A DNA stretch of 64,000 bases, taken from Blastococcus mobilis (GTDB lineage Bacteria > Actinomycetota > Actinomycetes > Mycobacteriales > Geodermatophilaceae). The notes beneath the pieces are model-generated. The model was not told the origin of the DNA, searched no databases, and was given only the letters and a program-made list of their open reading frames with translations. Shown here piece by piece: positions 1 through 64,000 of the stretch. The first letter of the stretch is position 1. Each line of letters opens with the position of its first letter. Both the position numbers and the translations under genes were made by a program. The stretch spans positions 1 through 64,000 of the forward strand of contig NZ_FZNO01000008.1 in assembly GCF_900188025.1 (NCBI RefSeq). Direction: 5' to 3'.

Positions 1-83
1 TCGTCACCGTCCGTGCGCTGCGCCGGGCCGTCTGGCTGCTCTACCGCTGGGACACCCGACCACGATCACGACGCATCCGCTGA
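1..83 (+). CDS. C-terminal tail of an ORF cut by the window edge (doubtful)
   Basis: An open frame enters from the left edge and stops at 81-83. It encodes about 26 residues, rich in Arg and Trp (RRAVWLLYRWDTRPRSRR). No domain can be recognised from so short a piece. It directly precedes the truncated end of the nrfD-like fragment, so it may be the end of a real upstream gene or chance coding in GC-rich DNA. Confidence 0.2.
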   Translation, partial: VTVRALRRAVWLLYRWDTRPRSRRIR

Positions 84-112
84 CCTACTGGCGGGAGCTC
101 TAAGGAGCCCGT

Positions 113-869
113 GGTCGTTCTCCACCTTGTGCATCGCGGCCAGCTCGATGCCGGCGCCGATGATCGCCATCTTGCGCGCCGGCTCCGACTCGTCCAGCGG
201 CGAGAGCGCCATGCAGATCCCACCGCCGGCCGCCATCGCCGAAGCGCCGAACACGAACGGCAGCCGGGTGTGGAACGCGTGCCACGACGGCACAGCCGTG
301 TTGGCCAGCAGCACGCCGGTGTAGGTGGCCAGCGGCCCACCGAACAGCGCGGCCACCACTCCCCCGAACCGCTTCAGCCGCGGGAACCAGCCCAGCACCT
401 CCACCGCCGCCGTCGCCCCGGCCGCCGCGCTGAACGGCGCCAGAATGTAGGTGCCCACCGACAGCGGCGACGTCGGCTTGAACACCCGCAGCATGTGCAG
501 GAACCGCTCCGGCCGGCCCAGGTCATGGATGAGAAAGACCACCGACGCGAGCGACCCGCCGGCCGCGGTGAACCGCGCCACCCGGGTCAGCTTCGGCCGG
601 CCGGTCACGTCGGCCAGCGCCCCGAGGATCGCCGACGAGCCGGCCGCCCCACCGAGGAACAGGTACAGCGGCACGTCGGGCGACTTCCACACCGGCGTCT
701 TCACGATCTGCCGGCCGTAGTACGACGTGAACTCGACGTCGTCGACCATCGCGACCTCGCCGCGGCCACGCCCGCCGCCGCGACGACGGCGCTTGTGCGT
801 GCGCTGCGTCGAAGCCCCCGAGTCGGCCTGGCGCCACCCGGCGCCCGGGCTGGTGATCCCGCCGGTCAT
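113..869 (-). pseudogene. Truncated nrfD-like formate dehydrogenase membrane subunit (copy 1)
   Basis: This is a paralogue of the intact nrfD-like gene at 13218-14255. The N-terminal part is readable and collinear with it: the Arg/Gly-rich leader, FTSYYGRQIVKTPVWKSPD, and the membrane segments up to AIIGAGIELAA. After that the sequence drifts, and homology is lost near base 113. The last membrane helices and the conserved tail KDPKY..VPQRERMAAR are missing. It begins 1 bp after the stop of the fdhB-like copy, as in the intact operon, so the pair was copied together. The start ATG at 869 is preserved. A shortened 267-residue membrane protein could still be made, but loss of the C-terminal helices makes function unlikely. 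Confidence 0.8.
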
Positions 870-870
870 G

Positions 871-1560
871 TCACCTCCGCCGCGAGCCGAGGATCGCCGT
901 CACGGCGACCCCGACCATCATCGCCGCCGCCTTGCCCGCGGCCTTCCACATGACCGGCAGGTCGCTGCTGGTCACGATCGGGTCCGGCGGCAGGCCGTAG
1001 ACCTCCGGCTCGTCGAGCAGCAGGAAGAACGCCGTCGCCGCCGACGCCGTCGTTCTCGTCGTCCGTACAGCCGGGCGGTCTCGACGCCCTGCGCCTGCAG
1101 CGTCGCCAGCCGGGTGTCGGCGCGGCCTGCAGCTCGTCGAGGTCGCGAACTGGACCGACTGCGTGGGGCAGGCGGTCGCGCACGCCGGCGTCAACCCGTC
1201 GGTCAGCCGGTCGTAGCACAGCGTGCACTTGAAGACCCGGCCGTCGTCCTTGCGCTGATCGATGACCCCGTACGGGCAGGAGGGCACGCAGTAGCCGCAG
1301 CCGTTGCAGATGTCGCCTTGCACCACGATGGTGCCGAACTCCGTGGGGAACAGCGCACCGGTCGGCAGACGTCCAGGAAGCCCGCGTGCGTGCGGAGCTT
1401 GCACACGTCCGGACGACATCAGCGAGCGGATCTCGCGGTCGGCCGAGTGCCCGGTCTGCGGATCGAACTCGCTCAGCGCCTCGCCGTTGAGGACGCTCGT
1501 CCGCGCTTTGGCCAGGCGCTTCCGGCCCTGCCACGCGAGGAAGCTCGCGTCACCCCATAG
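871..1560 (-). pseudogene. Frameshifted fdhB-like iron-sulfur subunit (copy 1)
   Basis: A paralogue of fdhB at 14257-15318. It keeps EALSEFDPQTG, TGALF.TEFGT, the cluster motif CNGCGYCVPSCPYGVI, and the tail FFLLLDEPEVYGLPPDP with its C-terminal helix. The first Fe-S segment (CIGCKACEVACKEW in the intact gene) is absent. The second is frame-damaged: APHARGLPGRLPTGALF stands where the intact protein has CTHAGCLDVCPTGALF. A second frameshifted stretch follows CPTQSVQF and recovers before the LLLDEP segment. Loss of cluster ligands plus two frame changes make it a pseudogene. Its upstream part resembles copy 3 (7 kb) rather than the intact gene, including a shared GCGAGGAAGCTCGCGT stretch, so copies 1 and 3 share a truncated ancestor. 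Confidence 0.85.
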
Positions 1561-1712
1561 GCGATTGACGGCCTGACCGCGCCATCGGCCGCACCCCCGC
1601 GGCACCTTTTGATTACGGTGCGTCATGACACGGCCGAACGTCACCCCCCGACTGGGGAGGTCCCACGCATGCCGCTTCCCCGCTCCCCTACATATCGTGA
1701 CGATCTTGAGCC

Positions 1713-1931
1713 ATGACTCAGCGCGTGCGACTCGTCCTCGGGGTGGCCGACCACCCCTGCAGCCTGTGCGGCAAGGACGTGCCCCAGCTCGTCGAGTCCC
1801 GGAACGTGCGTCGGCTGCGCGACCGCCTCAGCCTCCACTGGGACCCGCATGTCCGGTTGACCGAGGTCTGTCGCGTCTGCGGCGGCCGGACGCGGGTCGA
1901 GCACGCCGGCCGCAGCGCTTCCAGCCGCTGA
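1713..1931 (+). CDS. Small double-CxxC protein (copy 1 of 2)
   Basis: A 72-residue basic protein with one CxxC near each end (CSLCGK at about residue 16, CRVCGG at about residue 53). The likely fold is a small zinc ribbon; this is inference. A near-identical paralogue lies at 7246-7476, with conserved MTQR start, both CxxC pairs and the block LVESRNVRRLRDRLSL. Substitutions between the copies are mostly conservative, which supports real coding. The 20 bases before the ATG (ATCGTGACGATCTTGAGCC) are also the same in both. There is no clear Shine-Dalgarno. Each copy lies head-to-head with an fdhB-like fragment, so gene and fragment were duplicated as a block. Function unknown. Confidence 0.6.
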   Translation: MTQRVRLVLGVADHPCSLCGKDVPQLVESRNVRRLRDRLSLHWDPHVRLTEVCRVCGGRTRVEHAGRSASSR

Positions 1932-2084
1932 ACGGCTGGCCCGTAGCTCCGAGGAGCCCTGCGCGGGCTGCGCGCCGCCGACGAACACGAGTTCTGGCCG
2001 ACGAGCTCGGCTCCAACAGCTGAGTCTTGGTCGGCCACTGCACCGCTCAGTACACACCGCCGCAAGCGCGGGACGGCTTCTCCT

Positions 2085-2465
2085 CCCCCGCCGCCCCGTC
2101 ACGGGCACCGGGGCGCTGCGCCGTGCCGACATCGCCACCGCCGCCAGGCTGGTCGGCGTGGACCTGGCCGGCCGGACGCGGCGGTCGATGTGGGAAGTCC
2201 CGTCACTGTCCGACATCTGTTGGGGCTACGGGACATCGGACTCCGGGTCGTCGGGTCCTCCGCCGCCACCCCTGCGCCGCTCGCGCACGGGTGGGGTTCC
2301 GGCGACGCCGAGCAGACCCGACAGGCCCGCCTGCTCGTGGTGGGCGGCTACCTCGCAGCCCTGCTCACCGCCCGGCCGGACACCCCGTGGGTCGCCGACC
2401 CGCTGGACATGGTGCTGCCAATTCTGGCCGCCGCGGCGCTCGACCGGCCGCTGCCGGCCACCCAG
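2085..2465 (+). pseudogene. Fragment of a PRiA4b ORF-3-type protein, internal part, frameshifted
   Basis: The sequence matches an internal part of the intact protein at 4057-5844: PRRPVT.TGALRRADIA, VGVDL.GRT.RSMW.VP, AHGW..G.AEQ.RQARLLV and GGYLA.LL.ARP..PW.ADPLD. The frame changes by one base near 2217, so the two halves read in different frames. Homology stops at about 2465, where the frame runs directly into a ribbon-helix-helix antitoxin. The N-terminus and the whole C-terminal pRiA4b domain are missing. An ATG at 2190 in the second frame could still express a 170-residue fusion with the antitoxin. Confidence 0.75.
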
Positions 2466-2471
2466 ACCTTC

Positions 2472-2702
2472 CGCGCCCTCGTCAGGGTCACGCTCCCTGC
2501 GGAGCTGCTGGTCGACCTCGATCGCGAGGCGGGTCGTCGCGGTAGCAGCCGCAGCGCCGTTCTCGCCACCGCCGCCCGACGCGAGCTCGAGCAGCACGAC
2601 CCGGCGGAACTCGACGCCGCGCTGGAGCGGGCCCGCGCCGCGATGGCATCGAGCGGATCGTTCGAGGCAGCAGATCTCGTTCGCGCTGAGCGCCACAGGT
2701 GA
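2472..2702 (+). CDS. Ribbon-helix-helix antitoxin that has lost its own start (fused to upstream fragment)
   Basis: About 76 residues beginning LVRVTLPAELLVDLDREAG, then RSAVLATAARREL. This is the beta-strand/helix/helix pattern of a VapB/RHH antitoxin, with a C-terminal tail for toxin binding. No ATG, GTG or TTG lies at the expected N-terminus. The frame is continuous with the upstream pseudogene, so expression would need the ATG at 2190 as a fusion. The stop overlaps the ATG of the next PIN fragment by one base (TGATG), the coupling expected of a toxin-antitoxin pair. The toxin partner is internally deleted, so this is probably an orphan antitoxin remnant. Confidence 0.55.
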   Translation, partial: RALVRVTLPAELLVDLDREAGRRGSSRSAVLATAARRELEQHDPAELDAALERARAAMASSGSFEAADLVRAERHR

Positions 2703-2872
2703 TGCTGCTCGTCGACACCTCCGTCGTCATGAAGTGGGTGCACGAGGAGGGCGAGGCCGAGGTGGCTGCGGCACGAGCCCTCGACCGTCCGCTGGTCAGC
2801 GCCGACCGGAAGCTGGTGGCCGGAGGACTGGCCATCTCGCCGTCGGCGGCGGCAGCCGCTGACATCGGGTAA
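2702..2872 (+). pseudogene. PIN-domain toxin with internal deletion
   Basis: A 56-codon frame starts with a textbook PIN N-terminus (MLLVDTSVVMKWVHEEGE, first catalytic Asp). After about 27 residues it jumps to a PIN C-terminal segment (DRPLVSADRKLV). The middle of the domain, with the second and third acidic residues, is gone; intact relatives are about 130 residues. The ATG overlaps the antitoxin stop by one base. It is best read as a VapC toxin inactivated by an in-frame deletion, leaving the antitoxin without a toxin. Confidence 0.7.
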
Positions 2873-3060
2873 CCCGCGCGCCTGCGAAAGCCAGGGGCGG
2901 CGACGCGCCGACCGCCGCGTGCAAGTGAAGCGAGCGGCGACGAATCACTGAGGGGGCATCCCCAACTGCCGTATGCCGCATGAGGGTGCGCGTGACGTAG
3001 ACGATTAGCCGCCGCGGACCGGGCTGACGACAACATCGACATGCGCGGAGTGGTGGACAC

Positions 3061-3190
3061 AAGCAGGTCACCGACGCCTACCTGGCCGGGCTGGCCCGGT
3101 CACGTGGCGGTCGGTTGGCCACCCTCGACCGGGCGCTCGCCGTCCTGCACGACGACGTCGCGCTGCTCCTCGACGCGGACGCTCAAGCAG
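3061..3190 (+). pseudogene. C-terminal fragment of a PIN-domain toxin
   Basis: One frame reads VTDAYLAGLARSRGGRLATL then DRALAVLHDD, the typical end of a VapC/PIN toxin with the acidic residue of the VTDAYL helix and the final Asp. No N-terminal half is attached, although a short VVDTS-like string occurs just upstream (about 3048) in another frame. A shorter copy of the same piece (TLDRALAVLHDDV) lies at 5862-5935. Confidence 0.6.
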
Positions 3191-3300
3191 GCCCTCGGCA
3201 ACCGGACCGCTCCGAGCCACGTCCCTGTGGTGGCGGCCGGGGCCTCCAGCGCCGAGCGATCCGAAAGGCGCATTGGCGGAACGTGGCTAGCGTTCTGCCA

Positions 3301-3535
3301 GTGGAGACGACCATCGACAGCCTCGGTCGTATCGTCGCCCCAAGCCGTTGCGGGACGCACTCGGACTGACCCCGGCCACGGCCGTCGACCTGAGCCGTTA
3401 CGGCGCCGGGCTGCAGCTCGTACCCGCTCGGCGGACCGCCCGGCTCACGAAGATCGACGGCGCACTGGTGGCGGAGTCTTGACCCCGATCACCGACGACG
3501 TCGTTTTCGGACTTCTGGACTCGGGGCGCCGCTGA
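3301..3535 (+). pseudogene. Frameshifted AbrB/MazE-type antitoxin
   Basis: A copy of the intact antitoxin gene at 12433-12669. It reads METTIDSLGRIV (GTG start here), then loses one base in the KALRD codons, continues in a second frame as VDLSRYGAGLQLVP and IDGALVAES, then loses another base before PITDDVVFGLLDSGRR. Two single-base deletions make it non-functional. The sequence stays parallel to the 12.4-kb copy into the first bases of its toxin gene (CTGGCGTTCGAC). Near 3549 it switches abruptly to an fdhB-like fragment, a clean recombination joint. Confidence 0.85.
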
Positions 3536-3548
3536 CGGCTCTGGCGTT

Positions 3549-3832
3549 CGACGGCCTCGTCGAGGTCGCCGAACTGGATGTACTGGGTGGGGCAGGCGGT
3601 CGCGCAGGCCGGCTGCAGTCCGTCGGTCAGCCGGTCGTAGCACATCGTGCACGTGAAGACCCAGCCGTCGTCCTTGCGCTGGTCGATGACGCCGTAGGGC
3701 CAGGACGCCACGCAGTAGCCGCAGCCGCAGCCGTTGCAGATGTCGCCCAGCACGACGACGGTGCCGAACTCGGTGCGGAACAGCGCCCCAGTCGGGCACA
3801 CGTCGAGGCAGCCGGCGTGCGCTCCCCATCCT
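3549..3832 (-). pseudogene. Internal fragment of fdhB-like iron-sulfur subunit (copy 2)
   Basis: Reads AHAGCLDVCPTGALFRTEFG, then VVVLGDICNGCG, WPYGVIDQRKDDG and CYDRLTDGLQPACATACPTQ, ending at GDLDEAVE. Compared with the intact protein, a CG dipeptide is duplicated (CGCGYC) and a cluster Cys is replaced by Trp (VASWPYG instead of VASCPYG). Copy 3 shows the same Cys-to-Trp change, so the two share an ancestor. Both ends are cut: one at the 5' end of a toxin gene remnant, the other in unassigned DNA near 3833. Confidence 0.8.
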
Positions 3833-4056
3833 CGTAGACCGTCCTTGACAGCCCTGACCGTGAGCGCCGCGGCTCGCAAACACCGTGATCGACCCGAGGG
3901 TGGAATTCTGGATTCGGGGGCGACGAGGACGGCGGACCCGGCCGCGCACCCATGGTCGGCCGCGGGGTCCCCGGCTTCGAGTACTGCGGGGCGGAGCGGA
4001 CCGCACTCCGTCGCCCGCTAGCGTGGCGCTCTCGGATCCGTCGAGGGGAGCAGCGC

Positions 4057-5844
4057 ATGCCCAAGAAGCGCAGGAGGCCCCGCAAGCCGCGGATGCCCGA
4101 TCACGGCGGGCCTCGCCGGCTGCACGCTGTGCGTACGGCGACGGCCGATCTTGCAGGGATGCGCGGCCCGTTCCTCGCATGGCTCGGTGCCCACGGCCTG
4201 CCCGCGCACATCGATCCCGCCGCGCTCTGGGACGAGGTCGTGGTAACGGTCGACCTCGCCGTCACCCGCGCCGGCCTCACCGACCTGCGCTCCTGGACGG
4301 CGCGGCAGATCGACACGCTGGCCGAGCACGCCGATGCCGATGAGAGCGAGGCCCTGACCACGCTCCCCCTTCTCCTGGCCTTCCTCGGGGACACCGGCCG
4401 CTGGAGTGCCACCACGGCCCAGCTCGACGCGGCCATCTCCGCAGCCGAGGAGGCCACCTCCCCGGTGCCGGAAGTGCTCGCCGAGCTGGCCGATGTCCAC
4501 GTCGACCCCGAGACGGAGAACGCTGCGCTGCGTGCCCTCCCGGCGGTCGAGCGGGCCGAGGCGCTGCTGCGTTTCGTGCTGCCCCGCCGCCCGGTCACAA
4601 CCACCGGCGCACTGCGCCGTGCCGACATCGCAGCCGCGGCAGACCTGGTCGGCGTGGACCTGGACGGTCGGACGCCGCGGTCGATGTGGGACGTTCCGCA
4701 GCTGGCCGACATCTGGGCGGCGATGCAGCAGGTCGGGCTACTGGTCGTCACGCCGTCGGAGGCGACCGTTTCACCGGTCGCCCACGGTTGGCTCACCGGG
4801 AACGCCGAACAGGCGCGGCAGGCCCGCCTGCTGGTGGCCGGCGGCTACCTCGCCCAGCTGCTCGACGCGCGGCCGGAGGCCCCCTGGGAGGCCGACCCGC
4901 TGGACACCGTGTTGCCGGCCCTTGCCACCGCGGCGGTCGGTCACCCTGTACCGACCGCCCAGGTACTGGGCGACCTCGACGCCCTCCTCGACGGCCTGCC
5001 GCCCGGAGGGACCGCAGTGCCCCAGCCCGGCGTCGGGCTCGACGCCCGGCTGATGCGGACGCTGGTGGCCCTGCCGGCGAGGGCACTGGTCCAGCAGTTG
5101 ACCGCCGAAGGGTTCCTCGAGGTGTCCGACACGATCACCGCCGCTCCCGGCCTGCAGCGCGTGCTGGCCAGGGTGACGGCAGCCATGCTCGGCGCCCAGC
5201 AGCAGTTCGACTCCATCCATCGCGGTAGCCCGGACCTGCCCGCCCCTGACCCTGATCTCGCCGGCCAGGCCTACCGGCTGCGGATCGAGCTGGCCGACGC
5301 CAGCCCGCCGGTCTGGCGTGAGGTGCTGGTCGATCCGGGCATCCCCCTCGATGAGCTGCACGAGGTCATCCAGGTGCTGTTCGAGTGGGAGGACGCGCAC
5401 CTCCACGAGTTCACCGTCGTCGGCCCCGGCAGGCAGACGGTGCGCTTCGGGCCGCAGGACGACGACGGCTGGATGCCGCGGGACGAATCGGTCGTGGACG
5501 AGTCGCGGGTCCGGCTGAGCCAGGTGATTGGGCCACGGCGAGGGAAGCTGCGGTACCTCTACGACTTCGGGGACGGCTGGGAGCACCTCATCACCGTCGT
5601 GGGCCGCGAGCCCGCGAGCGGGAGCTCGCCGCCCCGGTGCACCGCCGGCGCCGGCGCGGCACCGCACGAGGACTCCGGAGGGGTATGGGGCTGGACCGAC
5701 AAGGTGCAGGCAGCGCGCGACCCGCGCCATCCCGAATACGCCGACATCCGCGACTGGCTCGGGCTCCAGGACGGTGAGACGCTCGATGCGGGCGCGTTCG
5801 ACCTCACCGAGGTGGACCAGCGCTTGGCCGCGCTGCGTCGGTAG
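4057..5844 (+). CDS. Large protein with C-terminal plasmid pRiA4b ORF-3-like domain
   Basis: A 595-residue protein. The ATG at 4057 is chosen because GAGGGGAG lies 6 bases upstream and the N-terminus is strongly basic (MPKKRRRPRKPRMP). Residues from about 405 match the pRiA4b ORF-3 family: YRLRIELADASPPVWREVLV, then HLHEFTVVG, YLYDFGDGWEHLI and a PRCTAGAG-like end. That family often occurs beside insertion elements, and its biochemical role is unknown. The N-terminal 400 residues are helical and contain the segment duplicated, in damaged form, at 2085-2465. No transposase is visible nearby. The gene is flanked on both sides by toxin and fdhB fragments, so it sits inside the rearranged region yet is itself intact. 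Confidence 0.75.
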   Translation: MPKKRRRPRKPRMPDHGGPRRLHAVRTATADLAGMRGPFLAWLGAHGLPAHIDPAALWDEVVVTVDLAVTRAGLTDLRSWTARQIDTLAEHADADESEALTTLPLLLAFLGDTGRWSATTAQLDAAISAAEEATSPVPEVLAELADVHVDPETENAALRALPAVERAEALLRFVLPRRPVTTTGALRRADIAAAADLVGVDLDGRTPRSMWDVPQLADIWAAMQQVGLLVVTPSEATVSPVAHGWLTGNAEQARQARLLVAGGYLAQLLDARPEAPWEADPLDTVLPALATAAVGHPVPTAQVLGDLDALLDGLPPGGTAVPQPGVGLDARLMRTLVALPARALVQQLTAEGFLEVSDTITAAPGLQRVLARVTAAMLGAQQQFDSIHRGSPDLPAPDPDLAGQAYRLRIELADASPPVWREVLVDPGIPLDELHEVIQVLFEWEDAHLHEFTVVGPGRQTVRFGPQDDDGWMPRDESVVDESRVRLSQVIGPRRGKLRYLYDFGDGWEHLITVVGREPASGSSPPRCTAGAGAAPHEDSGGVWGWTDKVQAARDPRHPEYADIRDWLGLQDGETLDAGAFDLTEVDQRLAALRR

Positions 5845-5861
5845 GCAGCGGCACGGCGGCC

Positions 5862-5935
5862 GCCGGCCACCCTCGACCGAGCGCTCGCCGTTCTGCACGA
5901 CGACGTTGCCTGCTCCTGGACGCCTACGGGTGAAC
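5862..5935 (+). pseudogene. Very short PIN toxin remnant
   Basis: Reads PPATLDRALAVLHDDVAC and then loses frame. It is the same piece as the end of the fragment at 3061-3190. It sits 18 bases after the stop of the pRiA4b-type gene. Nothing else of the toxin is present. Confidence 0.55.
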
Positions 5936-5972
5936 CGCACATCGGCGAGCTGAGCCGTACTCGGTGATCGGC

Positions 5973-6379
5973 TCACTGCAGAGGCGGTCGGATTACCGGC
6001 AGGTCCGTGCGGGGGAAGTGGTCGCCCACGCACAGCATCGGATGGCCCGTCTGTTCGGCGAGGGCATAGATGCAGCAGTCCCCGAAGTCGAGCGCGGCCG
6101 GATGCCGCCCCTTGCCGAATCGGCGCCAGGCGGCCCGCGCGCGTTCGACGAGCCTTCGTCGAACGGCACGATGTGGATGCGCGCATCTCGCAACGCGCGC
6201 CGAGCCATGCCCACGGCGGCCGGCACACGAGCCTCCAACACGATGCCGAGTTCGAGAGCTATCGGCGCCGCGATGATGCGATCCGTTGCCGAGCTGAGTC
6301 GAACCGACAGCCACTCGTGACCCGGTTCGCGCGTCAGTATCGCGACAATCGCCGATGTGTCGACGACGACGCCCGTCAA
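5973..6379 (-). pseudogene. VapC PIN toxin broken by a one-base frameshift
   Basis: The start (VVVDTSAIVAILTREPGHEW) and first two thirds (ALELGIVLEAR, IHIVPFDE) are in one frame. The remainder (RLVERARAAWRRFGKGRHPA, LDFGDCCIYALAEQTGHPML, then CVGDHFPRTDLP) is in another. One base is missing near 6160, after the codons for FDE. All four PIN acidic positions can be found once the frames are joined. The start codon overlaps the antitoxin stop by 4 bases. Either the toxin is dead and the antitoxin orphaned, or the base call is wrong. Confidence 0.8.
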
Positions 6380-6621
6380 GCGGGCAACCCCCTGTCGTCG
6401 TAACCGATGATCTCCTCAGCGCTGCGGTCGTCGACGAGCGGCAGCGCCGTGTACTCGCCGGCCAGGCGATCGAGCCCGGCCAGGATGTCACCATGCTGCT
6501 GCACGCGCGCCAGCCGTTCCCGGAGCGCGGTGGTGACCGCTTGGGTCAGAGACTCGTTCGTGGCAGCGGTCAAAGCCCGCGCCAGGGCGTCAGCTTCTTC
6601 AGACTCGATACTCAGAGCCAC
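6376..6621 (-). CDS. vapB: VapB-family antitoxin
   Basis: An 81-residue antitoxin that starts with GTG at 6621. [20 protein letters not shown] and the following helix [20 protein letters not shown] match the Rv0623-like VapB family, whose N-terminal half binds DNA and whose tail blocks VapC. The C-terminal tail [13 protein letters not shown] is typical. The stop overlaps the toxin start by 4 bases. No Shine-Dalgarno precedes the start; a -10-like TATAAAAT ends 6 bases before it, so the mRNA is probably leaderless. The toxin downstream is frameshifted. A related but separate VapB is at 7629-7892. Confidence 0.85.
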
Positions 6622-6626
6622 GGCGG

Positions 6627-6634
6627 ATTTTATA
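6627..6634 (-). promoter_or_regulatory. -10-like box of the vapB promoter (leaderless)
   Basis: TATAAAAT on the minus strand lies in an unusually AT-rich 30-bp stretch. If TATAAA is the -10 hexamer, transcription would start at or next to the GTG of vapB at 6621. No clear -35 hexamer is visible. Confidence 0.5.
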
Positions 6635-6663
6635 CTGGCTTGCTGTTTTTAGAGCGGCTCATG

Positions 6664-6797
6664 GGCGGCCATCCGCTCGCGTTGTGGGACGACGACGTAC
6701 TTCGGATCCTTGGTGCTGGCGATCCCGGCCTCGACACCCCGAAGCGGGTCAGCCGTGAGTCGGCCGCCAACAGGTGCCTGACGCAACCGCCCCGAGC
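6664..6797 (-). pseudogene. C-terminal fragment of nrfD-like gene (copy 2)
   Basis: Encodes GIASTKDPKYVVVPQRERMA, the conserved end of the intact nrfD-like protein, preceded by a damaged version of its last helix. At about 6797 the DNA switches directly into an fdhB-like fragment at the shared bases CCGAGCC. The two pieces join into one open frame of 102 codons (6957 down to 6649), a chimera of Fe-S motif and membrane-subunit tail. The 3' end lies about 40 bases from the vapB start. Confidence 0.75.
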
Positions 6798-7075
6798 CGA
6801 TGACGCCGTACGGCCAGGCGGCCACGCAGCAGCCGCAGCCGTTGCAGATGTCGCCCTGCACCACCACGGTGCCGAACTCGATGCGGAACAGCGCCCCCGT
6901 CGGGCAGACGTCAAGGCAGCCGGCGTGCGTGCAGTGCTTGCACACGCCGGAGCTCATCAGCCAGCGGACCTGCTTGTCCGCCCCGCTCTGCCCGGTCTCG
7001 GGTCGAACTCGCTCAGCGCCTCCGCGTTGAGCACGCTCTGCCGGCGTTGGCCGAACCTGTCGGCTCCCGCGAGGA
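6798..7075 (-). pseudogene. Fragment of fdhB-like iron-sulfur subunit (copy 3)
   Basis: Reads SVLNAEALSEFDPRPG in one frame, then MSSGVCKHCTHAGCLDVCPT, GALFRIEFGTVVVQGDICNG and CGCCVAAWPYGVI in another, and ends at the joint with the nrfD-like tail. It shows the same Cys-to-Trp change (AAWPYG) as copy 2. Its upstream part shares the GCGAGGAAGCTCGCGT stretch with copy 1. The first and last Fe-S segments are missing. Confidence 0.8.
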
Positions 7076-7245
7076 AGCTCGCGTAACCCGAAGGGCAGTG
7101 ACGGCTCGGCCGTGCATCAGCGCATACCCGAACAGGGCCGTGCAACCACGCACCGTAACGGCACGTCCGGACGCCCGCCCCGGACGGGGGAGCTCGCATA
7201 TATGCCGCTTGTCCGTTCCACTACGGATCGTGACGATCTTGAGCC

Positions 7246-7476
7246 ATGACTCAGCGCACGCGTCTCGCCCTCGGGCTGGCCGACCACACCTGCAGCCTCT
7301 GCGGCAAGGGCGTGCCCAGGCTCGTCGAGTCCCGCAACGTGCGTCGGCTGCGGGACCGTCTCAGCCTCCGCTGGGATCCGAACGTCCGGCTGACTGAGGT
7401 CTGCCCCGTCTGCGGCTGCCGGACGCGGCTCGATCACGCAGGCAGCAGCGCTTTCCCCACTGAGCGGCACCCGTAG
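7246..7476 (+). CDS. Small double-CxxC protein (copy 2 of 2)
   Basis: A 76-residue paralogue of the protein at 1713-1931. It has CSLCGKGVPRLVESRNVRRL, then RDRLSLRWDPNVRLTEVCPV and CGCRTRLDHAG, so one CxxC lies near each end. Both genes start MTQR and share the same 20 bases upstream of the ATG. As with copy 1, the gene is divergent from a truncated fdhB-like fragment. A zinc-ribbon fold is likely but not proven; function unknown. Confidence 0.6.
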   Translation: MTQRTRLALGLADHTCSLCGKGVPRLVESRNVRRLRDRLSLRWDPNVRLTEVCPVCGCRTRLDHAGSSAFPTERHP

Positions 7477-7614
7477 CCGGACGCGCCCCTCGCCTCACCC
7501 CGCCGCCACCGCAGTCCAGAGGCAGGGACGCCGTGGAAGGCGCATCCCGGTAGCTGAGGCATGAGCACCCAAGGGCTCGAGGCAGCAGCAGGTATAGAAA
7601 GGGACCATAGTCTC

Positions 7615-7628
7615 GGTAGACTTCTACC
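7615..7628 (+). promoter_or_regulatory. Inverted repeat / operator at the vapB start
   Basis: GGTAGA-CT-TCTACC, a perfect 6-bp inverted repeat, ends exactly at the base before the vapB ATG (7629). It contains a TAGACT that could act as a -10 box 6 bases before the ATG, suggesting a leaderless transcript and autorepression by VapB. This is inference from position and symmetry. Confidence 0.55.
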
Positions 7629-7892
7629 ATGGGTCTCAACATCAAGAATGCGGAGGCCGAGGCGCTCGCGCGCCAACTCGCGACCGCAACCGGGGAGAGC
7701 CTCACACAGGCGATCACCGTCGCTGTCCGAGAGCGACTCGAGCGCGTGCAAAGCCGGGACACCGCGACGGCATCGCAACGCACTACCCGCATCCAGGAGA
7801 TATCCAGGGAGGCGGCCGGCCGGTGGGTCGAGCCTTACCGCAGCGCCGATCACGGCGACCTGCTCTACGACGAGTCGGGCTTGCCCCGGTGA
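7629..7892 (+). CDS. vapB: VapB-family antitoxin
   Basis: An 87-residue antitoxin: MGLNIKNAEAEALARQLATA, then TGESLTQAITVAVRERLERV. This is the Rv0623-like VapB DNA-binding half, followed by a longer Arg-rich tail and DLLYDESGLPR. It is related to the antitoxin at 6376-6621 but not a recent duplicate. The ATG lies directly after an inverted repeat, with no Shine-Dalgarno. The stop overlaps the GTG of the toxin (GTGA), so the two are translationally coupled. It should neutralise the VapC below and repress the operon. Confidence 0.88.
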   Translation: MGLNIKNAEAEALARQLATATGESLTQAITVAVRERLERVQSRDTATASQRTTRIQEISREAAGRWVEPYRSADHGDLLYDESGLPR

Positions 7893-8287
7893 TCGTCGAC
7901 ACCAGCGCGATCGTCGCCATCCTGCGGGGAGAACCCGATGCGGACACCTACATCCAGGCGCTGGCCACCGCCGGCGAAGCGCGCACGTCGGCTGCGACCT
8001 ACCTGGAGACCGCCGTCGTCGTCGACGCCAACCGTGACCCCGTGCTCAGTGGCCGGTTCGACGACCTCGTGGCCGCCGTGCCGATCACCGTCGAGCCCGT
8101 GACGAGACAGCACGCGGACATCGCCCGCCAGGCCTACCGCAACTTCGGCAAGGGCAGCGGTCACCCCGCCCGGCTCAACTTCGGCGACTGCTTCGCCTAC
8201 GCCCTGGCCCGCGCCACCGGTGAGCCGCTGCTGTTCAAGGGCGTCGACTTCTCGCACACCGATGTCGCCCCCGCCCTCGGGCGGTGA
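7889..8287 (+). CDS. vapC: VapC-family PIN ribonuclease toxin
   Basis: A 132-residue PIN toxin starting with the GTG that overlaps the vapB stop. VIVDTSAIVAILRGEPDADT supplies the first Asp, YLETAVVVD the Glu, and RLNFGDCFAYALARATGEPL then LFKGVDF the last two Asps. All four metal-binding acidic positions are present, so a Mg-dependent RNase is expected. It is one of two apparently intact toxins in this region. Its stop is about 40 bases from the 3' end of an nrfD-like fragment. Confidence 0.88.
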   Translation: MIVDTSAIVAILRGEPDADTYIQALATAGEARTSAATYLETAVVVDANRDPVLSGRFDDLVAAVPITVEPVTRQHADIARQAYRNFGKGSGHPARLNFGDCFAYALARATGEPLLFKGVDFSHTDVAPALGR

Positions 8288-8327
8288 CGGTCATCGTCCA
8301 TCCCTGCTCAGCAACACGGTCAGCGGG

Positions 8328-8655
8328 TGATGGAGTACATGTCCGCCCTGCGGGCGGCCATGCGCTCGCGCTGGGGGACGACGATGTACTTGGGGTCCTT
8401 GGTGCTGGCGATGCCGGCCTCGAAGACGCCGAACCGGGTGAGCAGTGAGCCGGCCGCCAAGAGCGTTCCTGACGCAACCGCCCCGAGCCGGGTGCGAGCC
8501 ACCGAAGACGAACGGCAGCCGGCCGTGGAACTCGTGCCACGACGGCACCGCGGTGTTGGCCAGCAGCACACCGGTGTAGGTGGCCAGCGGGCCGCCGAAC
8601 AGCGCGGCCACCACTCCCCCGGACCGCTTCAGCCGCGGGAACCAGCCCAGCCGGC
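8328..8655 (-). pseudogene. C-terminal part of nrfD-like gene with internal deletion (copy 3)
   Basis: Reads GWFPRLKRSGGVVAALFGGP then LATYTGVLLANTAVPSWHEF and PFVFGGS in one frame. After a deletion it continues as TRLGAVASGTLLAAGSLLTR and then FGVFEAGIASTKDPKYIVVP in another. Compared with the intact gene, the stretch from the GGSAMAAGGGICMAL helix to LAVLGGR is gone; the joint lies at GCCGGGTGCG/GCCACCGAA near 8500. The 5' end stops near 8655. Identity to 13218-14255 is very high, suggesting a recent copy. Confidence 0.85.
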
Positions 8656-8730
8656 GGCGCCTCCCCCCTCCGGGTGATCCGGGGACCTGGAGCCCTGAAC
8701 TCCGCCCGTTCCGCGGCCGATGTCTCGGAC

Positions 8731-11052
8731 ATGGACCAGCGGCCTCAGGATGCGGCCACGCGGCCGTGTCCGGGTCGCGTGCTGTCCCTGACGATCGGCC
8801 TGGTCGCGCTGTTCGCCACCGGGATCGGACAGCGTCCGGCCGGCGCGGCGTGGGACCGGACGTACGACGTCGTCCTCTACAACCTGCCCTACCTCGCCGC
8901 GGCTGCGGCGTGCGTGGTGGCGGCGCGCCGGGTGCGGACGGAGCGGGTCGCCTGGGCCGCGCTCGCCGTCGCGCTGACGCTGGGAGCGGTCGGCAACGCA
9001 CTGCGCGTGCTCTCCGCCGGCCTGGACGGCGACGAACCGTCCTCCGCGCTCTCGCACGTGGTCACGCTCGCGGCCTACCTGGTCATGTACGTGCCCGTCG
9101 TCGTACTGATCCGCGCCCGGGTTCCGCGCTTCCACCCCAGCATGTGGCTGGACGGCGTCGTGGCCGCCCTCGGCAGCTTGTCCGCCGGGGTCGCCTTCCT
9201 CCTGGGCCCCCACCTCCGTACCGACTCCGGCGCGGCGCCGGTGACAGCCGTCGACCTCGTGGCACCGGTCACGACGGTCCTGCTCATCGCCGTCGTCATG
9301 GCCGTCGGCGGCATCCTCGGCGTGCGCCTCGACCGCACTTTCGTGCTGCTCGGCGCGGGGCTGGTCCTCATCTGCGTCTCGGACGTCATCCTGTTCGCCC
9401 TCAAGGTGCAGGGCGCCTACGTCGACGGCGGCCCGCTGGAACTCGGCTGGCTCGCCTCCGTCGTCCTTGCCGCCGCAGCTGCGGAGCGCGCGGTAGAACG
9501 ACCGGCTCCCGTCGACGCCCCCGGCTCCCGCATCGGCTGGCGGCTGCTGGCCGTGCCCCTCGCCTGCCTCATGGCCAGTCTCGTCGTGCTCAGCCCGGGG
9601 TGGTCGCCGCCCGTGCCGGACATCGCGGGCTGGCTGGCCATCGGCTGCGTGCTGGCCGGCGTGGTCCGCATCGCCGTGACCTTCCGCGAGGTCCGCGAGT
9701 ACAACCAGGTCAAGCTGGAGTCGCGGACCGACGAGCTCACCGGGCTCGCCAACCGTCGCGCGCTGCTCGAGCAGGCCCAGCGTGTCGTCGCCTCGGCCGG
9801 CCGGGAGCGGCCCGCCGCCCTGCTGCTGCTCGACCTCGACGGGTTCAAGGAGATCAACGACAGCCTCGGCCACTCCGCCGGTGACGACCTGCTGCGCCAG
9901 ATCGGGCCGCGGCTGCGCAGCTCGCTGCGGTCCGACGACCTCCTGGCCCGACTCGGTGGCGACGAGTTCGCCGTGCTGATGCCGGCCGCGGAGCCCGCCG
10001 AGGCACGCGCGCTCGCGGAGCGGCTGCACGACCTGCTGCTCGCGCCGTTCACGGTGGCCGACATCCGGCTGCACGTCGGCGTCAGCATCGGCGTCGCGGC
10101 CACGCCGGCACCGGCCACGACCGTCCAGGAGCTGCTGCACTGCGCCGACGTCGCCATGTACACCGCCAAGCGCGCCCGCGAAGGCGTGCACGTCTACGTG
10201 CCCGACCCCGTCACGGGCACCGCCGGGAGCGACCGGCTGCGCACCATGGAGGAGTTGCGGACCGCCCTCGACGGGGACGAACTCCGCGTCTTCCTGCAGC
10301 CCCAGATGGATCTGCGCGACGGCCGGATCGTCGGCGTCGAGGCACTGGTCCGGTGGGACCACCCCACCCGGGGGCTGCTCCTGCCCGGCCACCTGCTGCC
10401 GGCGGCCGAGCAGGCCGGGCTCCTGCGGTCGCTGACCGACCGTGTGCTCGAACTGGCGCTCGCGGCGGCCGCCCGCTGGTGGCGCGACCGCTCAGTGCCG
10501 GTGTCGGTCAACCTGTCGGCGGGGAACGTCACCGACCTCGACCTGGCCGGCAAGGTCGCCGCCGCGCTGCACCGGCACGGCTTGCCCCCGCAGGCGCTCA
10601 CGCTGGAACTGGTCGAGGACACCCTCATGGGCGACCCCGAACGCGGCCGGACGGTGCTCGCCGACCTGCGCCGGTCCGGCGTCCGCACGTCGATCGACGA
10701 CTACGGCACGGGGTACAGCTCGCTGGCCTACCTGCGGCAGCTGCCGGCCGACGAGCTCAAGCTCGATCGCAGCCTGACCGCCGACGTCGACCGCGATCCA
10801 CGGGCTGCGGCCATCGTGCAGAGCACCGTCGCGCTCGCCCACGCCCTGGGCCTGAGCGTGGTCGCGGAGGGAGTCGAGACTCTGGCGACCAGCACCACGC
10901 TCGCCCGCCTCGGCTGCGACGTCGCCCAGGGGTACGCGATCGCCCGACCCATGCCGGTCGACGACTTCCTGCGCTGGCTGGCTGCCTCGGACTCCGGGCT
11001 CATCGACGAAGCCTTGATCCCGCACCTCACCCAGGGCCTTGCTGCCGACTGA
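8731..11052 (+). CDS. Membrane GGDEF-EAL protein, both catalytic motifs intact
   Basis: A 773-residue c-di-GMP enzyme. The N-terminal ~300 residues contain about eight hydrophobic segments and no recognised sensor motif. GGDEF domain: DELTGLANRRALLEQ, and RLGGDEFAVL at about residue 409, with an RxxD inhibitory-site motif (RSDD) five residues before it. EAL domain: EALVRWDHP at about 537, VNLSAGN, ELVEDTLM, SIDDYGTGYSSL, LKLDRSL, VAEGVET, QGYAIARPM. All usual metal and catalytic residues are present, so it could make or degrade c-di-GMP. The ATG at 8731 is preferred over 8674, which falls at the edge of the nrfD fragment. There is no obvious Shine-Dalgarno. Confidence 0.9.
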   Translation: MDQRPQDAATRPCPGRVLSLTIGLVALFATGIGQRPAGAAWDRTYDVVLYNLPYLAAAAACVVAARRVRTERVAWAALAVALTLGAVGNALRVLSAGLDGDEPSSALSHVVTLAAYLVMYVPVVVLIRARVPRFHPSMWLDGVVAALGSLSAGVAFLLGPHLRTDSGAAPVTAVDLVAPVTTVLLIAVVMAVGGILGVRLDRTFVLLGAGLVLICVSDVILFALKVQGAYVDGGPLELGWLASVVLAAAAAERAVERPAPVDAPGSRIGWRLLAVPLACLMASLVVLSPGWSPPVPDIAGWLAIGCVLAGVVRIAVTFREVREYNQVKLESRTDELTGLANRRALLEQAQRVVASAGRERPAALLLLDLDGFKEINDSLGHSAGDDLLRQIGPRLRSSLRSDDLLARLGGDEFAVLMPAAEPAEARALAERLHDLLLAPFTVADIRLHVGVSIGVAATPAPATTVQELLHCADVAMYTAKRAREGVHVYVPDPVTGTAGSDRLRTMEELRTALDGDELRVFLQPQMDLRDGRIVGVEALVRWDHPTRGLLLPGHLLPAAEQAGLLRSLTDRVLELALAAAARWWRDRSVPVSVNLSAGNVTDLDLAGKVAAALHRHGLPPQALTLELVEDTLMGDPERGRTVLADLRRSGVRTSIDDYGTGYSSLAYLRQLPADELKLDRSLTADVDRDPRAAAIVQSTVALAHALGLSVVAEGVETLATSTTLARLGCDVAQGYAIARPMPVDDFLRWLAASDSGLIDEALIPHLTQGLAAD

Positions 11053-11144
11053 CCTGGCTGGAGCGGCAGCCGCCCCTGTGATCCGCACGCCTGGCGCGAC
11101 ACGCCGCAGTCGGTCACCACAGTGCGTTGCGGACTGGGGACTAT

Positions 11145-11543
11145 GTGCGTGTGACGCCCTCCTCCCCCGCTCGGCAACTGCCGGGAACCAGCCCCCTCAC
11201 CTGGCGTGACCTCGCTCCGGAGATTCTCCGGCAGCGTCTGGTGATCGAGGGCGTTCCGGCCGGGCCCGTGGACGACGCGCAGATCCGGTCGTATCTCTCG
11301 GCGCTGTCCCGCGAGGTGGGCATGCTGCAGCTCCTCGAGCCGGTGACGCACCGCTCGGACCTGTACGGGTGGGCCGGCTGGATCCACTGGGAGACGTCGG
11401 GGGCGCACTTCTACGCCTGGGAGCAGCCGCGGCTGTTCTTCTCGGTGGACGTGTACACGTGCAAGGCGTTCGACGTGGACGTCGCCGTGGCGTTCACGGC
11501 CGACTTCTTCGCCGCCGGCACCATCGTCGCGAAGTCCTTCTGA
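11145..11543 (+). CDS. S-adenosylmethionine decarboxylase-like protein
   Basis: About 132 residues. The segment TSGAHFYAWEQPRLFFSVDV then YTCKAFD aligns with the proenzyme cleavage region of bacterial SpeH-type AdoMet decarboxylases (SHxxxHTWPE...DxYTCG), with a Ser in place for pyruvoyl formation. The length fits the short prokaryotic class. GTG at 11145 follows GGGGA; GTG 11151 and TTG 11127 are alternatives. Only one base separates it from the N-acyltransferase-like gene downstream, and no other spermidine genes are near. I infer a role tied to that neighbour, either supplying decarboxylated AdoMet or as a derived enzyme. Homology is recognised by motif only. Confidence 0.6.
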   Translation: MRVTPSSPARQLPGTSPLTWRDLAPEILRQRLVIEGVPAGPVDDAQIRSYLSALSREVGMLQLLEPVTHRSDLYGWAGWIHWETSGAHFYAWEQPRLFFSVDVYTCKAFDVDVAVAFTADFFAAGTIVAKSF

Positions 11544-11544
11544 C

Positions 11545-12348
11545 ATGACCCTCCGGCTGCTCGTGGCGCACTCCCCGGAGGAGCGCGACGCCGCACGACG
11601 GGTCGAGGCCCACGTCTTCCTGCAGGCGTTCGGCAACACGCCGGAGCTCATGGAGCGGGAGTACGGCCGGTACGAGGCGCGGTCGCGGTTCGTCGCGGTG
11701 ATCGATGACGAGAGCGGCTCTGCCGTGGGTACCGCACGGCTGATCGTCGCCGCCGCCGCGAGCCCGGTGAAGACACTGGTCGACGTGGCGGGCGAGCCGT
11801 GGCACCTGCCGGTGGCGGAGAGCCTGGGCGCGGTCGGCCTCGCCCCCGGGACGGTGTGGGACGTGGCAAGCCTGGCCGTGGATCCCCGGTACCGCGCCGG
11901 ATCGGCGGGTGCCGAGGTCAGCCTCGCCCTGTGTCATGGCATCTGGCGGTACGCCCGCAACTGCGGCGTTCCCGGCCTGGTCACCGTCCTCGACGATCGG
12001 GTGCACCGGCTGGTCCGCGCCATGGGCCTGCCCTGGTACCCGATGGTGGGGGCGACCTCCCGGCCCTACCTGGGCTCCCCCGCCAGCACACCGTGCGTCT
12101 TCGTCGTGCGGACGGCGGAGGAGGAGGTGTACGCGGCCCGTCCGGACCTGGCGCCGGCCCTCGACCACGGCCAGTTCCGCTCGATCACCGTCGACCCGGC
12201 CGACCTGCTGCCGACGCGCGGCACCCTCCAGGAGGCGCCGCCGACGGACCGGCCGGAACGATCGACGCCGCCGCGCCGGAACACCGCCGGATGGCGTCCG
12301 GCGACGTCCCGCCGGGCGGATCAGCTCGCGAACCGGACCCGCCCGTAG
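11545..12348 (+). CDS. Autoinducer-synthase-like N-acyltransferase (GNAT fold)
   Basis: A 267-residue protein. Its layout resembles LuxI/FeeM-type N-acyltransferases: EAHVFLQAFGNTPELMEREY, RYEARSRFVAVIDDESG, GTARLIVAA, WDVASLAVDPRYR, then a helix LALCHGIWRYARNCGVPGLV. LuxI enzymes take acyl chains from acyl-ACP and use S-adenosylmethionine as acceptor; FeeM relatives acylate amino acids. The immediate upstream gene encodes an AdoMet-decarboxylase-like protein (1-bp gap), a suggestive pairing. The last 45 residues are Arg/Pro-rich and look disordered. Substrate is unknown; the family call is by pattern, not search. Confidence 0.6.
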   Translation: MTLRLLVAHSPEERDAARRVEAHVFLQAFGNTPELMEREYGRYEARSRFVAVIDDESGSAVGTARLIVAAAASPVKTLVDVAGEPWHLPVAESLGAVGLAPGTVWDVASLAVDPRYRAGSAGAEVSLALCHGIWRYARNCGVPGLVTVLDDRVHRLVRAMGLPWYPMVGATSRPYLGSPASTPCVFVVRTAEEEVYAARPDLAPALDHGQFRSITVDPADLLPTRGTLQEAPPTDRPERSTPPRRNTAGWRPATSRRADQLANRTRP

Positions 12349-12404
12349 CCCCCGGACGCACTCCGGCCACCGGAAGCGCGCAGCCATCACAGACAGACAA
12401 CCCC

Positions 12405-12433
12405 TTGGCATTGCGCTGGTAGCGTGCTGCCAA
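12405..12433 (+). promoter_or_regulatory. Inverted repeat over the antitoxin start
   Basis: TTGGCA (12405-12410), 17 bases, TGCCAA (12428-12433). The right arm overlaps the ATG of the AbrB-type antitoxin, where autorepression by the antitoxin is expected. The damaged copy at 3.3 kb keeps a weaker version (TTGGCG...TGCCAG). Confidence 0.4.
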
Positions 12434-12669
12434 TGGAGACCACCATCGACAGTCTCGGCCGTATCGTCGTCCCCAAGGCGTTGCGGGATGCGCTCGGACT
12501 GACCCCGGGCACCACCGTCGACCTGAGCCGTTACGGCGCCGGGCTGCAACTCGTACCCGCCGGGCGGACCGCCCGACTCACGGAGATCGACGGCGTATTG
12601 GCCGCGGAGTCGTCGACCCCGATCACCGACGACGTCGTGTTCGGGTTGCTGGACTCGGGGCGCCGATGA
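12433..12669 (+). CDS. AbrB/MazE-type antitoxin
   Basis: A 78-residue SpoVT-AbrB protein: METTIDSLGRIVVPKALRDA, LGLTPGTTVDLSRYGAGLQL, then a toxin-binding tail ending TDDVVFGLLDSGRR. The swapped-hairpin DNA-binding fold dimerises and represses its own promoter. ATG 12433 is preferred over GTG 12424. The stop overlaps the toxin ATG by 4 bases (ATGA). A copy with two one-base deletions sits at 3301-3535, so this locus, or a shared source, has been duplicated. Confidence 0.88.
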   Translation: METTIDSLGRIVVPKALRDALGLTPGTTVDLSRYGAGLQLVPAGRTARLTEIDGVLAAESSTPITDDVVFGLLDSGRR

Positions 12670-13085
12670 GCGTGCTGGCGTTCGACACCAGCGCCGCCGT
12701 CCCGCTGGTTGTCCGGTCCCACAACGCGCATCTCGCCGTCCGGCGTCGAGCGGACGGCCGATCGGCCGTCCTGACCGCCCATTCGCTGGCTGAGACGTAC
12801 TCCGTCCTCACCCGGCTTCCGGGGGACGCCCGGGTATCACCCACCGACGCCGTCCGCCTGATCGCGGCCAACTTCGGCCCCGCGCTTCTGGTCCCGAGCG
12901 ACGACCTCACGCACCTTCCGCGCGTCCTGGCCCCCTTGAACATCGCGGGAGGTGCGGTGTACGACGCACTTGTCGGGCTCGCCGCTCGGTCCGCGGCGGT
13001 TCCACTGGCGACCAGGGATGCGCGAGCCATGGGCACGTACGCCGCCCTGGGCGTCGAGGTCGAGGTCCTCAGCGAGGACTCTTGA
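12666..13085 (+). CDS. vapC: PIN-domain ribonuclease toxin (VapC-like)
   Basis: A 139-residue PIN toxin. MSVLAFDTSAAVPLVVRSHN carries the first Asp, AHSLAETYSVLTRLP the Glu, and AGGAVYDALVGLAARSAAVP then LATRDARAMGTYAALGVEV the last two Asps. It is coupled to the AbrB-type antitoxin by a 4-base overlap. Such AbrB-PIN pairs are an established toxin-antitoxin class, the toxin cleaving RNA. The gene ends 133 bases from the 3' end of the intact nrfD-like gene, the same neighbourhood as the other two TA modules. Confidence 0.88.
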   Translation: MSVLAFDTSAAVPLVVRSHNAHLAVRRRADGRSAVLTAHSLAETYSVLTRLPGDARVSPTDAVRLIAANFGPALLVPSDDLTHLPRVLAPLNIAGGAVYDALVGLAARSAAVPLATRDARAMGTYAALGVEVEVLSEDS

Positions 13086-13217
13086 CCCGTCAGTCGGCGC
13101 CTCCCAACGGCACGCGGGAGCTAGCCCATCCGCCTCAGCCGTCATGAGGCCCAGGCCGTGACGTGAGATTGGCGGTCGGTGCACTCCCTCCTAACCGAGG
13201 GCGCCGCAGTGGTCACG

Positions 13218-14255
13218 TCAGTGCGTCACCGAGCGCACCTGACCGTTCCGCGCCGCCATGCGTTCGCGCTGGGGGACGACGATGTACTTGGGGTCCTTGG
13301 TGCTGGCGATGCCGGCCTCGAAGACGCCGAAGCGGGTGAGGAGCGAGCCGGCCGCCAATAGCGTTCCTGACGCAACCGCCCCGAGCCGGGTGCGCCCGCC
13401 CAGCACGGCCAGCCCCAGCCCCGTCGAGGTGCACGCCCTGGCTGCCCGCATGAATTTCCCCGGCCGGCCCTCGTGGTACGGCTCGGCGAGGATGCTGTCG
13501 CTGCCCTCGACCCCGCGGATGGCGGCCAGCTCGATGCCGGCGCCGATGATCGCCATCTTGCGGGCCGGCTCGGACTCGCTCAGCGGCGTCAGCGCCATGC
13601 AGATCCCGCCGCCGGCCGCCATCGCCGAGCCACCGAACACGAACGGCAGCCGGCCGTGGAACTCATGCCACGACGGAACCGCGGTGTTGGCCAGCAGCAC
13701 GCCGGTGTAGGTGGCCAACGGGCCACCGAACAGCGCGGCCACCACCCCCCCGAACCGCTTGAGCCGCGGGAACCAGCCCAGCAGCTCCACCGCAGCCGTC
13801 GCCCCGGCCGCCGCGCTGAACGGCGACAGGATGTAGGTGCCCACCGACAGCGGCGAGGTCGGCTTCAGCACCCGCAGCATGTGCAGGAACCGCTCCGGCC
13901 GGCCCAGGTCGTGGATGAGGAAGACGACCGAGGCCATCGAGCCGCCGGCCGCGGTCAGCCGGGCCACCCGGGTCAGCGCGGGCCGGCCGGTGACGTCGGC
14001 GAGCGCGCCGAGGATCGACGCCGAGCCGGCCGCCCCGCCCAGGAACAGGTACAGCGGCACGTCCGGCGACTTCCACACCGGCGTCTTGACGATCTGCCGC
14101 CCGTAGTAGGAGGTGAACTCGACGTCGTCGACCATCGGCACCTCGCCGCGGCCGCGCCCTCCGCCGCGCCGCCGACGCTTGCCGGTCCGCTGCACCGCCG
14201 GACCGCGGTCGGCCTGCCGCCAGCCCGCGTCGGGGCTGGTGATCCCGCCGGTCAT
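13218..14255 (-). CDS. Formate dehydrogenase NrfD-like membrane subunit
   Basis: A 345-residue integral membrane subunit. It has a basic cytoplasmic leader (KRRRRGGGRGRG), FTSYYGRQIVKTPVWKSPDV, then about eight hydrophobic segments typical of the NrfD/PsrC family, which carry quinone-site electrons for molybdo-enzymes. It is the last gene of the fdhA-fdhB-nrfD operon: its ATG lies 1 bp after the fdhB stop, with a GAGGTGAC-type site. It should anchor the complex and pass formate electrons to menaquinone. It is the intact parent-like version of three broken copies at 0.1-0.9, 6.7 and 8.3-8.7 kb. The tail KDPKYIVVPQRERMAAR is complete. Confidence 0.9.
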   Translation of the reverse strand: MTGGITSPDAGWRQADRGPAVQRTGKRRRRGGGRGRGEVPMVDDVEFTSYYGRQIVKTPVWKSPDVPLYLFLGGAAGSASILGALADVTGRPALTRVARLTAAGGSMASVVFLIHDLGRPERFLHMLRVLKPTSPLSVGTYILSPFSAAAGATAAVELLGWFPRLKRFGGVVAALFGGPLATYTGVLLANTAVPSWHEFHGRLPFVFGGSAMAAGGGICMALTPLSESEPARKMAIIGAGIELAAIRGVEGSDSILAEPYHEGRPGKFMRAARACTSTGLGLAVLGGRTRLGAVASGTLLAAGSLLTRFGVFEAGIASTKDPKYIVVPQRERMAARNGQVRSVTH

Positions 14256-14256
14256 G

Positions 14257-15318
14257 TCACCTCTTCCGCGAACCGAGGAACGCCGTCACGGCGACCCCCA
14301 CCATCATCACTGCCGCCTTGCCTGCGGCCTTCCACATGGCCGGCAGGTCCCGGGTGGTCACGACCGGGTCCGGCGGCAGGCCGTAGACCTCCGGCTCGTC
14401 GAGGAGCAGGAAGAACGCCCCCGCTCCCCCGACGCCGTCGTTCTCGTCCCGCCCGTACAGGCGCGCCGTCTCCACGCCCTGCGACTGCAGCGTCGCCAGC
14501 CGGGCGTCGGCGCGGGCCTGCAGCTCGTCGAGGTCCCCGAACTGGATCGACTGGGTCGGGCACGCCGTGGCGCACGCGGGCTGGAGCCCGTCGGTCAGCC
14601 GGTCGTAGCACATCGTGCACTTGAAGACCCGGCCGTCGTCCTTGCGCTGGTCGATGACGCCGTACGGGCAGGACGCCACGCAGTAGCCGCAGCCGTTGCA
14701 GATGTCGCCCTGCACCACCACGGTCCCGAACTCGGTGCGGAACAGCGCCCCCGTCGGGCAGACGTCGAGACAGCCGGCGTGCGTGCAGTGCTTGCACACG
14801 TCAGAGCTCATCAACCAGCGGACCTGCGTGTCCGCCCCGCTCTGCCCGGTCTGCGGGTCGAACTCGCTCAGCGCCTCCGCGTTCAGCACGCTCTGCTGGG
14901 CATTGGCCAGGCTGACGTCGTCCCCTGCTTCCGCCGGCGAGGGGCCGCTGCCCTGCCGGTCGTCGCCAGGGCGGCCGAACGTCGGCATCGGCAGGTCGAC
15001 GGTGCGGCTCTGCTCGATGAACGCCACGTGGCGCCAGGAGTTGGCCCCCAGCTGCCCTGTGTTGTCGTAGGACATGCCCGACAGGCCCAAGGCGTCACGC
15101 ACACCGTGGGAGTCGTCCATCGGCAGCGTGTTCCACTCCTTGCACGCCACCTCGCAGGCCTTGCAGCCGATGCAGACCGAGGTGTCGGTGAAGAAGCCCA
15201 CCCGCTTCGGGTGCTCCTCCTCGTAGCCCGCCTCACCCTGGACGTCGGGCAGTGGCCCGAACAGGCGGTTGTGCGGATCGCGGCCGGTGAAGGCGGGGCT
15301 GGCCGAGCTGATCGTCAC
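14257..15318 (-). CDS. fdhB: Formate dehydrogenase iron-sulfur (beta) subunit
   Basis: A 353-residue four-cluster ferredoxin subunit. Cys motifs in order: CIGCKACEVACKEW, CKHCTHAGCLDVCP, CNGCGYCVASCPYG, and CTMCYDRLTDGLQPACATAC. A C-terminal hydrophobic helix (AAVMMVGVAVTAFLG) anchors it in the membrane, as in FdoH/FdnH. It relays electrons from FdhA to the NrfD-like subunit. The GTG start at 15318 has GGAGG six bases upstream and lies 28 bases after the fdhA stop. An extra ~60-residue segment between the first two motifs (residues ~85-145) is longer than I expect for E. coli FdoH. Three damaged copies lie at 0.9-1.6, 3.5-3.8 and 6.8-7.1 kb. Confidence 0.95.
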   Translation of the reverse strand: MTISSASPAFTGRDPHNRLFGPLPDVQGEAGYEEEHPKRVGFFTDTSVCIGCKACEVACKEWNTLPMDDSHGVRDALGLSGMSYDNTGQLGANSWRHVAFIEQSRTVDLPMPTFGRPGDDRQGSGPSPAEAGDDVSLANAQQSVLNAEALSEFDPQTGQSGADTQVRWLMSSDVCKHCTHAGCLDVCPTGALFRTEFGTVVVQGDICNGCGYCVASCPYGVIDQRKDDGRVFKCTMCYDRLTDGLQPACATACPTQSIQFGDLDELQARADARLATLQSQGVETARLYGRDENDGVGGAGAFFLLLDEPEVYGLPPDPVVTTRDLPAMWKAAGKAAVMMVGVAVTAFLGSRKR

Positions 15319-15346
15319 GCCGGCCTCCTCTCGTGGCGACGGGTCA

Positions 15347-18300
15347 TCAGAGGGTCGATCCCTCGCCGGCGTCGGCGGCGACCGGGTCGCGGCCGTTCAC
15401 GCCCACCCGTCCCGACTCCACCCCGGCCCGGCGGCGGTAGCTCTCGACGAACTCGAGCAGCTCGGGTCCGCGAGGGCGCCGCCCGGCGACGATGTCGCAG
15501 GTGCTGGCCTTCGACTCCTGGATGTGGGTGTTGGGATCCATCACGATGCCCAGCAGGTCGTTCGCCGCGTCTCCGGTGGAGATGCCCGCGTAGGACCAGT
15601 GGTACGGCATACCGATCTGATGGACGACCGTCCCGTCGCGCAGCTTGATCGGCCGGACCCGCTCGGTCACCAGCACCTTGGCCTCGACCGCGGTGCGGGC
15701 GCTGACCAGCGTGGCGTACTCGCCGTTGGTCAGTCCGCGCAGCCGGGCCAACTCCGGGCTCACCTCCACGAAGAACTCCGGCTGGAGCTCCGCCAGGTAG
15801 GGCAGGGTGCGGCTCATCCCGCCGGCCGTGTGGTGCTCGGTGAGCCGGTAGGTGGTCACCTGGAACGGGTAGACGTCGCTGCGGGTCGGGTTGGCCCGGT
15901 TCCAGGGCCCCTCGATCATCTCGAGAGTCGGGTTCGCCTGCTGCTTGTAGAAGGCGTTCTCGACCACCGACTCGGCCGGCTCGTAGTGCGTCGGCAACGG
16001 GCCGTCGACCACGCCTGCGGGCGCGAACAACCACGCCTTGCCGTCACCCTGCATGACGAAGGGGTCGTTCCCCGCCAGCGCGTCCTGTGCCTGCGCACCC
16101 TCCGGGGGCACGTAGTCCGGCCGCTTGTTCTTCTCGAAGTCCGGGACGTCGAGACCGGTCCACTCGCCGGCGTCCTCGTCCCACCACACGTACTTCTTGC
16201 GCTCGCTCCACGGCTTGCCGTCGGGGTCGGCCGAGGCGCGGTTGTAGAGCATCCGCCGGTTGAGCGGCCACGCCCAGCCCCACTCGGAGGCGACGGCGCC
16301 CTGCTCCTCGGCCGGCTTGCGCCGAGCAGCCTGGTTGACCTCGTCGGCGTACACGCCGCAGTAGATCCAGCAGCCGCCCGTCGTCGAGCCGTCGTCCTTC
16401 ATCTGCATGTAGGACGACAGCGCCCTGCCGTCGGGCCCGGTGCCGTTGATCTCACGGAGCACTGCCTCGGCGTCCGGGTCCTGCGTCTCCCCGTGCACCG
16501 GGTAGTCCCAGGTGAGGTCGAGCAGCGGGCGGTCCCGCGGATCGGTGGAGTCCTTCAGCCGCTCGCGCAGGATGCGGCCGAGGTGAAAGTAGAACCACAG
16601 GTCGCTGCGGGCGTCGTCCGGCGGCTCGACGGCCTTGTCGCGCCACTGCAGCACGCGCTGCGTCTGGGTGAAGGTTCCTTCCTTCTCCACGTGCGTGGCC
16701 GCCGGCATGAAGAAGACCTCGGTGCCGATCGAGGCCGGGGACAGCTCCCCCGTCTCGTGCTCCGGGCCCTCCTTCCAGAAGGTCGCCGACTCGATCATCT
16801 GGAGGTCCCGGACGACCAGCCAGTCGAGGTTGGCCAGCCCGAACCGGTTCATCCGGCTGTTCGGGTGCCCGACGCCCGGGTTCTCGCCGACGAGGAAGTA
16901 GCCCGAGACCTTCCCCTTGATCATGTCGGTGATCGTCCGGTAGGAGCTGTGGTCGCCGTTGATCTTGGGCAGGTAGTCGAAACAGAAGTCGTTCTCCGCC
17001 GTCGCGGCGTCGCCCCACCAGCTCTTGAGCAGGCTGACCATGTAGGCCCGCTTGTTGCCCCAGAAGCCCGCCTTGCCGGCGGCGTCCGCCACGTACTCGT
17101 CGAGGCTCTGGTGCTGGAGGGCGTGCGGCATGGGCAGGTAGCCGGGCAGCAGGTTGAACAGCGTCGGGACGTCGGTCGAGCCCTGGATGCTGGCGTGCCC
17201 GCGCAGCGCCAGGATCCCGCCGCCGGGACGGCCGATGTTGCCCAGCAGCGTCTGCAGGATCGAGCAGGTGCGGATGTACTGCGCGCCGACGCTGTGCTGC
17301 GTCCAGCCCACCGAGTACACCCACGCCGTCGTCCGGTCGCGGTTGCTGTTCTCGGTCACCCACTTCGCGACCTGCTCGAAGACCGCCGGCTCGATGCCGC
17401 AGACCTCCGACACCATCTCCGGGGTATAGCGGGCGAAGTGCCGCTTGAGGATCTGGAAGACCGAGCGCGGGTGCTGCAGCGTCTCGTCCCGCTTGGGCTT
17501 CGACGGGATCGGCGGGCCTCCGCTGCCGGCGGCCTCGGCCCGGTCGGACTTCTTGACGTCCACGTGGTCGTCGAGCTGGTCCTGCTCCGCGGCCTCGGCC
17601 GGGTCCTCGGAGCCCGAGTGCGGGGGCTCCTCCGGCTCGTACTGCCAGCTGTCCTCGTCGTACACCCGGTTCTCCGGGTCGAAGCCGGAGAACAGGCCGC
17701 CGAGGTCCTCGGAGTCGACGAAGTCCTCGCCCACGAGCGCGGCCGCGTTGGTGTACGCGACCACGTAGTCCTTGAAGTACAGCTCGTTGTCGAGCACGTA
17801 CTTGATCAGGCCACCGAGGAACGCGATGTCGGTGCCGATGCGCAGGGGCACGTGCAGGTCGGCGATCGCGCTGGTGCGCGTGAACCGCGGGTCGATGTGC
17901 ACGATCTTGGCGCCGCGCGCCTTGGCCTCACCGACCCACTGGAAGCCCACCGGGTGGCACTCGGCCATGTTCGAACCCTCGATGACGATGCAGTCGGAGT
18001 TCGCCAGGTCTTCCAGGAAGTTGGTTGCGCCACCACGGCCGAACGAGGCACCCAGACCGGGCACCGTCGCGGAGTGCTATATCCGGGCCTGGTTCTCGAT
18101 CTGGATAGCGCCGAGGGCGCTGTAGAGCTTTTTCATGAGGTAGTTCTCCTCGTTGTCGAGGGTCGCCCCTCCGAGGCTCGCTATCCCCATCGTTCGGTTG
18201 ACGCGCTTGCCGCCGTCCTCGTCCTGCCAGCCCTTGCGGCGGGCCTCCAGCACCCGGTCGGCGATCATCTCCATCGCCGTGTCGAGGTCGAGGTCCTCCC

Positions 18301-18637
18301 AGTCCGTCGCGAACGGACGGCGGTACTTGACCGTGGTCACCCGGCTCGGGCTCGTCACCAGCTGCTTGCTCGCGCTGCCCTTGGGGCACAGCCGGCCCCG
18401 GTTGATCGGCGAGTGCGGGTTGCCCTCGATCTGGACGACCTTCTCGTCCTTCACGTAGACGTTCTGCGCACAGCCCACGGCGCAGTACGGGCACACGCTC
18501 TTCACGACGCGGTCGGCCGTCGCTGTCCGGGACACGGTGGCCTCGGTCGCCTTGCTGCGCGCGGCCTTGCCGCGACCCAGTGGGTCGGAGCCGGTGAGCT
18601 GCCGGTACACCGGCCAGCTGTCGAGCCAGGTCTTCAC
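15347..18637 (-). CDS. fdhA: Formate dehydrogenase alpha subunit, selenoprotein with UAG-coded selenocysteine
   Basis: A molybdo/tungsto-bis-PGD enzyme of 1,096 residues, read through an in-frame TAG at 18079-18077 (codon 187). The Fe-S motif CPYCAVGC...C is at residues 49-84. NQARI-[TAG]-HSATVPGLGASFGRGG matches the FdnG/FdoG active site, where residue 187 must be Sec or Cys and the next His is catalytic. A SECIS hairpin begins 11 nt after the TAG. Frame and homology continue without a gap to the stop at 15347. GTG 18637 fits the family start (VKTWLDSWPVYRQLTGSDPL). There is an acidic low-complexity insert near residues 335-380. Ordinary annotation would split it into two ORFs, 18637-18077 and 18064-15347. 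It oxidises formate to CO2. No sel genes occur in the window. Confidence 0.92.
18047..18079 (-). promoter_or_regulatory. SECIS element following a UAG selenocysteine codon
   Basis: On the mRNA strand: UAG (18079-18077), 11-nt spacer CACUCCGCGAC, stem GGUGCCC (18065-18059), loop GGUCU (18058-18054), stem GGGUGCC (18053-18047). All seven stem positions pair, with tandem U-G and G-U wobbles in the middle, where the E. coli fdhF SECIS has its bulged U. Loop sequence and spacing equal those of E. coli fdhF as I remember it. The hairpin should bind SelB carrying Sec-tRNA with a CUA anticodon. Confidence 0.88.
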
Positions 18638-18780
18638 TCCCGGAACTCTGCCATCCGGAACGCCGTCTGGCGCGCCGGACCCCCGCGCGTGTTCGCCACC
18701 GCCTCCCTGCCCGGGACGGCCGACGGGCGACGCGACGCCAACGCGTGGCGGAGAACACGCCGCCAGGCGCGGCCGGCCGC

Positions 18781-20079
18781 TCAGCCCGGGACCTTCACCG
18801 CCCGCGAGGCCACGCTCCCGGCCGCCGGGATGTCGCCGGGCCGCGGCAGCGCGTCGGCGACCGGACCAGGCACCGCCTGCGTCACCGCAGCGGGCACCCT
18901 CACCGGCGGGGGCACCACCTTCGTCACCGGCGGGGGCACGGCCTTCGTCACCGGCGGGGGCACCACCTTCGTCACCGGCGGGGGCACGGCCTTCGTCACC
19001 GGCGAAGGCGCCACCTTCGTCACCGCAGCGGGCACCCTCACCGGCGGGGGCACCACCTTCGTCACCGGCGAAGGCACCACCTTCGTCACCGGAGCAGGCA
19101 CCGTCACCGGCGCGGGCACCCTCACCGGCGGAGGCACCACCTTCGTCACCGGCGGAGGCACCACCTTCGTCACCGGCGGAGGCACCGCCTTCGTCACCGG
19201 AGCAGGCACCGTCACCGGAGCAGGCACCGTCACCGGAGCAGGCACCGTCACCGGCGCGGGCACCCTCACCGGCGCGGGCACCCTCACCGGAGGGGGCGCC
19301 GCCTTCGTCACCGGCGGGGGCACCGCCTTCGGAGCGGGAGCAGGCACCGCCTCCCTCACCGGCTCGCTCGCCGGCGCCAGCGGCGCCGGCGGGCCGGTCC
19401 CGGTCGAGTGCGGGCCCGTCGGCGTGCCCGCGCCGCGCGGGAGACGATCGGTCGGCTCCTGCACGGAATCGACCGGTCCCGCCTGTGGGGTGGGCTGGTG
19501 CGTGGCGTCGGCGGGGGCATCGTCGGCGCGCGCACCGCCGTCGCCCGGCCAAGGGGCTGGGCCGGACCCGGCCCGCGCATCGACCGCGGAGGCGACCGCG
19601 CCGTCGGACCGCATGCCGGCCATCAGCAGCGAGGCGCCATCCATGGCCGTGCCGTGCGCCGCCACCTGCGCCGTCGACCGTTCACCGACGGTCTGCTGGA
19701 GCAGGTCCCAGACGCCGCCGCCCCAGCCCCCGTCCGTCTCACCGTCACCCGGCGAGAACCGCTGGATCACCCGGGCGATGTCGGCCGCTCGTGGCCCATC
19801 CGGGCTCCCCGGCAACGCCGTCGACGGGCGGGGCTCCGGGGGGCGTTCCGCCAGCAGGTTCCCCCGCGGCTCCGGCGGTCCCGACAGCACGATCGCCATC
19901 ACGGCGGCGGCCGCCATGGCGCCGCTCACCGCCAGCAGCGGAGGGGTGCCTGGCTGCTGCGCGGGGGCGCGATGCCGCGCCTGGTGCCGCGCGTCCCGCC
20001 GTATCTCGTTCCGGTCCCGACGCGGCCCCTCGTGCCCGTCATCGGAGTTCCGGCGCCGTCCCTGCAGCCGTCGGCTCAT
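18781..20079 (-). CDS. Membrane-anchored protein with long Pro/Val/Thr repeat tail
   Basis: A 432-residue protein. ATG 20079 has a strong GGGGAGAG site 5 bases upstream. The N-terminus is highly basic (MSRRLQGRRR...), followed by one membrane segment (LLAVSGAMAAAAVMAIVL near residue 60), a region of low similarity, and about 170 residues of VPAPVT and KVVPPPVT repeats to the end. The layout is type II: cytoplasmic N-terminus, with the proline-rich tail outside, perhaps spanning the cell wall. No catalytic domain is seen. It is separated from fdhA by 143 bases and is probably not part of that operon. Very long open frames on the opposite strand here are shadows. Confidence 0.6.
   Translation of the reverse strand: MSRRLQGRRRNSDDGHEGPRRDRNEIRRDARHQARHRAPAQQPGTPPLLAVSGAMAAAAVMAIVLSGPPEPRGNLLAERPPEPRPSTALPGSPDGPRAADIARVIQRFSPGDGETDGGWGGGVWDLLQQTVGERSTAQVAAHGTAMDGASLLMAGMRSDGAVASAVDARAGSGPAPWPGDGGARADDAPADATHQPTPQAGPVDSVQEPTDRLPRGAGTPTGPHSTGTGPPAPLAPASEPVREAVPAPAPKAVPPPVTKAAPPPVRVPAPVRVPAPVTVPAPVTVPAPVTVPAPVTKAVPPPVTKVVPPPVTKVVPPPVRVPAPVTVPAPVTKVVPSPVTKVVPPPVRVPAAVTKVAPSPVTKAVPPPVTKVVPPPVTKAVPPPVTKVVPPPVRVPAAVTQAVPGPVADALPRPGDIPAAGSVASRAVKVPG
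18890..19340 (-). repeat. In-frame 24-nt and 18-nt coding repeats
   Basis: Interleaved units of 24 nt (coding KVVPPPVT or KAVPPPVT) and 18 nt (coding VPAPVT or VRVPAP) within the proline-rich tail. Near-identical neighbouring units suggest expansion by slippage. The array stays in frame throughout, so it is a protein repeat and not CRISPR. Confidence 0.75.
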
Positions 20080-20379
20080 GTTCTCTCCCCACACCGCTGC
20101 GCAGAGGGGCTGGGTAGCACGGATTCCCACCCACCGGCCGGCGCGGGACCTCGAGTCCGTCCGACACGACGGGACGAGTGGTCGCGCGCTGCGGAACGCG
20201 ATGGCGGGGACACCCCGAGCTACCCGGAGCTCACGCCCGTCGCGGCCCGTCCACGGACGCGAGCGGCCGGCGGGCGCAGCTCGTGGCAGACACCGCGGCG
20301 CCTCCGCCGTCCGCCCCCTTTCGGGTGACAGCGGGGGCTCTGCACTGAAGCGGCTCGCGGATGTTCCCGATCAGATCGT
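20080..20379. other. Divergent intergenic region
   Basis: 300 bases between the proline-repeat gene (minus) and the PAS-GGDEF-EAL gene (plus), presumably holding both promoters. An inverted repeat GCCCCC-N14-GGGGGC lies near 20320-20345. I see no c-di-GMP riboswitch core or convincing -35/-10 pair. Confidence 0.5.
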
Positions 20380-22317
20380 GTGAGCACCGCCCCCGCCATG
20401 GGGCAGCCAGCGGCTGCGTCCCCGGTCGCGCCCCCCAGCGGGCGCACCGGGCTGCTCGTCGTACCCGCCGTCCTGGTCGCCGTCGCCCTCGTCGTGGGTG
20501 GCCTTCTCTCGGGTCCCGCGGTCCTCGGACTGGTCCTGGCCGTCGCCGGGCTCATCGTGCTGGTCGCCTTCCAGGCCACGCTGTGGAGCCGGCAGCGCCG
20601 GCTCGCCGGCGACCTCCAGCGCAGCCAATCCTCGTTCCGCACGCTCGTGAAGAGCAGCGTCGACCCGGTGGTCATCCTCGACGGCGGGCTGCGGGTCACC
20701 TTCGCCTCGCAGGCCATCGCCGACCTGCTCGGTCTCGACCCTGCGTGCGCCGTCGGCGCCCCGGTCGTGGCGGCCGTCCACCCCGACGACCGGTCCGCCG
20801 TCCTCGACGCGCTGCGCGGCTCCCCGAGCGAGAGCGGCGAGCTCGCAGTCCGCACCGCACGGGCCCGGCATGCCGACGGCGGCTGGCGGCTCATCCAGGC
20901 CACCATCCGGGACCTGCGCGCCGACCCCGACGTCGGCGCGCTCGTCCTGTACTGCCGCGACGTCACCCCGCGGGTTCCGGCGACGGGCATCGACCCGGAC
21001 CTGCACGAGTTCTCCCTCACCGACCCGGTCACGGGTCTGCCCAACCGGGCCGCGCTGGTCCGCCGCCTGGGCGCCGTCCAGCGAGGAGCGGGCGGCCCGT
21101 TCTCCCTCGCCCTCCTGCGGATCAGCGGCCTGGCCACCGAGATCCTCGCCCCGGACACCGAGACCGCCGTCCTGCGCGCGCTGACCGCCCGGCTCACGCG
21201 CGCCCTGCGCGGCGAGGACTGGCTGGCCCGCGGCACCGACGGCGACTTCGTCGTCCTGGTCGTCGGCAGCACTGCCGACGCCGAGGTCGTGGCCGCCCGC
21301 CTGGTGGCCGCCGTCGGCCCCGTGCCGATCCCCGGCGGTTCGCTCCGCCTGTCCGCCGTCGCCGGTGTGACCACCCTGTGCGCCGACGCCGACACCGGCG
21401 AGACCCTGCGTCGCGGCGACCTGGCCCTGCGCAGCGCGGCCACGGCCGGCCCGGGCTCGGTCCACCGGTACGACGACGCCCTGTGCACCGAGGAGGACCG
21501 CCGCGCCACCCTGCGCACCGACCTGACCGGCGCGCTGGCCCGTGGTGAGCTGCGCCTGGTCTTCCAGCCGGTCGTCGACGTCGTCATGCACCGCACCGTC
21601 TCCGTCGAGGCGCTGCTGCGCTGGCGGCACCCGCTGTTCGGCGACGTCTCCCCCACCGAGTTCGTGCCCCTGGCCGAGGAGTCGCCGCTGATCACCGACC
21701 TGGGCCGGTGGGTGCTGCGCGAGGCCTGCGCCACCATCGCCGCCCTCGGCGACGCGGGTCCGCACGACCAGGCCTTGAGCGTCGCGGTCAACGTCTCGGC
21801 CCGCCAGGTGCGCAGCGGCGAGCTCGTGCCCGACGTCATCCACGCCCTGGAGACCAGCGGCCTGTCGCCGTCCCGGCTCGTCGTCGAGATCACCGAGTCG
21901 GTCCTGCTCGACGACTCGCACGTCATCGAGGACCTCACCGTCCTGCGCCGGCTCGGCGTCCGCATCGCCGTCGACGACTTCGGCACCGGCTGGTCCTCAC
22001 TGGCCTACCTGGTCGGCATGCCCGTCGACGTGCTCAAGATGGACCAGTACTTCCTGTCCGACGTCGAGCACGACCCCGCCCGCCGCGCGATGTGCCGGGT
22101 GGTGCTGCAGCTGGGCGCCAGCCTCGACCTGCCCGTCATCGTCGAGGGCGTCACCAACGAGGCCGTCCTCACGTTGCTGCGGGACATGGGGCACCGCTAC
22201 GTACAGGGCTACGTCTTCGCCCGTCCGCTCGAGGCGGCGCAGCTGGCCGCCGGGGCCTGGGACATGAGCCTCCCGCTGCCCGGTGCCCTCCCCGAGATCC
22301 CGGCGGCGGCGTCGTGA
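20380..22317 (+). CDS. PAS-GGDEF-EAL protein: degenerate GGDEF, intact EAL (likely c-di-GMP phosphodiesterase)
   Basis: 645 residues. There are two N-terminal membrane segments (LLVVPAVLVAVALVVGGLL and the following), then a PAS domain (~80-200: FRTLVKSSVDPVVILDG, YCRDVTP). In the GGDEF domain the signature is RGTDGDFVVLV (~285), so Gly-Gly and Glu are lost and no cyclase activity is expected. The EAL domain keeps EALLRWRHP (~410), VNVSARQ, EITESVLL, AVDDFGTGWSSL, LKMDQYF, VEGVTNE and QGYVFARPL, so the metal and catalytic residues are present. Predicted c-di-GMP phosphodiesterase. Its stop overlaps the GTG of the next gene, which has the mirror-image pattern. Confidence 0.88.
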   Translation: MSTAPAMGQPAAASPVAPPSGRTGLLVVPAVLVAVALVVGGLLSGPAVLGLVLAVAGLIVLVAFQATLWSRQRRLAGDLQRSQSSFRTLVKSSVDPVVILDGGLRVTFASQAIADLLGLDPACAVGAPVVAAVHPDDRSAVLDALRGSPSESGELAVRTARARHADGGWRLIQATIRDLRADPDVGALVLYCRDVTPRVPATGIDPDLHEFSLTDPVTGLPNRAALVRRLGAVQRGAGGPFSLALLRISGLATEILAPDTETAVLRALTARLTRALRGEDWLARGTDGDFVVLVVGSTADAEVVAARLVAAVGPVPIPGGSLRLSAVAGVTTLCADADTGETLRRGDLALRSAATAGPGSVHRYDDALCTEEDRRATLRTDLTGALARGELRLVFQPVVDVVMHRTVSVEALLRWRHPLFGDVSPTEFVPLAEESPLITDLGRWVLREACATIAALGDAGPHDQALSVAVNVSARQVRSGELVPDVIHALETSGLSPSRLVVEITESVLLDDSHVIEDLTVLRRLGVRIAVDDFGTGWSSLAYLVGMPVDVLKMDQYFLSDVEHDPARRAMCRVVLQLGASLDLPVIVEGVTNEAVLTLLRDMGHRYVQGYVFARPLEAAQLAAGAWDMSLPLPGALPEIPAAAS

Positions 22318-24881
22318 TCACGCTGCAGAGCATTCCCCGGAGCGTCCGCTGGACGGTGCCGCTGGGCCTGATCGGCCTGGCCCTCACCGTTCCGTTCAGC
22401 GCGCCCGACGGCAGCGGCATGCAGTGGGACGAGGCCGTTCTCGGCGGTGTGGCGGCCAGCTCGGCGTGGGCGGTCGTCCGGCTCATCCGCACCATGGACG
22501 CCCGGGCCGCCCTCCCGTGGCGGATCGTCGGCGTCGCCGCCCTGCTCTTCATGACCGCGCAGTGGCTGACCGCTGCCTTCCCGGGCCCGCAGCTGGACGG
22601 CTTCGGCCTCGACGACGTCCTCCTCTTCGCCGGCGCCTGCGCGCCACTGATCACCTGTGCGCTGCTGGCCCGCCGGGTCCGCCGCACCCGCTCGACCGCC
22701 CTCGTCGTCGACGGGCTCATCATCACCGTCGCGCTGCTCACCGTCACCGAGGTGCTCCGCACGCCGCTGGTGAACCCGGCCGGCGCCCCCGACGACCTGC
22801 GTTCGCTGGTCCTCGCCTACGGCGGTTACGCCGCGGTCATGCTCGGCGGCGGCGCCGCGCTGTGCACCGTCTCGACGGCAGCCCTGCGCCGCTCGGCCAG
22901 CATCATGATGGGCGCCGTCGGGTGGCAGGCCCTCGCCGCCTGCGCCGAGGCGATGGCCATCATCGAGCCCTCCTGGGTCTGGACGGCGACCTCGGACGTC
23001 GCCGTCGCCCTGGGCATGCAGACGGTCGTCGTCGCGGCGAGCTTCGCGCCGCGCCGGCGAACCAAGCAGACCGCCCGTGACTCCGCCCCACAGGTGAGTC
23101 GCCTGGGCCTGCTCCTGGTGGTCGGGGCCATGCTCAGCCTGCCGATCGCCATCGCCGTGATGGAGGTGCGCGGCGAGCCCCACCCCGTCGCCGCGGAGGC
23201 CGGCTTCGCCGTCGTCTTCACGCTCATGGCGCTGCGACTCGTGCTCCGCGTCCGTGAGGACGGCCGGGTCACCGCGGACCTCGTCCGCTCGGAGGACGAC
23301 TTCCGCGAGCTCATCGAGGCCAGCTCCGACGGCATCGCCATCATGGACGGCGACTTCCGCCTGCTGTTCACCTCACCGGCCGCCCGCAGCCTGCTGGGGC
23401 TCGACTCGGACACCGAGGACGACGTCTCGCTGCTGGACCTCGTCGACCCGGCCGACCGCGACAAGGTCCACGCCGCCACCGTCGACGTCGCCGCCGGTGA
23501 GGGCCCGCCGCTGCACTTCCGCGTCGTGGGGGCCGACGGATCGGCCCGCGATCTGGAGGCCATCTCCACCGAGCGCCCGGGCAGCGGCCGCCGCGTGCTC
23601 TACCTGCGCGACGTCACCACCCGGCGCAGCCGCGAGCGGGAGCTCGAGCGCATGGCCTACACCGACCACCTCACCGGCCTGCCCAACCGCGCCATGCTCT
23701 TCGGCGAGATGGCGACGGCCGCGGACCACGACCGCTGTCTGGTCGTCCTCGACCTCGACGGCTTCAAGGCCGTCAACGACGTCGCCGGGCACGAGGCCGG
23801 CGACCAGCTGCTGGTCGAGGTGGCCCGCCGCCTGCACACCGTGGTCCGCGAGGACGACCTGGTCGCGCGCCTGGGCGGCGACGAGTTCGCCGTCCTCGTC
23901 GCCGGCAGTCTCGTCGAGGCCGAGGACGTCGCCCAGCGCATCGTCCACGCCCTGAGCGTGCCGCACCGCACCAGCGACTGGACCTTCGCGATCGGCGCCA
24001 GCGCCGGCGTCTCCGCGCTCGGCGCCGCCGGGGGCCAGCTCGCCTTCCGTGAGGCCGACGCCGCCCTGCGCGCGGCCAAGCAGTCCGGCAAGGGCTGCGT
24101 GCGGCTGGCCAATGTGGCGGACTCCCCCTTCGTCGTTCCGGATGCGGAGCTCGGGGCGCTGGTCGACGAGGGCATGCTCCACATCCGCCTCGACGCCGCC
24201 TGCGACGCCGACGGCCGCATCGCGATGCTGCACGCCGTCCCGGTCTGGCAGCACGTCCTCCACGGCACCGTCCGGGGCGCGGAGCTGTGGACCGCCGCCG
24301 AGCGGCAGGGCCGCTCGGCGGAGCTCCAGGGATGGCTGCTGCGGCAGGCCTGCCTCGAGATCGCCGGTCTGGACGACCGCATCAGCGTGGCGGTCAGCCT
24401 CCCGGCCGGTCACGTCCACCCCGACGGCCTGGCCGGCGAGGTCGAGGCCGCGCTCGCCGGATCCGGGCTCGCCCCGTCGCGACTGATCCTGTCCTTCACC
24501 GAGGAGACCCTGCTGACCGGCTCGGCTGCCCTGATCCCCGAGCTCGAGGCCACCCGCTGCACCGGTGTACGCCTGTGCCTGGACAACTTCGGCATGGGCC
24601 ACAGCCTCTACGCCCTGCTCGCCCGGATCCCCCTGGACATGGTGCGGGTGGACCTGGCGGCGCTCGCCTCCCGTGACGACACCGACCGCGCCCTCCAGGT
24701 GCTGGCCGCCATCGTCGGGACGACGGCCGGCTTCGGCCTGACCGCCATCGCCGGTGGGATCAGCGCGCCGGAGCTCCGCGACGCCGTCCTCGCCACCGGC
24801 GTCGACCTGCTGCAGGGCCGGGGCCACCACGACCTCACCGCCGGCGAGGTGGCGGCACTGCGCACCGTCCCCGCCGTCTGA
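22314..24881 (+). CDS. MASE-like membrane PAS-GGDEF-EAL protein: intact GGDEF, degenerate EAL (likely diguanylate cyclase)
   Basis: 855 residues, starting with the GTG that overlaps the previous stop by 4 bases. About eight to nine membrane segments fill the first ~310 residues. A PAS domain (DFRELIEASSDGIAIMDGDF, VLYLRDVT) follows. GGDEF is intact: DHLTGLPNRAML, DLDGFKAVND, RLGGDEFAVL near residue 521, with an RxxD site (REDD) five residues earlier. The EAL domain is degenerate: LHAVPVWQHV replaces EALLRW, DNFGMGHSL replaces DDFGTGYSS, and the catalytic Lys and Glu are lost. Predicted diguanylate cyclase with a pseudo-EAL domain. With the upstream phosphodiesterase it forms a synthesis/degradation pair in one transcript. 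Confidence 0.88.
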   Translation: MITLQSIPRSVRWTVPLGLIGLALTVPFSAPDGSGMQWDEAVLGGVAASSAWAVVRLIRTMDARAALPWRIVGVAALLFMTAQWLTAAFPGPQLDGFGLDDVLLFAGACAPLITCALLARRVRRTRSTALVVDGLIITVALLTVTEVLRTPLVNPAGAPDDLRSLVLAYGGYAAVMLGGGAALCTVSTAALRRSASIMMGAVGWQALAACAEAMAIIEPSWVWTATSDVAVALGMQTVVVAASFAPRRRTKQTARDSAPQVSRLGLLLVVGAMLSLPIAIAVMEVRGEPHPVAAEAGFAVVFTLMALRLVLRVREDGRVTADLVRSEDDFRELIEASSDGIAIMDGDFRLLFTSPAARSLLGLDSDTEDDVSLLDLVDPADRDKVHAATVDVAAGEGPPLHFRVVGADGSARDLEAISTERPGSGRRVLYLRDVTTRRSRERELERMAYTDHLTGLPNRAMLFGEMATAADHDRCLVVLDLDGFKAVNDVAGHEAGDQLLVEVARRLHTVVREDDLVARLGGDEFAVLVAGSLVEAEDVAQRIVHALSVPHRTSDWTFAIGASAGVSALGAAGGQLAFREADAALRAAKQSGKGCVRLANVADSPFVVPDAELGALVDEGMLHIRLDAACDADGRIAMLHAVPVWQHVLHGTVRGAELWTAAERQGRSAELQGWLLRQACLEIAGLDDRISVAVSLPAGHVHPDGLAGEVEAALAGSGLAPSRLILSFTEETLLTGSAALIPELEATRCTGVRLCLDNFGMGHSLYALLARIPLDMVRVDLAALASRDDTDRALQVLAAIVGTTAGFGLTAIAGGISAPELRDAVLATGVDLLQGRGHHDLTAGEVAALRTVPAV

Positions 24882-25019
24882 CGTCGTCCGGCACCCGAGG
24901 GCCTTCGTGGCCACAATGGCCGGACGGGCCGTCAGAGTTTCCCCCCATTCCACCGCCGGCGTCCCCCAGAAGTGCGCAAACGCCTGGGAACTGTCCCTGG
25001 CCCGGCGTTTACTGACGCC

Positions 25020-25829
25020 GTGGCGAGCCTGGAGCTCCACTTCCTGGGCCACTCGACCGTCCGGATCGGGCTGGCCGGGCGGACCGTGCTCACCGATCCC
25101 CTCCTCGCCACGACGGTCGGCCTGCTCCGCCGGGTCGTCCCGCTGCCCCACCCCTCCACGTGGGCCGGTGTCGACCTCGTCCTGCTCAGTCACCTCCACG
25201 GCGACCACCTGCACCTCCCGTCCCTGCGCATGCTCGGGTTCGGGGTCCGGATCCTGGCCCCGCGCGGCGCCGGCACATGGCTGCGCGGGCGCGGGTTCCG
25301 CCGCGTCGACGAGCTCTCCGCCGGCGAGACGATCCGGGACGGCGACCTGCGCGTCACCGCCGTCCGCGCCGAGCACAGCGGCCACCGCTGGGGCCCGCGG
25401 TCCACGCACGGGCCCGATACCGAGGCCATCGGCTTCCTGCTCGAGGGGTCCGGCCACACCGTCTACGTCAGCGGTGACACCGGGCTCTTCGACCGGATGA
25501 GCCTGCTCGGCGAGCGCGACGTCGACGTCGCCCTGCTACCGGTCTGGGGCTGGGGCCCGACCCTTGGCCCAGGACACCTCGACCCGGTCGGTGCCGCGGA
25601 CGCCGCCGCGCTGATCCGGCCGCGGATCGCCGTCCCCGTCCACTGGGGCACGCTGGCCCTCGCCGGCATGACGTCGATCCCCTCACCGCTGCGCGCCCGG
25701 ATGCGACGCCTGCTGGTCGACCCGCCGCACGCCTTCGCCACGGAGGTCGCCGCGCGGGGTCTGCCCACGCGGGTCGTGGTCACCGCCCCCGGCTCGCCGG
25801 TCGACCTCTCGCTTCCGGCGGCGGCATGA
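25020..25829 (+). CDS. MBL-fold metal-dependent hydrolase (UlaG-like)
   Basis: 269 residues from GTG 25020 (VASLELHFLGHSTVRIGLAG). Metal ligands: SHLHGDHLH, AEHSGHRWGPR, YVSGDTGLFD, and PVHWGT near the end, the order of the UlaG/YfeS-like metallo-beta-lactamase branch. Such enzymes hydrolyse phosphoesters or lactones in the cytoplasm; the substrate here is unknown. It follows the c-di-GMP pair by 138 bases, and its stop overlaps the DedA gene ATG by 4 bases. Confidence 0.85.
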   Translation: MASLELHFLGHSTVRIGLAGRTVLTDPLLATTVGLLRRVVPLPHPSTWAGVDLVLLSHLHGDHLHLPSLRMLGFGVRILAPRGAGTWLRGRGFRRVDELSAGETIRDGDLRVTAVRAEHSGHRWGPRSTHGPDTEAIGFLLEGSGHTVYVSGDTGLFDRMSLLGERDVDVALLPVWGWGPTLGPGHLDPVGAADAAALIRPRIAVPVHWGTLALAGMTSIPSPLRARMRRLLVDPPHAFATEVAARGLPTRVVVTAPGSPVDLSLPAAA

Positions 25830-26452
25830 ACGCCGACCTGCTGGCGGCCGCGAGCGACGGGACCGCGATCGGCTACCCGCTGCTCTTCGGGCTGGTGCTG
25901 CTCGGCTCGGTCGTGCCCGTGGTGCCGACCGGAGCCGTCGTGGGCGCCGCGGCCGCGTTCGCCATGACCACCGACGCCCTGGGCCTGCCGCTGGTGCTCG
26001 CCGCGTCCACCCTCGGCGCGCTCGCCGGCGACCTGATCACCTTCGCGATCTGCCGCTTCGGCGGGCCCTCGGCGGTCCGCTGGGTCACCCGGGGTCAGCA
26101 TGCGGAGCGGATCGACGAGGTGCGCGAGCAGTTCCGCCGGCACGGCTGGCAGATCGTGGTCACCGGCCGCCTGCTGCCCGCCGGACGGATCCCGGTCCTG
26201 GTCGCCGCGGGCGCCCTCGCGTATCCGTGGCGGCGGCTCGTGCCCGCATCCCTGCTGGCGACGTTCCTCTGGGCGCTGGCCTACGCGCTGCTCGGCGTCG
26301 TCAGCGGCGGCGTCTTCGACTCCCCGCTGGTGGCCACCCTGATCGCCACGGTGCTGGTGCTAGCCGTCGGTGGGGTCCTGAACGTCGTCGGCGCGCGCCG
26401 CCGGGTGCCGGCACCGGTGACGCGCCGGCCCGAGCGCTGCGAGTCCGCGTGA
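25826..26452 (+). CDS. DedA-family membrane protein
   Basis: 208 residues with about five membrane segments. The DedA signature region is VVTGRLLPAGRIPVLVAAGA, then AYPWRRLVPASLLATFLWAL. DedA proteins are phospholipid flippase-like and needed for envelope homeostasis. The ATG overlaps the MBL-hydrolase stop and its stop overlaps the GTG of the membrane phosphodiesterase, so the three genes form a tight unit, consistent with a shared lipid or envelope role (inference). Confidence 0.88.
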   Translation: MNADLLAAASDGTAIGYPLLFGLVLLGSVVPVVPTGAVVGAAAAFAMTTDALGLPLVLAASTLGALAGDLITFAICRFGGPSAVRWVTRGQHAERIDEVREQFRRHGWQIVVTGRLLPAGRIPVLVAAGALAYPWRRLVPASLLATFLWALAYALLGVVSGGVFDSPLVATLIATVLVLAVGGVLNVVGARRRVPAPVTRRPERCESA

Positions 26453-28755
26453 CCGCGCCCCCCGAACGCGGCCGGCTCCTGCGCACCGGCCGCACGCTGG
26501 CCCGCGCGCTCCTCACCTGGGTCGCGGTCACCGTCGCGCTCGCGGCACTGAGCGATCGCGTGACCGGATTCGAGCTGCCGTCGTGGTGGCACGCTCCCGT
26601 CCTCGCCCTTCTGCTCGGCGTGCTCAGCGCCGTGGCCTGGCCACTGGTCATGCGGGCGGTCCTGCCGATCGCCTTCCTCACCCTCGGCCTCGGCAGCTTC
26701 CTGCTCTTCGCGGCGGCCGTGCTCGCCGTCTCCTTCGCCGTCCCCGGCGTGGTGGTGGCGAACCTGACGGTCGCGGTTCTCGTCGCGCTCACCATGGCCG
26801 TGGTCTCCGGCGTCGTCAGCAGCCTGCTCGCCGTCGACGAGGACGAGATCTTCTTCCGCCGGGCCCGGCGGCGCGCCCGGCAGGCACCGGGCGACGGCGA
26901 CCGGCCACCTGGCGTGCTGTTCCTGCAGATCGACGCGCTGTCCTACGACACGGCGCGCCGCGCCGTCCGCGACGGCTGGATGCCGAACCTGGCGTCCTGG
27001 CTGCGGTCGGGCAGTCACACGTTGACCTGGTGGCACACCGACTGGAGTTCCCAGACCGGGGCTGCGGTCAGCGGCATCCTGCACGGCTCCAACCACGACA
27101 TCCTCGGCTTCCGCTGGTACGAGAAGGACCGCGACCACGTCACCTGCGTCTCGCACCCGGTCGACGCCGCCGAGGTCGAGCGACGGCACTCCGACGGACG
27201 CGGGCTGCTCGCGGGGGACGGCGCCGGCCGCGGCAACCTGTTCACCGGCGACGCCCCGCACGTCAGCCTCACCATGAGCTCGCTGGCCCACGTCGTGCCG
27301 GCCCGCGCCCGCCGCGCGCGCCGCACCCGCGACCGGGTCGGCTCGGGGTACTACGCCTACTTCGCCAATCCGCTGAACGCGGTCCGCACCATCGGGGTCT
27401 CGGTCGTCGACGTGCTCCGCGAGCTCGCCGCTGCGGCCCGGGAACGGCGCGACGACGTGCGGCCACGCGTCAGCCGCGGCGGCATCTACCCACTGGCGCG
27501 GCCGGGGGTCACCGTCATCTCCCGCGACGTCGTCGTTTTCGCCCTGCTCGAGGACATGCTGGCCGGGCGCCCGGTGGTGTACGCCGACTTCCTCGGCTAC
27601 GACGAGGCCGCCCACCACGCCGGCCTCGAGCGCGCGGACAGCCTGGCGGTGCTGCGGGGCATCGACCAGCAGCTGGGCCGCCTGCGCCGCGCCGGCGCCG
27701 TGGCCCCGCGCGACTACCACCTCGTCGTGCTCTCCGACCACGGTCAGACGCAGGGCTGGGCCTTCGCCGACCGGTTCGGGGAGTCGATCGAGGAACTCGT
27801 CGGCCGGCTGTGCGGCTCGGGCGCCCTCCCCCGCAAGCGGCAGAACACCGGGACGAAGAACAGCCGCCGGCCGGTGGAGAGCTGGCAGGTGACCACCGCG
27901 CTCGCCGAGAGCGCCGGCCCGATCGCCCGGCGGCTCCGCGACCGGGTGGAGCAGGCGGAGGCGGTCCGGCACGACCACGAGTTCGAGCGCGGCACGACCG
28001 GCGCGGTGCCGCGGGTGGCGCCGGGCGTGGTCTGCGTCGTCTCCGGCCACACCGCGATGGTCTCCTTCCCCGACCTCCCCGGACGCGTGTCGCTGGAGGA
28101 GATCGAGCGACACTGGCCCGACCTGCTGCCCGGGCTGGTCGACCACAACGGCGTCGGCTTCGTGCTGGTGCACTCCGAGGAGAGCGGCCCGGTGGTGCTC
28201 GGCCGGGAGGGGCTGCACCGGCTGGCGTCGGGCGTCGTGATCGGCACCGACCCGCTGCTGCCCTACGGCGAGCACGCCGCCGGCCTGGTCGCCCGGGTCT
28301 CCTCGTTCCCGCACTGCGCCGACGTCGTCATCAACAGCCGGTACGACCCCGACACCGACGAGGCCTCACCGTTCGAGCCGCACGTCGGCTCCCACGGGGG
28401 ACTCGGCGGGCCGCAGCAGCGCGCCGTGCTCGCCTACCCCCGCGCCTGGACGCCGCCCGGCGAGATCGTCGGCGCGGAGCACCTGCACCGGGTGCTGCGC
28501 GGCTGGCTCACCGACCTCGGCCACCCCGAGCCCACGGGTGAGGGCGCCGCGGTCGGCGAGGACAGCCCGACCGCGCTCGGGAAGGTCCTCGTCCGCGCGG
28601 GTTCCGCCCCACCGGAGCCCGTTCACCGCACCCGGGAGGATCCGCGGCGGGGGCCCGACGGAGCGCGCGGCGTCGGAAAGCTCCTCGTACCGGAGCAGCA
28701 GCATGACGGCGTGCACGATCACGTCGATCGCGGCAGTTCCGAGGCTCATCGCTGA
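26449..28755 (+). CDS. Membrane protein with alkaline-phosphatase-superfamily (nucleotide pyrophosphatase-type) domain
   Basis: 768 residues from the GTG overlapping the DedA stop. Residues ~20-125 carry four membrane helices resembling phage-holin-like membrane proteins. The remainder is a type I phosphodiesterase/alkaline phosphatase fold: VLFLQIDALSYDTARRAV (first metal Asp), MPNLASWL, TDWSSQTGAAVSGILHG (nucleophile region), YADFLGYDEAAHHAG, VVLSDHGQTQGWAFADRFG, and HVGSHGGLGG. All metal-ligand regions are visible. A likely role is hydrolysis of a phosphodiester on a lipid or polymer head group outside the membrane. The C-terminal ~70 residues are low complexity. Confidence 0.85.
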   Translation: MTAPPERGRLLRTGRTLARALLTWVAVTVALAALSDRVTGFELPSWWHAPVLALLLGVLSAVAWPLVMRAVLPIAFLTLGLGSFLLFAAAVLAVSFAVPGVVVANLTVAVLVALTMAVVSGVVSSLLAVDEDEIFFRRARRRARQAPGDGDRPPGVLFLQIDALSYDTARRAVRDGWMPNLASWLRSGSHTLTWWHTDWSSQTGAAVSGILHGSNHDILGFRWYEKDRDHVTCVSHPVDAAEVERRHSDGRGLLAGDGAGRGNLFTGDAPHVSLTMSSLAHVVPARARRARRTRDRVGSGYYAYFANPLNAVRTIGVSVVDVLRELAAAARERRDDVRPRVSRGGIYPLARPGVTVISRDVVVFALLEDMLAGRPVVYADFLGYDEAAHHAGLERADSLAVLRGIDQQLGRLRRAGAVAPRDYHLVVLSDHGQTQGWAFADRFGESIEELVGRLCGSGALPRKRQNTGTKNSRRPVESWQVTTALAESAGPIARRLRDRVEQAEAVRHDHEFERGTTGAVPRVAPGVVCVVSGHTAMVSFPDLPGRVSLEEIERHWPDLLPGLVDHNGVGFVLVHSEESGPVVLGREGLHRLASGVVIGTDPLLPYGEHAAGLVARVSSFPHCADVVINSRYDPDTDEASPFEPHVGSHGGLGGPQQRAVLAYPRAWTPPGEIVGAEHLHRVLRGWLTDLGHPEPTGEGAAVGEDSPTALGKVLVRAGSAPPEPVHRTREDPRRGPDGARGVGKLLVPEQQHDGVHDHVDRGSSEAHR

Positions 28756-28831
28756 CCCGCTCCGACGTGTCCCCGATGCGGTTCAGGATTGCCGGGAGCG
28801 ACCGGGGAACGGGGGCGTCCGGGCCGCGCGG

Positions 28832-29569
28832 CTACGCCTCTCCCCGCCGGGGCATTCCGCGCAGCTGACCGGTCGCGACCAGTTGCTCCGCGACCAGGCG
28901 CAGCTCGGAGTTGGTCTGCATCGAGATCCGGGCCAGCAGCTGGAACGCCCGATCCGCGGGCAGCTTGTGGCGCTCCATGAGGATGCCCTTGGCCTGATCG
29001 ATCACCGCCCTGCTCTCGATGGCGACCTGCAGGTGGTCCGCGAGGGCGTGCGCGTTCTCGTACGCGAACATGTTCGCCACCGCGACGCCGGCATAGGGGG
29101 CGAACCGACGCCCGGCCTCGCGGCTCTCCTCGTCGAAGGCGGCGGGCTCGCGGGCGTAGACGTTCAGCGCCCCGGCGATGCCCTCACCGAGCGGCAGCGG
29201 GATCGACAGCGAGCTCAGCGAGCCGTGCTCGACAGCCCGCTGCGCGTAGTCCCGCCACCGCGTCTCGACGCGCGCGTCGACCACCTCGGTGACCTCCCCG
29301 CTGCCGGCCGCGTGCAGGCAGGGCCCGTATCCCCGGCCGTACTGGCTCTCGTCGCAGTCACGTGCGAGGTCGCCGGTGAAGACGGCGGTCGTCGGCCGGT
29401 CGTTCACCAGCAGCGAGATGGAGGCCTCGCCGTGCCCGGGCATGACTACCTTCGTCAGCTCGACGACACGCTGCACCAGGCTCTCCATCGAGTGCTCGTG
29501 GAGAACCAGCAGGCCGAGCTCCTCGAGCGCCTGGGCCGCCGCCCCGTCGGCTGTCTCGCTGGTGGGCAC
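28832..29569 (-). CDS. GAF-ANTAR RNA-binding antitermination regulator
   Basis: 245 residues. GTG 29569 has GGAGG six bases upstream. The GAF domain (residues ~20-160) includes ISLLVNDRPTTAVFTGDLAR and LSIPLPLGEGIAGALNVYAR. The C-terminal ANTAR domain has ALADHLQVAIESRAVIDQAK, then GILMERHKLPADRAFQLLAR. ANTAR proteins bind paired RNA hairpins and prevent termination. It has no receiver domain, so the GAF pocket is the likely input. The gene stands alone, convergent with the phosphodiesterase operon. Confidence 0.92.
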   Translation of the reverse strand: MPTSETADGAAAQALEELGLLVLHEHSMESLVQRVVELTKVVMPGHGEASISLLVNDRPTTAVFTGDLARDCDESQYGRGYGPCLHAAGSGEVTEVVDARVETRWRDYAQRAVEHGSLSSLSIPLPLGEGIAGALNVYAREPAAFDEESREAGRRFAPYAGVAVANMFAYENAHALADHLQVAIESRAVIDQAKGILMERHKLPADRAFQLLARISMQTNSELRLVAEQLVATGQLRGMPRRGEA

Positions 29570-30005
29570 GTCAGGCCTCCGGTCCACTGCACCGGGGGAG
29601 GCACCTCGGCCACAGGACTGCTCAGGCCCCGTGCGGGTGCGCCGCGATCTGACGCACGTTCGACGCGGGGACGACCCCAGCGCCTGTCCCGAGCCTACGC
29701 CCGGCACGCGGCGTCCGGGCGGGCTGCGTGGAAGAGCGCCGCCCGAGACCGCGGTGACGACGGTGCCGTGCGCCGGCGACGCAGCGGGTCATGGCTGCGA
29801 CGGTGCGCGTCGTCCCCACGGTCCGGGCGGCTGTTCCCCCCGTGGTGCGGTACCGACTCTGCACGGCCGACCGCACGGGACCCGCTCGGCAGCCGCAAGG
29901 AATCCACAAGATGCCCGGGGGCGGAACGGCACCGTGCGATGACGAACACATGAACACCCGGGTGCCGTTCTGGCACCGGGCCCCGTCCTCGTCGACAGTG
30001 AGCCG
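29570..30005. other. Long divergent intergenic region
   Basis: 436 bases between the GAF-ANTAR gene and the first GpgS gene. I see no convincing ORF with a ribosome site and no repeat. A less GC-rich patch around 29890-29955 (AAGGAATCCACAAGATG, GATGACGAACACATGAACAC) could hold the gpgS promoter. I see no paired-hairpin ANTAR target I would defend. Confidence 0.4.
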
Positions 30006-30998
30006 ATGAGACCCGACGCCCGCGCCTGGTTCCAGCACCGCACGTCGTCGGCCACCACCCTGGCCGCCATCGACATCGACGCCCTGCTGCGGGCCAAGCG
30101 CCGGGGCGGGCACCGGGTCAGCGTCGTCCTGCCGGCCCGGAACGAGGCGGCGACCGTCGGGCGCCTGGTCGCCACCCTGCGGGAACGCTGGATGCTCCGC
30201 CTGCCCCTGGTGGACGAGCTCCTCGTGGTCGACTCGGACTCCACCGACGCCACCGCCGACGTCGCCCGGGCCGCCGGCGCGGACGTCGTCGCCACCACCG
30301 CCGTACTGCCCGCCCACGGCAGCCGGCCCGGCAAGGGCGAGGCGCTGTGGAAGTCGCTGGCCGCCACCACCGGCGACCTCGTCGTCTTCCTCGACGCCGA
30401 CCTCATCGGGGACGTCGCCCACTACGTGCCCGGCCTGCTCGGCCCGCTGCTCACCGACCCCCAGGTGCTGTACGTCAAGGGCTGCTACACCCGCCCGCTC
30501 GAGATCGACGGGCAGGTGGTGCCGGCCGGCGGCGGTCGCGTCACCGAGCTGACCGCCCGGCCGCTGCTCAACGCGCTCTGGCCGGAGCTGGCCGGGTTCG
30601 TCCAGCCGCTCGGTGGCGAGTACGCCGGGCGCCGCTCGGCCCTGGAGCAGGTGCCGTTCGTCTCCGCGTACGGCGTGGAGGTGGGACTGCTGATCGATCT
30701 GCTCCGGCTCGGAGGGCTCCCCGCGCTGGCGCAGGTGGACCTGGGCGTCCGCCGGCACACCTCCCAGTCGCAGGAGGCGCTCGGCGTGATGGCCGGGGAG
30801 GTCGTGTCCGCGATCCTCGCCCGCGCCGAGTCCGGGCGGCCCGGGCACCATCCGCTCACCGCCAGCGGACTGCTCACGCAGTTCCGGCACGACGGCTCCG
30901 GCTTCGTGCCCAGCAGTCGCGCCGTCGCCGTCGAGGAGCGGCCCCCGATGGTGACGGTTCCGGACTACCGCGCCCACGGGGCCGGGATGGCCGGCTGA
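30006..30998 (+). CDS. gpgS: Glucosyl-3-phosphoglycerate synthase (GT81), copy 1
   Basis: 330 residues. GT-A signature: RVSVVLPARNEAATVGRLVA, DELLVVDSDSTDATADVARA, PGKGEALWKSL, VVFLDADL (DxD metal motif), LLGPLLTDPQVLYVKGCYTR and GFVQPLGGEYAGRR. These are hallmark GpgS motifs: it transfers glucose from a nucleotide sugar to 3-phosphoglycerate, the first step to glucosylglycerate and methylglucose polysaccharides. A second paralogue lies at 32096-33052 with a GDPD gene between. Length and motifs are complete. Confidence 0.92.
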   Translation: MRPDARAWFQHRTSSATTLAAIDIDALLRAKRRGGHRVSVVLPARNEAATVGRLVATLRERWMLRLPLVDELLVVDSDSTDATADVARAAGADVVATTAVLPAHGSRPGKGEALWKSLAATTGDLVVFLDADLIGDVAHYVPGLLGPLLTDPQVLYVKGCYTRPLEIDGQVVPAGGGRVTELTARPLLNALWPELAGFVQPLGGEYAGRRSALEQVPFVSAYGVEVGLLIDLLRLGGLPALAQVDLGVRRHTSQSQEALGVMAGEVVSAILARAESGRPGHHPLTASGLLTQFRHDGSGFVPSSRAVAVEERPPMVTVPDYRAHGAGMAG

Positions 30999-31104
30999 GC
31001 ACAGCGCTGGCCGGGGCCAGGTCTCGGCGTCCCGGCGCACGGGGAGACCCAGCTCGGCTGTCGCCGACCCGTCGGACGAGGGAAGATCAGTTGGTGCCGG
31101 TCGC

Positions 31105-31956
31105 TTGCCCCGCTCTGCTCCGGTGACCGCCCCGGAAGTGGTCGCCCACCGCGGGGCCACCGCGGGGGCGCCCGAACACACCCTCGCGGCCTACCGGCAC
31201 GCGGCCGCGATCGGCGCCGACGCCGTGGAGTGCGACGTCCGGATGACCCGTGACGGGGTGCTCGTCTGCGTGCACGACCGGCAGATCAGGCACACCTCCA
31301 ACGGCCGCGGGATCGTCTCGGCGCTGCACCTGGCGGAGCTCGAGCAGTTCCAGTTCGGCCCCCGCCGCCGCCGGAACCCGTGGGCCGACGACGAGATCGT
31401 CGCCGTCACCGACGAGCCCGACGTCGAGAACGGCCTGGTTCTGACCCTGGACCGGCTGCTCGACTACATCACCGCCACCCCCGGCACCGTGCGGCTGGCC
31501 ATCGAGACCAAGCACCCGACTCGGCACGCCCGCAAGGTGGAGGAGGCGCTGGTGGCCTGCCTGCGCCGCTACGGCCTGCTGGGGAACGGGCGCCCGGTGG
31601 AATGGGCCGGCAAGCCCGCCGTCCGGATGATGAGCTTCTCCCAGCTCGCCGTGCGCCGGATGGCGGACCTGGCCCCCGCCGTGCCGACCGTGCAGCTGAT
31701 CGGCAAGCGGCTGCGGCCGGTGCGGCGCGAGCTGCTCAACGGGGCCGCCACGGCGGTCGGGCCCGGCATCGGCCTGCTGCGCGCGGACCCCGCCTTCGTC
31801 GCCGACGCCCACGCCGCCGGTAAGGAGGTCCACGTCTGGACGGTCAACCGCGCCGCCGACCTGGACCTCGCTCGCGATCTGGGCGTGGACGTCGTCATCA
31901 CCGACCGGCCCGACGACCTGCTCCACCGCCTCGGCCGCGGCGGCCTCACCGCCTGA
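31105..31956 (+). CDS. Glycerophosphodiester phosphodiesterase
   Basis: 283 residues from TTG 31105; GTG 31123 is an equally good start. The GDPD TIM-barrel motifs are complete: VVAHRGATAGAPEHTLAAYR, GADAVECDVRMTRDGVLVCV then HDRQIRHTSNGRG, TVRLAIETKHPTR, KEVHVWTVNRA and GVDVVITDRPDDLL. It hydrolyses glycerophosphodiesters to sn-glycerol-3-phosphate and an alcohol, with Ca or Mg. No signal peptide, so cytoplasmic. It lies between two GpgS genes, linking glycerol-phosphate turnover and 3-phosphoglycerate-derived osmolyte synthesis (inference). Confidence 0.92.
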   Translation: MPRSAPVTAPEVVAHRGATAGAPEHTLAAYRHAAAIGADAVECDVRMTRDGVLVCVHDRQIRHTSNGRGIVSALHLAELEQFQFGPRRRRNPWADDEIVAVTDEPDVENGLVLTLDRLLDYITATPGTVRLAIETKHPTRHARKVEEALVACLRRYGLLGNGRPVEWAGKPAVRMMSFSQLAVRRMADLAPAVPTVQLIGKRLRPVRRELLNGAATAVGPGIGLLRADPAFVADAHAAGKEVHVWTVNRAADLDLARDLGVDVVITDRPDDLLHRLGRGGLTA

Positions 31957-32095
31957 CGCGCCCACCACGTCGCGCGCCCACCGCCCGCGGCAAGTGGCGC
32001 GACGCAACCCGCCGACCAGCGGTCTTCGGTACGGCATCCTGCGCCGACGACCCACCGCGCCGGCGACCCGTCCGACGCCCGTCCAGGGGGCGCCC

Positions 32096-33052
32096 ATGCG
32101 AGCTGACGTCCGGCGATGGCTCCACGACCGCACCTACCCGGGAAACCGGTGGGAACCCCGAGCCCTGCTGCGCGCCAAACACCAGCAGGGCACCACCGTC
32201 AGCGTCGTCCTGCCCGCGCTGGACGAGGAACGCACGGTGGGCGCCATCGTGACGTCCATCCGGAGAACGCTCGTCGAGGCCTGCCCCCTGGTCGACGAGC
32301 TCGTCGTCATGGACAGCGGCTCGTGCGACCGGACCGCAGCGGTGGCCGGCGACGCCGGAGCCCGGGTGGTGCACGTCGACACCGTGCTGCCCGAGCACGG
32401 CGGTGTGCCCGGCAAGGGCGAGGCGCTCTGGAAGTCCCTCCACGTCACCAGCGGCGACCTGCTCGTCTTCGTCGACGCCGACCTGGTCGCCTTCGATCCG
32501 CGGTTCGTCGTGGGCCTGCTCGGCCCGCTGCTCACCGACCCGGCCGTCGGCTACGTCAAGGGCCTCTACGACCGGCCGCTGACCACCACGGAGGGGCTCG
32601 TCCCCTCCGGAGGCGGCCGGGTCACCGAACTGCTCGCCCGCCCGCTGCTCAACGCGTTCTGGCCGGAGCTCTCCGGCTTCGTCCAACCCCTGTCCGGTGA
32701 GTACGCCGGGCGCCGGGAGCTGCTGGAATCGGTGCCGTTCGCCTCCGGCTACGGCGTCGAGTTCGGCCTGTTGGTCGATCTGGCCCGCGTGGCCGGCGTG
32801 TCCGCCCTGGCCCAGGCCGATCTCGGCACCCGCCAGCACAGCCACCAGTCCGACGCGGCGCTCGGCCGGATGGCGGGGCAGATTTTGCAGACCGCGATGG
32901 CCAGGAGACCGGGTGGCGGCGCCCCCTCCCCCGAGCTCGTGCAGTTCCTGCGGACCGAGGACGGCGTCGAGGCGGTCAGCTGGGACGTCGGCACCAGGGA
33001 CCGGCCGCCCATGCGCCTGCTGCGCGCCGAACGGGGAGGCCGACGGCGGTGA
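32096..33052 (+). CDS. Glucosyl-3-phosphoglycerate synthase-like glycosyltransferase, copy 2
   Basis: 318 residues from ATG 32096. TVSVVLPALDEERTVGAIVT, DELVVMDSGSCDRTAAVAGD, PGKGEALWKSL, LLVFVDADLV, LLGPLLTDPAVGYVKGLYDR and GFVQPLSGEYAGRR are the same motif set as the gene at 30006, though the two differ throughout, so the duplication is old. The stop overlaps the next glycosyltransferase start by 4 bases. It may have a changed acceptor; this is inference from having two copies. Confidence 0.88.
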   Translation: MRADVRRWLHDRTYPGNRWEPRALLRAKHQQGTTVSVVLPALDEERTVGAIVTSIRRTLVEACPLVDELVVMDSGSCDRTAAVAGDAGARVVHVDTVLPEHGGVPGKGEALWKSLHVTSGDLLVFVDADLVAFDPRFVVGLLGPLLTDPAVGYVKGLYDRPLTTTEGLVPSGGGRVTELLARPLLNAFWPELSGFVQPLSGEYAGRRELLESVPFASGYGVEFGLLVDLARVAGVSALAQADLGTRQHSHQSDAALGRMAGQILQTAMARRPGGGAPSPELVQFLRTEDGVEAVSWDVGTRDRPPMRLLRAERGGRRR

Positions 33053-34245
33053 AAGTGCTGATGGACGCCGGACCGTGGCTGCCCGTGCCGCCGAACGGCT
33101 ACGGCGGCCTGGAGAACGTCGTCGCCACGCTGACCGCCGCGCTGCGGGCCCGGGGGCACACCGTCGTCCTGGCGACCGTCGGTGAATCGGACCTGCCGGC
33201 CGACGGGCAGGTCAGCGCCTTTCCCACCGGCCAGTTCCCCGTCCTCGCCGGTCCCTATCCGCAGGTCGTCGGCATCGCGCACGCGCACGAGCAGCTGGTG
33301 CTGCGGACCGTCGCCGAGCATGCCGAGGCCGGGGCGCCCTTCGACCTCGTGCACACCCACGTGGAGGTGGTCGGGCCGGCGGTCCTGGGAGCGCTGGGGA
33401 GCGACGGTCCGCCCGTGCTCGCCACGCTGCACTGGGACCTGCGCCGCAACGCCGACTTCTACCGGACCTTCGACGGGGGCGGTCGGGTGTTCTTCGCCGG
33501 CGTCTCGGACACGCAGCTGGCTCGGGCCCCCGCCGGTCTGCAGCGACAGGTCCTGGGGTCCGTCCCGCTCTCGGTGCCGATCCCGGCCGACCCGCCGCTG
33601 CCCCCGTCGGAACGGTCGGAGTTCGTGCTGGTCCTCTCCCGGATCTGCGAGCTCAAGGGTGCCGACACCGCCCTCCGGGCCTGCCGGGCGGCCGGCCTGC
33701 CCCTGGTGCTCGCCGGACCGGTGGCCGGCCTGCCCGACCCGGCGGCACTGGCGGCCGCCCGCGCCGACCCGCACCATCCCGCGCACACCCACCCCGACCT
33801 GTCCTGGTTCACCGAGCACGTGGAGCCGCTGCTGGACGACGGCGCCGCCCGCTGGATCGGGACGGTGGCGGGCGCGGAGAAGGCGCGGCTGGTGCGCGAG
33901 GCGCGCGCGGTCCTGTTCCCGATCCGCTGGGAGGAGCCGGGCGGAACCGCCGTCTGCGAGGCCCTGACCGCGGGGACGCCGGTGGTCGCGATGGCCCGCG
34001 GCTGCCTCCCCTCGCTCGTCGACCACGGCCGGACGGGCTTCCTGGCGACCGACGAGGCCGGCTTCACCGCAGCGCTGGGACGGCTCGGGGAGATCGACCC
34101 CGCCGTCTGCGCGGCAGAGGCGCGCCGGCGGTTCGCGCCCGCGGTCATGGCCGGGTGCTACGAGCAGCTCTACGCCGAGGCGCTGCGCCGCGCGGCCCTC
34201 GCGGCTCGGCCGGGCCGAACCGACGGCGCGGCCGAGAGCGGGTGA
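33049..34245 (+). CDS. Glycosyltransferase, GT4-like
   Basis: 398 residues. The N-terminus VKVLMDAGPWLPVPPNGYGG and LENVVATLTAALRARGH is typical of GT-B family-4 enzymes that act near nucleotide-sugar pools. The C-terminal half has EFVLVLSRICELKGADTALR and FPIRWEEPGGTAVCEALTAG (the E-x7-E type motif), then TPVVAMARGCLPSLVDHG. Donor and acceptor cannot be read from the sequence. Its start overlaps the GpgS-like gene by 4 bases, so both probably act on one glycoside. Confidence 0.85.
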   Translation: MKVLMDAGPWLPVPPNGYGGLENVVATLTAALRARGHTVVLATVGESDLPADGQVSAFPTGQFPVLAGPYPQVVGIAHAHEQLVLRTVAEHAEAGAPFDLVHTHVEVVGPAVLGALGSDGPPVLATLHWDLRRNADFYRTFDGGGRVFFAGVSDTQLARAPAGLQRQVLGSVPLSVPIPADPPLPPSERSEFVLVLSRICELKGADTALRACRAAGLPLVLAGPVAGLPDPAALAAARADPHHPAHTHPDLSWFTEHVEPLLDDGAARWIGTVAGAEKARLVREARAVLFPIRWEEPGGTAVCEALTAGTPVVAMARGCLPSLVDHGRTGFLATDEAGFTAALGRLGEIDPAVCAAEARRRFAPAVMAGCYEQLYAEALRRAALAARPGRTDGAAESG

Positions 34246-34267
34246 CGCCGGCGTGCGCCGAGGGTGC

Positions 34268-35233
34268 TCATCGACCGCTCGCGCCGACCCGCACCGGGCC
34301 GTTCGTCCGCACGGACTCGGCGATCGCGCAGGCCACCCGGTGGGTGCACAGCGCCTCGGCGTAGTCGACCAGCCCGGGCGGGGCCGGGCGGCCGGAGAGC
34401 ACGTCGACGAAGGCCCGGTCCACCGCGAGACGCCCGTCCACGGCCGGTTGCAGCTGCTCGTCCCCGTCGGCGCGGACGATCCGCAGCGAGGTCTCCGTCA
34501 GCTCGACGAGGACGCCGTCCGCGGCCACCTCGATGCCCGCCCGGCCCTTCGCCGCGAGCGTGCAGGTGGCGGCGAGCGTGCCCACCGCCCCGGACGCGAA
34601 GGCCAGGATCGCCGTCGTCGCGTCGGCGACGTCCCGGCCGGGAGCGGACGACGGCGCGGCTGCCGCGTGCACCTCGACGACCTCCCCGACCAGCACCCGG
34701 GCCAGGTCCAGCACGTGCGTGGCCTGCTCGACCACCTGCCCGCCGGAGAGCGCGGCGGTGCTCCACCAGGCAGGCGGGGGCACCTTGTCCTGCCAGGTGA
34801 GGCCGACCAGCCGTGGCGAGGACGTGGCCAGGACCTCCCGCGCGCGGGCGACGGTGTCCAGGTGCCGCCAGTGGTAGCCGGTCGCCGTCGGGACAGCGGA
34901 TGCGGCCACCACCTCGGCCACCGTCTCCGCCACGGCCAGATCGGCGGCCAGCGGCTTCTCGACGAAGAACGGCAGGCCGGCCCGCACCGCACGGAGCTCC
35001 AGCTCGCCGTGCGCGAACGGGGGGACGCAGAGCCACACCCCGTCCAGTGACGCCTGCAGCAGCTGATCGACCGTGTCGACGACGGGGATTCCGAGCTCGG
35101 CGGCCAGCCCGGCGCAGGCGGCGGGATCGGCGTCGGCGATGCCGACGAGCTCGACGTCGTCGAACCCCGCCAGGGTGCGCGCGTGCCGGGCACCCACCCC
35201 ACCGGCGCCGACGAGCCCGATCCGGACCCTCAT
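34268..35233 (-). CDS. Gfo/Idh/MocA-family oxidoreductase
   Basis: 321 residues. The N-terminal Rossmann motif GLVGAGGVGARHARTLAGFD and FFVEKPLAADLAVAETVAEV (the EKP signature of the family) are clear. The C-terminal half is the usual beta-sheet substrate domain. It oxidises or epimerises a sugar or polyol with NAD(P). Substrate unknown. It is translated from an ATG overlapping the HAD phosphatase stop by 4 bases. Confidence 0.88.
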   Translation of the reverse strand: MRVRIGLVGAGGVGARHARTLAGFDDVELVGIADADPAACAGLAAELGIPVVDTVDQLLQASLDGVWLCVPPFAHGELELRAVRAGLPFFVEKPLAADLAVAETVAEVVAASAVPTATGYHWRHLDTVARAREVLATSSPRLVGLTWQDKVPPPAWWSTAALSGGQVVEQATHVLDLARVLVGEVVEVHAAAAPSSAPGRDVADATTAILAFASGAVGTLAATCTLAAKGRAGIEVAADGVLVELTETSLRIVRADGDEQLQPAVDGRLAVDRAFVDVLSGRPAPPGLVDYAEALCTHRVACAIAESVRTNGPVRVGASGR

Positions 35234-35895
35234 CCCAGGTCGGTACCGTCGAGATCGGCCGCGAGATCGGCGGGAGTGTCGTAGATCGCGAGCGCGCCGG
35301 CCTCGCGCAGTTCGTCGTCCCCGAAGCCCCCGGACCGGACGACGACCGCCGGCATCCCGGCGTTCTTCGCCGCCTCGACGTCGTAGACCGAGTCGCCGAT
35401 GACCATGCTCGGCGCGTGCGCCGGCTCACCGAGCTTCTTCAGGGCGACCTGCAGCAGGTCCGGCGCGGGCTTGGTGGATTCGACGTCCTCACTGGTGGTC
35501 CACCCGTCGGCGAGCTCCCGGGCATCGAGCAGGTCGAGAGCCCGCTCCACGTGGTGCGGCTTGCCCGAGCTGGCGAGGACCACCCGGTGCCCACGCTCCT
35601 TGAGCGCGACGATCAGCTCGCGGGCGCCGGGGAGCAGGGCGGTCTCGGCCATCATGGGGTCGACCTCCTGCACCCACCGCTCCCGGGCCTCGTCGCCGAT
35701 GCGCTCCTCCACGTCGTCCCCGCCGAGCGCGGCCACCAGCTGGTCACCGCCCATGCCGATCAGCCGGTGGATCCGCCAGATCGGATACGTCTCGCCCAGC
35801 GACCGGAACGCCCGGTACCAGGCCAGGGCGTGCTGGTAGTTGGTGTCGACGAGGGTCCCGTCCACATCCAGGACGGCGATGCGCGCTTCGCTCAT
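35230..35895 (-). CDS. HAD-superfamily phosphatase
   Basis: 221 residues from ATG 35895. HAD motifs: IAVLDVDGTLVDTNYQHALA (motif I, nucleophile Asp), VVLASSGKPHHVERALD (motif II), KPAPDLLQVALKKL (motif III Lys), MVIGDSVYDVEAAKNAGMP (motif IV). The cap is the small helical type of the phosphoglycolate/beta-phosphoglucomutase branch. It is the first gene of a two-gene unit with the oxidoreductase. A role dephosphorylating a sugar phosphate for that enzyme is plausible but unproven. Confidence 0.88.
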   Translation of the reverse strand: MSEARIAVLDVDGTLVDTNYQHALAWYRAFRSLGETYPIWRIHRLIGMGGDQLVAALGGDDVEERIGDEARERWVQEVDPMMAETALLPGARELIVALKERGHRVVLASSGKPHHVERALDLLDARELADGWTTSEDVESTKPAPDLLQVALKKLGEPAHAPSMVIGDSVYDVEAAKNAGMPAVVVRSGGFGDDELREAGALAIYDTPADLAADLDGTDLG

Positions 35896-35971
35896 GCGCC
35901 CACCCCTGCCCACCCCCGAGCTGTCTGTACCGAAAGCGGAGCGCGGAGTTCCAGCTTTCTGTACAGAAGGC

Positions 35972-37096
35972 TCACGGGGAGTGGACGAGGAGGCCCCGGA
36001 CGGTCTCGCCGGCGGCCTGGTCGCGGTAGCCCTGGTCGATCTGGTCCAGCGTGTACCGCCGGGTGATCAGCCGGTCCAGCTCCAACCGGCCCTCCTCGTG
36101 CAGGCGCAGCAGCATCGGGATGTCGCGGAACGGGTTGCACGAGCCGAACAGCGAGCCCTGGATGCGCTGCTCGAACACCGTCGCCAGCTGCCCGCCGAGC
36201 ACGACGTTGCCCTCCTCGGGCCGGTCGGCGAGGGCCGTGAGCACCAGCGTCCCGCCCTTGCCCAGGGACGACGCCGCGCCGGCGTAGGCCTCCGCCGACA
36301 TCTTCCCCACGGTCACGATCACCACGTCGGCGCCGGTGCCGCGCGAGAGCCGGCGGGCCAGGTCGGTCGCCTCGTCCGTGCCGGCGACGGTGTGCGTGGC
36401 GCCCAGCGACTCGGCGAATCCGCGCTTCATCGCGACCGGGTCGACGCCGATCACGTTCGTCGCCCCGGCGTGCACCGCACCCTGGACCGCGTTGACCCCG
36501 ACACCCCCCAGCCCGACGACGACGACCGTGTCACCGGGCCGCACGCCGCCGGAGTACACCGCTGAGCCCCAGCCGGTCGGCACGCTGCAGGCGACCAGGG
36601 CCGCCGTGTCCAGCGCGATCCACGGGTCGATCCGCACGCAGGAGAACTCGCTGAGCAGCGTGTGGCGGGCGAAGGCGCCCACCATGCAGAAACCGCCGAG
36701 CGGCTCGCCGTCCAGCCGGAAGGGAAAGGTGCCGGTGGGCAGCTTGCCGCTGGCGACGGTGGCGCCCTTGTCGCACAGGTTCGAGCGGCCGGTGGCGCAG
36801 AACCGGCAGTGCCCGCAGGCGGGCAGGAAGCTGGTGACGACGTGGTCGCCCGGCGCGACGGCAGTGACGCCGGGGCCGACGGCCAGGACGACGCCGGACC
36901 CCTCGTGCCCGCCGACGATCGGGTAGCGACCGCCCGGGTTCGAGTGACGCAGGTGCTCATCGGAATGGCACAGCCCCGCGTACGCCATCTCGACCAGCAC
37001 CTCGCCCGGGCCCGGGTCGAGAACCTCCAGCTCGACGATGTCGTACTCGGTCCCCGCCCGGCGGAGAACAGCAGCTCTGGTGCGCACGGCGGACAT
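35972..37096 (-). CDS. Zinc-dependent alcohol dehydrogenase, NDMA-dependent type
   Basis: 374 residues from ATG 37096. MDR family: GLCHSDEHLRHSN (catalytic zinc Cys), GGHEGSGVVLAVGPGV, the structural-zinc Cys cluster CGHCRFCATGRSNLCD, and GDTVVVVGLGGVGVNAVQGA (NAD fold). The sequence follows the NDMA-dependent alcohol dehydrogenase family of actinobacteria, which hold NAD tightly. It oxidises an alcohol or aldehyde; substrate unknown. A TetR gene lies 128 bases upstream on the same strand and may control it. Confidence 0.9.
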   Translation of the reverse strand: MSAVRTRAAVLRRAGTEYDIVELEVLDPGPGEVLVEMAYAGLCHSDEHLRHSNPGGRYPIVGGHEGSGVVLAVGPGVTAVAPGDHVVTSFLPACGHCRFCATGRSNLCDKGATVASGKLPTGTFPFRLDGEPLGGFCMVGAFARHTLLSEFSCVRIDPWIALDTAALVACSVPTGWGSAVYSGGVRPGDTVVVVGLGGVGVNAVQGAVHAGATNVIGVDPVAMKRGFAESLGATHTVAGTDEATDLARRLSRGTGADVVIVTVGKMSAEAYAGAASSLGKGGTLVLTALADRPEEGNVVLGGQLATVFEQRIQGSLFGSCNPFRDIPMLLRLHEEGRLELDRLITRRYTLDQIDQGYRDQAAGETVRGLLVHSP

Positions 37097-37224
37097 GCTG
37101 CCCGGGCCGGTGCCGGACGGCGAGGCAGGGCCCCTCGGTGCCGCTCGTGTCTCCGGCGGCACACCGCTTCCCGGCCGAGGAGGACGTCTTCTCGGCCGGC
37201 TGACGCCGGGCGCGGTCGGGAGCG

Positions 37225-37830
37225 TCAGATGCGAGCGGCCCCCGTGCGCACCGGCGCCCGCTCCGCGATCGGTAGCAGGACGTCGTCGACCAGCTGGGCG
37301 AGCTGCTCGTCGGTCATCATGCCGTTGGGACCGGCCGTGTAGCGCTGCCACCAGAAGGCCTGCACCACCGCGCCGAGCAGCGACAGCCGTTCCGGCTCGA
37401 TCGGCTCGCCCCGTTCGGCCGCCCGCCGACCGAGCTCGGCGACGGCGGCGGCGAGCGGACGTACGAGCGCCTCGTCGAGGGCCGCGCACAGCTTCTCGTC
37501 GTGCCGCGCGGCACCGACGATGCTGGCGAGGGCGCGTTCCTCGCGGTCCAGGGGCCGGGTCCAGCACGCCATCAGGAAGATCAGGTCCTCCCGCAGCGAG
37601 TCGCCGCCCTCCGGCGTCGGAACGAGCCTGAACCGGCTGACCGCATGGTGGACCAGCGCCGCCATCGTGGGCCATCGGCGGTAGATGCCGGCCTTCCCGG
37701 CCCGGGCTCGGGTAGCGATCCGGTCGCTGTTGAGCCGACCCCACCCTTCCTCGGCGAGGATGTCCACCGTCACCGAGAGCAGTTGCTCGGACAGTTCCGA
37801 GCTGAGTGGCCGCCCAGGCGTCCCACTCAT
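37225..37830 (-). CDS. TetR-family transcriptional regulator
   Basis: 201 residues from ATG 37830. The HTH region is LLSVTVDILAEEGWGRLNSD, RIATRARAGKAGIYRRWPTM, the classic TetR pattern with KAGIYRRWP in the recognition helix. The C-terminal domain resembles the TetR_C_11-like ligand domains of actinobacteria. Target unknown; the alcohol dehydrogenase downstream is the obvious candidate. Confidence 0.88.
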   Translation of the reverse strand: MSGTPGRPLSSELSEQLLSVTVDILAEEGWGRLNSDRIATRARAGKAGIYRRWPTMAALVHHAVSRFRLVPTPEGGDSLREDLIFLMACWTRPLDREERALASIVGAARHDEKLCAALDEALVRPLAAAVAELGRRAAERGEPIEPERLSLLGAVVQAFWWQRYTAGPNGMMTDEQLAQLVDDVLLPIAERAPVRTGAARI

Positions 37831-37988
37831 GACGGAAATCCGTGACACGACGTCATACGCACCGCGACATCCTGGCCCGTGGATCGGTTCACCACAATGA
37901 CCAGGCCGGAGAATGTCAGCCGACCGGGGACGCAGGAGAGCTCCCGTATCCCGCTGCGCGTCGCCGCAGGTCGGCACGGCGTTTCGGG

Positions 37989-38321
37989 TCAGGCCCCCGC
38001 AGCGCTCTCGATCTGCACCTGCAGGGTGGCCCCGTCCTCGGACAGCCAGCCCTTGGTGCGGGCGGCACCGATCATCTCGTCCCAGCGCGCCTGCCAATCG
38101 GGAGTGGTCGCCCGTGACTCCGCCGCGGCCCGCAAGGCGGTCACGTCCAGGAGGGCGGTGTCACCGTCCGCGAGCCGGCCGAGACCGGCCTGCTCCAGCA
38201 CCTCCGCGGCCTCCTCATCGGTGACCTGGCCCAGCGCCAGGTGCAGCCGGCCGAGCTCGTCGACGTCGACCAACCGCGCCTCCGGACGCTCCTCGGCGCC
38301 CGTCACCACCTCGACGATCAC
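37989..38321 (-). CDS. Small conserved-type hypothetical protein
   Basis: 110 residues, acidic: MIVEVVTGAEERPEARLVDV, EELGRL-like helices, DGDTALLDVTALRAAAES and WQARWDEMIGAARTKGWL. No domain recognised and no membrane segment. The WxxRWDxMIxxAxxxGW region looks like a folded helix pair. It lies upstream of the TetR gene, 75 bases from menB, with its own promoter likely. Confidence 0.65.
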   Translation of the reverse strand: MIVEVVTGAEERPEARLVDVDELGRLHLALGQVTDEEAAEVLEQAGLGRLADGDTALLDVTALRAAAESRATTPDWQARWDEMIGAARTKGWLSEDGATLQVQIESAAGA

Positions 38322-38396
38322 TTCAAGGACCCCCTTCTCCCCAGCACTCGCAAGCTCGCGCCGGGACCCGGCAGGGAGCCACGAGCGCGTCGGTCG

Positions 38397-39284
38397 TCAC
38401 ACATGCCAAGGAAACCGCGTGAAGTCGGGGTCGCGCTTCTCGAGGAAGGCGTCGCGGCCCTCGACCGCCTCCTCGGCCATGTAGGCCAGCCGGGTGGTCT
38501 CGCCGGCGAACAACTGCTGCCCGACGAGGCCGTCGTCGATGAGGTTGAAGGAGTACTTGAGCATCCGCTGGGCGGTCGGGCTCTTGGCGACGATCCGCCT
38601 CGCCCAGTCCAGCGCCGTGGCCTCCAGCTCCGCGTGCGGCACGACCCGGTTGACCATGCCCATCGCGTGGGCGTCCTGCGCGGTGTACTCGTCGCCGAGG
38701 AAGAAGATCTCGCGGGCGAACTTCTGGCCCACCTGGCGCGCGAGGTAGGCCGAGCCGAACCCGCCGTCGAAACTGCCGACATCGGCGTCGGTCTGCTTGA
38801 ACCGGGCGTGCTCCGCACTGGCCAGGGTCAGGTCGGAGACGACGTGCAGGCTGTGCCCACCCCCCGCGGCCCACCCGGGGACGACGCAGATGACGACCTT
38901 CGGCATGAAGCGGATCAGCCGCTGCGCCTCGAGGATGTGCAACCGGCCGGAACTGCCCTGGCTGTGCTCGTAGCCGTACTTCCCCCGGACCCGCTGGTCC
39001 CCCCCGGAGCAGAAGGCCCAGCCGCCGTCCCTGGGGCTGGGGCCGTTGCCGGTGAGGATCACACAGCCGACGTCGGTGGACAGTCGCGCGTGCTCGAGCG
39101 CGGCGATCAGCTCGTCGACGCTCTGCGGCCGGAAGGCGTTGCGCACTTCGGGACGGTCGAAGGCGATGCGGACGACACCTGCGTCCACCGCCCGGTGATA
39201 GGTGATGTCGGCGAAGTCGAAGCCCTCGACCGGCCGCCAGGCGGAGCTGTCGAAGATCTCGGAGACGTCGTCGTGGGCGCTCAT
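38397..39284 (-). CDS. menB: 1,4-dihydroxy-2-naphthoyl-CoA synthase
   Basis: 295 residues, crotonase fold. MenB-specific features: VRIAFDRPEVRNAFRPQSVD, WAFCSGGDQRVRGKYGY (oxyanion-hole and loop), VVICVVPGWAAGGGHSLHVV and KQTDADVGSFDGGFGSAYLA, ending DPDFTRFPWHV. It closes the naphthoquinone ring from o-succinylbenzoyl-CoA in menaquinone synthesis. Menaquinone would be the acceptor for the formate dehydrogenase at 13-18 kb. No other men genes are in the window. Confidence 0.95.
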   Translation of the reverse strand: MSAHDDVSEIFDSSAWRPVEGFDFADITYHRAVDAGVVRIAFDRPEVRNAFRPQSVDELIAALEHARLSTDVGCVILTGNGPSPRDGGWAFCSGGDQRVRGKYGYEHSQGSSGRLHILEAQRLIRFMPKVVICVVPGWAAGGGHSLHVVSDLTLASAEHARFKQTDADVGSFDGGFGSAYLARQVGQKFAREIFFLGDEYTAQDAHAMGMVNRVVPHAELEATALDWARRIVAKSPTAQRMLKYSFNLIDDGLVGQQLFAGETTRLAYMAEEAVEGRDAFLEKRDPDFTRFPWHV

Positions 39285-39327
39285 GCGTTCGAACCTAACG
39301 CGGGTCCCCCAGCCGGTAACGGCCGCG

Positions 39328-40044
39328 TCACTGGCCGAGCAGCCCGCCCGCCGCGCCTCCGACGGTGTCGGTCAGGCCGTCGACCACGTCGGTCGCGGGT
39401 TCCAGCGGGTTGGGTGGGCAGCCGCAGTCCCCGTCCTCCTCGGCCGGTGGCGGACCGTCCCCGCCCTCGGGCCTGGTGCCGCCCGCCGGGGCGGTGCCGG
39501 GGTCCGAGCCGCCCGACGGCCCTGACCCGCCGACCGGACCCGACCCGCCAGCCGGACCCGACCCGCCACCTGCCGGGCTCGCAGGTGTCCCTGCCGCGGT
39601 TCCGCGGCCCGTACCGCCCTCCGCGCCACCGCCACCGGCCGGTGCGCCGCCGATCCCGCCGGCACCGCTGGAGCCACCACCGGCGACACCGGGGTCGGCG
39701 GCAGCACCCCCCGGTGCGACGTTCGCGGTGCCGTCCACCGGGGGCGGCCCGGCCTCCGGAGACGCCGAGGACTGCGTGGCCACGCCCGCTCCCCCGCGCC
39801 CCGTGCCCTCCTCCGTGCCGGTCGCCGGCCCGCCGGTGAAGACGCCGTCCGGGACCCTGGAGGAGCCGTCACCGTCGTTGCCACCGGGCAGGAAGAGGGC
39901 CAGCGGCGCGGCGACGAGCAGGCCGGCACAGACCGTGCTCAGGACCAGGAGGATCCGGGCGCGACGGCGCTGGAGTGCGTGGTCGGCATGGCCGAGCCCG
40001 GGCGGTGCGGGGCGCTGGGCGCGATGCCGGTGACGGCGGGACAG
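39328..40044 (-). CDS. Gly/Pro-rich membrane-anchored protein with probable CTG start
   Basis: 238 residues if it starts at CTG 40044. No ATG, GTG or TTG lies between the upstream stop and the membrane segment, but GAGGAG sits 6 bases before this CTG. The N-terminus is basic ((M)SRRHRHRAQRP), then ARILLVLSTVCAGLLVAAPL as a membrane helix, then a ~130-residue Gly/Pro/Ala/Ser tail and a short end CGCPPNPLEPATDVVDGLTD. The layout mirrors the protein at 18781-20079. GTG 39783 is the next usable start but would drop the helix. Function unknown. Confidence 0.5.
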   Translation of the reverse strand: MSRRHRHRAQRPAPPGLGHADHALQRRRARILLVLSTVCAGLLVAAPLALFLPGGNDGDGSSRVPDGVFTGGPATGTEEGTGRGGAGVATQSSASPEAGPPPVDGTANVAPGGAAADPGVAGGGSSGAGGIGGAPAGGGGAEGGTGRGTAAGTPASPAGGGSGPAGGSGPVGGSGPSGGSDPGTAPAGGTRPEGGDGPPPAEEDGDCGCPPNPLEPATDVVDGLTDTVGGAAGGLLGQ

Positions 40045-40127
40045 GACCGGCTCCTCGGGTGTGCGACTGGACCAAGATCAGTGACCGCCTACCCACGCAG
40101 AGCCACCTCATGCGCCGCCACGCCGGA

Positions 40128-40697
40128 CTAACCGCGCGCGTCCTCCAGCAGCGGGCGCAGCCGCGACAGCGAGGCCGCGAGGCCCGGGTGCAGGTCCACC
40201 TCCTCCAGTCCGGTGAGGGGCAGCCAGGCGACGCCGGTGCTCTCGCCGTCCAGCGTCAGGTCGGCGGCCTCGATCGAGCGGGCCGGGCGGGCGAGCACGG
40301 TCGTGTAGGACCAGCCGCCGTGGTCGTCGACCGAGCGGGCACCGAGGACGACGTCGTCCGGTGTCAGGCCCAGCTCCTCGCGCACCTCGCGCAGTGCGCC
40401 GTCGTCCGCCGTCTCCCCGTGATGCAGCGCGCCGCCCGGCGTCCCCCACGTGCCGCCGTGGTGGGACCACCAGGCGCGGTGCTGCAGCAGCACCTCGGGA
40501 CCTCGCGCGCCGTCCCGGTGCAGGAGCAGGCCCGCCGCACCGGCGCGGCCCCAGTGCCGGTGGCCCTGGGCACAGACGGTCCAGCCGTCGGTCGAGGGGA
40601 GCACCCGTCCAGTGAACCCGGTCGTGCGCCGTGGTGCCGCGGCGCAGCGGGTGCTCCGCGGACGCTCGTGCTCCGGGTGCACCTGCACTCGGAGCAC
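40128..40697 (-). CDS. NUDIX hydrolase
   Basis: 189 residues from GTG 40697; later starts are possible. Nudix box: GGALHHGETADDGALREVREELGL spans GX5EX7REUXEEXGU with all Glu ligands. Preceding AAGLLLHRDG and WSHHGGTWGTPGG are typical. It hydrolyses a nucleoside diphosphate linked to another group; substrate unknown. Divergent from the MaoC-type gene. Confidence 0.85.
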   Translation of the reverse strand: MLRVQVHPEHERPRSTRCAAAPRRTTGFTGRVLPSTDGWTVCAQGHRHWGRAGAAGLLLHRDGARGPEVLLQHRAWWSHHGGTWGTPGGALHHGETADDGALREVREELGLTPDDVVLGARSVDDHGGWSYTTVLARPARSIEAADLTLDGESTGVAWLPLTGLEEVDLHPGLAASLSRLRPLLEDARG

Positions 40698-40753
40698 TAG
40701 GTTGCTGAACAGATGTTCTGCGCCCGCACGCCGTTCCGGGAGGACAACACCGC

Positions 40754-41212
40754 ATGACCACCACGACGACCCTGGCCGAGGTCCCCGCCCTCCTCGGCAC
40801 CGAGCTGGGCAGCAGCGACTGGCACGAGGTCACCCAGGACCACGTCAACCTGTTCGCCGAGGCGACCGGCGACCACCAGTGGATCCACGTCGACGTCGAG
40901 CGCGCCAAGGCCGAGAGCCCCTTCGGCGGCCCGATCGCCCATGGCTACCTCACGCTGTCGCTGCTGGCGTCGCTCTCGGCGCAGGTGCTCGTCGTCACCG
41001 ACACGGTGATGGCCGTCAACTACGGCCTCAACAAGGTGCGCTTCCCGTCACCGGTGCCCGTCGGCTCGAAGGTGCGGCTGACCGCCACCCTGAAGTCGGT
41101 CGAGGAGATCGTCGGCGGTGTGCAGCTCGTGCTGGCCGCCGTCATCGAGCGCGAGGGCGGCGACAAGCCGGTCTGCATCGCCGAGCCGGTCTTCCGCTAC
41201 TACGGGGGCTGA
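40754..41212 (+). CDS. MaoC-like dehydratase / enoyl-CoA hydratase
   Basis: 152 residues with a hot-dog fold. The hydratase motif is VNLFAEATGDHQWIHVDVER, with Asp and His in place, then GPIAHGYLTLSLLASL. GGGAGGA lies 9-14 bases before the ATG. It hydrates enoyl-CoA thioesters. Standing alone, its pathway is not evident. Confidence 0.92.
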   Translation: MTTTTTLAEVPALLGTELGSSDWHEVTQDHVNLFAEATGDHQWIHVDVERAKAESPFGGPIAHGYLTLSLLASLSAQVLVVTDTVMAVNYGLNKVRFPSPVPVGSKVRLTATLKSVEEIVGGVQLVLAAVIEREGGDKPVCIAEPVFRYYGG

Positions 41213-41313
41213 CACCCGGGCGCGCCCGTTCCCACGCGCGTCGCCGTCTTCACGGGGTTCCACGCCGGCCCGCCGTCGGGCGCCGACCACGCGCACTGCC
41301 TAGCGTTCGCGGC

Positions 41314-42429
41314 ATGGAGCACTGGGACGTCGTCGTCGTGGGTGGCGGGCCGGCCGGCGCCGCCGCCGCCACGGCCGCCCGTCGAGCCCGACCCGGGGCC
41401 CGGGTGCTCGTGCTCGACCGTTCCCGGTTCCCGCGCGACAAGGTGTGCGGCGACGGCATCGCGCCCGAGGCGCTCGACGTCCTCGCGGAGCTGGGGTTCG
41501 ACACCGAGTTCCTGACCGAGGGGTACGCGGTCGTGCCCCGGCTGCGGCTGCGTTCCCCCGGCGGGACGACGGTCGAGCGGGTCATGCACCGCCCGGCCAG
41601 GGTGGTCCCGCGCGCCGTCCTCGACTCCCGGCTGCTCAGCGGGGCGCTGGCCGCGGGCGCGGAGTTCCGGCGGCACGTCGTCCGGCGGGTGGAGGTGCAC
41701 CCGGCGCACGTCGAGGTCGACCGCTCCCTGACCGCCGGCGCCGTGATCGGCGCGGACGGCGCGGAGTCGGTCGTCCGCCGGGCGCTCGGGACGGCCCCGA
41801 ACCGGCCGCACCAGATCGCGATCGCCATCCGCGGGTACGCCCCCGTTCCCGCGGGGTTGGAGCGCGTGCAACTGATCGCCACCACCGAGCAGCGGTGGCC
41901 GGCCTACGCGTGGTCCTTCCCGCTCGGCGACGGACGGGCCAACGTCGGCTACGGCGAGCTCGTCTCCGGCGACGTCGACCGGGCGGGGCTGCTGGCCGGG
42001 CTGGACCGGCTGCTGCCCGGGGTGGCGGCCGAGCAGCTGCGGGCGCACCGGCTGCCGCTGTCGACCGGCCGCCCGCGCCAGCCCGACGGGCGGGTGCTGC
42101 TGGCCGGGGACGCCGCCTCGCTGATCAATCCGCTCACCGGCGAGGGCATCTTCTACGCCGTCCTCTCCGGCGCGCTGGCCGGCGCCGCCGCGGTCGAGGG
42201 CGCCACGCCGGGCGCGGCCTACCGCCGGGCGTTGCGGCTGCGCCTGGGCCGGCATCTGCGCCACTCGTCGACGGCGTCCTGGGCCAGCCGCTGGCCGCAG
42301 GTGATGGACGCGGTCTTCCGTGCGGCGGCCGACGACCAGCGGGTCTTCGACGACGTCGTCGAGCTGGGCCTGGCCGACGGGCGGCTGACCGCCCGCACCC
42401 TCACCGCCGCCGCCCGCCGCCTCCGCTGA
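41314..42429 (+). CDS. Geranylgeranyl reductase-family FAD oxidoreductase
   Basis: 371 residues from ATG 41314. FAD-binding: WDVVVVGGGPAGAAAATAAR, DRSRFPRDKVCGDGIAPEAL (CxGD-type signature of the family), VIGADGAESVVRRALG, GRVLLAGDAASLINPLTGEG. Family members reduce isoprenoid double bonds in menaquinone side chains, lipids or chlorophyll; in actinobacteria MenJ-like enzymes act on menaquinone, which fits the menB gene 2 kb away. It ends only 3 bases from the convergent phosphatase stop. Confidence 0.88.
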   Translation: MEHWDVVVVGGGPAGAAAATAARRARPGARVLVLDRSRFPRDKVCGDGIAPEALDVLAELGFDTEFLTEGYAVVPRLRLRSPGGTTVERVMHRPARVVPRAVLDSRLLSGALAAGAEFRRHVVRRVEVHPAHVEVDRSLTAGAVIGADGAESVVRRALGTAPNRPHQIAIAIRGYAPVPAGLERVQLIATTEQRWPAYAWSFPLGDGRANVGYGELVSGDVDRAGLLAGLDRLLPGVAAEQLRAHRLPLSTGRPRQPDGRVLLAGDAASLINPLTGEGIFYAVLSGALAGAAAVEGATPGAAYRRALRLRLGRHLRHSSTASWASRWPQVMDAVFRAAADDQRVFDDVVELGLADGRLTARTLTAAARRLR

Positions 42430-42432
42430 CCG

Positions 42433-43719
42433 TCATCGACGAGGCATCGCGCGGAAGGCCGAGGTCCGGGCGGTGCCGTCGTAGCCACCCCGCGGGGCAC
42501 CGAGACCGAACAGCGCGCCCACGGTCGGCGCGACGTCGACCGTCCGCGCCGGTTCGCCGACGACGACCCCGCGACGGACGGCCGGGTGCCCACCGGCGAC
42601 GAGGAAGGGAATCGGCTCGGTGACCGGATGGCCGTGGTTGCCCGGGATCGGGTTGGACACCGGCGTGGTGTCGCTGAACCGCCAGCCGGCGCGCGTGAAG
42701 CAGACCAGGTCACCGGCCTCCGGCCCCAGGCGCAGCTCGTCGGGAGCGTGGACGGACAGCACACCGGGATGGGCAGCGACCAGGCGGCGGACCTCCTGCA
42801 GCCCGGCGTTCCGGCGGTTGGGCCGACCGGTCCAGTAGAGCAGGTCCGCGCCGCCGTTCTGGGCGATCTGGATGCTGTCCCGCAGCTCGGCCCGGGGAGC
42901 GAGCAGCTGCGCCACCGAGACGACGTTCGTCGCGATCGACCAGTCCATCGAGTGGTCGGCGAGGACGATCAGCACGCTCCGGTCCCAGCGCCCGGTGCTC
43001 CTCAGGTGGTCGACGAACCGGCCGACCTGGCTGTCGCTGCCGGCCAGCGCCGCCGTCCTGGCGACTCCGAGAGCGGGCCCGGTGAGGTCGCTGTGCCCGA
43101 CCCGGTCGATGTCGCCCAGGTTGACGAAGACGAGGTTCGGGTCGAACTCGTCGACCATCGCGACGGCGGCGTCGACGGTGAACTGGTCGGGGGCGTGGCC
43201 GCTTCCCGGGACCACCGGGAACGGCTCCCAGCGGTGCGTGGCCCGGGTCCCGAAGATGCCGAACAGGTACTCCTTGGACAGCACCGTGCCCGTCGTCGCG
43301 CCCGCATCGTTCAGCCGCTCGATGAGCGTCGGGAAGCGCAGGTCCGACGGACGGTCCAGATCGCGGACGACCCCCTCCCGGCGGTCGAAGACGGAGTTGG
43401 CCGGCACGCCGGACCGGTCCGGGCGGACGCCGGTCATCATCATCACGTGGTTGGGGATGGTCTCCATCACCGGCAGCGAGCGCGCCGCGGCGAACCAGGT
43501 GCCCTCCTCGCGCAGGTCCGACAGCCGGGGCATGAGCAGCGGTTCCACCTCGCCCGGGCTGGTCCCGTCGACCACGAGCACGTAGACCCGCAGGTCGGGC
43601 CTCCCGGCTGCCCGCGCGCGCGGCGCCCCGACCGTCGAGGACAGGACGACGGCGGCTCCACCGGCCGCGGTGACCTGCAGGAAGCGGCGGCGGTCCAGCG
43701 TCGTCGTCCGCGGGTTCAC
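42433..43719 (-). CDS. Tat-exported alkaline-phosphatase-superfamily phosphodiesterase
   Basis: 428 residues from GTG 43719. A Tat signal (DRRRFLQVTAAGGAAVVLSS) is followed by an Ala-Arg-Ala cleavage area. The type I phosphodiesterase fold follows: VYVLVVDGTSPGEVEPLLMP (metal Asp), SLPVMETIPNHVMMMTGVRP (Thr nucleophile), FVNLGDIDRVGHSD, LIVLADHSMDW and NPIPGNHGHP. It should hydrolyse phosphodiesters or pyrophosphates outside the cell. Its GTG overlaps the phoD stop by 4 bases, so the two are exported together for phosphate scavenging. Confidence 0.88.
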   Translation of the reverse strand: MNPRTTTLDRRRFLQVTAAGGAAVVLSSTVGAPRARAAGRPDLRVYVLVVDGTSPGEVEPLLMPRLSDLREEGTWFAAARSLPVMETIPNHVMMMTGVRPDRSGVPANSVFDRREGVVRDLDRPSDLRFPTLIERLNDAGATTGTVLSKEYLFGIFGTRATHRWEPFPVVPGSGHAPDQFTVDAAVAMVDEFDPNLVFVNLGDIDRVGHSDLTGPALGVARTAALAGSDSQVGRFVDHLRSTGRWDRSVLIVLADHSMDWSIATNVVSVAQLLAPRAELRDSIQIAQNGGADLLYWTGRPNRRNAGLQEVRRLVAAHPGVLSVHAPDELRLGPEAGDLVCFTRAGWRFSDTTPVSNPIPGNHGHPVTEPIPFLVAGGHPAVRRGVVVGEPARTVDVAPTVGALFGLGAPRGGYDGTARTSAFRAMPRR

Positions 43720-45371
43720 GCCGGCCTCCTCGCCACCCGCTCGACCCGCTGCGTCCCCGCCCCGACGCGGTAGGACGTCGAGTGCACCGCGGCCGCGTGG
43801 GGGTCGGTGCGGTCGGTCAGGACGTACCAGTCCATCTGTGCCCCTTCCGGTGTCACCTCGAGCACCGAGTAGCCGTGCGAGTCGAAGTCGAGGTACTTGA
43901 TGTGCGGATTGCTCGCCTTGAACGCCGTCTCCACCGCCAGGGAGGTGGTCCGTGGCGGTGTTCCGGTGATGTCGTCGAGGTTGTCGCTCGTGACCGAGGT
44001 GCAGACCAGCTCGACGCCGACACTGTGGCCGGTCACCGGGTACGTCGCACCGTCGGCGGGCAGGTCGCAGGCCCAGCCGGAGTGGATGTCGCCGGTGAGG
44101 AAGACGGTGTCGCGGATGCCGCGATCGCGCAGGTGGTCCAGGACCTTCGCCCGCTCCGCGGGATAGCCGTCCCACTGGTCGACGTTGTACGGCAGCCCGG
44201 CCACGGGAGGCGCCTGGGCGTCGACCAGCGTGGCGATCCCCGCCGCCGTCCGGGTGTCCAGGGTGCCCGGGAAGCGCACGGGCGCGATCATCACCGGGTT
44301 GCCGACCAGCTTCCACTGCACCTGCGGGTCGGCCAGCCCGTCGAGCAGGAACTGCAGCTGCTCGGGCCCGGTGAGGGTGCGGTCGGCGTCGGCCAACGCC
44401 GGATCGACCGGCGAGGCAACCTGCTCGTCGCGGTAGGTGCGCAGGTCCAGCAGCGACAGGCTCGCCAGCCGGCCGAACCGGAACCGCCGGTACAGCCGGC
44501 CGCCGGCGGTGTAGCGCACCGGCATCCACTCGGCGTAGGCCTGCTGGGCATGGGACCGCCGGGCCGGCCACGGCCCCTCGGCGCCGTCCGTGTGGTTCTC
44601 CGCGCCGCCGGACCACGCGTCGTTGGCCGATTCGTGGTCGTCCCACGTGACCACCCATGGCGCCGCGGCGTGCAGGGCCTGCAGGTCGGGATCCTGCTTG
44701 TACTGCGCGTGCCGACGGCGGTAATCGGCCAGTGTCGTCATCTCCCGTGGCGGGTCGTGCGGCCGGACGACGACGTCGCGCGCCTGGTACTCCCCCGGTG
44801 CGTACTCGTAGAGGTAGTCCCCCAGGTGCAGGACGAGGTCGAGGTCCTGGCGCGCCGCGAGGTGCCGGTAGGCGGTGAACCAGCCCGCCTGGAGGTTGGC
44901 GCAGGAGACCACCGCCATGCGCAGCCGCGCGACGTCGGATCCGGGAGCCGGGGCGGTCCGGGCACGTCCCACCGGTGAGGCCACCCCCTGGCAGCGGAAC
45001 CGGTACCAGTACTCGCTCCCGGGCGCCAGACCCGTGGCGTCCACCTTCACCGTGTGGTCCCGCTCCGGACCGGTGCGCACGGTGCCGGTGCGCACGATCC
45101 GCCGGAACTGCGGGTCGGCCGCGACCTCCCAGGCCACCGGGACGACGGGACCCCGGTTCGACCCGGGGTCGTCGCCGGGCCGCGGCGTCACCCGCGTCCA
45201 CAGGACGACGGCGTCGGGCAGCGGGTCCCCGGAGGCGACGCCGTGGGCGAAGGTGGGGCGGACGGGGCCGGCGGCAGCCGGCTCGGCCGTGGCGACCGCC
45301 AGGCCGACGCCGGTGACGACCCCGAGCTGGAGGGCGCGGCGGCGGGAGAGGTGTCCCTGCGACGTGGTCAC
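43716..45371 (-). CDS. phoD: PhoD-type alkaline phosphatase, Tat-exported
   Basis: 551 residues from GTG 45371; ATG 45425 adds 18 residues. Tat signal LSRRRALQLGVVTGVGLAVA ends in AAA. An N-terminal fibronectin-like PhoD domain (FAHGVASGDPLPDAVVLWTR) precedes the catalytic domain: DLVLHLGDYLYEYAPG, VVTWDDHESANDAWSGG, RDTVFLTGDIHSGWA. Metal-ligand residues are complete. It releases phosphate from mono- and diesters, using Fe and Ca. It is the first gene of a two-gene phosphatase operon. I do not see a clear Pho box. Confidence 0.92.
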   Translation of the reverse strand: MTTSQGHLSRRRALQLGVVTGVGLAVATAEPAAAGPVRPTFAHGVASGDPLPDAVVLWTRVTPRPGDDPGSNRGPVVPVAWEVAADPQFRRIVRTGTVRTGPERDHTVKVDATGLAPGSEYWYRFRCQGVASPVGRARTAPAPGSDVARLRMAVVSCANLQAGWFTAYRHLAARQDLDLVLHLGDYLYEYAPGEYQARDVVVRPHDPPREMTTLADYRRRHAQYKQDPDLQALHAAAPWVVTWDDHESANDAWSGGAENHTDGAEGPWPARRSHAQQAYAEWMPVRYTAGGRLYRRFRFGRLASLSLLDLRTYRDEQVASPVDPALADADRTLTGPEQLQFLLDGLADPQVQWKLVGNPVMIAPVRFPGTLDTRTAAGIATLVDAQAPPVAGLPYNVDQWDGYPAERAKVLDHLRDRGIRDTVFLTGDIHSGWACDLPADGATYPVTGHSVGVELVCTSVTSDNLDDITGTPPRTTSLAVETAFKASNPHIKYLDFDSHGYSVLEVTPEGAQMDWYVLTDRTDPHAAAVHSTSYRVGAGTQRVERVARRPA

Positions 45372-45563
45372 GGGATGTCCATTGAGCCGGCGGGCGCAAG
45401 GTTGCGCTGTCACGGCGATGTTCATGGTCCGTTCAGCGGGCCGCCCCCGTCTGCTCCGGCGAGTTCTCGGGGCGGCCGCGTCGAGGTCACGTGCCCGTCA
45501 TCCGCCGGCGGGACGCTGCTCGCGTCGAGGGCCGGCCCCGGCCCTTCCGGCCCGAGGAGCGTC

Positions 45564-46151
45564 GTGACCGCTGCCCTGCCCCGCGTGCCCGTCGTCCCAC
45601 TTCCCCGCTCGCCCGTCTCGCCGCCGCCGGGCCCCGAGCGCGCCGACCAGACCACTCAGCAGCACCGACGGCTGCGCTGGACCGCCACGCTGGCCGGCGT
45701 CCGGGCGCGGGCGTCGATGGTGCCCGCGGGGTCGGTCCGCCGTCGTCAGTCCCTGCAGCTCTGCAGCGCCGCGCGCCTGCTCACCGCGGTCGGGATCCGC
45801 GTCGTCGTCGTCCAGCCGCCGACGCCCTGGCCCCGGGACCTGCCGGGCCGCCTGGTGATCGGCAACGAGGCAGGCCTGCTCGGCGAGCTCGCCCTGCTGA
45901 CCGCCGTCCCGAGGACGACGCAGGGCTGGACCGCCGTGGCCGACCGCGTCCTGCCGGTCGGGAGGCCGGTGCCGGCCCCCGAGCAGGACCCTTCGCACGC
46001 GGTGGCGTGCCCGGTCACCGTGGCCTACCGGACGGCGCACGGGCCGCTGCCCGTCCCGCCCCGGACCCTGAACGAGGTGGTGGCGATCCGCGGCCTCGTC
46101 ATCGAGGTGCGGCTGCTCGCGGCGGGTCGGGACGTGCCGCGTGCCGTCTGA
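45564..46151 (+). CDS. Unrecognised protein, possibly a degenerate PlsC-like acyltransferase
   Basis: 195 residues from GTG 45564, with GAGGAGC four bases upstream. The middle (SLQLCSAARLLTAVGIRVVV, then LVIGNEAGLLGELALLTAV) has the rhythm of a lysophosphatidate acyltransferase start, where active enzymes have NHxxxxD. Here it is NEAGLLGE, so the catalytic His is absent. This is a weak resemblance only. It lies just before the SUV3-like helicase gene. Confidence 0.5.
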   Translation: MTAALPRVPVVPLPRSPVSPPPGPERADQTTQQHRRLRWTATLAGVRARASMVPAGSVRRRQSLQLCSAARLLTAVGIRVVVVQPPTPWPRDLPGRLVIGNEAGLLGELALLTAVPRTTQGWTAVADRVLPVGRPVPAPEQDPSHAVACPVTVAYRTAHGPLPVPPRTLNEVVAIRGLVIEVRLLAAGRDVPRAV

Positions 46152-46279
46152 CACGTTCCCGGCCGGGCATGCCCAGCGGGTTCCTCCTGTTGCCCTCCGT
46201 AGGGTCCGCGGCACCTGGATCAGTGACGCCGCGTGTGGACCCGATCCGACTTCCGCCGACCGAAGGCCTGTTCCTCCCT

Positions 46280-48187
46280 GTGAGTGTTCCTCCGCAGCAC
46301 CCCGCCCGACGCCCTGAGTCGCGTCGCCGTGAGCGCGGCACGGCGCGCGACCTCCGCACCCGTGACGACGACCGCGCCGCCGCCCGCATCGAGAAGCTGG
46401 CCCAGCAGAGCTGGGTCGCCGGCGCCGAGCCCGAGCTCCCCGTCCGGACCACCCGGCCCGAGCACGTGGTCTTCCACCTCGGGCCGACCAACTCCGGCAA
46501 GACCTACGACTCCCTGGTCGCGCTGGCCGAGAACCGCTCCGGCGTCTACGCCGCACCGCTGCGCCAGCTGGCCCACGAGGCCTACGCGCGGCTGTCCGCG
46601 CAGCTGCCGCCGGGCACCGTCGGCCTCTCCACCGGCGAGGAGGAGATCGACCCGGACGCGCCGATCGTCTGCTGCACCGTGGAGAAGGCGCCGATGCGCG
46701 GCGACCTCCTGGTCCTCGACGAGTCGCACTGGGTCGCCGACCCCGACCGCGGCCACCACTGGGCCCGGCTGGTGCTGACCGGTGACTACCGCGAGATGCA
46801 CCTGATCTCCGCGGCCGAGGCCTACCTGCTGCTCAAGCCGCTGGTCTCGGACGCGAAGAAGATCACCGTCGTCAACCACAAGCGCCTGTCGCGTCTCGAC
46901 GTGCTCCGCGCCCCCGTCCGCCCGGAGGGCGTCCGTCCGCAGACCCTCGTGGTGGCCTTCTCGCGCAAGGCCGTCTACGCCGTCGCCGCGGCGCTGGACC
47001 CGCATCGGCGCGGCAAGGTCGGCGTCCTCTACGGCGCGCTGCCGCCGGCCACCCGCCGCGAGGTCATCGACGGGTTCACCCGCGGCGAGACCGAGGTGCT
47101 GGTGACCACCGACGTCATCGGCCACGGCATCAACGTGCCGGCCACGACGGTGCTGTTCGCCGAGACCACCAAGTTCGACGGCGTGGAGCGGCGGCCGCTG
47201 CGCACCTGGGAGACCGCGCAGATCGCCGGCCGGGCCGGCCGCTACGGCCTGACCGGGCACGGCAGCGTCGGCGTCCTCGCCGGGGTCACCGGCCTGCGGG
47301 CCGACGCCGGACTCCTCAAGGCCGGCGCCGAGGTCGCCCGCGGGGACGCGATGAGCGACCTGCCCAAGCGCGCCCCGCGGCTGCGGCCGGAGCTCGACGA
47401 CCTCGGCGCGTTCGAGCCGGTCGACCTGCCCGAGGCCCTGACCCGGTGGATGGCCTGGGCACGCGCGGCCACCAGGGACCAGTCGATGACCGCCGACGAC
47501 GTGACCAGCCTGATCGTCCGGGTGCACGCGCTGCTGCCGTTGCTGCGCGGCCCGCTCGGCGCCGCCGGTGACCTCTGGACCGTGTGGCGGCTGATCAACC
47601 TGCCGATCGACTACAACCCGCCCCGGCGCACCCGCTGGCTGGTGCTGGCCAAGGCCGCACTGCAGTCGGCCGTCGGGCAGTCCGTCGCCCCCGAGACGGT
47701 GCTCGAGCCGCTGCCGGACAAGGGCACCGTGGAGGACTACGAGCAGGCCGCCGCCGCGGCGCGCGACGCCCAGACCCTGCTCCGCTCCTTCCCGGGCGTC
47801 GCCGGACTGACCAGCGAGGACGCCGCCGAGGTCGAGGAGGCCGCCGCGGCCAGGATCACCGAGCTGCTGCCCGCCGCCATCACGCTGTCGGCGTCCGGGC
47901 GCTGCACCTCCTGCGGCGCCGGGATCGCCCCGTGGTTCAGCACCTGCCGCGACTGCTCGGTGGGCACGGCGAGCCGCGGCCCGGGGCGCGACCACCACCG
48001 GGGCACCCAGCACCACGACGGACACGGCCGGCATCCGCGACCGGCGCGCACCGGCGGTCGCGCATCGGGCGCCGGCGGTGGTCGGGCGGCGGCGTCCGAG
48101 GGCGGACGGCGGGGCCGCGGCTCCGGCTCGTCGTCCCAGGGCACCGGTGGCCGGCCCGGGGCGGCGCGGCCCGGCCGCTCCCGCTGA
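46280..48187 (+). CDS. SUV3-like DExH RNA helicase with C-terminal zinc-ribbon
   Basis: 635 residues from GTG 46280; ATG 46169 is in frame upstream. Helicase motifs: HLGPTNSGKTYDSL (I), APLRQLAHEAYARL (Ia), LVLDESHWVAD (II, DESH), VVAFSRKAVYAVAAAL (IV), LVTTDVIGHGINVPATTVLF (V), QIAGRAGRYG (VI). The GPTNSGKT form and order are those of SUV3, the mitochondrial degradosome helicase. A C-terminal CxxC...CxxC (CTSCGAGIAPWFSTCRDC) and a 65-residue Gly/Arg/His tail are added. It should unwind RNA for decay or processing. It stands alone and ends in a strong hairpin terminator. Confidence 0.88.
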   Translation: MSVPPQHPARRPESRRRERGTARDLRTRDDDRAAARIEKLAQQSWVAGAEPELPVRTTRPEHVVFHLGPTNSGKTYDSLVALAENRSGVYAAPLRQLAHEAYARLSAQLPPGTVGLSTGEEEIDPDAPIVCCTVEKAPMRGDLLVLDESHWVADPDRGHHWARLVLTGDYREMHLISAAEAYLLLKPLVSDAKKITVVNHKRLSRLDVLRAPVRPEGVRPQTLVVAFSRKAVYAVAAALDPHRRGKVGVLYGALPPATRREVIDGFTRGETEVLVTTDVIGHGINVPATTVLFAETTKFDGVERRPLRTWETAQIAGRAGRYGLTGHGSVGVLAGVTGLRADAGLLKAGAEVARGDAMSDLPKRAPRLRPELDDLGAFEPVDLPEALTRWMAWARAATRDQSMTADDVTSLIVRVHALLPLLRGPLGAAGDLWTVWRLINLPIDYNPPRRTRWLVLAKAALQSAVGQSVAPETVLEPLPDKGTVEDYEQAAAAARDAQTLLRSFPGVAGLTSEDAAEVEEAAAARITELLPAAITLSASGRCTSCGAGIAPWFSTCRDCSVGTASRGPGRDHHRGTQHHDGHGRHPRPARTGGRASGAGGGRAAASEGGRRGRGSGSSSQGTGGRPGAARPGRSR

Positions 48188-48279
48188 CCCCCGGCTCACC
48201 AGGAGCGTGTGCGCTGCCGCCCCCTTTCCGGCCCTGGAACCGGGCGCCGGCGCACACGCTCGTCCGGTCGGCGGACGCG

Positions 48280-48314
48280 GAACGGCCCGCCGGCGGGGTG
48301 CCGGCGGGCCGTTC
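48280..48314. terminator. Hairpin between convergent genes
   Basis: GAACGGCCCGCCGGC (48280-48294), loop GGGGT, GCCGGCGGGCCGTTC (48300-48314). This is a perfect 15-bp stem between the helicase stop and the peptidase stop, 23 bases from the latter. There is no T-run, but it is very stable and probably terminates in both directions. Confidence 0.75.
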
Positions 48315-48337
48315 GCGGTGCTAGGAGTTGCCCGGGA

Positions 48338-50587
48338 TCAGTTGACCCGCACCTGCATGAAGCTGTCGTGAGCACTGGTGCTGACCACGGTGATCTTCGT
48401 GCCGGTCTTCGGGACGTCGACGCCGGTCCAGCCGTTCGCGTCGGGCTGCTCGCCCGGAGCCACGTACCAGTCCTTGGTGTCGTCGAACGTCGGCACCGCG
48501 GCGAGGCCGCCGTAGGTGCCGGCCACGCCCGTGTCCGGGTCGTGCAGGGTGATCGCGTCCGTCGCCTGCCGCCCGAAGGTGGAGTCGTAGGACTGGATCC
48601 GGGGCCGCCAGCTCTCGCCGTTGGTCCGGTCGGTGCCCTCGTCGTCCGTGGGCTCGTAGATGAGACCCGGGTGGGCGTCGACGGGCAGGACCAGCCCGCC
48701 GCCGGGGTGGACCCGGACGTTGTTGTCGGCGTACTGCTGGTTCCAGTAGCTGATCAGCAGACCGTCCTGGTAGGGCAGGCGCTCGGCCCAGTCGGGCTGG
48801 CTCGGGTCGCCGAAGTTGTACGGACCCGTCTTCAGACCCGCGTCGTACCCGGTGTAGGCCCGGTTCTCCGCGATGTAGGCGTTGAAGAACTCCTCCGTCG
48901 TGGTGCCGGTGGTCTGCGTGAAGCCGTCCATCGTCCACGAGGTCACCGGGGTGCCGTCGATCGCCACCGCGTCGGCCATGAAGCCCGGCTCGCTGGCCGC
49001 GCCGTCGGTCCAGTACCGGAAGCCGACGAGCGCACCCGCCGGGACGCCGGACAGGTCTGCCGTCAGGCCGACCCACTCGCCGTCGGTGCTGCCGGTGATG
49101 CCGTGGCCGAAGTTCTGGCCGTTGTCGTCGGTCGTGGTCGACCGGTTCGTCGGGAGGGACGTGAAGGTCTTGCCGCCGTCGGTGGAGTAGACCGCGTAGG
49201 CGTAGTCCCAGTCCTTCTCGATCTCGTAGTTGACCTTGGCGGTCAGCTGCTGGGCGTCCGCCGGCAGCGCGGTCAGCATGCTGTTGTCGAGGTCGTCACC
49301 CTGGCCGGAGTACCAGAAGTCGGGGCCCTCGAACGGCGTCCCGACGGTCGTGGTGACCTCCTTGTCGGGCAGCAGGGCGATCAGCGCCTGCGCCTGCTTG
49401 GTGTTCGCCGTCGACGGGCCGAGCTTGGTGTTGGCCGTCGCGCCGGGCAGCACCTTCTCGTAGTTCAGCCAGCCCAGCTGCAGCTTCTCCCACGCCCCCA
49501 TGTGGATCGGCCGGGTGCCGATGCCGCCCTCGGGGGTGCCGTTGTTGCCGTAGGAGCCCGACGACATGAGGGTCCAGAAGGCGGTGCTGTTCTCGCCGCC
49601 GGAGGTGTCGTAGAGGTCCGGCAGGCCGAGGTCGTGGGCGAACTCGTGGGCGAAGACGCCGACGCCGCCGTTCTCCGGCTCCACGGTGTAGTCACCGACC
49701 CAGTACTTGGACTGGCCGACCCGCGCGCCGCCGAAGGGCACGGTCTCGCCGTCCACGGTCGGGCCGCCGGCGCCGATCCGGGTGGTCTGGTTGTACCAGC
49801 GGTGCGACCAGATGGCGTCCTCACCGAGGACGCCGCCGCCGACCTCCTCGCCCATGCCCGAGTGCACGGCCTGGAAGTGGTCGATGTAGCCGTCGGCCTC
49901 GTCGAAGTTGCCGTCACCGTCCTGGTCGTAGCGGTCCCAGACGTCGAACTGGGAGAGGTAGGTGTCGATCTCCTCGGCGGTCTTCCCGGCGGCGAGCTGA
50001 TTCTCGTACCAGCCGTTCATCGTGTCGTTGACGAAGCTCCACGCCCTGGAATCGCGGTCGTTCGCCCCGTAGTCGGCGCCGGTGCCAGGGACCTGCGTCC
50101 AGTCCTCGACCTCGCCGGTGACGGTGTAGCGGCCCGAGGAGAGCTCCTCGTAGAGGTTGGCGACGGAGTTGACGCCGGCCTCGGACGAGTAGAGCAGTTC
50201 GTCGAAGTAGGGCTGCGAGAAGTCCTCGGTCCAGATGGTGGTGTTGTCGACCGAGCGGTCGGGCTCGGCGATCTGGTTGTGCGGCAGGTCGCTGAACTCG
50301 CCGAGGACGGTCCAGATGGCGTCGGTGTCCTCCTGCGCCAGCTCGACGTACTGGCCCTTGGCGACCTGGACCACCTTGTTGTCGCCCCGCGGCGTCGCCT
50401 CCCCGGCGAGCACCTGCTCGATCGCCGCGGCGCGGAGGTCGCGCTGCTTGTCGCTGAGCGGGCTGGGCAGGTCGTCGATGCGGGCGGGGGCGTTGTCCGG
50501 GGCGTTCTCCGGCGGGGCGGCGGTCGCGGTCGCCGGGACGGCCGCGAGCAGCGCGGTCCCCATGACGACGGCCAGTGTCTTCTTCAA
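48338..50587 (-). CDS. Secreted M6-family metallopeptidase (immune inhibitor A type)
   Basis: 749 residues starting with TTG 50587; AGGAGAA is 7 bases upstream. Sec signal MKKTLAVVMGTALLAAVPAT, cleaved near ATATAA. A propeptide follows, then the M6 catalytic domain with HEFAHDLGLPDLYD (His314, Glu315, His318). Calcium-like DQDGDGNFDEADGY lies before it. The C-terminal half has lectin/MAM-like beta domains usual for InhA peptidases. An extracellular protease, probably for nutrition. Upstream (50588-50846) there is a promoter region with a weak GGTTAGTGAGCGAACC symmetry. Confidence 0.93.
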   Translation of the reverse strand: MKKTLAVVMGTALLAAVPATATAAPPENAPDNAPARIDDLPSPLSDKQRDLRAAAIEQVLAGEATPRGDNKVVQVAKGQYVELAQEDTDAIWTVLGEFSDLPHNQIAEPDRSVDNTTIWTEDFSQPYFDELLYSSEAGVNSVANLYEELSSGRYTVTGEVEDWTQVPGTGADYGANDRDSRAWSFVNDTMNGWYENQLAAGKTAEEIDTYLSQFDVWDRYDQDGDGNFDEADGYIDHFQAVHSGMGEEVGGGVLGEDAIWSHRWYNQTTRIGAGGPTVDGETVPFGGARVGQSKYWVGDYTVEPENGGVGVFAHEFAHDLGLPDLYDTSGGENSTAFWTLMSSGSYGNNGTPEGGIGTRPIHMGAWEKLQLGWLNYEKVLPGATANTKLGPSTANTKQAQALIALLPDKEVTTTVGTPFEGPDFWYSGQGDDLDNSMLTALPADAQQLTAKVNYEIEKDWDYAYAVYSTDGGKTFTSLPTNRSTTTDDNGQNFGHGITGSTDGEWVGLTADLSGVPAGALVGFRYWTDGAASEPGFMADAVAIDGTPVTSWTMDGFTQTTGTTTEEFFNAYIAENRAYTGYDAGLKTGPYNFGDPSQPDWAERLPYQDGLLISYWNQQYADNNVRVHPGGGLVLPVDAHPGLIYEPTDDEGTDRTNGESWRPRIQSYDSTFGRQATDAITLHDPDTGVAGTYGGLAAVPTFDDTKDWYVAPGEQPDANGWTGVDVPKTGTKITVVSTSAHDSFMQVRVN

Positions 50588-50846
50588 GAACTGTTCTCCT
50601 GAGTGAGGAAAGAAGGTCGGCCGGCCGCCCGGCAGAATTACCGGATCGCACTGACGGGTGACCGGGCGTCACATTAGGTTCGCTCACTAACCATGTCCAG
50701 AGAGTCATTAGACGATGACGGCGAGTCTCCCGCGGCACGCCGAGAGGGGCTCGGAGAGGCAGCTCCGCGCGCCGTCACGAGCAGGTGACGGGCAGGGCAT
50801 GCCACACGTGGGCCCTGCTACGTGCGGCGTCCCCGATCACTCGTCG

Positions 50847-51365
50847 TCAGTGCTCGGTCCCGGCCTCGTGGCTACCGTCCCCCGACCCCGCCAGGAACCG
50901 TGCGAGGAGTACGGCGAGCTGCTCCTGCTCCTCGGGTGCGAGCGGAGTGAGCAGCCGGCGCTCGTTCTCCAGGTGCCCCTCGACGATGTCGTCGACGAGG
51001 GCCAGTCCGTCGTCGGTCAGGGCGACGAGCACGTTCCGTCGATTGCTCGGATCGGTGCGCCGCACGAGCAAGCCCTTGTCTTCCAGGCGGCTCAGCCGGT
51101 TGGTGATCGCAGCTGAACTCACCATCGTGCTCTCCGCGAGTTGCCCCGGCGTCAGCGTGAAGGGCGCGCCCGACCGTCGCAGGGTGGCAAGGACGTCGAA
51201 CTCTCCCGCCTGAAGGCCGTGGTCGGCGAAGTAGGCGCGGGTCGTCCGACTGATCAGCTCGCTCGCTCGGGAGAGCCGGCCCACGACCCCCATCGGCGCC
51301 GGGTCGAGGTCGGGGCGCTCTCGTCGCCACTGCTCCAGGTAGTCACTGACCCGATCGCGTGCCAC
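50847..51365 (-). CDS. MarR-family transcriptional regulator
   Basis: 172 residues from GTG 51365. The winged-helix region is AGEFDVLATLRRSGAPFTLT, PGQLAESTMVSSAAITNRLS, then RLEDKGLLVRRTDPSNRRNV with the MarR wing DxxNRRxVxVxLT. It is divergent from the EamA exporter gene. The 100 bases between hold paired TTCGAC(G/A)TCGAA sites, so it probably represses itself and the exporter until a ligand binds. Confidence 0.9.
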   Translation of the reverse strand: MARDRVSDYLEQWRRERPDLDPAPMGVVGRLSRASELISRTTRAYFADHGLQAGEFDVLATLRRSGAPFTLTPGQLAESTMVSSAAITNRLSRLEDKGLLVRRTDPSNRRNVLVALTDDGLALVDDIVEGHLENERRLLTPLAPEEQEQLAVLLARFLAGSGDGSHEAGTEH

Positions 51366-51375
51366 CGATCTACCT

Positions 51376-51450
51376 TTCGACGTCGAACCGTTTGATATGG
51401 AAGATAACACGCCCTACGTTCTGTTTCGGATCAAACCTTTCGACATCGAA
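51376..51450. promoter_or_regulatory. Operator-like repeats in the marR/eamA divergent promoter
   Basis: TTCGACGTCGAA (51376-51387, perfect 12-bp palindrome) and TTCGACATCGAA (51439-51450, one mismatch) lie 63 bases apart. GTTTGAT (51390-51396) and ATCAAAC form a further inverted pair between them. One site lies just upstream of each gene, the arrangement expected for a MarR dimer covering both promoters. Confidence 0.65.
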
Positions 51451-51466
51451 GGATGGGCGGTATGGC

Positions 51467-52369
51467 ATGGCACCGCGGGCCTGGGGCTTGGTCGCCTCGA
51501 CGGCGTTCGCGCCGGCTGTATGGGGCACCACCTACGTGATCACGACCGTGTGCCTCCCCGACGACCACCCGCTGTGGTCCGGGCTGCTGCGGGCCCTGCC
51601 GGCGGGACTCCTCGCGCTGGCTATCGGCCGGTCCCTGCCCCGCGGTGACTGGTGGTGGAAAGCGTTCGTGCTGGGCGCGTTGAACATCGGGGCGTTCTTC
51701 CCCCTGCTGTTCGTCGCCGCCTACCTCCTGCCGGGGGGTGTCGCGGCGATCTTCGGCGCGACCACTCCGCTCACCGTCGCGGCCCTCGCTGTTCCCCTCC
51801 TGCGGGAACGGCCCACGGGCTGGCGGCTGTCCTGGGGCGTGCTCGGCGTGGTGGGCGTCGCGCTGATGGTCCTCGCCCCCGACGCCGCACTGAGCCCGAT
51901 CGGCGTCCTCGCCGGGATCGCGTCCACCCTCTGCATGGCGCTGGGCACCGTGCTGAGCAAGCGCTGGGGCAGACCCACCGGGCCGGTGTCCTACGCCGGC
52001 TGGCAGCTCACCGCCGGCGGCCTGGTCATCCTGCCCATCGCGCTCCTGGTCGAGGGGCCGCCGCCGGTTCTCGACGGCGCCGCCATCGCCGGCTACGCGT
52101 GGCTGAGCCTCGTCGGCGCGGGACTGGCCTACGTCCTGTGGTTCCGGGGGGTCGGCCGGATGCCTGCCGGTGCGGTCGCATTCCTGCCCCTCCTCTCCCC
52201 CCTGGTCGCCGCCGTCCTGGGGTGGGCGGTCCTCGACGAGGCGCTCACTCCCGTTCAGGGCACCGGCTTCGCCCTCGCCCTGCTCGCTGTCGCCTACGCC
52301 CAGCAGACACCCTCACGCGTCGCCCGCCACCAGCTCGTACTGAAGGAGGACACCGCATGTAGATCCTGA
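51467..52369 (+). CDS. EamA-family drug/metabolite exporter
   Basis: 300 residues, ten membrane segments in two EamA repeats: FAPAVWGTTYVITTVCLPDD in the first, AGLAYVLWFRGVGRMPAGAV in the second. ATG 51467. It exports a small metabolite or drug by the drug/metabolite transporter mechanism; substrate unknown. MarR control is implied by the divergent gene and shared operators. The last codons (TACRS) run over the ribosome site and ATG of a dead gene fragment, so the original C-terminus may have been changed by a deletion. Confidence 0.9.
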   Translation: MAPRAWGLVASTAFAPAVWGTTYVITTVCLPDDHPLWSGLLRALPAGLLALAIGRSLPRGDWWWKAFVLGALNIGAFFPLLFVAAYLLPGGVAAIFGATTPLTVAALAVPLLRERPTGWRLSWGVLGVVGVALMVLAPDAALSPIGVLAGIASTLCMALGTVLSKRWGRPTGPVSYAGWQLTAGGLVILPIALLVEGPPPVLDGAAIAGYAWLSLVGAGLAYVLWFRGVGRMPAGAVAFLPLLSPLVAAVLGWAVLDEALTPVQGTGFALALLAVAYAQQTPSRVARHQLVLKEDTACRS

Positions 52370-52400
52370 TCGTCGGAGCCACGGGCAGCAGGCGGCGGGC
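52357..52400 (+). pseudogene. Remnant start of an NAD(P)-binding (SDR/NmrA-like) gene
   Basis: GGAGGA, seven bases, then ATG TAG ATC CTG ATC GTC GGA GCC ACG GGC: M-stop-ILIVGATG, the Rossmann start of NmrA/SDR-type epimerases, with a stop where a Lys codon (AAG) would be expected. Homology ends within about 15 codons. The gene was probably co-transcribed with the exporter before being lost. Confidence 0.55.
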
Positions 52401-52429
52401 CGCGCGGAGACCTCCGGATGTCATCCCCG

Positions 52430-53677
52430 TCAACGGGACCGGTCGGGGGCGGCCTCGGTGCGGGCGTCGCTCCCGTGCCGGGCCGCGCTCCGGTAGGCCA
52501 CTCGGCCCGGGGCGGCGGTCACGCCGTGGACGACGACGCTGGCCACCACCACCAAGCTGCCCGCGGCCAGCACGGTCGGGTCGACGGCCAGCCGCTTCGC
52601 CTCCAGCGCGAGGTAGAACAGTGCCGAGACCCCGATCGGGCCGAACCACCCCATGTACAGGGCGTCCGGCCAGCCCAGCCGCAGCGGACGGCGCAGGGCC
52701 AGCAGGACGGGCAGGCGGCGGAGAAGGAGCACCGCCACGGCGAGGACCGGGCCGCGCCACCCGAGGTCGGCCCACGCCTCCCACGGCAGGGCCGCGCCGA
52801 CGCCGATGAACAGCGGCAGGACGAGGAACCGGTTGACCGCCTCGTCGATGGGCACGTCCGACGTCCGCTCCGAACCGGTGCTCACGCCGTTGAACGTCAG
52901 TCCGCACACGAACACCGCCAGCACACCGTCCACGTGCATCAGCCCCGACAGGCCGAGCACCGTGAAGGCAAGGACGGCGGTGAACAACGCCAGCGGGCCG
53001 GGGTCGGTGGATCCGTGCTCCTCGCCGGCGCGCAGCGCCCGTCCGCCCAGCCAGCCGGTCAGCAACCCGACGGCGACGGCTCCGGCCACCTGCCAGAGGG
53101 ACTCGAGCGCGGCCTCCGCTCCGGTCAGCGGACCGGCGATCGCCACGGCGCCGAGCACCAGGGGCAGCGCCAGGCCGTCGTTCGCGCCGGACTCCAGGGA
53201 GAGGACCTGCCGGTCCCGGGCGGGGAGGTCCTCCTCGGCCGGGCCTCCGGTGACGACGCTGGATGCGAGCACCGGGTCGGTCGGGCACAGCGCGGCGCCG
53301 AGCAGAACCGCGGCTCCCAGCCCCACACCGAGCACCCACGCCGACAGGCCGGCGGTGATGACCGCCATGAGGGGCATGGCGACGGCCAGGAGGATCACCA
53401 CCGGTCGGATCCGCGACCGGACCGCGCCCAACGGATAGCGCAGTGCCACCGCCATCACCGAGATGGCCAGCAGGAGCCGCGTGGCGGTGTGCAGCCAGGT
53501 GTGGTCCTCGGTCAGCGGCCGGACGTCGAGCAGCCCGGCGACGGCCGGGCCCAGGGCGATCCCGGCGAGCAGGCCCAGCAGCGGCTCGGAGACCGGCAGC
53601 CGCCGCAGGCGTTCGGACAGGGCAGCGACGCCGAGGGCGATGAGCCCGCCGACGAGCAGCAGGAGGTCCGTCGTCAT
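52430..53677 (-). CDS. Cation/proton antiporter, CPA1-like
   Basis: 415 residues from ATG 53677 with twelve or so membrane segments. Typical Na/H exchanger regions are LRRLPVSEPLLGLLAGIALG, LCPTDPVLASSVVTGGPAEE (TDP motif) and LSLESGANDGLALPLVLGAV (the GANDG ion-binding motif, ND type). It probably expels Na or K for protons. The tail SRYRSAARHGSD-like end is short and cytoplasmic. No partner genes are visible. Confidence 0.88.
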   Translation of the reverse strand: MTTDLLLLVGGLIALGVAALSERLRRLPVSEPLLGLLAGIALGPAVAGLLDVRPLTEDHTWLHTATRLLLAISVMAVALRYPLGAVRSRIRPVVILLAVAMPLMAVITAGLSAWVLGVGLGAAVLLGAALCPTDPVLASSVVTGGPAEEDLPARDRQVLSLESGANDGLALPLVLGAVAIAGPLTGAEAALESLWQVAGAVAVGLLTGWLGGRALRAGEEHGSTDPGPLALFTAVLAFTVLGLSGLMHVDGVLAVFVCGLTFNGVSTGSERTSDVPIDEAVNRFLVLPLFIGVGAALPWEAWADLGWRGPVLAVAVLLLRRLPVLLALRRPLRLGWPDALYMGWFGPIGVSALFYLALEAKRLAVDPTVLAAGSLVVVASVVVHGVTAAPGRVAYRSAARHGSDARTEAAPDRSR

Positions 53678-53845
53678 GCCTGCCCCATGCCCGCTGCTCG
53701 ACGGTGCGATGCGGGGGAAGTTGACGTCTCCGGTGGCGCGCCGGCCCGGTGCCGGTCGTCGAGCAAAGACAGCAGCGCAGTCCCTCTGAGCGAGCCCGCC
53801 CTCACGCCGCCGGTGATTCCCCGCGCACGGCACCGGGCCGCGGCA

Positions 53846-54253
53846 TCAGCCGAGGCTGCTGATGAGGTCCCGGCAGGCCTGCTCGCAGCGGCGGCACGCC
53901 TCGGCGCACACCCGGCAGTGCTCGTGCATCGACGCGTGCTGCTCGCACTCGTCCCCGCAGGCCTTGCAGGCGGCGGCGCAGGCCTCGAGCACCGCGCGGG
54001 TGAGGTTGGCGTCGTAGCCGGTGTGCCGGGACAGCACCCGGCCGGTGGCGTCGCAGACGTCGGCGCAGTCGGCATTGGTGCGGATGCACGTGGTGAGCTC
54101 GGCGACCATGTCCTCGCTCAGGCAGGCGTCCGCGCACGCGGTACAGGCCTGGGCGCACTCGAAGCACGCCTCGATGCAGGCACGCAGCTTCTCCCGGTCC
54201 ACCCCACCGAGGTCCTTGGGGTAGGTGTCGAGCATCTGGGCAGCGACGGTCAC
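53846..54253 (-). CDS. Cys-rich four-helix-bundle copper-binding protein (Csp/DUF326 type)
   Basis: 135 residues from GTG 54253, with GGAGG a few bases upstream. Cys pairs CIEACFECAQACTACADAC, TCIRTNADCADVCD, CAAACKACGDECEQH and CRVCAEACRRCEQAC line the helices, the pattern of copper storage proteins that hold many Cu(I) ions. No signal peptide, so a cytoplasmic Csp3-like role is likely. Upstream bases 54254-54432 hold its promoter. Confidence 0.9.
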   Translation of the reverse strand: MTVAAQMLDTYPKDLGGVDREKLRACIEACFECAQACTACADACLSEDMVAELTTCIRTNADCADVCDATGRVLSRHTGYDANLTRAVLEACAAACKACGDECEQHASMHEHCRVCAEACRRCEQACRDLISSLG

Positions 54254-54432
54254 AGCAGACCTCCTCGTCGTACCGGCGGCGGGACGTCCGTATGACCCGC
54301 GGCCTGCGCCGGTCCCCGACCACTACCCCGCAGCCCCGTGACCCTGCACGGCGTCATGAGTTCGACATGACGACCACTGTCGTCTCTGCGGCGTCCCGCC
54401 ACCACGCCGCCCGGACGTAGCCAAAAGCAGGA

Positions 54433-54461
54433 GCCCGGACCCGCGAATCGTGGGTCCGGGC
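54433..54461 (-). terminator. Intrinsic terminator of tRNA-Ser
   Basis: GCCCGGACCC, 9-base loop, GGGTCCGGGC: a perfect 10-bp stem, followed on the minus strand by TCCTGCTTTTGG with a short T-run. It lies 29 bases beyond the tRNA 3' end. Confidence 0.75.
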
Positions 54462-54490
54462 CATGCCGGTGTCCTGCGACATCACCCAGC

Positions 54491-54576
54491 GGAGGGCGTG
54501 GGATTCGAACCCACGATGGGTGTTACCCCATAGCGGTTTTCAAGACCGCCGCCATCGGCCACTAGGCGAGCCCTCC
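54491..54576 (-). tRNA. tRNA-Ser (anticodon UGA)
   Basis: An 86-nt class II tRNA. Acceptor GGAGGGC pairs with GCCCTCC; D-arm GCCTAGTGGCCGATGGC; anticodon loop CTTGAAA with UGA (54542-54540); long variable arm TATGGGGTAACACCCAT; T-arm GTGGGTTCGAATCCCAC. CCA is not encoded. The long variable arm and anticodon fit serine. Confidence 0.95.
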
Positions 54577-54637
54577 TGACCCGGACGAGGCTAGCCGTCC
54601 CGCCTCCCGACCGACGACCCACCGCCGAGCGGAGCGA

Positions 54638-55465
54638 TCAGCGCAGCGCCGTCACCAGGACGCAGCCGGTGGCGCCGTAGGGCTCCACCACGAATCTCAG
54701 CTGCGCCAGGACGTCGGCGATGGTGGCGTTCATCAGGTCTTGCACGGCGTCGTCGGCCGCGGCTCCGCGCACCTGGTGCAGGCTCATCCGGTCGTGCGGG
54801 CGCCAGCTCACCAGGACACCGCGCAGACCGGGCTCGGGGACCAGGCAGACGCCACCGGCCGCATCGCGCCCCCGGAGATCCTGCAGCGGCAGACCGGCCT
54901 CGACCACGGCCGCGGTCACCTCCACGACCAGCGTGGTCAGCGGATCGGTGTCGGACAGCAGCGCGTCCCAGTCCTCCGGCAGCCGGTCCAGCTCCGCCCC
55001 GAGCTCAACCAGCCAGGCCCGCTCCGCCGGGGACGGCTTCACCGCGACAGATCCGTCTTCCCGCCGGGCGCCGAAGACACTGACGGCGGTCAGCCCGTCG
55101 GCCAGCGCGGCCCAGTCGGCGTCGATCTGGTCGGCGAACGGACCGGCCAGAACCTGCGCCGACTCCCCGACCAGCCACCAGGCGGGCCCCCCGGTGGGCG
55201 GCGCCGGAGCAGGACGGACGGCGAGACCGACGGACTGCGGCTGCGCCTGCGCCTCCGCGGCGCCGACCGGGCGGCTCGGGGCACGACCACCCGCGGGGTG
55301 GGCGCCCCTGCTGTGCGCGGCCGTCCGCTGCGGTGCGCCCGCCCCGTTGCGCTCGAACTCGTAGCGGGCCGTCGAGCTCGTGCCCAGCGCGACCACCACG
55401 CCGGTGAACAGGAGAAAACCCAGCACTGCCACTGCCGGCCACACCAGCGTCGCGCCCATGGTCAC
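54638..55465 (-). CDS. Hypothetical single-pass membrane protein
   Basis: 275 residues from GTG 55465, with GAGGAG 7 bases upstream; ATG 55459 is two codons later. One N-terminal helix (LVWPAVAVLGFLLFTGVVVA), a ~70-residue Ala/Pro/Gln-rich linker, then a folded acidic domain (WWLVGESAQVLAGPFADQID, GARREDGSVAVKPSPAERAW, CVLVTALR at the end). No family recognised. It is the first gene downstream of the tRNA on this strand and appears monocistronic. Confidence 0.7.
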   Translation of the reverse strand: MTMGATLVWPAVAVLGFLLFTGVVVALGTSSTARYEFERNGAGAPQRTAAHSRGAHPAGGRAPSRPVGAAEAQAQPQSVGLAVRPAPAPPTGGPAWWLVGESAQVLAGPFADQIDADWAALADGLTAVSVFGARREDGSVAVKPSPAERAWLVELGAELDRLPEDWDALLSDTDPLTTLVVEVTAAVVEAGLPLQDLRGRDAAGGVCLVPEPGLRGVLVSWRPHDRMSLHQVRGAAADDAVQDLMNATIADVLAQLRFVVEPYGATGCVLVTALR

Positions 55466-55766
55466 GGGAGGACTCCTCAGCACCATCGCCGCGGCCGGGA
55501 AGTGCCGCGAACTGGGGCGAAAACTACGGTCCGGCGCAGCCCGGCCCGCCGGTTGCGACCCGCTCCGGACCGGCCCGTCACCGGATCGTTGCGACAGCCC
55601 CGAGCGGCGGACGGTGACCCGTCTCACCGGGCACCGTCTTGTCGACATGCGGCGCCCTCACCAGCGGAAACGGCCGGATTCCGGCGTACGGTCATCTCGC
55701 CGGCGACGCCGCTCCGGCGTGTCGGGTCGCTGCTCCGGCGGGTGTGGCCGACGGGTCGGTCGCCGA
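55466..55766. other. Intergenic region
   Basis: 301 bases between the ABC operon end and the hypothetical membrane protein start. The part next to 55465 should hold that gene's promoter. I see no ORF with a ribosome site and no T-tailed hairpin, although several GC-rich short inverted repeats occur. Confidence 0.35.
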
Positions 55767-56810
55767 TCAGCTCGTCGGGGTGGTCGTGACCCCCTCGGGG
55801 GTGTCGTCGGCGACGGGGATACCGACGACGCCGTGCAGGTGGCAGGCCGCGAGCTGCCCCGGTGCACCGGCCGGCTGCAGCGCGGGGTCGACGTCCGGGC
55901 AGGGCTCGAAGACGTACGGGCAGCGGGTCCGGAACCGGCACCCACTGGGGACGGCGGACGGCGAGGGGACGTCGCCGCGCAGCACGATCCGCTGCCGGGC
56001 ACGTTCGCGTGCCGGGTGCGGCACCGGGACGGCGGACAGCAGAGCCTGCGTGTACGGCATCTGCGGGTCCGAGGCGACGGTCGCGGCGGGCCCGACCTCC
56101 ACCACCCGCCCCAGGTACATGACCGCGATGCGGTCGGACAGGTGCCGGACGGCGGACAGGTCGTGGGAGATGAACAGCAGCGTGAGCCCGAGCTGCCGCT
56201 GCAGCCGGCGCAGCAGGTTGAGCACCTGCGCCTGCACGCTGACGTCGAGGGAGGCGATCGCCTCGTCGCAGACCAGGAAGTCCGGCTCTCCCGCCAGGGC
56301 CCGCGCGATGCCGACCCGCTGGCGCTGACCGCCGGAGAACTCGTGCGGGTAGCGGCTGGCAACGGCCGGGTCCAGGCCCACCATCTCCAGCAGCTCGCCC
56401 ACGCGGGCCGCGCGCTCCCGTCGTCCCGACCGGAGCTTGTGCACCTCGAGCGGCTCGGCGACCGTCTGCGCGACCGTCCGCCGGGGATCCAGCGAGGCGA
56501 ACGGGTCCTGGAAGACCATGCCGGCGCGGCGGCGCATCTCCTTCAGCCCGCGCCGGTCCAGCGCGGTGACGTCGGAGCCGTCGAAGGTGATCCTCCCGCC
56601 GGTGGGCGGCACCAGGCGCAGCAGCGCGTTCCCCAGCGTCGACTTGCCACAGCCCGACTCACCGACGAGCCCGACCGTCTCGCCGCGGTGGATGTCGAGG
56701 TCCACGCCGTCGACCGCCCGCAGCACGCCGCCGCCCGTGCGGCGCAGGCCGACCGACCGCACCGGGAAGTGCACCTCGAGGCCCCGCGCCGAGACCAGGA
56801 CGTCGCTCAT
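55767..56810 (-). CDS. Oligopeptide/dipeptide ABC transporter ATP-binding protein (DppF-like)
   Basis: 347 residues from ATG 56810 (GGAGGCGAGCC upstream). Walker [16 protein letters not shown]-loop [16 protein letters not shown], signature [20 protein letters not shown], Walker [18 protein letters not shown]-loop FISHDLSAV. The C-terminal oligopeptide domain has [20 protein letters not shown] with four Cys. Final gene of a five-gene peptide importer operon. Confidence 0.93.
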
Positions 56811-56913
56811 GGCTCGCCTCCGGACTCGTTCCGCTCCTCGGTCGCTGTCCCCCGCAAGCGGGAGGTGCCCCCAGCCTGCGGCGATGCTCGCTCGCCCGTC
56901 GCTCTCGCGTCGC

Positions 56914-57939
56914 TCACCGGACCTCCTCCGAGCACCACGTCGCGGCCCGGTGCGGCAGCTCCCGGCCGAAGTGGCCACTTCGGCCGGAACCGACCTGGAC
57001 GAGCGGGGGCTGCTCGGTCTCGCAGCGCGCATCGCCTCGCACCGGGCAACGCGGCCAGAACACGCAGCCGGCCGGCAGGTCGGTGGGCGGCGGCGGCAGG
57101 CCCGGGACCGTGGTCAGGTCGGGCACCTCGCCGCCAGGACCCACCGGTGCGGCCAGGTCCGGCAGTGAGCCGAGCAGGCCGCGCGTGTAGGGGTGCGCCG
57201 GGCGCTCGAGGACGTCGTCCACCGTGCCGTCCTCGACGCAGCGGCCGCCGTACATGACCAGCACCCGGTCGGCGATGCCGGCGACGACGCCGAGGTCGTG
57301 GGTGATCCAGATGACGCCGGTGCCGTGGTCGGTCTGCAGCCGCTCCACCAGGTCGATGATCTGCGCCTGCACCGTCACGTCCAGCGCCGTCGTGGCCTCG
57401 TCGGCGATGAGCAGGGCTGGGGAGTTGCTCAGCGCGATGGCGATCACGACCCGCTGGCGCATGCCGCCGGACAGCTCGTGCGGATAGCGGTCCAGCGCGC
57501 GCTCCGGATCGGGCAGGCCGACCTCGCCGAGCAGCTCGGCGGCCCGGCGGCGGGCGGCTGCGGCGTTCACGTCGGCGTGCGCCCGGAGCCCCTCCACGAT
57601 CTGCCTCCCGACCGTCAGCACCGGGTTGAGCGACGTCATCGGGTCCTGGAAGACCATCCCGGCGCCCGGCCCGCGGACCTGCCGGAGCCGCTCGGGCGGC
57701 ATGCTGAGCAGGTCCTCCCCCTGCAGCAGCGCCCGCCCGCTGACCGTGGCCACCCGCTGCGGGAGCAGACCGAGCAGGGCCAGCACCGAGACGCTCTTGC
57801 CGCTGCCGGACTCCCCCACGACGGCGACGGTCTCCCCCGGCCCGACGCTGTAGCTCAGCCCGTTGACCACGTGCGCCGTGCCGCGCGGTGTGCGCAGCTG
57901 CACCCGGAGGTCGTCGACCTCCAGCACCGGCGCCGTCAT
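56914..57939 (-). CDS. Oligopeptide/dipeptide ABC transporter ATP-binding protein (DppD-like)
   Basis: 341 residues from ATG 57939. Walker [16 protein letters not shown]-loop [16 protein letters not shown], signature [20 protein letters not shown], Walker [18 protein letters not shown]-loop ITHDLGVV, and the C-terminal Cys-containing oligopeptide domain ([16 protein letters not shown]). It overlaps the DppC gene by 4 bases and is followed after 103 bases by the second ATPase; the two form a heterodimer. Confidence 0.93.
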
Positions 57940-58877
57940 CTGGCACCGCCGGCCATGAGCGTGCGCTGCCGCGGGTCGAGGACGTCGCGCAGGCCGTCGC
58001 CCAGCAGGTTGAAGCAGAGCACGGTCAGGAAGATCGCCATACCGGGGAAGAAGGCGAGCCACCAGGCGATGTCGATGAACCCGCGCCCCTCGGCCAGCAT
58101 GAGCCCCCACGAGGGGTTCGGCGGCTGGGTGCCCAGCCCGAGGAAGGACAGCGCCGCCTCGGCCAGGACTGCGAAGGCCAGGCTGATCGAGGTCTGCACG
58201 ATGATCGGCGGCGCCGCGTTCGGCAGCACGTGCCGCGTCAGCAACCGGAGGTCCGAGGCGCCGACGGATCGCGAGGCCCGCACGTAGACCTCCTCCCGGA
58301 CCCCGAGCACGCTGGCCCGGGTGACCCGGGCGAAGACCGGGATGTAGACGATCCCGATGGCCAGGGCGGTGTTGCCGGATCCGGGGCCGCGGACGGCGAG
58401 CACCGCGATGGCCAGGAGCACCGCCGGGAAGGCGAACAGCATGTCCATGATCCGCATCAGGACGTCGTCCACCCAGCGACCGTAGAAACCGGCCAGCAGC
58501 CCGATCAGGCTGCCGATCACCAACGCGACGGCGACCGCGAGGAACCCGACCCGCAGGGAGACGGCGGCACCCAGGATGACCCGGCTGAAGATGTCCCGGC
58601 CGAGGTCGTCGGTGCCGAAGGGGTGCTCGAGACTCGGCGGCTGCAGCCGGTCCTCGACCGAGATCTCGTTGGGGCCGGTCGGCGCCAGGGCCTCGTCGAA
58701 GACGGCCACGAGGACGATCAGCAGGAGGAGTGCGCCGGAGACGGCGGCGGCAGGATTCCGGGCGAGCAGCCCGAGCGTCTCCCGCCACCGCGGCCGGGCG
58801 GCGCGCTGCGTGGAGGGGATCCCCGCGTCGGTGGCGGTCGGCGACGGCGCCGGCTCCGGGAGGGGCTGGCCGGTCAT
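57936..58877 (-). CDS. Peptide ABC transporter permease (DppC-like)
   Basis: 313 residues. A cytoplasmic leader, then six membrane segments. HPFGTDDLGRDIFSRVILGA is the DppC/OppC signature, and the ATPase-contact EAA loop is VLGVREEVYVRASRSVGASD...HVLPN. It starts with the ATG overlapping the DppB stop by 4 bases. It pairs with DppB to form the channel. Confidence 0.94.
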   Translation of the reverse strand: MTGQPLPEPAPSPTATDAGIPSTQRAARPRWRETLGLLARNPAAAVSGALLLLIVLVAVFDEALAPTGPNEISVEDRLQPPSLEHPFGTDDLGRDIFSRVILGAAVSLRVGFLAVAVALVIGSLIGLLAGFYGRWVDDVLMRIMDMLFAFPAVLLAIAVLAVRGPGSGNTALAIGIVYIPVFARVTRASVLGVREEVYVRASRSVGASDLRLLTRHVLPNAAPPIIVQTSISLAFAVLAEAALSFLGLGTQPPNPSWGLMLAEGRGFIDIAWWLAFFPGMAIFLTVLCFNLLGDGLRDVLDPRQRTLMAGGAR

Positions 58878-59815
58878 CGGCGGATCCGCGGGTCGATGGC
58901 GGTGTAGAGCAGGTCCACGACCAGGTTGATCACCAGGAACACCACGGCGAACAGCAGGATCGCCCCCTGGAGGACCGGGTAGTCGCGGGCCTGGACCGCC
59001 TGCAGCGCCAGCTGGCCGAGCCCGGGCCAGGCGAACACGATCTCGACCACGACCACGCCCGACAGCAGGTAGGCCAGCTGCACGCCCGTGACGGTGACGA
59101 GGGGCAGCAGGGCGTTGCGCAGCACGTGCCAGGTGAAGACCTGGCGCGTGGGCAGCCCCTTGGCCTGCGCTGTCCGCACGTGGTCGGCACCGAGGGCCTC
59201 CAGGACGCTGGACCGGACGAACCGGGTGATCACCGAGCCGGACACCACGCCGGTGACCAGGGCCGGCATGAGCAGCCGCTGCGCCCAGCCGAGCGGGTCC
59301 TCGGTCAGCGGGACGTAGCCGCCGGAGGGCAGCCAGCCCAGCGTCCCGGCGAAGACCAGGATCAGCACGATCGCCATCCAGAACTCCGGCACCGAGATGC
59401 CGATCTGGCTGAGCACCGTGGCCCCCCGGTCCACGAGCGAACGGGGCCGCAGCGCCGACAGGGTGCCCAGCGGGACGGCGATCAGCAACGCCACCAGGAT
59501 CGAGGCGAAGGCCAGCGTCAGCGTCGCCGGCAGCCGCTCGGCGATCAGCGAGGTGACCGTCTCCCCGCTGCGGAAGCTCACGCCGAGGTCACCGGTGAGC
59601 GCCGCTCCCGCCCAGCTGAAGAACTGCTCCACGAGCGGCTGGTCGAGTCCCGAGCGCTCACGCAGGGCGTCGTAGGTCTCCTGGGAGAAACGCGTGCCCA
59701 GCGCCAGCCGGATCGGGTCGCCCGGCACGAGATGCACCAGGGCGAACACGATCACGCTCACCCCCGCCAGCACCACCACCGACTGGCCGGTGCGGCGGAG
59801 CACGTAGCCGTTCAG
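58874..59815 (-). CDS. Peptide ABC transporter permease (DppB-like), CTG start
   Basis: 313 residues from CTG 59815. GGAG lies 5 bases upstream, CTGA overlaps the stop of the preceding gene by 4 bases, and the resulting N-terminus (LNGYVLRRTGQSVVVLAGVS) aligns with the usual MxxYxxRR start of DppB. GTG 59803 is the alternative but removes four residues and has no ribosome site. Six membrane segments; LVPGDPIRLALG and the EAA loop (ALGADHVRTAQAKGLPTRQV) are family hallmarks. Confidence 0.9.
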   Translation of the reverse strand: MNGYVLRRTGQSVVVLAGVSVIVFALVHLVPGDPIRLALGTRFSQETYDALRERSGLDQPLVEQFFSWAGAALTGDLGVSFRSGETVTSLIAERLPATLTLAFASILVALLIAVPLGTLSALRPRSLVDRGATVLSQIGISVPEFWMAIVLILVFAGTLGWLPSGGYVPLTEDPLGWAQRLLMPALVTGVVSGSVITRFVRSSVLEALGADHVRTAQAKGLPTRQVFTWHVLRNALLPLVTVTGVQLAYLLSGVVVVEIVFAWPGLGQLALQAVQARDYPVLQGAILLFAVVFLVINLVVDLLYTAIDPRIRR

Positions 59816-61344
59816 GGCAACTCCACGTCCTCGAAGTTGATCGCCTTGTCCGCCCGGATCTGGTAGCCGGACAAGCCGGGCACCCACGCCTGCACGACGT
59901 CGGGGTTGTAGAGGTACAGGTAGCTGACGTCGTCCACGATCAGTTGCGCCGCCTGGTCGTAGATCTCCTTGCGGGCGTCCTCGTCGGTCTCGGCGGCCCC
60001 CTGCTGCAGCAGCCGGTCGACCTCGGGGTTGCTGTACTTCTGGTAGTTGTTCGCCCCCCCGGTCACGTGCTGTTCCTGGTAGTAGGCGGCCGGGTCGAGG
60101 TTGCCCAGCCAGCCGAGCAGGAAGGCGTCGTAGTCGCCTTGGCCCTGCCGGTCGAGCCAGGTGGCGAAGTCCAGCGTCTCGATGTTGACGGTGATGCCGA
60201 CCTCCTCGAGCTGGCCCGCGATCACCTGCGCCGCGGTGACCGTCTCCGGGAACTCGTCGGTGACCATGAGGCCCATCGTGAGCGGCGTGGAGACGCCGGC
60301 CTGCTCCAGCAGCTGCGTGGCCTGGTCGGGATCGTGCTCGAACGGCGCGTAGTCGTTGTAGAAGAAGCTGTCCTCGGGGATCGCCGTCTGGTTGGGCTGC
60401 GCCGCACCGAACCACGCCGCCTCGGCGACCGCGGCACGGTCGACCGCGAAGGAGATCGCACGCCGGACGTCGCGGTTGTCGAAGGGCGGGCGGGCGTAGT
60501 TCATGGACATGTACCAGTAGTCGACGCTGGGAGTGGTGGCCAGTTCGACGGCGTCGTCCCCCTCCAGCGACTCGATCTGCTGCGGCGGGATGTTGTCGGT
60601 CCACTGCACCTCACCGTTCTGCAGGGCGGTGAGCGCTGCGGCCGGCTCGGTGATGTAGCGGAACTCGACCCCCTCGACGTTCGGCGCACCGCCCCAGTGG
60701 TCCTCGTAAGGAGCCAGCACGGTGCTCGTCGCGTCGGAGCTCTCCAGCGTGAACGGCCCGGTGCCGACCGCTTCGGTGGTCAGGTCGACCTGGTCCGCCG
60801 CCCCCTCGGGCAGGATCGCCATCCCCTTGAAGGCGCCGATCCGCTCCAGCAGGTTGGGGGTCGGCTGGCTGAGGGTGATGACGACGGTCCGCGGGTCCGG
60901 CGCCTCGACCGACGCGACGTTGGCGAACCGGTAGGCGTTCTGGAGCTCCTCGTCGATGATCCGGTTGTAGGAGTAGACGACGTCGGCGGAGTCGAACTCG
61001 CTGCCGTCGTGGAACGTCACGCCGTCGCGGAGGGTGAACGTCCAGGTCAGTCCGTCCTCGCTGGTCTCCCAGTCCTCGGCGAGGCTGGGCTCCATGGTCA
61101 GGTCCTCGGCGTTCGGGACGACGAGGGTGTCGTAGACGTTCTCCAGCACCTGAAAGCTCGGATAGGCACTGGTCTTGTGCGGGTCCAGCTGGTCCGGCTG
61201 GGCGCTGACCGCCGCCACGAGGGTGTTGCCTCCGCCGCCACCACCGCCGCCACCGCCGGTGTCCACGCTCTCCCCGCCACCTCCGCACGCGGTGAGCGCG
61301 AGGGCGCCGGCTGCGGCGAGGGCGAGTGGTCGGCTGGCGCGCAC
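59812..61344 (-). CDS. Peptide ABC transporter substrate-binding lipoprotein
   Basis: 510 residues from GTG 61344 (GGAGG five bases upstream). Signal peptide and lipobox ALAAAGALALTACGGGGE (LTAC, lipidated Cys), then a poly-Gly linker and a family 5 solute-binding domain: QPDQLDPHKTSAYPSFQVLE, NVYDTLV, LAEDWETSEDGLTWTFTLRD, TGPFTL, RRAISFAVDRAAV. It captures peptides or similar ligands. First gene of the operon; the promoter should lie in 61345-61552, shared with the divergent HMG-CoA reductase. Confidence 0.93.
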   Translation of the reverse strand: MRASRPLALAAAGALALTACGGGGESVDTGGGGGGGGGGNTLVAAVSAQPDQLDPHKTSAYPSFQVLENVYDTLVVPNAEDLTMEPSLAEDWETSEDGLTWTFTLRDGVTFHDGSEFDSADVVYSYNRIIDEELQNAYRFANVASVEAPDPRTVVITLSQPTPNLLERIGAFKGMAILPEGAADQVDLTTEAVGTGPFTLESSDATSTVLAPYEDHWGGAPNVEGVEFRYITEPAAALTALQNGEVQWTDNIPPQQIESLEGDDAVELATTPSVDYWYMSMNYARPPFDNRDVRRAISFAVDRAAVAEAAWFGAAQPNQTAIPEDSFFYNDYAPFEHDPDQATQLLEQAGVSTPLTMGLMVTDEFPETVTAAQVIAGQLEEVGITVNIETLDFATWLDRQGQGDYDAFLLGWLGNLDPAAYYQEQHVTGGANNYQKYSNPEVDRLLQQGAAETDEDARKEIYDQAAQLIVDDVSYLYLYNPDVVQAWVPGLSGYQIRADKAINFEDVELP

Positions 61345-61552
61345 AGTGACCTCCGGGGGCCGGGAGACGTCGTCCTGCCGTCCGACCATGGCCCCACCCA
61401 CGCCGATCGGCTACCCGAATACGGCCCCGAACAGGATCGTTGCCACTTCGAGATGTGCCGGCCTGCATCCCTGCCGCCTTCCGACGGCGAGCCGAAGCCT
61501 GTGGTCAGGCTCACACTGGGGGCTTCGGATCGTCATACGGAAGAGGTGCCGC

Positions 61553-62740
61553 ATGACCGACGCCCAACCCACGAACCGCGTCCGCGTCCCGCGCGACCGG
61601 GAGCACGACTACACCGACGAGATGGCGCACAAGAGGCAGGCGTTCGTGGCCGAGCACACCGGCGCCGGCCTCGACCACGTCGGGAAGTACTCCTTCGACC
61701 CCGCCGTCCTGCCGGGCAACGTCGAGAACTTCACCGGCGTCGCCCAGGTGCCGATCGGCCTCGCCGGACCGCTGAGCGTGCGAGGCGAGCACGCCCGGGG
61801 TGACTTCCTGATCCCGCTCGCCACGACCGAGGGCACCCTCGTCGCCAGCTACAACCGCGGCATGCGCCTGATCGGCGAGTGCGGCGGCGTGCGGACGACC
61901 GTGGTCGACGACCACATGCAGCGGGCGCCGGCCTTCATGTTCGACGACGCCCTGCAGGCCCGGGAGTTCGGCCGCTGGGTGGACGAGCATCTCGACGGCA
62001 TCCGTGCGGCCGCCGAGGCGACGACGCGGTCCGGCCGGCTCACCTACATCGGGCAGCACCAGATCGGCCCGCTGCGCTACCTGCGGGTCAACTACACGAC
62101 CGGCGACGCGGCCGGGCAGAACATGACCGGCAAAGCGACCCTCGCCGCCTGCGAGTGGATCCGGGAGAACCACCCCGACCACCCCCGGTACGTGCTCTCC
62201 GGCGCCATCGACACCGACAAGAAGCACTCGCAGATCAACATGCTCATGACCCGCGGGAAGCGGGTCGTGGCCGAGGTGACGATCCCGAACGAGGTCCTCC
62301 GGCGGATCGCCGGCGTGGACACCCGGCAACTGTTCGAGTACCGGCAGATCGGGATGGCCGGGGCGTTCATGTCCGGCGCGGCCTACAACGGCGCGCACGC
62401 CGCCAACGGCCTGACCGCGATGTTCATCGCCACCGGCCAGGATGTCGCCAACGTCGCCGAGTCGCATTCCGGCGTCACCTACACGCAGTTGCGCGACAAC
62501 GGCGACTACTACTGGTCGACGACGCTGACCTCGCTCATCGTGGCGACCTACGGCGGTGGGACGGGGCTGCCCACGCAGCGGGAGTGCCTGGAGATGCTGG
62601 GCTGCTACGGCAAGGGCAAGGTGCAGAAGTTCGCCGAGATCTGCGCCGGCGTCGTCCTGGCCGGCGACATCTCACTGACCTCGGCCATCCTCGCCGGCGA
62701 CTGGGTGACCAGCCACGACTCCTTGGGCCGCAACCGTTAG
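61553..62740 (+). CDS. Hydroxymethylglutaryl-CoA reductase
   Basis: 395 residues from ATG 61553 (AAGAGG six bases upstream). Motifs: ENFTGVAQVPIGLAGPLSVR, TTEGTLVASYNRG (catalytic Glu), DTDKKHSQINM (Lys), GAFMSGAAYNGAHAANGLTA, ATGQDVANVAESH (Asp), and C-terminal SHDSLGRNR (His). It reduces HMG-CoA to mevalonate with NAD(P)H; the layout is closer to class I enzymes. No other mevalonate-pathway gene is in the window, so the physiological role is open. Divergent from the ABC operon. Confidence 0.85.
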   Translation: MTDAQPTNRVRVPRDREHDYTDEMAHKRQAFVAEHTGAGLDHVGKYSFDPAVLPGNVENFTGVAQVPIGLAGPLSVRGEHARGDFLIPLATTEGTLVASYNRGMRLIGECGGVRTTVVDDHMQRAPAFMFDDALQAREFGRWVDEHLDGIRAAAEATTRSGRLTYIGQHQIGPLRYLRVNYTTGDAAGQNMTGKATLAACEWIRENHPDHPRYVLSGAIDTDKKHSQINMLMTRGKRVVAEVTIPNEVLRRIAGVDTRQLFEYRQIGMAGAFMSGAAYNGAHAANGLTAMFIATGQDVANVAESHSGVTYTQLRDNGDYYWSTTLTSLIVATYGGGTGLPTQRECLEMLGCYGKGKVQKFAEICAGVVLAGDISLTSAILAGDWVTSHDSLGRNR

Positions 62741-62756
62741 CGCACCGGCCGCCGAG

Positions 62757-62915
62757 TCACTGGTCGACGGTCACATCGTTGAAGGGCAGGCGGGGCTCGA
62801 CCCACGGGAAGACGACGAACAGCAGCAGTGCAACGACCGCGAGCACGAGGACGACCGCGGTGAGGGCCCTGACCGCCGTCCCGCCCGGGAGGTGGCGCCA
62901 GATCCAGCCGTACAT
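62757..62915 (-). CDS. Small membrane protein of the sortase cluster
   Basis: 52 residues from ATG 62915 (AGGAAGGA seven bases upstream): MYGWIWRHLPGGTAVRALTA, one membrane helix (VVLVLAVVALLLFVVFPWVE), then PRLPFNDVTVDQ. It starts 15 bases after the sortase stop. I recall similar small proteins beside class E sortases in other actinobacteria; role unknown. Confidence 0.75.
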   Translation of the reverse strand: MYGWIWRHLPGGTAVRALTAVVLVLAVVALLLFVVFPWVEPRLPFNDVTVDQ

Positions 62916-62929
62916 GCGTGAGTCCTTCC

Positions 62930-63712
62930 TCATCGCCCGGACAGTGCGGCGGGCCCGTTCGGCAGCTCCGCCTTGCTGATGGCTCCGCCGTCGAGAGACG
63001 CGTGGATGATCAGGCGCTGCCGCGCCGAGTACCTGGGATGACACGTGGTCAGGGTCAGGTACGCCCCCGTCGGCGCCGCGTTCTGGGCGGCGTACGGGGT
63101 CGGGGAGAGCACCTCGACGTCCTCCGGACGGACGATCCGGCGGCCCGGGATGCCGCTGGCGTCGGCGGTCACGTCGCCCGTCGCGACGTCCCCGAGCATG
63201 CGGTAGACGAACCAGCTGTCCGCCGTCTCCACGATGATCGGGTCGCCGGGAACCAGCAGGTCCAGTTCCAGGAACGGCGATCCCTTGCCGACCCGGTGAC
63301 CCGCGAAGGCCACGTTCCCCTGCTCGCCCGGCATCGCCGTCCCGGGGTAGTGTCCCGGCCCCTGCGACAGCTGCTTGTCCTCGGTGCCCTCAAGCACGAC
63401 CCGCTCGTAGTCCGGGCCCAAGCGCGGGATGTGCAGGACGGCGAAGGCGTCCCCCACCTTGCTCTCGTGCACGGGCACCACCGCCGCGGGCGGCCGGTTC
63501 CAGTCGTCGCGCAGCTGCTGGGACAGCTGGTCCTGCGTGCGTTCGGTGAGCAGATCGGTCACGAAGAGCTCGTAGACGACGAACAGGAGGACGACGAGGC
63601 CGCCGGTCACGAGGACCTCGCCGAGCGTCCGCGCGACCGTGCGCCAGCGCACGGGGTGGGCGGCAGGGCCGGGCCTCGCCAGATTGGCTCCCCCGGGTTC
63701 GGTGCTCGGCAT
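62930..63712 (-). CDS. Class E sortase
   Basis: 260 residues from ATG 63712 (GAGGA upstream). An N-terminal anchor helix (LGEVLVTGGLVVLLFVVYEL), then the sortase beta-barrel: DAFAVLHIPRLGPDYERVVL, GQGPGHYP-like GPGHYPGTAMPGEQGNVAFA, GHR (catalytic His), YLTLTTCHPRYSARQRLIIH (Cys and Arg). All three catalytic residues are present. It transpeptidates sorting-signal proteins to the cell wall; the likely substrate is encoded immediately upstream. Confidence 0.92.
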   Translation of the reverse strand: MPSTEPGGANLARPGPAAHPVRWRTVARTLGEVLVTGGLVVLLFVVYELFVTDLLTERTQDQLSQQLRDDWNRPPAAVVPVHESKVGDAFAVLHIPRLGPDYERVVLEGTEDKQLSQGPGHYPGTAMPGEQGNVAFAGHRVGKGSPFLELDLLVPGDPIIVETADSWFVYRMLGDVATGDVTADASGIPGRRIVRPEDVEVLSPTPYAAQNAAPTGAYLTLTTCHPRYSARQRLIIHASLDGGAISKAELPNGPAALSGR

Positions 63713-63813
63713 GTACGTCCTCGGTCGGCGAGTGTCAGGTCGATCCAGCGGGTGACGCCGGCAGGCCCGGGACCTGCTCCGAGCGGAGCGGGCCCGGGCC
63801 ACCGGGCATGCGA

Positions 63814-64000
63814 TCAGGCGGACGGGCGGCGGCGCGAGGCCACGATCAGTCCCGCCCCGAGCCCCAGTGCCGCCGTGCCGGCGACGAGCGGACCCGCGGC
63901 GGAGAAGCCGGTGTTCGGCAGTCGCTCCGTCGCTGTCGCCGTCGCTGTCGCCGTCGTGGCGAGCGCTGCCTCGGTGACCGTCGCGGTGCCGGACGCGCTG
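63814..64000 (-). CDS. C-terminal end of an LPXTG cell-wall-anchored protein (partial)
   Basis: The last ~61 residues, cut by the window edge: an Ala/Thr-repeat stalk (TATATATATE), sorting signal LPNTG, a hydrophobic helix (LVAGTAALGLGAGLIVA) and positive tail SRRRPSA. These are the three parts of a sortase substrate. It lies 101 bases upstream of the class E sortase gene, probably in one operon. The motif is LPxTG and not the LAxTG usually linked to class E enzymes. Confidence 0.85.
   Translation of the reverse strand, partial: SASGTATVTEAALATTATATATATERLPNTGFSAAGPLVAGTAALGLGAGLIVASRRRPSA

Follow-up and report, generated by a model that had tools for sequence, protein, structure and literature searches.

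The genome of Blastococcus mobilis (5.09 Mb in 88 contigs) encodes a formate dehydrogenase alpha subunit (fdhA) whose reading frame is interrupted by one in-frame TAG codon. The question raised by this locus is whether the gene is broken or whether UAG is read as an amino acid at this position, and if so, as which one and by what route the codon arose. The sequence analysed, referred to here as the window, is the 64,000-nucleotide stretch at positions 1 to 64,000 of contig NZ_FZNO01000008.1. The genome adjoins Blastococcus, within the Geodermatophilaceae, and in a tree of SelA proteins the host protein pairs with that of Blastococcus tunisiensis (support 98/84). The features of the locus are as follows:

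15347..18637, minus strand: fdhA, formate dehydrogenase alpha subunit (186 residues, selenocysteine and 909 residues, with one in-frame TAG)
18077..18079, minus strand: codon 187, TAG, predicted to be read as selenocysteine (opposite residue X of 1H0H; family conservation)
18080..18082, minus strand: ATA (Ile) directly 5' of the TAG, the strongest usage departure among the conserved codons of the gene (5.83 bits, one G226 gene being counted twice)
18047..18065, minus strand: SECIS-like hairpin, seven pairs, loop GGUCU (pair conservation in 117 genes)
14257..15318, minus strand: fdhB, iron-sulphur beta subunit (Pfam Fer4_11, 86.4 bits; FDH-beta, 180.7 bits, under the cut-off of 334.7 for that model)
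13218..~14138, minus strand: NrfD-type membrane subunit (Pfam NrfD, 42.8 bits, cut-off 25.8)

The fdhA frame and the selenocysteine machinery of its host

The frame runs on the minus strand from 18637 to 15347 and ends in a terminal TGA. The original prediction had placed a single TAG at 18079-18077 between the motifs NQARI and HSATVPGLG, with 186 and 909 residues on its two sides, all of which proved to be exact. The part 3' of the TAG scores 1552.4 bits against NCBIfam NF041513, a model of actinobacterial formate dehydrogenase (cut-off 1400), and the part 5' of it scores 334 bits at model positions 2-185; the two halves thus join at the TAG. As each half matches formate dehydrogenase independently, the claim that homology is unbroken on both sides was borne out. 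Against TIGR01553 (formate dehydrogenase-N alpha, cut-off 814.2) the halves, scored separately, reach 802.6 and 127.8 bits. Alignment places the TAG opposite residue X of the solved enzyme 1H0H, within the shared motif QARI-X-HSATV; this residue we take to be selenocysteine. The fdhB and NrfD-type genes lie downstream of fdhA and are free of stops, as the original prediction had noted. The NrfD-type subunit, for which no NCBIfam match was obtained, is likely to form the quinone side of the formate dehydrogenase complex.

Other frames lie around this operon. Directly upstream of fdhA, an open frame on the minus strand (18781-20130) consists mostly of VPAPVTVPAPVTK-like repeats, and long frames on the plus strand (8674-11052, 20380-22317 and 21708-24881) appear by eye to encode GGDEF/EAL-like signalling proteins.

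A tRNA-Sec with a CUA anticodon, together with selA, selB and selD, had been predicted to occur elsewhere in the genome, and all were identified. The tRNA (C65:81524-81615) matches the Rfam tRNA-Sec model end to end with 67 bits (gathering threshold 47), bears the anticodon CTA and adjoins the sel genes in a cluster of the order selD, tRNA-Sec, selA and then selB. Each of these genes scores over its NCBIfam cut-off: selD with 385.3 bits (125), selA with 422.6 (267.9) and selB with 287.6 (242.25), the SelB protein possessing a C-terminal winged helix. A second Rfam tRNA-Sec match over the cut-off (48.2 bits), located inside the window, was rejected as a tRNA-Ser. ARAGORN labels the C65 tRNA "tRNA-Pyl" from its anticodon, which would agree with UAG being read as pyrrolysine. 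This reading is considered exceedingly improbable in view of the end-to-end fit of the tRNA to the tRNA-Sec model, its location between selD and selA, and the residue found at the site in formate dehydrogenases without a stop: among 20 such genes read outside the Geodermatophilaceae, picked by the author from the matches listed, it is Cys in every one, each time preceded by Val.

A gene for release factor RF1 was also found (472 bits, cut-off 423), and a rough gene call over the window gave 28 genes, 25 ending in TGA and three in TAG. With RF1 present and TAG ending these three genes, UAG probably still serves as a stop codon elsewhere.

The hairpin that follows the TAG was assessed by its pairing across 117 fdhA genes. 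Six of its seven pairs are formed in 116 or 117 genes and the seventh in 94, with the loop GGUCU present in 109, and pair 4 shows two-sided changes. The stem pair formed by the third bases of V192 and G196 varies on both sides and is nevertheless paired in 68 of 68 TAG genes and 48 of 48 TGA genes; shuffling, with kinship ignored, gave means of 40.6 and 37.2, respectively, and the observed counts exceeded each of 2000 shuffles. In a test of register over 118 rows, in which one G226 gene is present twice (L145 = L271), 800 of 826 cells are paired in register; sliding the partner by one to three bases lowers this to 516 or fewer. Folding energy showed no excess stability over shuffled sequence (z 0.63 and 0.72) and was rejected as proof of the hairpin, pair counts being used instead.

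These elements suggest the following mechanism. The CUA tRNA-Sec would, by homology, be charged with serine, which SelA would convert to give Sec-tRNA using selenophosphate from SelD. SelB would then carry the Sec-tRNA, bind the hairpin just 3' of the codon and compete there with RF1, with UAG presumably keeping its stop function elsewhere. RF1 rather than RF2 should be the competitor since the codon is UAG and the anticodon CUA. Direct analysis provides the codon, the tRNA, the sel genes, the RF1 gene, the hairpin pairing, the conservation, the trees and the ATA rule; the insertion of selenium into FdhA, the binding of SelB, the timing of the changes and any function of ATA are what we infer. 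Mukai and co-workers reportedly used 75Se labelling in Geodermatophilus and Blastococcus in 2016.

Distribution of the TAG codon and of the tRNA-Sec anticodons

Matches to fdhA at E <= 1e-50 were found in 101 of 112 Geodermatophilaceae genomes. The match extends across codon 187 in 98 of these (the remaining three being G033, G079 and G096), and every such match holds TAG. A single in-frame stop is what would be expected of a broken fdhA, truncated by a nonsense mutation, a pseudogene or the product of a base error. The presence of TAG in every codon-spanning match of 98 family genomes shows it to be neither chance nor base error, and its conservation across genera contradicts the broken-gene reading, as do the conservation of both flanking parts and the matching tRNA in the genome; we regard the probability of that reading as negligible. 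The codon was read directly in 68 family genes, hand-picked among the matches listed in the 112-genome search, and is TAG in all of them, so that the proposed comparison of codon 187 with relatives yielded neither TGC nor TGT in the family genes read. Outside the Geodermatophilaceae, 49 distinct genes from the same order or class, likewise the author's picks among the matches listed, gave TGA 48 times and TGC once. Based on the codon, the tRNA, the sel genes and this conservation, the prediction that the locus is a case of UAG-encoded selenocysteine is well supported, and fdhA very probably encodes a molybdenum or tungsten formate dehydrogenase with its active-site selenocysteine written UAG, a degree of confidence that applies to the whole explanation, including mechanism and history. 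Annotation aware of UGA alone would be expected to cut such enzymes in two.

Several individual genes deserve mention. Both fdhA copies of G079 (L086 and L087) lack the stretch around codon 187, their left ends differing and their right end being identical; they may be pseudogenes or reflect an assembly fault. An extra TGA as a second selenocysteine codon was rejected for fdhA of G009 and G028, where it falls at query position 1090, near the gene end, and for G024 and G107, where no TGA lies inside the best alignment. The fdhA match of G766, from another family, contains a TAG within query positions 344-1058, away from the selenocysteine codon.

A tRNA-Sec match was obtained for 108 of the 112 family genomes. 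The anticodon was read in 48 of these 108, being CTA in 41 genomes from nine genera and TCA in seven, all of which belong to genera g5, g6 and g7. In other families of the order it is TCA in 29 of 29 read. Genera g5-g7 yielded no fdhA of this kind at E <= 1e-50 and no selenocysteine gene with TGA, and both of the UGSC genes read from them encode Cys. As no TGA selenocysteine gene was found in these genera, it is the tRNA that points to the ancestral state within the family.

An exact-pattern scan of the GTDB collection for CUA tRNA-Sec returned 95 stretches, at least 76 of which (80 listed) are tRNA-Sec, as judged by sequence; L167, L176, L203 and L230 were also scored with Rfam. The carriers are labelled Blastococcus, Geodermatophilus, Modestobacter, Klenkia, Trujillonella or Goekera, or bear a family-level label, except for L167, L176 and L203. 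These three have other taxon labels and an identical tRNA type, and L203 falls inside the CTA clade of the SelA tree, from which L176 (too short) and L167 were left out. Four stretches from the scan (L166, L193, L217 and L224) were rejected as not tRNA-Sec-like. One of them, L217:2782-2868, from a MAG labelled Erysipelotrichaceae, is a tRNA with a CUA anticodon that Rfam assigns to tRNA and not to tRNA-Sec; it is perhaps an amber-reading tRNA.

Two genomes possess more than one tRNA-Sec. In addition to a CTA tRNA-Sec, G058 carries a second one with UCA (81.8 bits; L079:1173-1263, on G058:C17), near frames that by eye are transposase-like. No tblastn match to SelA, SelB, SelD, FdhA or UGSC at E <= 1e-3 was found on this 69 kb contig, and a second selenocysteine system there was rejected in favour of a lone tRNA-Sec(UCA). 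The contig may be contamination; if the tRNA is real, UGA as well as UAG could be read as selenocysteine in this strain. G036 has two CUA tRNA-Sec genes on different contigs (L077 and L091) and is likely a mixed MAG.

The host genome also encodes two UGSC-like genes, in each of which a single TAG stands at the U position of the motif. Against the UGSC family model NF041046 (cut-off 125) the first scores 141.9, over the cut-off, and the second 99.4, under it. Within the family, 94 UGSC matches were found in 54 genomes, 72 with TAG, 22 with no stop and none with TGA. The site was read in 51 of the 94, giving 41 TAG and 10 Cys, with both the g5 and the g7 site among the latter. Paralogues with Cys (TGC) in place of selenocysteine (L282-L289) also occur alongside TAG copies in the same genome, as in G052, G053, G054 and G091. 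An AhpC with TAG is reported for B. saxobsidens in the accessible part of PMC5330540; the seven AhpC-TSA matches (E <= 0.001) in the host genome contain no internal stop.

Trees of SelA and FdhA and the codon before the TAG

In the SelA tree (44 rows), all 14 rows with CTA group in a single clade with 100/100 support, corresponding to one change. Four UCA rows of the same family, from g6 and g7, lie outside this clade, their exact placement being unsettled. The FdhA tree was built, with the stop masked, from 57 rows hand-picked from the 117 genes read (24 TAG, 32 TGA and 1 TGC). On it TAG requires five changes (5-5 over bootstraps), forced by the starred branches, and the same number was obtained from a quick tree made earlier with 56 rows and different outgroups. 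The five TAG lineages are interspersed among genes of UGA users. Of the four smaller ones, that of L110 is placed with f41 and f16 genes, that of L111 and others with f8 and f15 genes, and that of L114 with f2 genes; for the L108/L109 lineage the nearest relative is an f8 gene with the Cys codon TGC, not TGA. The clearest case is L110, the second fdhA copy of G001. Among the matches listed, ten f41 genes with TGA share 76-79% identity with it and two more f41 genes 65 and 67%, and the two Geodermatophilaceae genomes covered by the same search have TAG genes that reach 68% and 66%.

With one CTA clade and five TAG lineages of FdhA among UGA users, copies of fdhA seem to have been recoded repeatedly. 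On the simplest reading of the trees, fdhA genes came in from bacteria that use UGA and were recoded afterwards. The anticodon would have changed once, inside the Geodermatophilaceae, and fdhA copies of separate ancestry would each have changed to TAG, mostly from TGA, their preceding Ile codon becoming ATA alongside. These changes would have occurred since the anticodon switch, or at its time in the case of old copies. It is rather unlikely that the five lineages are old paralogues sharing one ancestor, every one of them recoded at the switch and none acquired later. Such a history would need no later recoding, and the FdhA tree shows changes and not dates. It sits poorly, however, with the rarity of some lineages (L110 and L114 are each represented by one genome among the tree rows) and with L110 being closest to TGA genes of another family among the matches listed, and several separate codon changes are needed in either case. 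Some fdhA genes may instead have been transferred outward with reversal of the codon; as with the recoding of old paralogues, the codon must then have changed repeatedly, each time in step with the host rather than with the gene.

The recoding of incoming copies, if correct, would have left a second mark. The Ile codon before the TAG is ATA in all 68 TAG fdhA genes, and elsewhere in the same genes Ile is encoded by ATC 2571 times, by ATA 46 times and by ATT 8 times (2625 in total). In the 48 TGA genes the codon before the TGA is ATT in 38, ATA in nine and ATC in one, against 1746 ATC, 37 ATT and 15 ATA elsewhere. Among the conserved codons compared, this one departs furthest from usage, with 5.83 and 4.90 bits (computed with the G226 duplicate included). 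ATA precedes TAG in all five TAG lineages (rows off the tree being assigned to the main lineage), and 21 TGA relatives chosen by the author have ATT (17) or ATA (4) there. In UGSC genes the Asp codon before the TAG is GAT in 27 and GAC in 14 of the 41 read, and before a Cys codon it is GAC in 10 of 10; as a yardstick, the TAG fdhA genes use GAT for 156 of their 4897 Asp codons. Selenocysteine codons here thus tend to follow a codon ending in A or T, a rule without exception among the TAG fdhA genes read. An Ile codon at this position is not universal, as the P-site residue of E. coli fdhF is Val (PMC4513850, in its accessible text).

It is proposed that ATA acts at the P-site on release-factor competition. 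A separate selenocysteine code would then have formed after one anticodon change, an incoming fdhA being kept only once ATT-TGA had become ATA-TAG, with AUA as a second part of the UAG-Sec signal that, for example, slows RF1 as SelB and the SECIS element deliver Sec-tRNA. This is quite possible and is put forward tentatively. Somewhat more doubtful is an ATA without function, which would either move with TAG by short gene conversion from a resident fdhA or reflect avoidance of ATC, which before TAG would form CTAG. The copies are nearly identical in their flanks, so that a patch of a dozen bases could bring in ATATAG in one step. CTAG may also be avoided in such genomes. However, the TGA genes, in which no CTAG can arise, still avoid ATC and prefer ATT, and in the unrelated UGSC genes GAT precedes TAG far above the Asp yardstick given above, although GAC does exist there before TAG (14 of the 41). 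An AUA that takes part in the signal would be a concrete element testable with reporters, and the fixed codon could help UAG-based selenoprotein production.

Comparison with known systems

The genetic code seldom changes in nature, and the way in which genes follow a changed tRNA can rarely be observed. Here one change of machinery and several changes of genes can be separated on trees, so that the route to a recoded codon and its retention become open to test. UAG-coded selenocysteine itself is already published for relatives. Not found in print were the recurrent recoding and the ATA rule; a literature search that covered few subscription journals returned no publication about repeated switches of this kind or about the codon that precedes the selenocysteine codon. 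A 2026 review, in its accessible text, gives the natural selenocysteine codon as UGA only (PMC13188914).

The closest known system is that of Geodermatophilus and Blastococcus, which the original prediction had named. According to the accessible part of PMC5330540, which adds AhpC, tRNA-Sec(CUA) of Geodermatophilaceae with UAG-containing formate dehydrogenase and UGSC genes was reported by Mukai et al. 2016. The present locus shares with it the family, the tRNA-Sec(CUA) and the TAG in formate dehydrogenase and UGSC genes. What is added here, from sequences alone, is the spread over 112 genomes, the UCA genera g5-g7, the five FdhA lineages and the ATA codon. Canonical bacterial selenocysteine insertion is alike in its SelA, its SelB with a winged-helix end, its SelD and the hairpin after the codon, and differs in using UGA and a tRNA-Sec with UCA, in contrast to UAG and CUA here. 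In engineered E. coli, UAG with a CUA tRNA-Sec and a SECIS element gave a selenoprotein yield similar to that of UGA/UCA, as described in the accessible text of PMC3834832; the codon-anticodon pairing is the same, engineered in that case and natural in Blastococcus mobilis.
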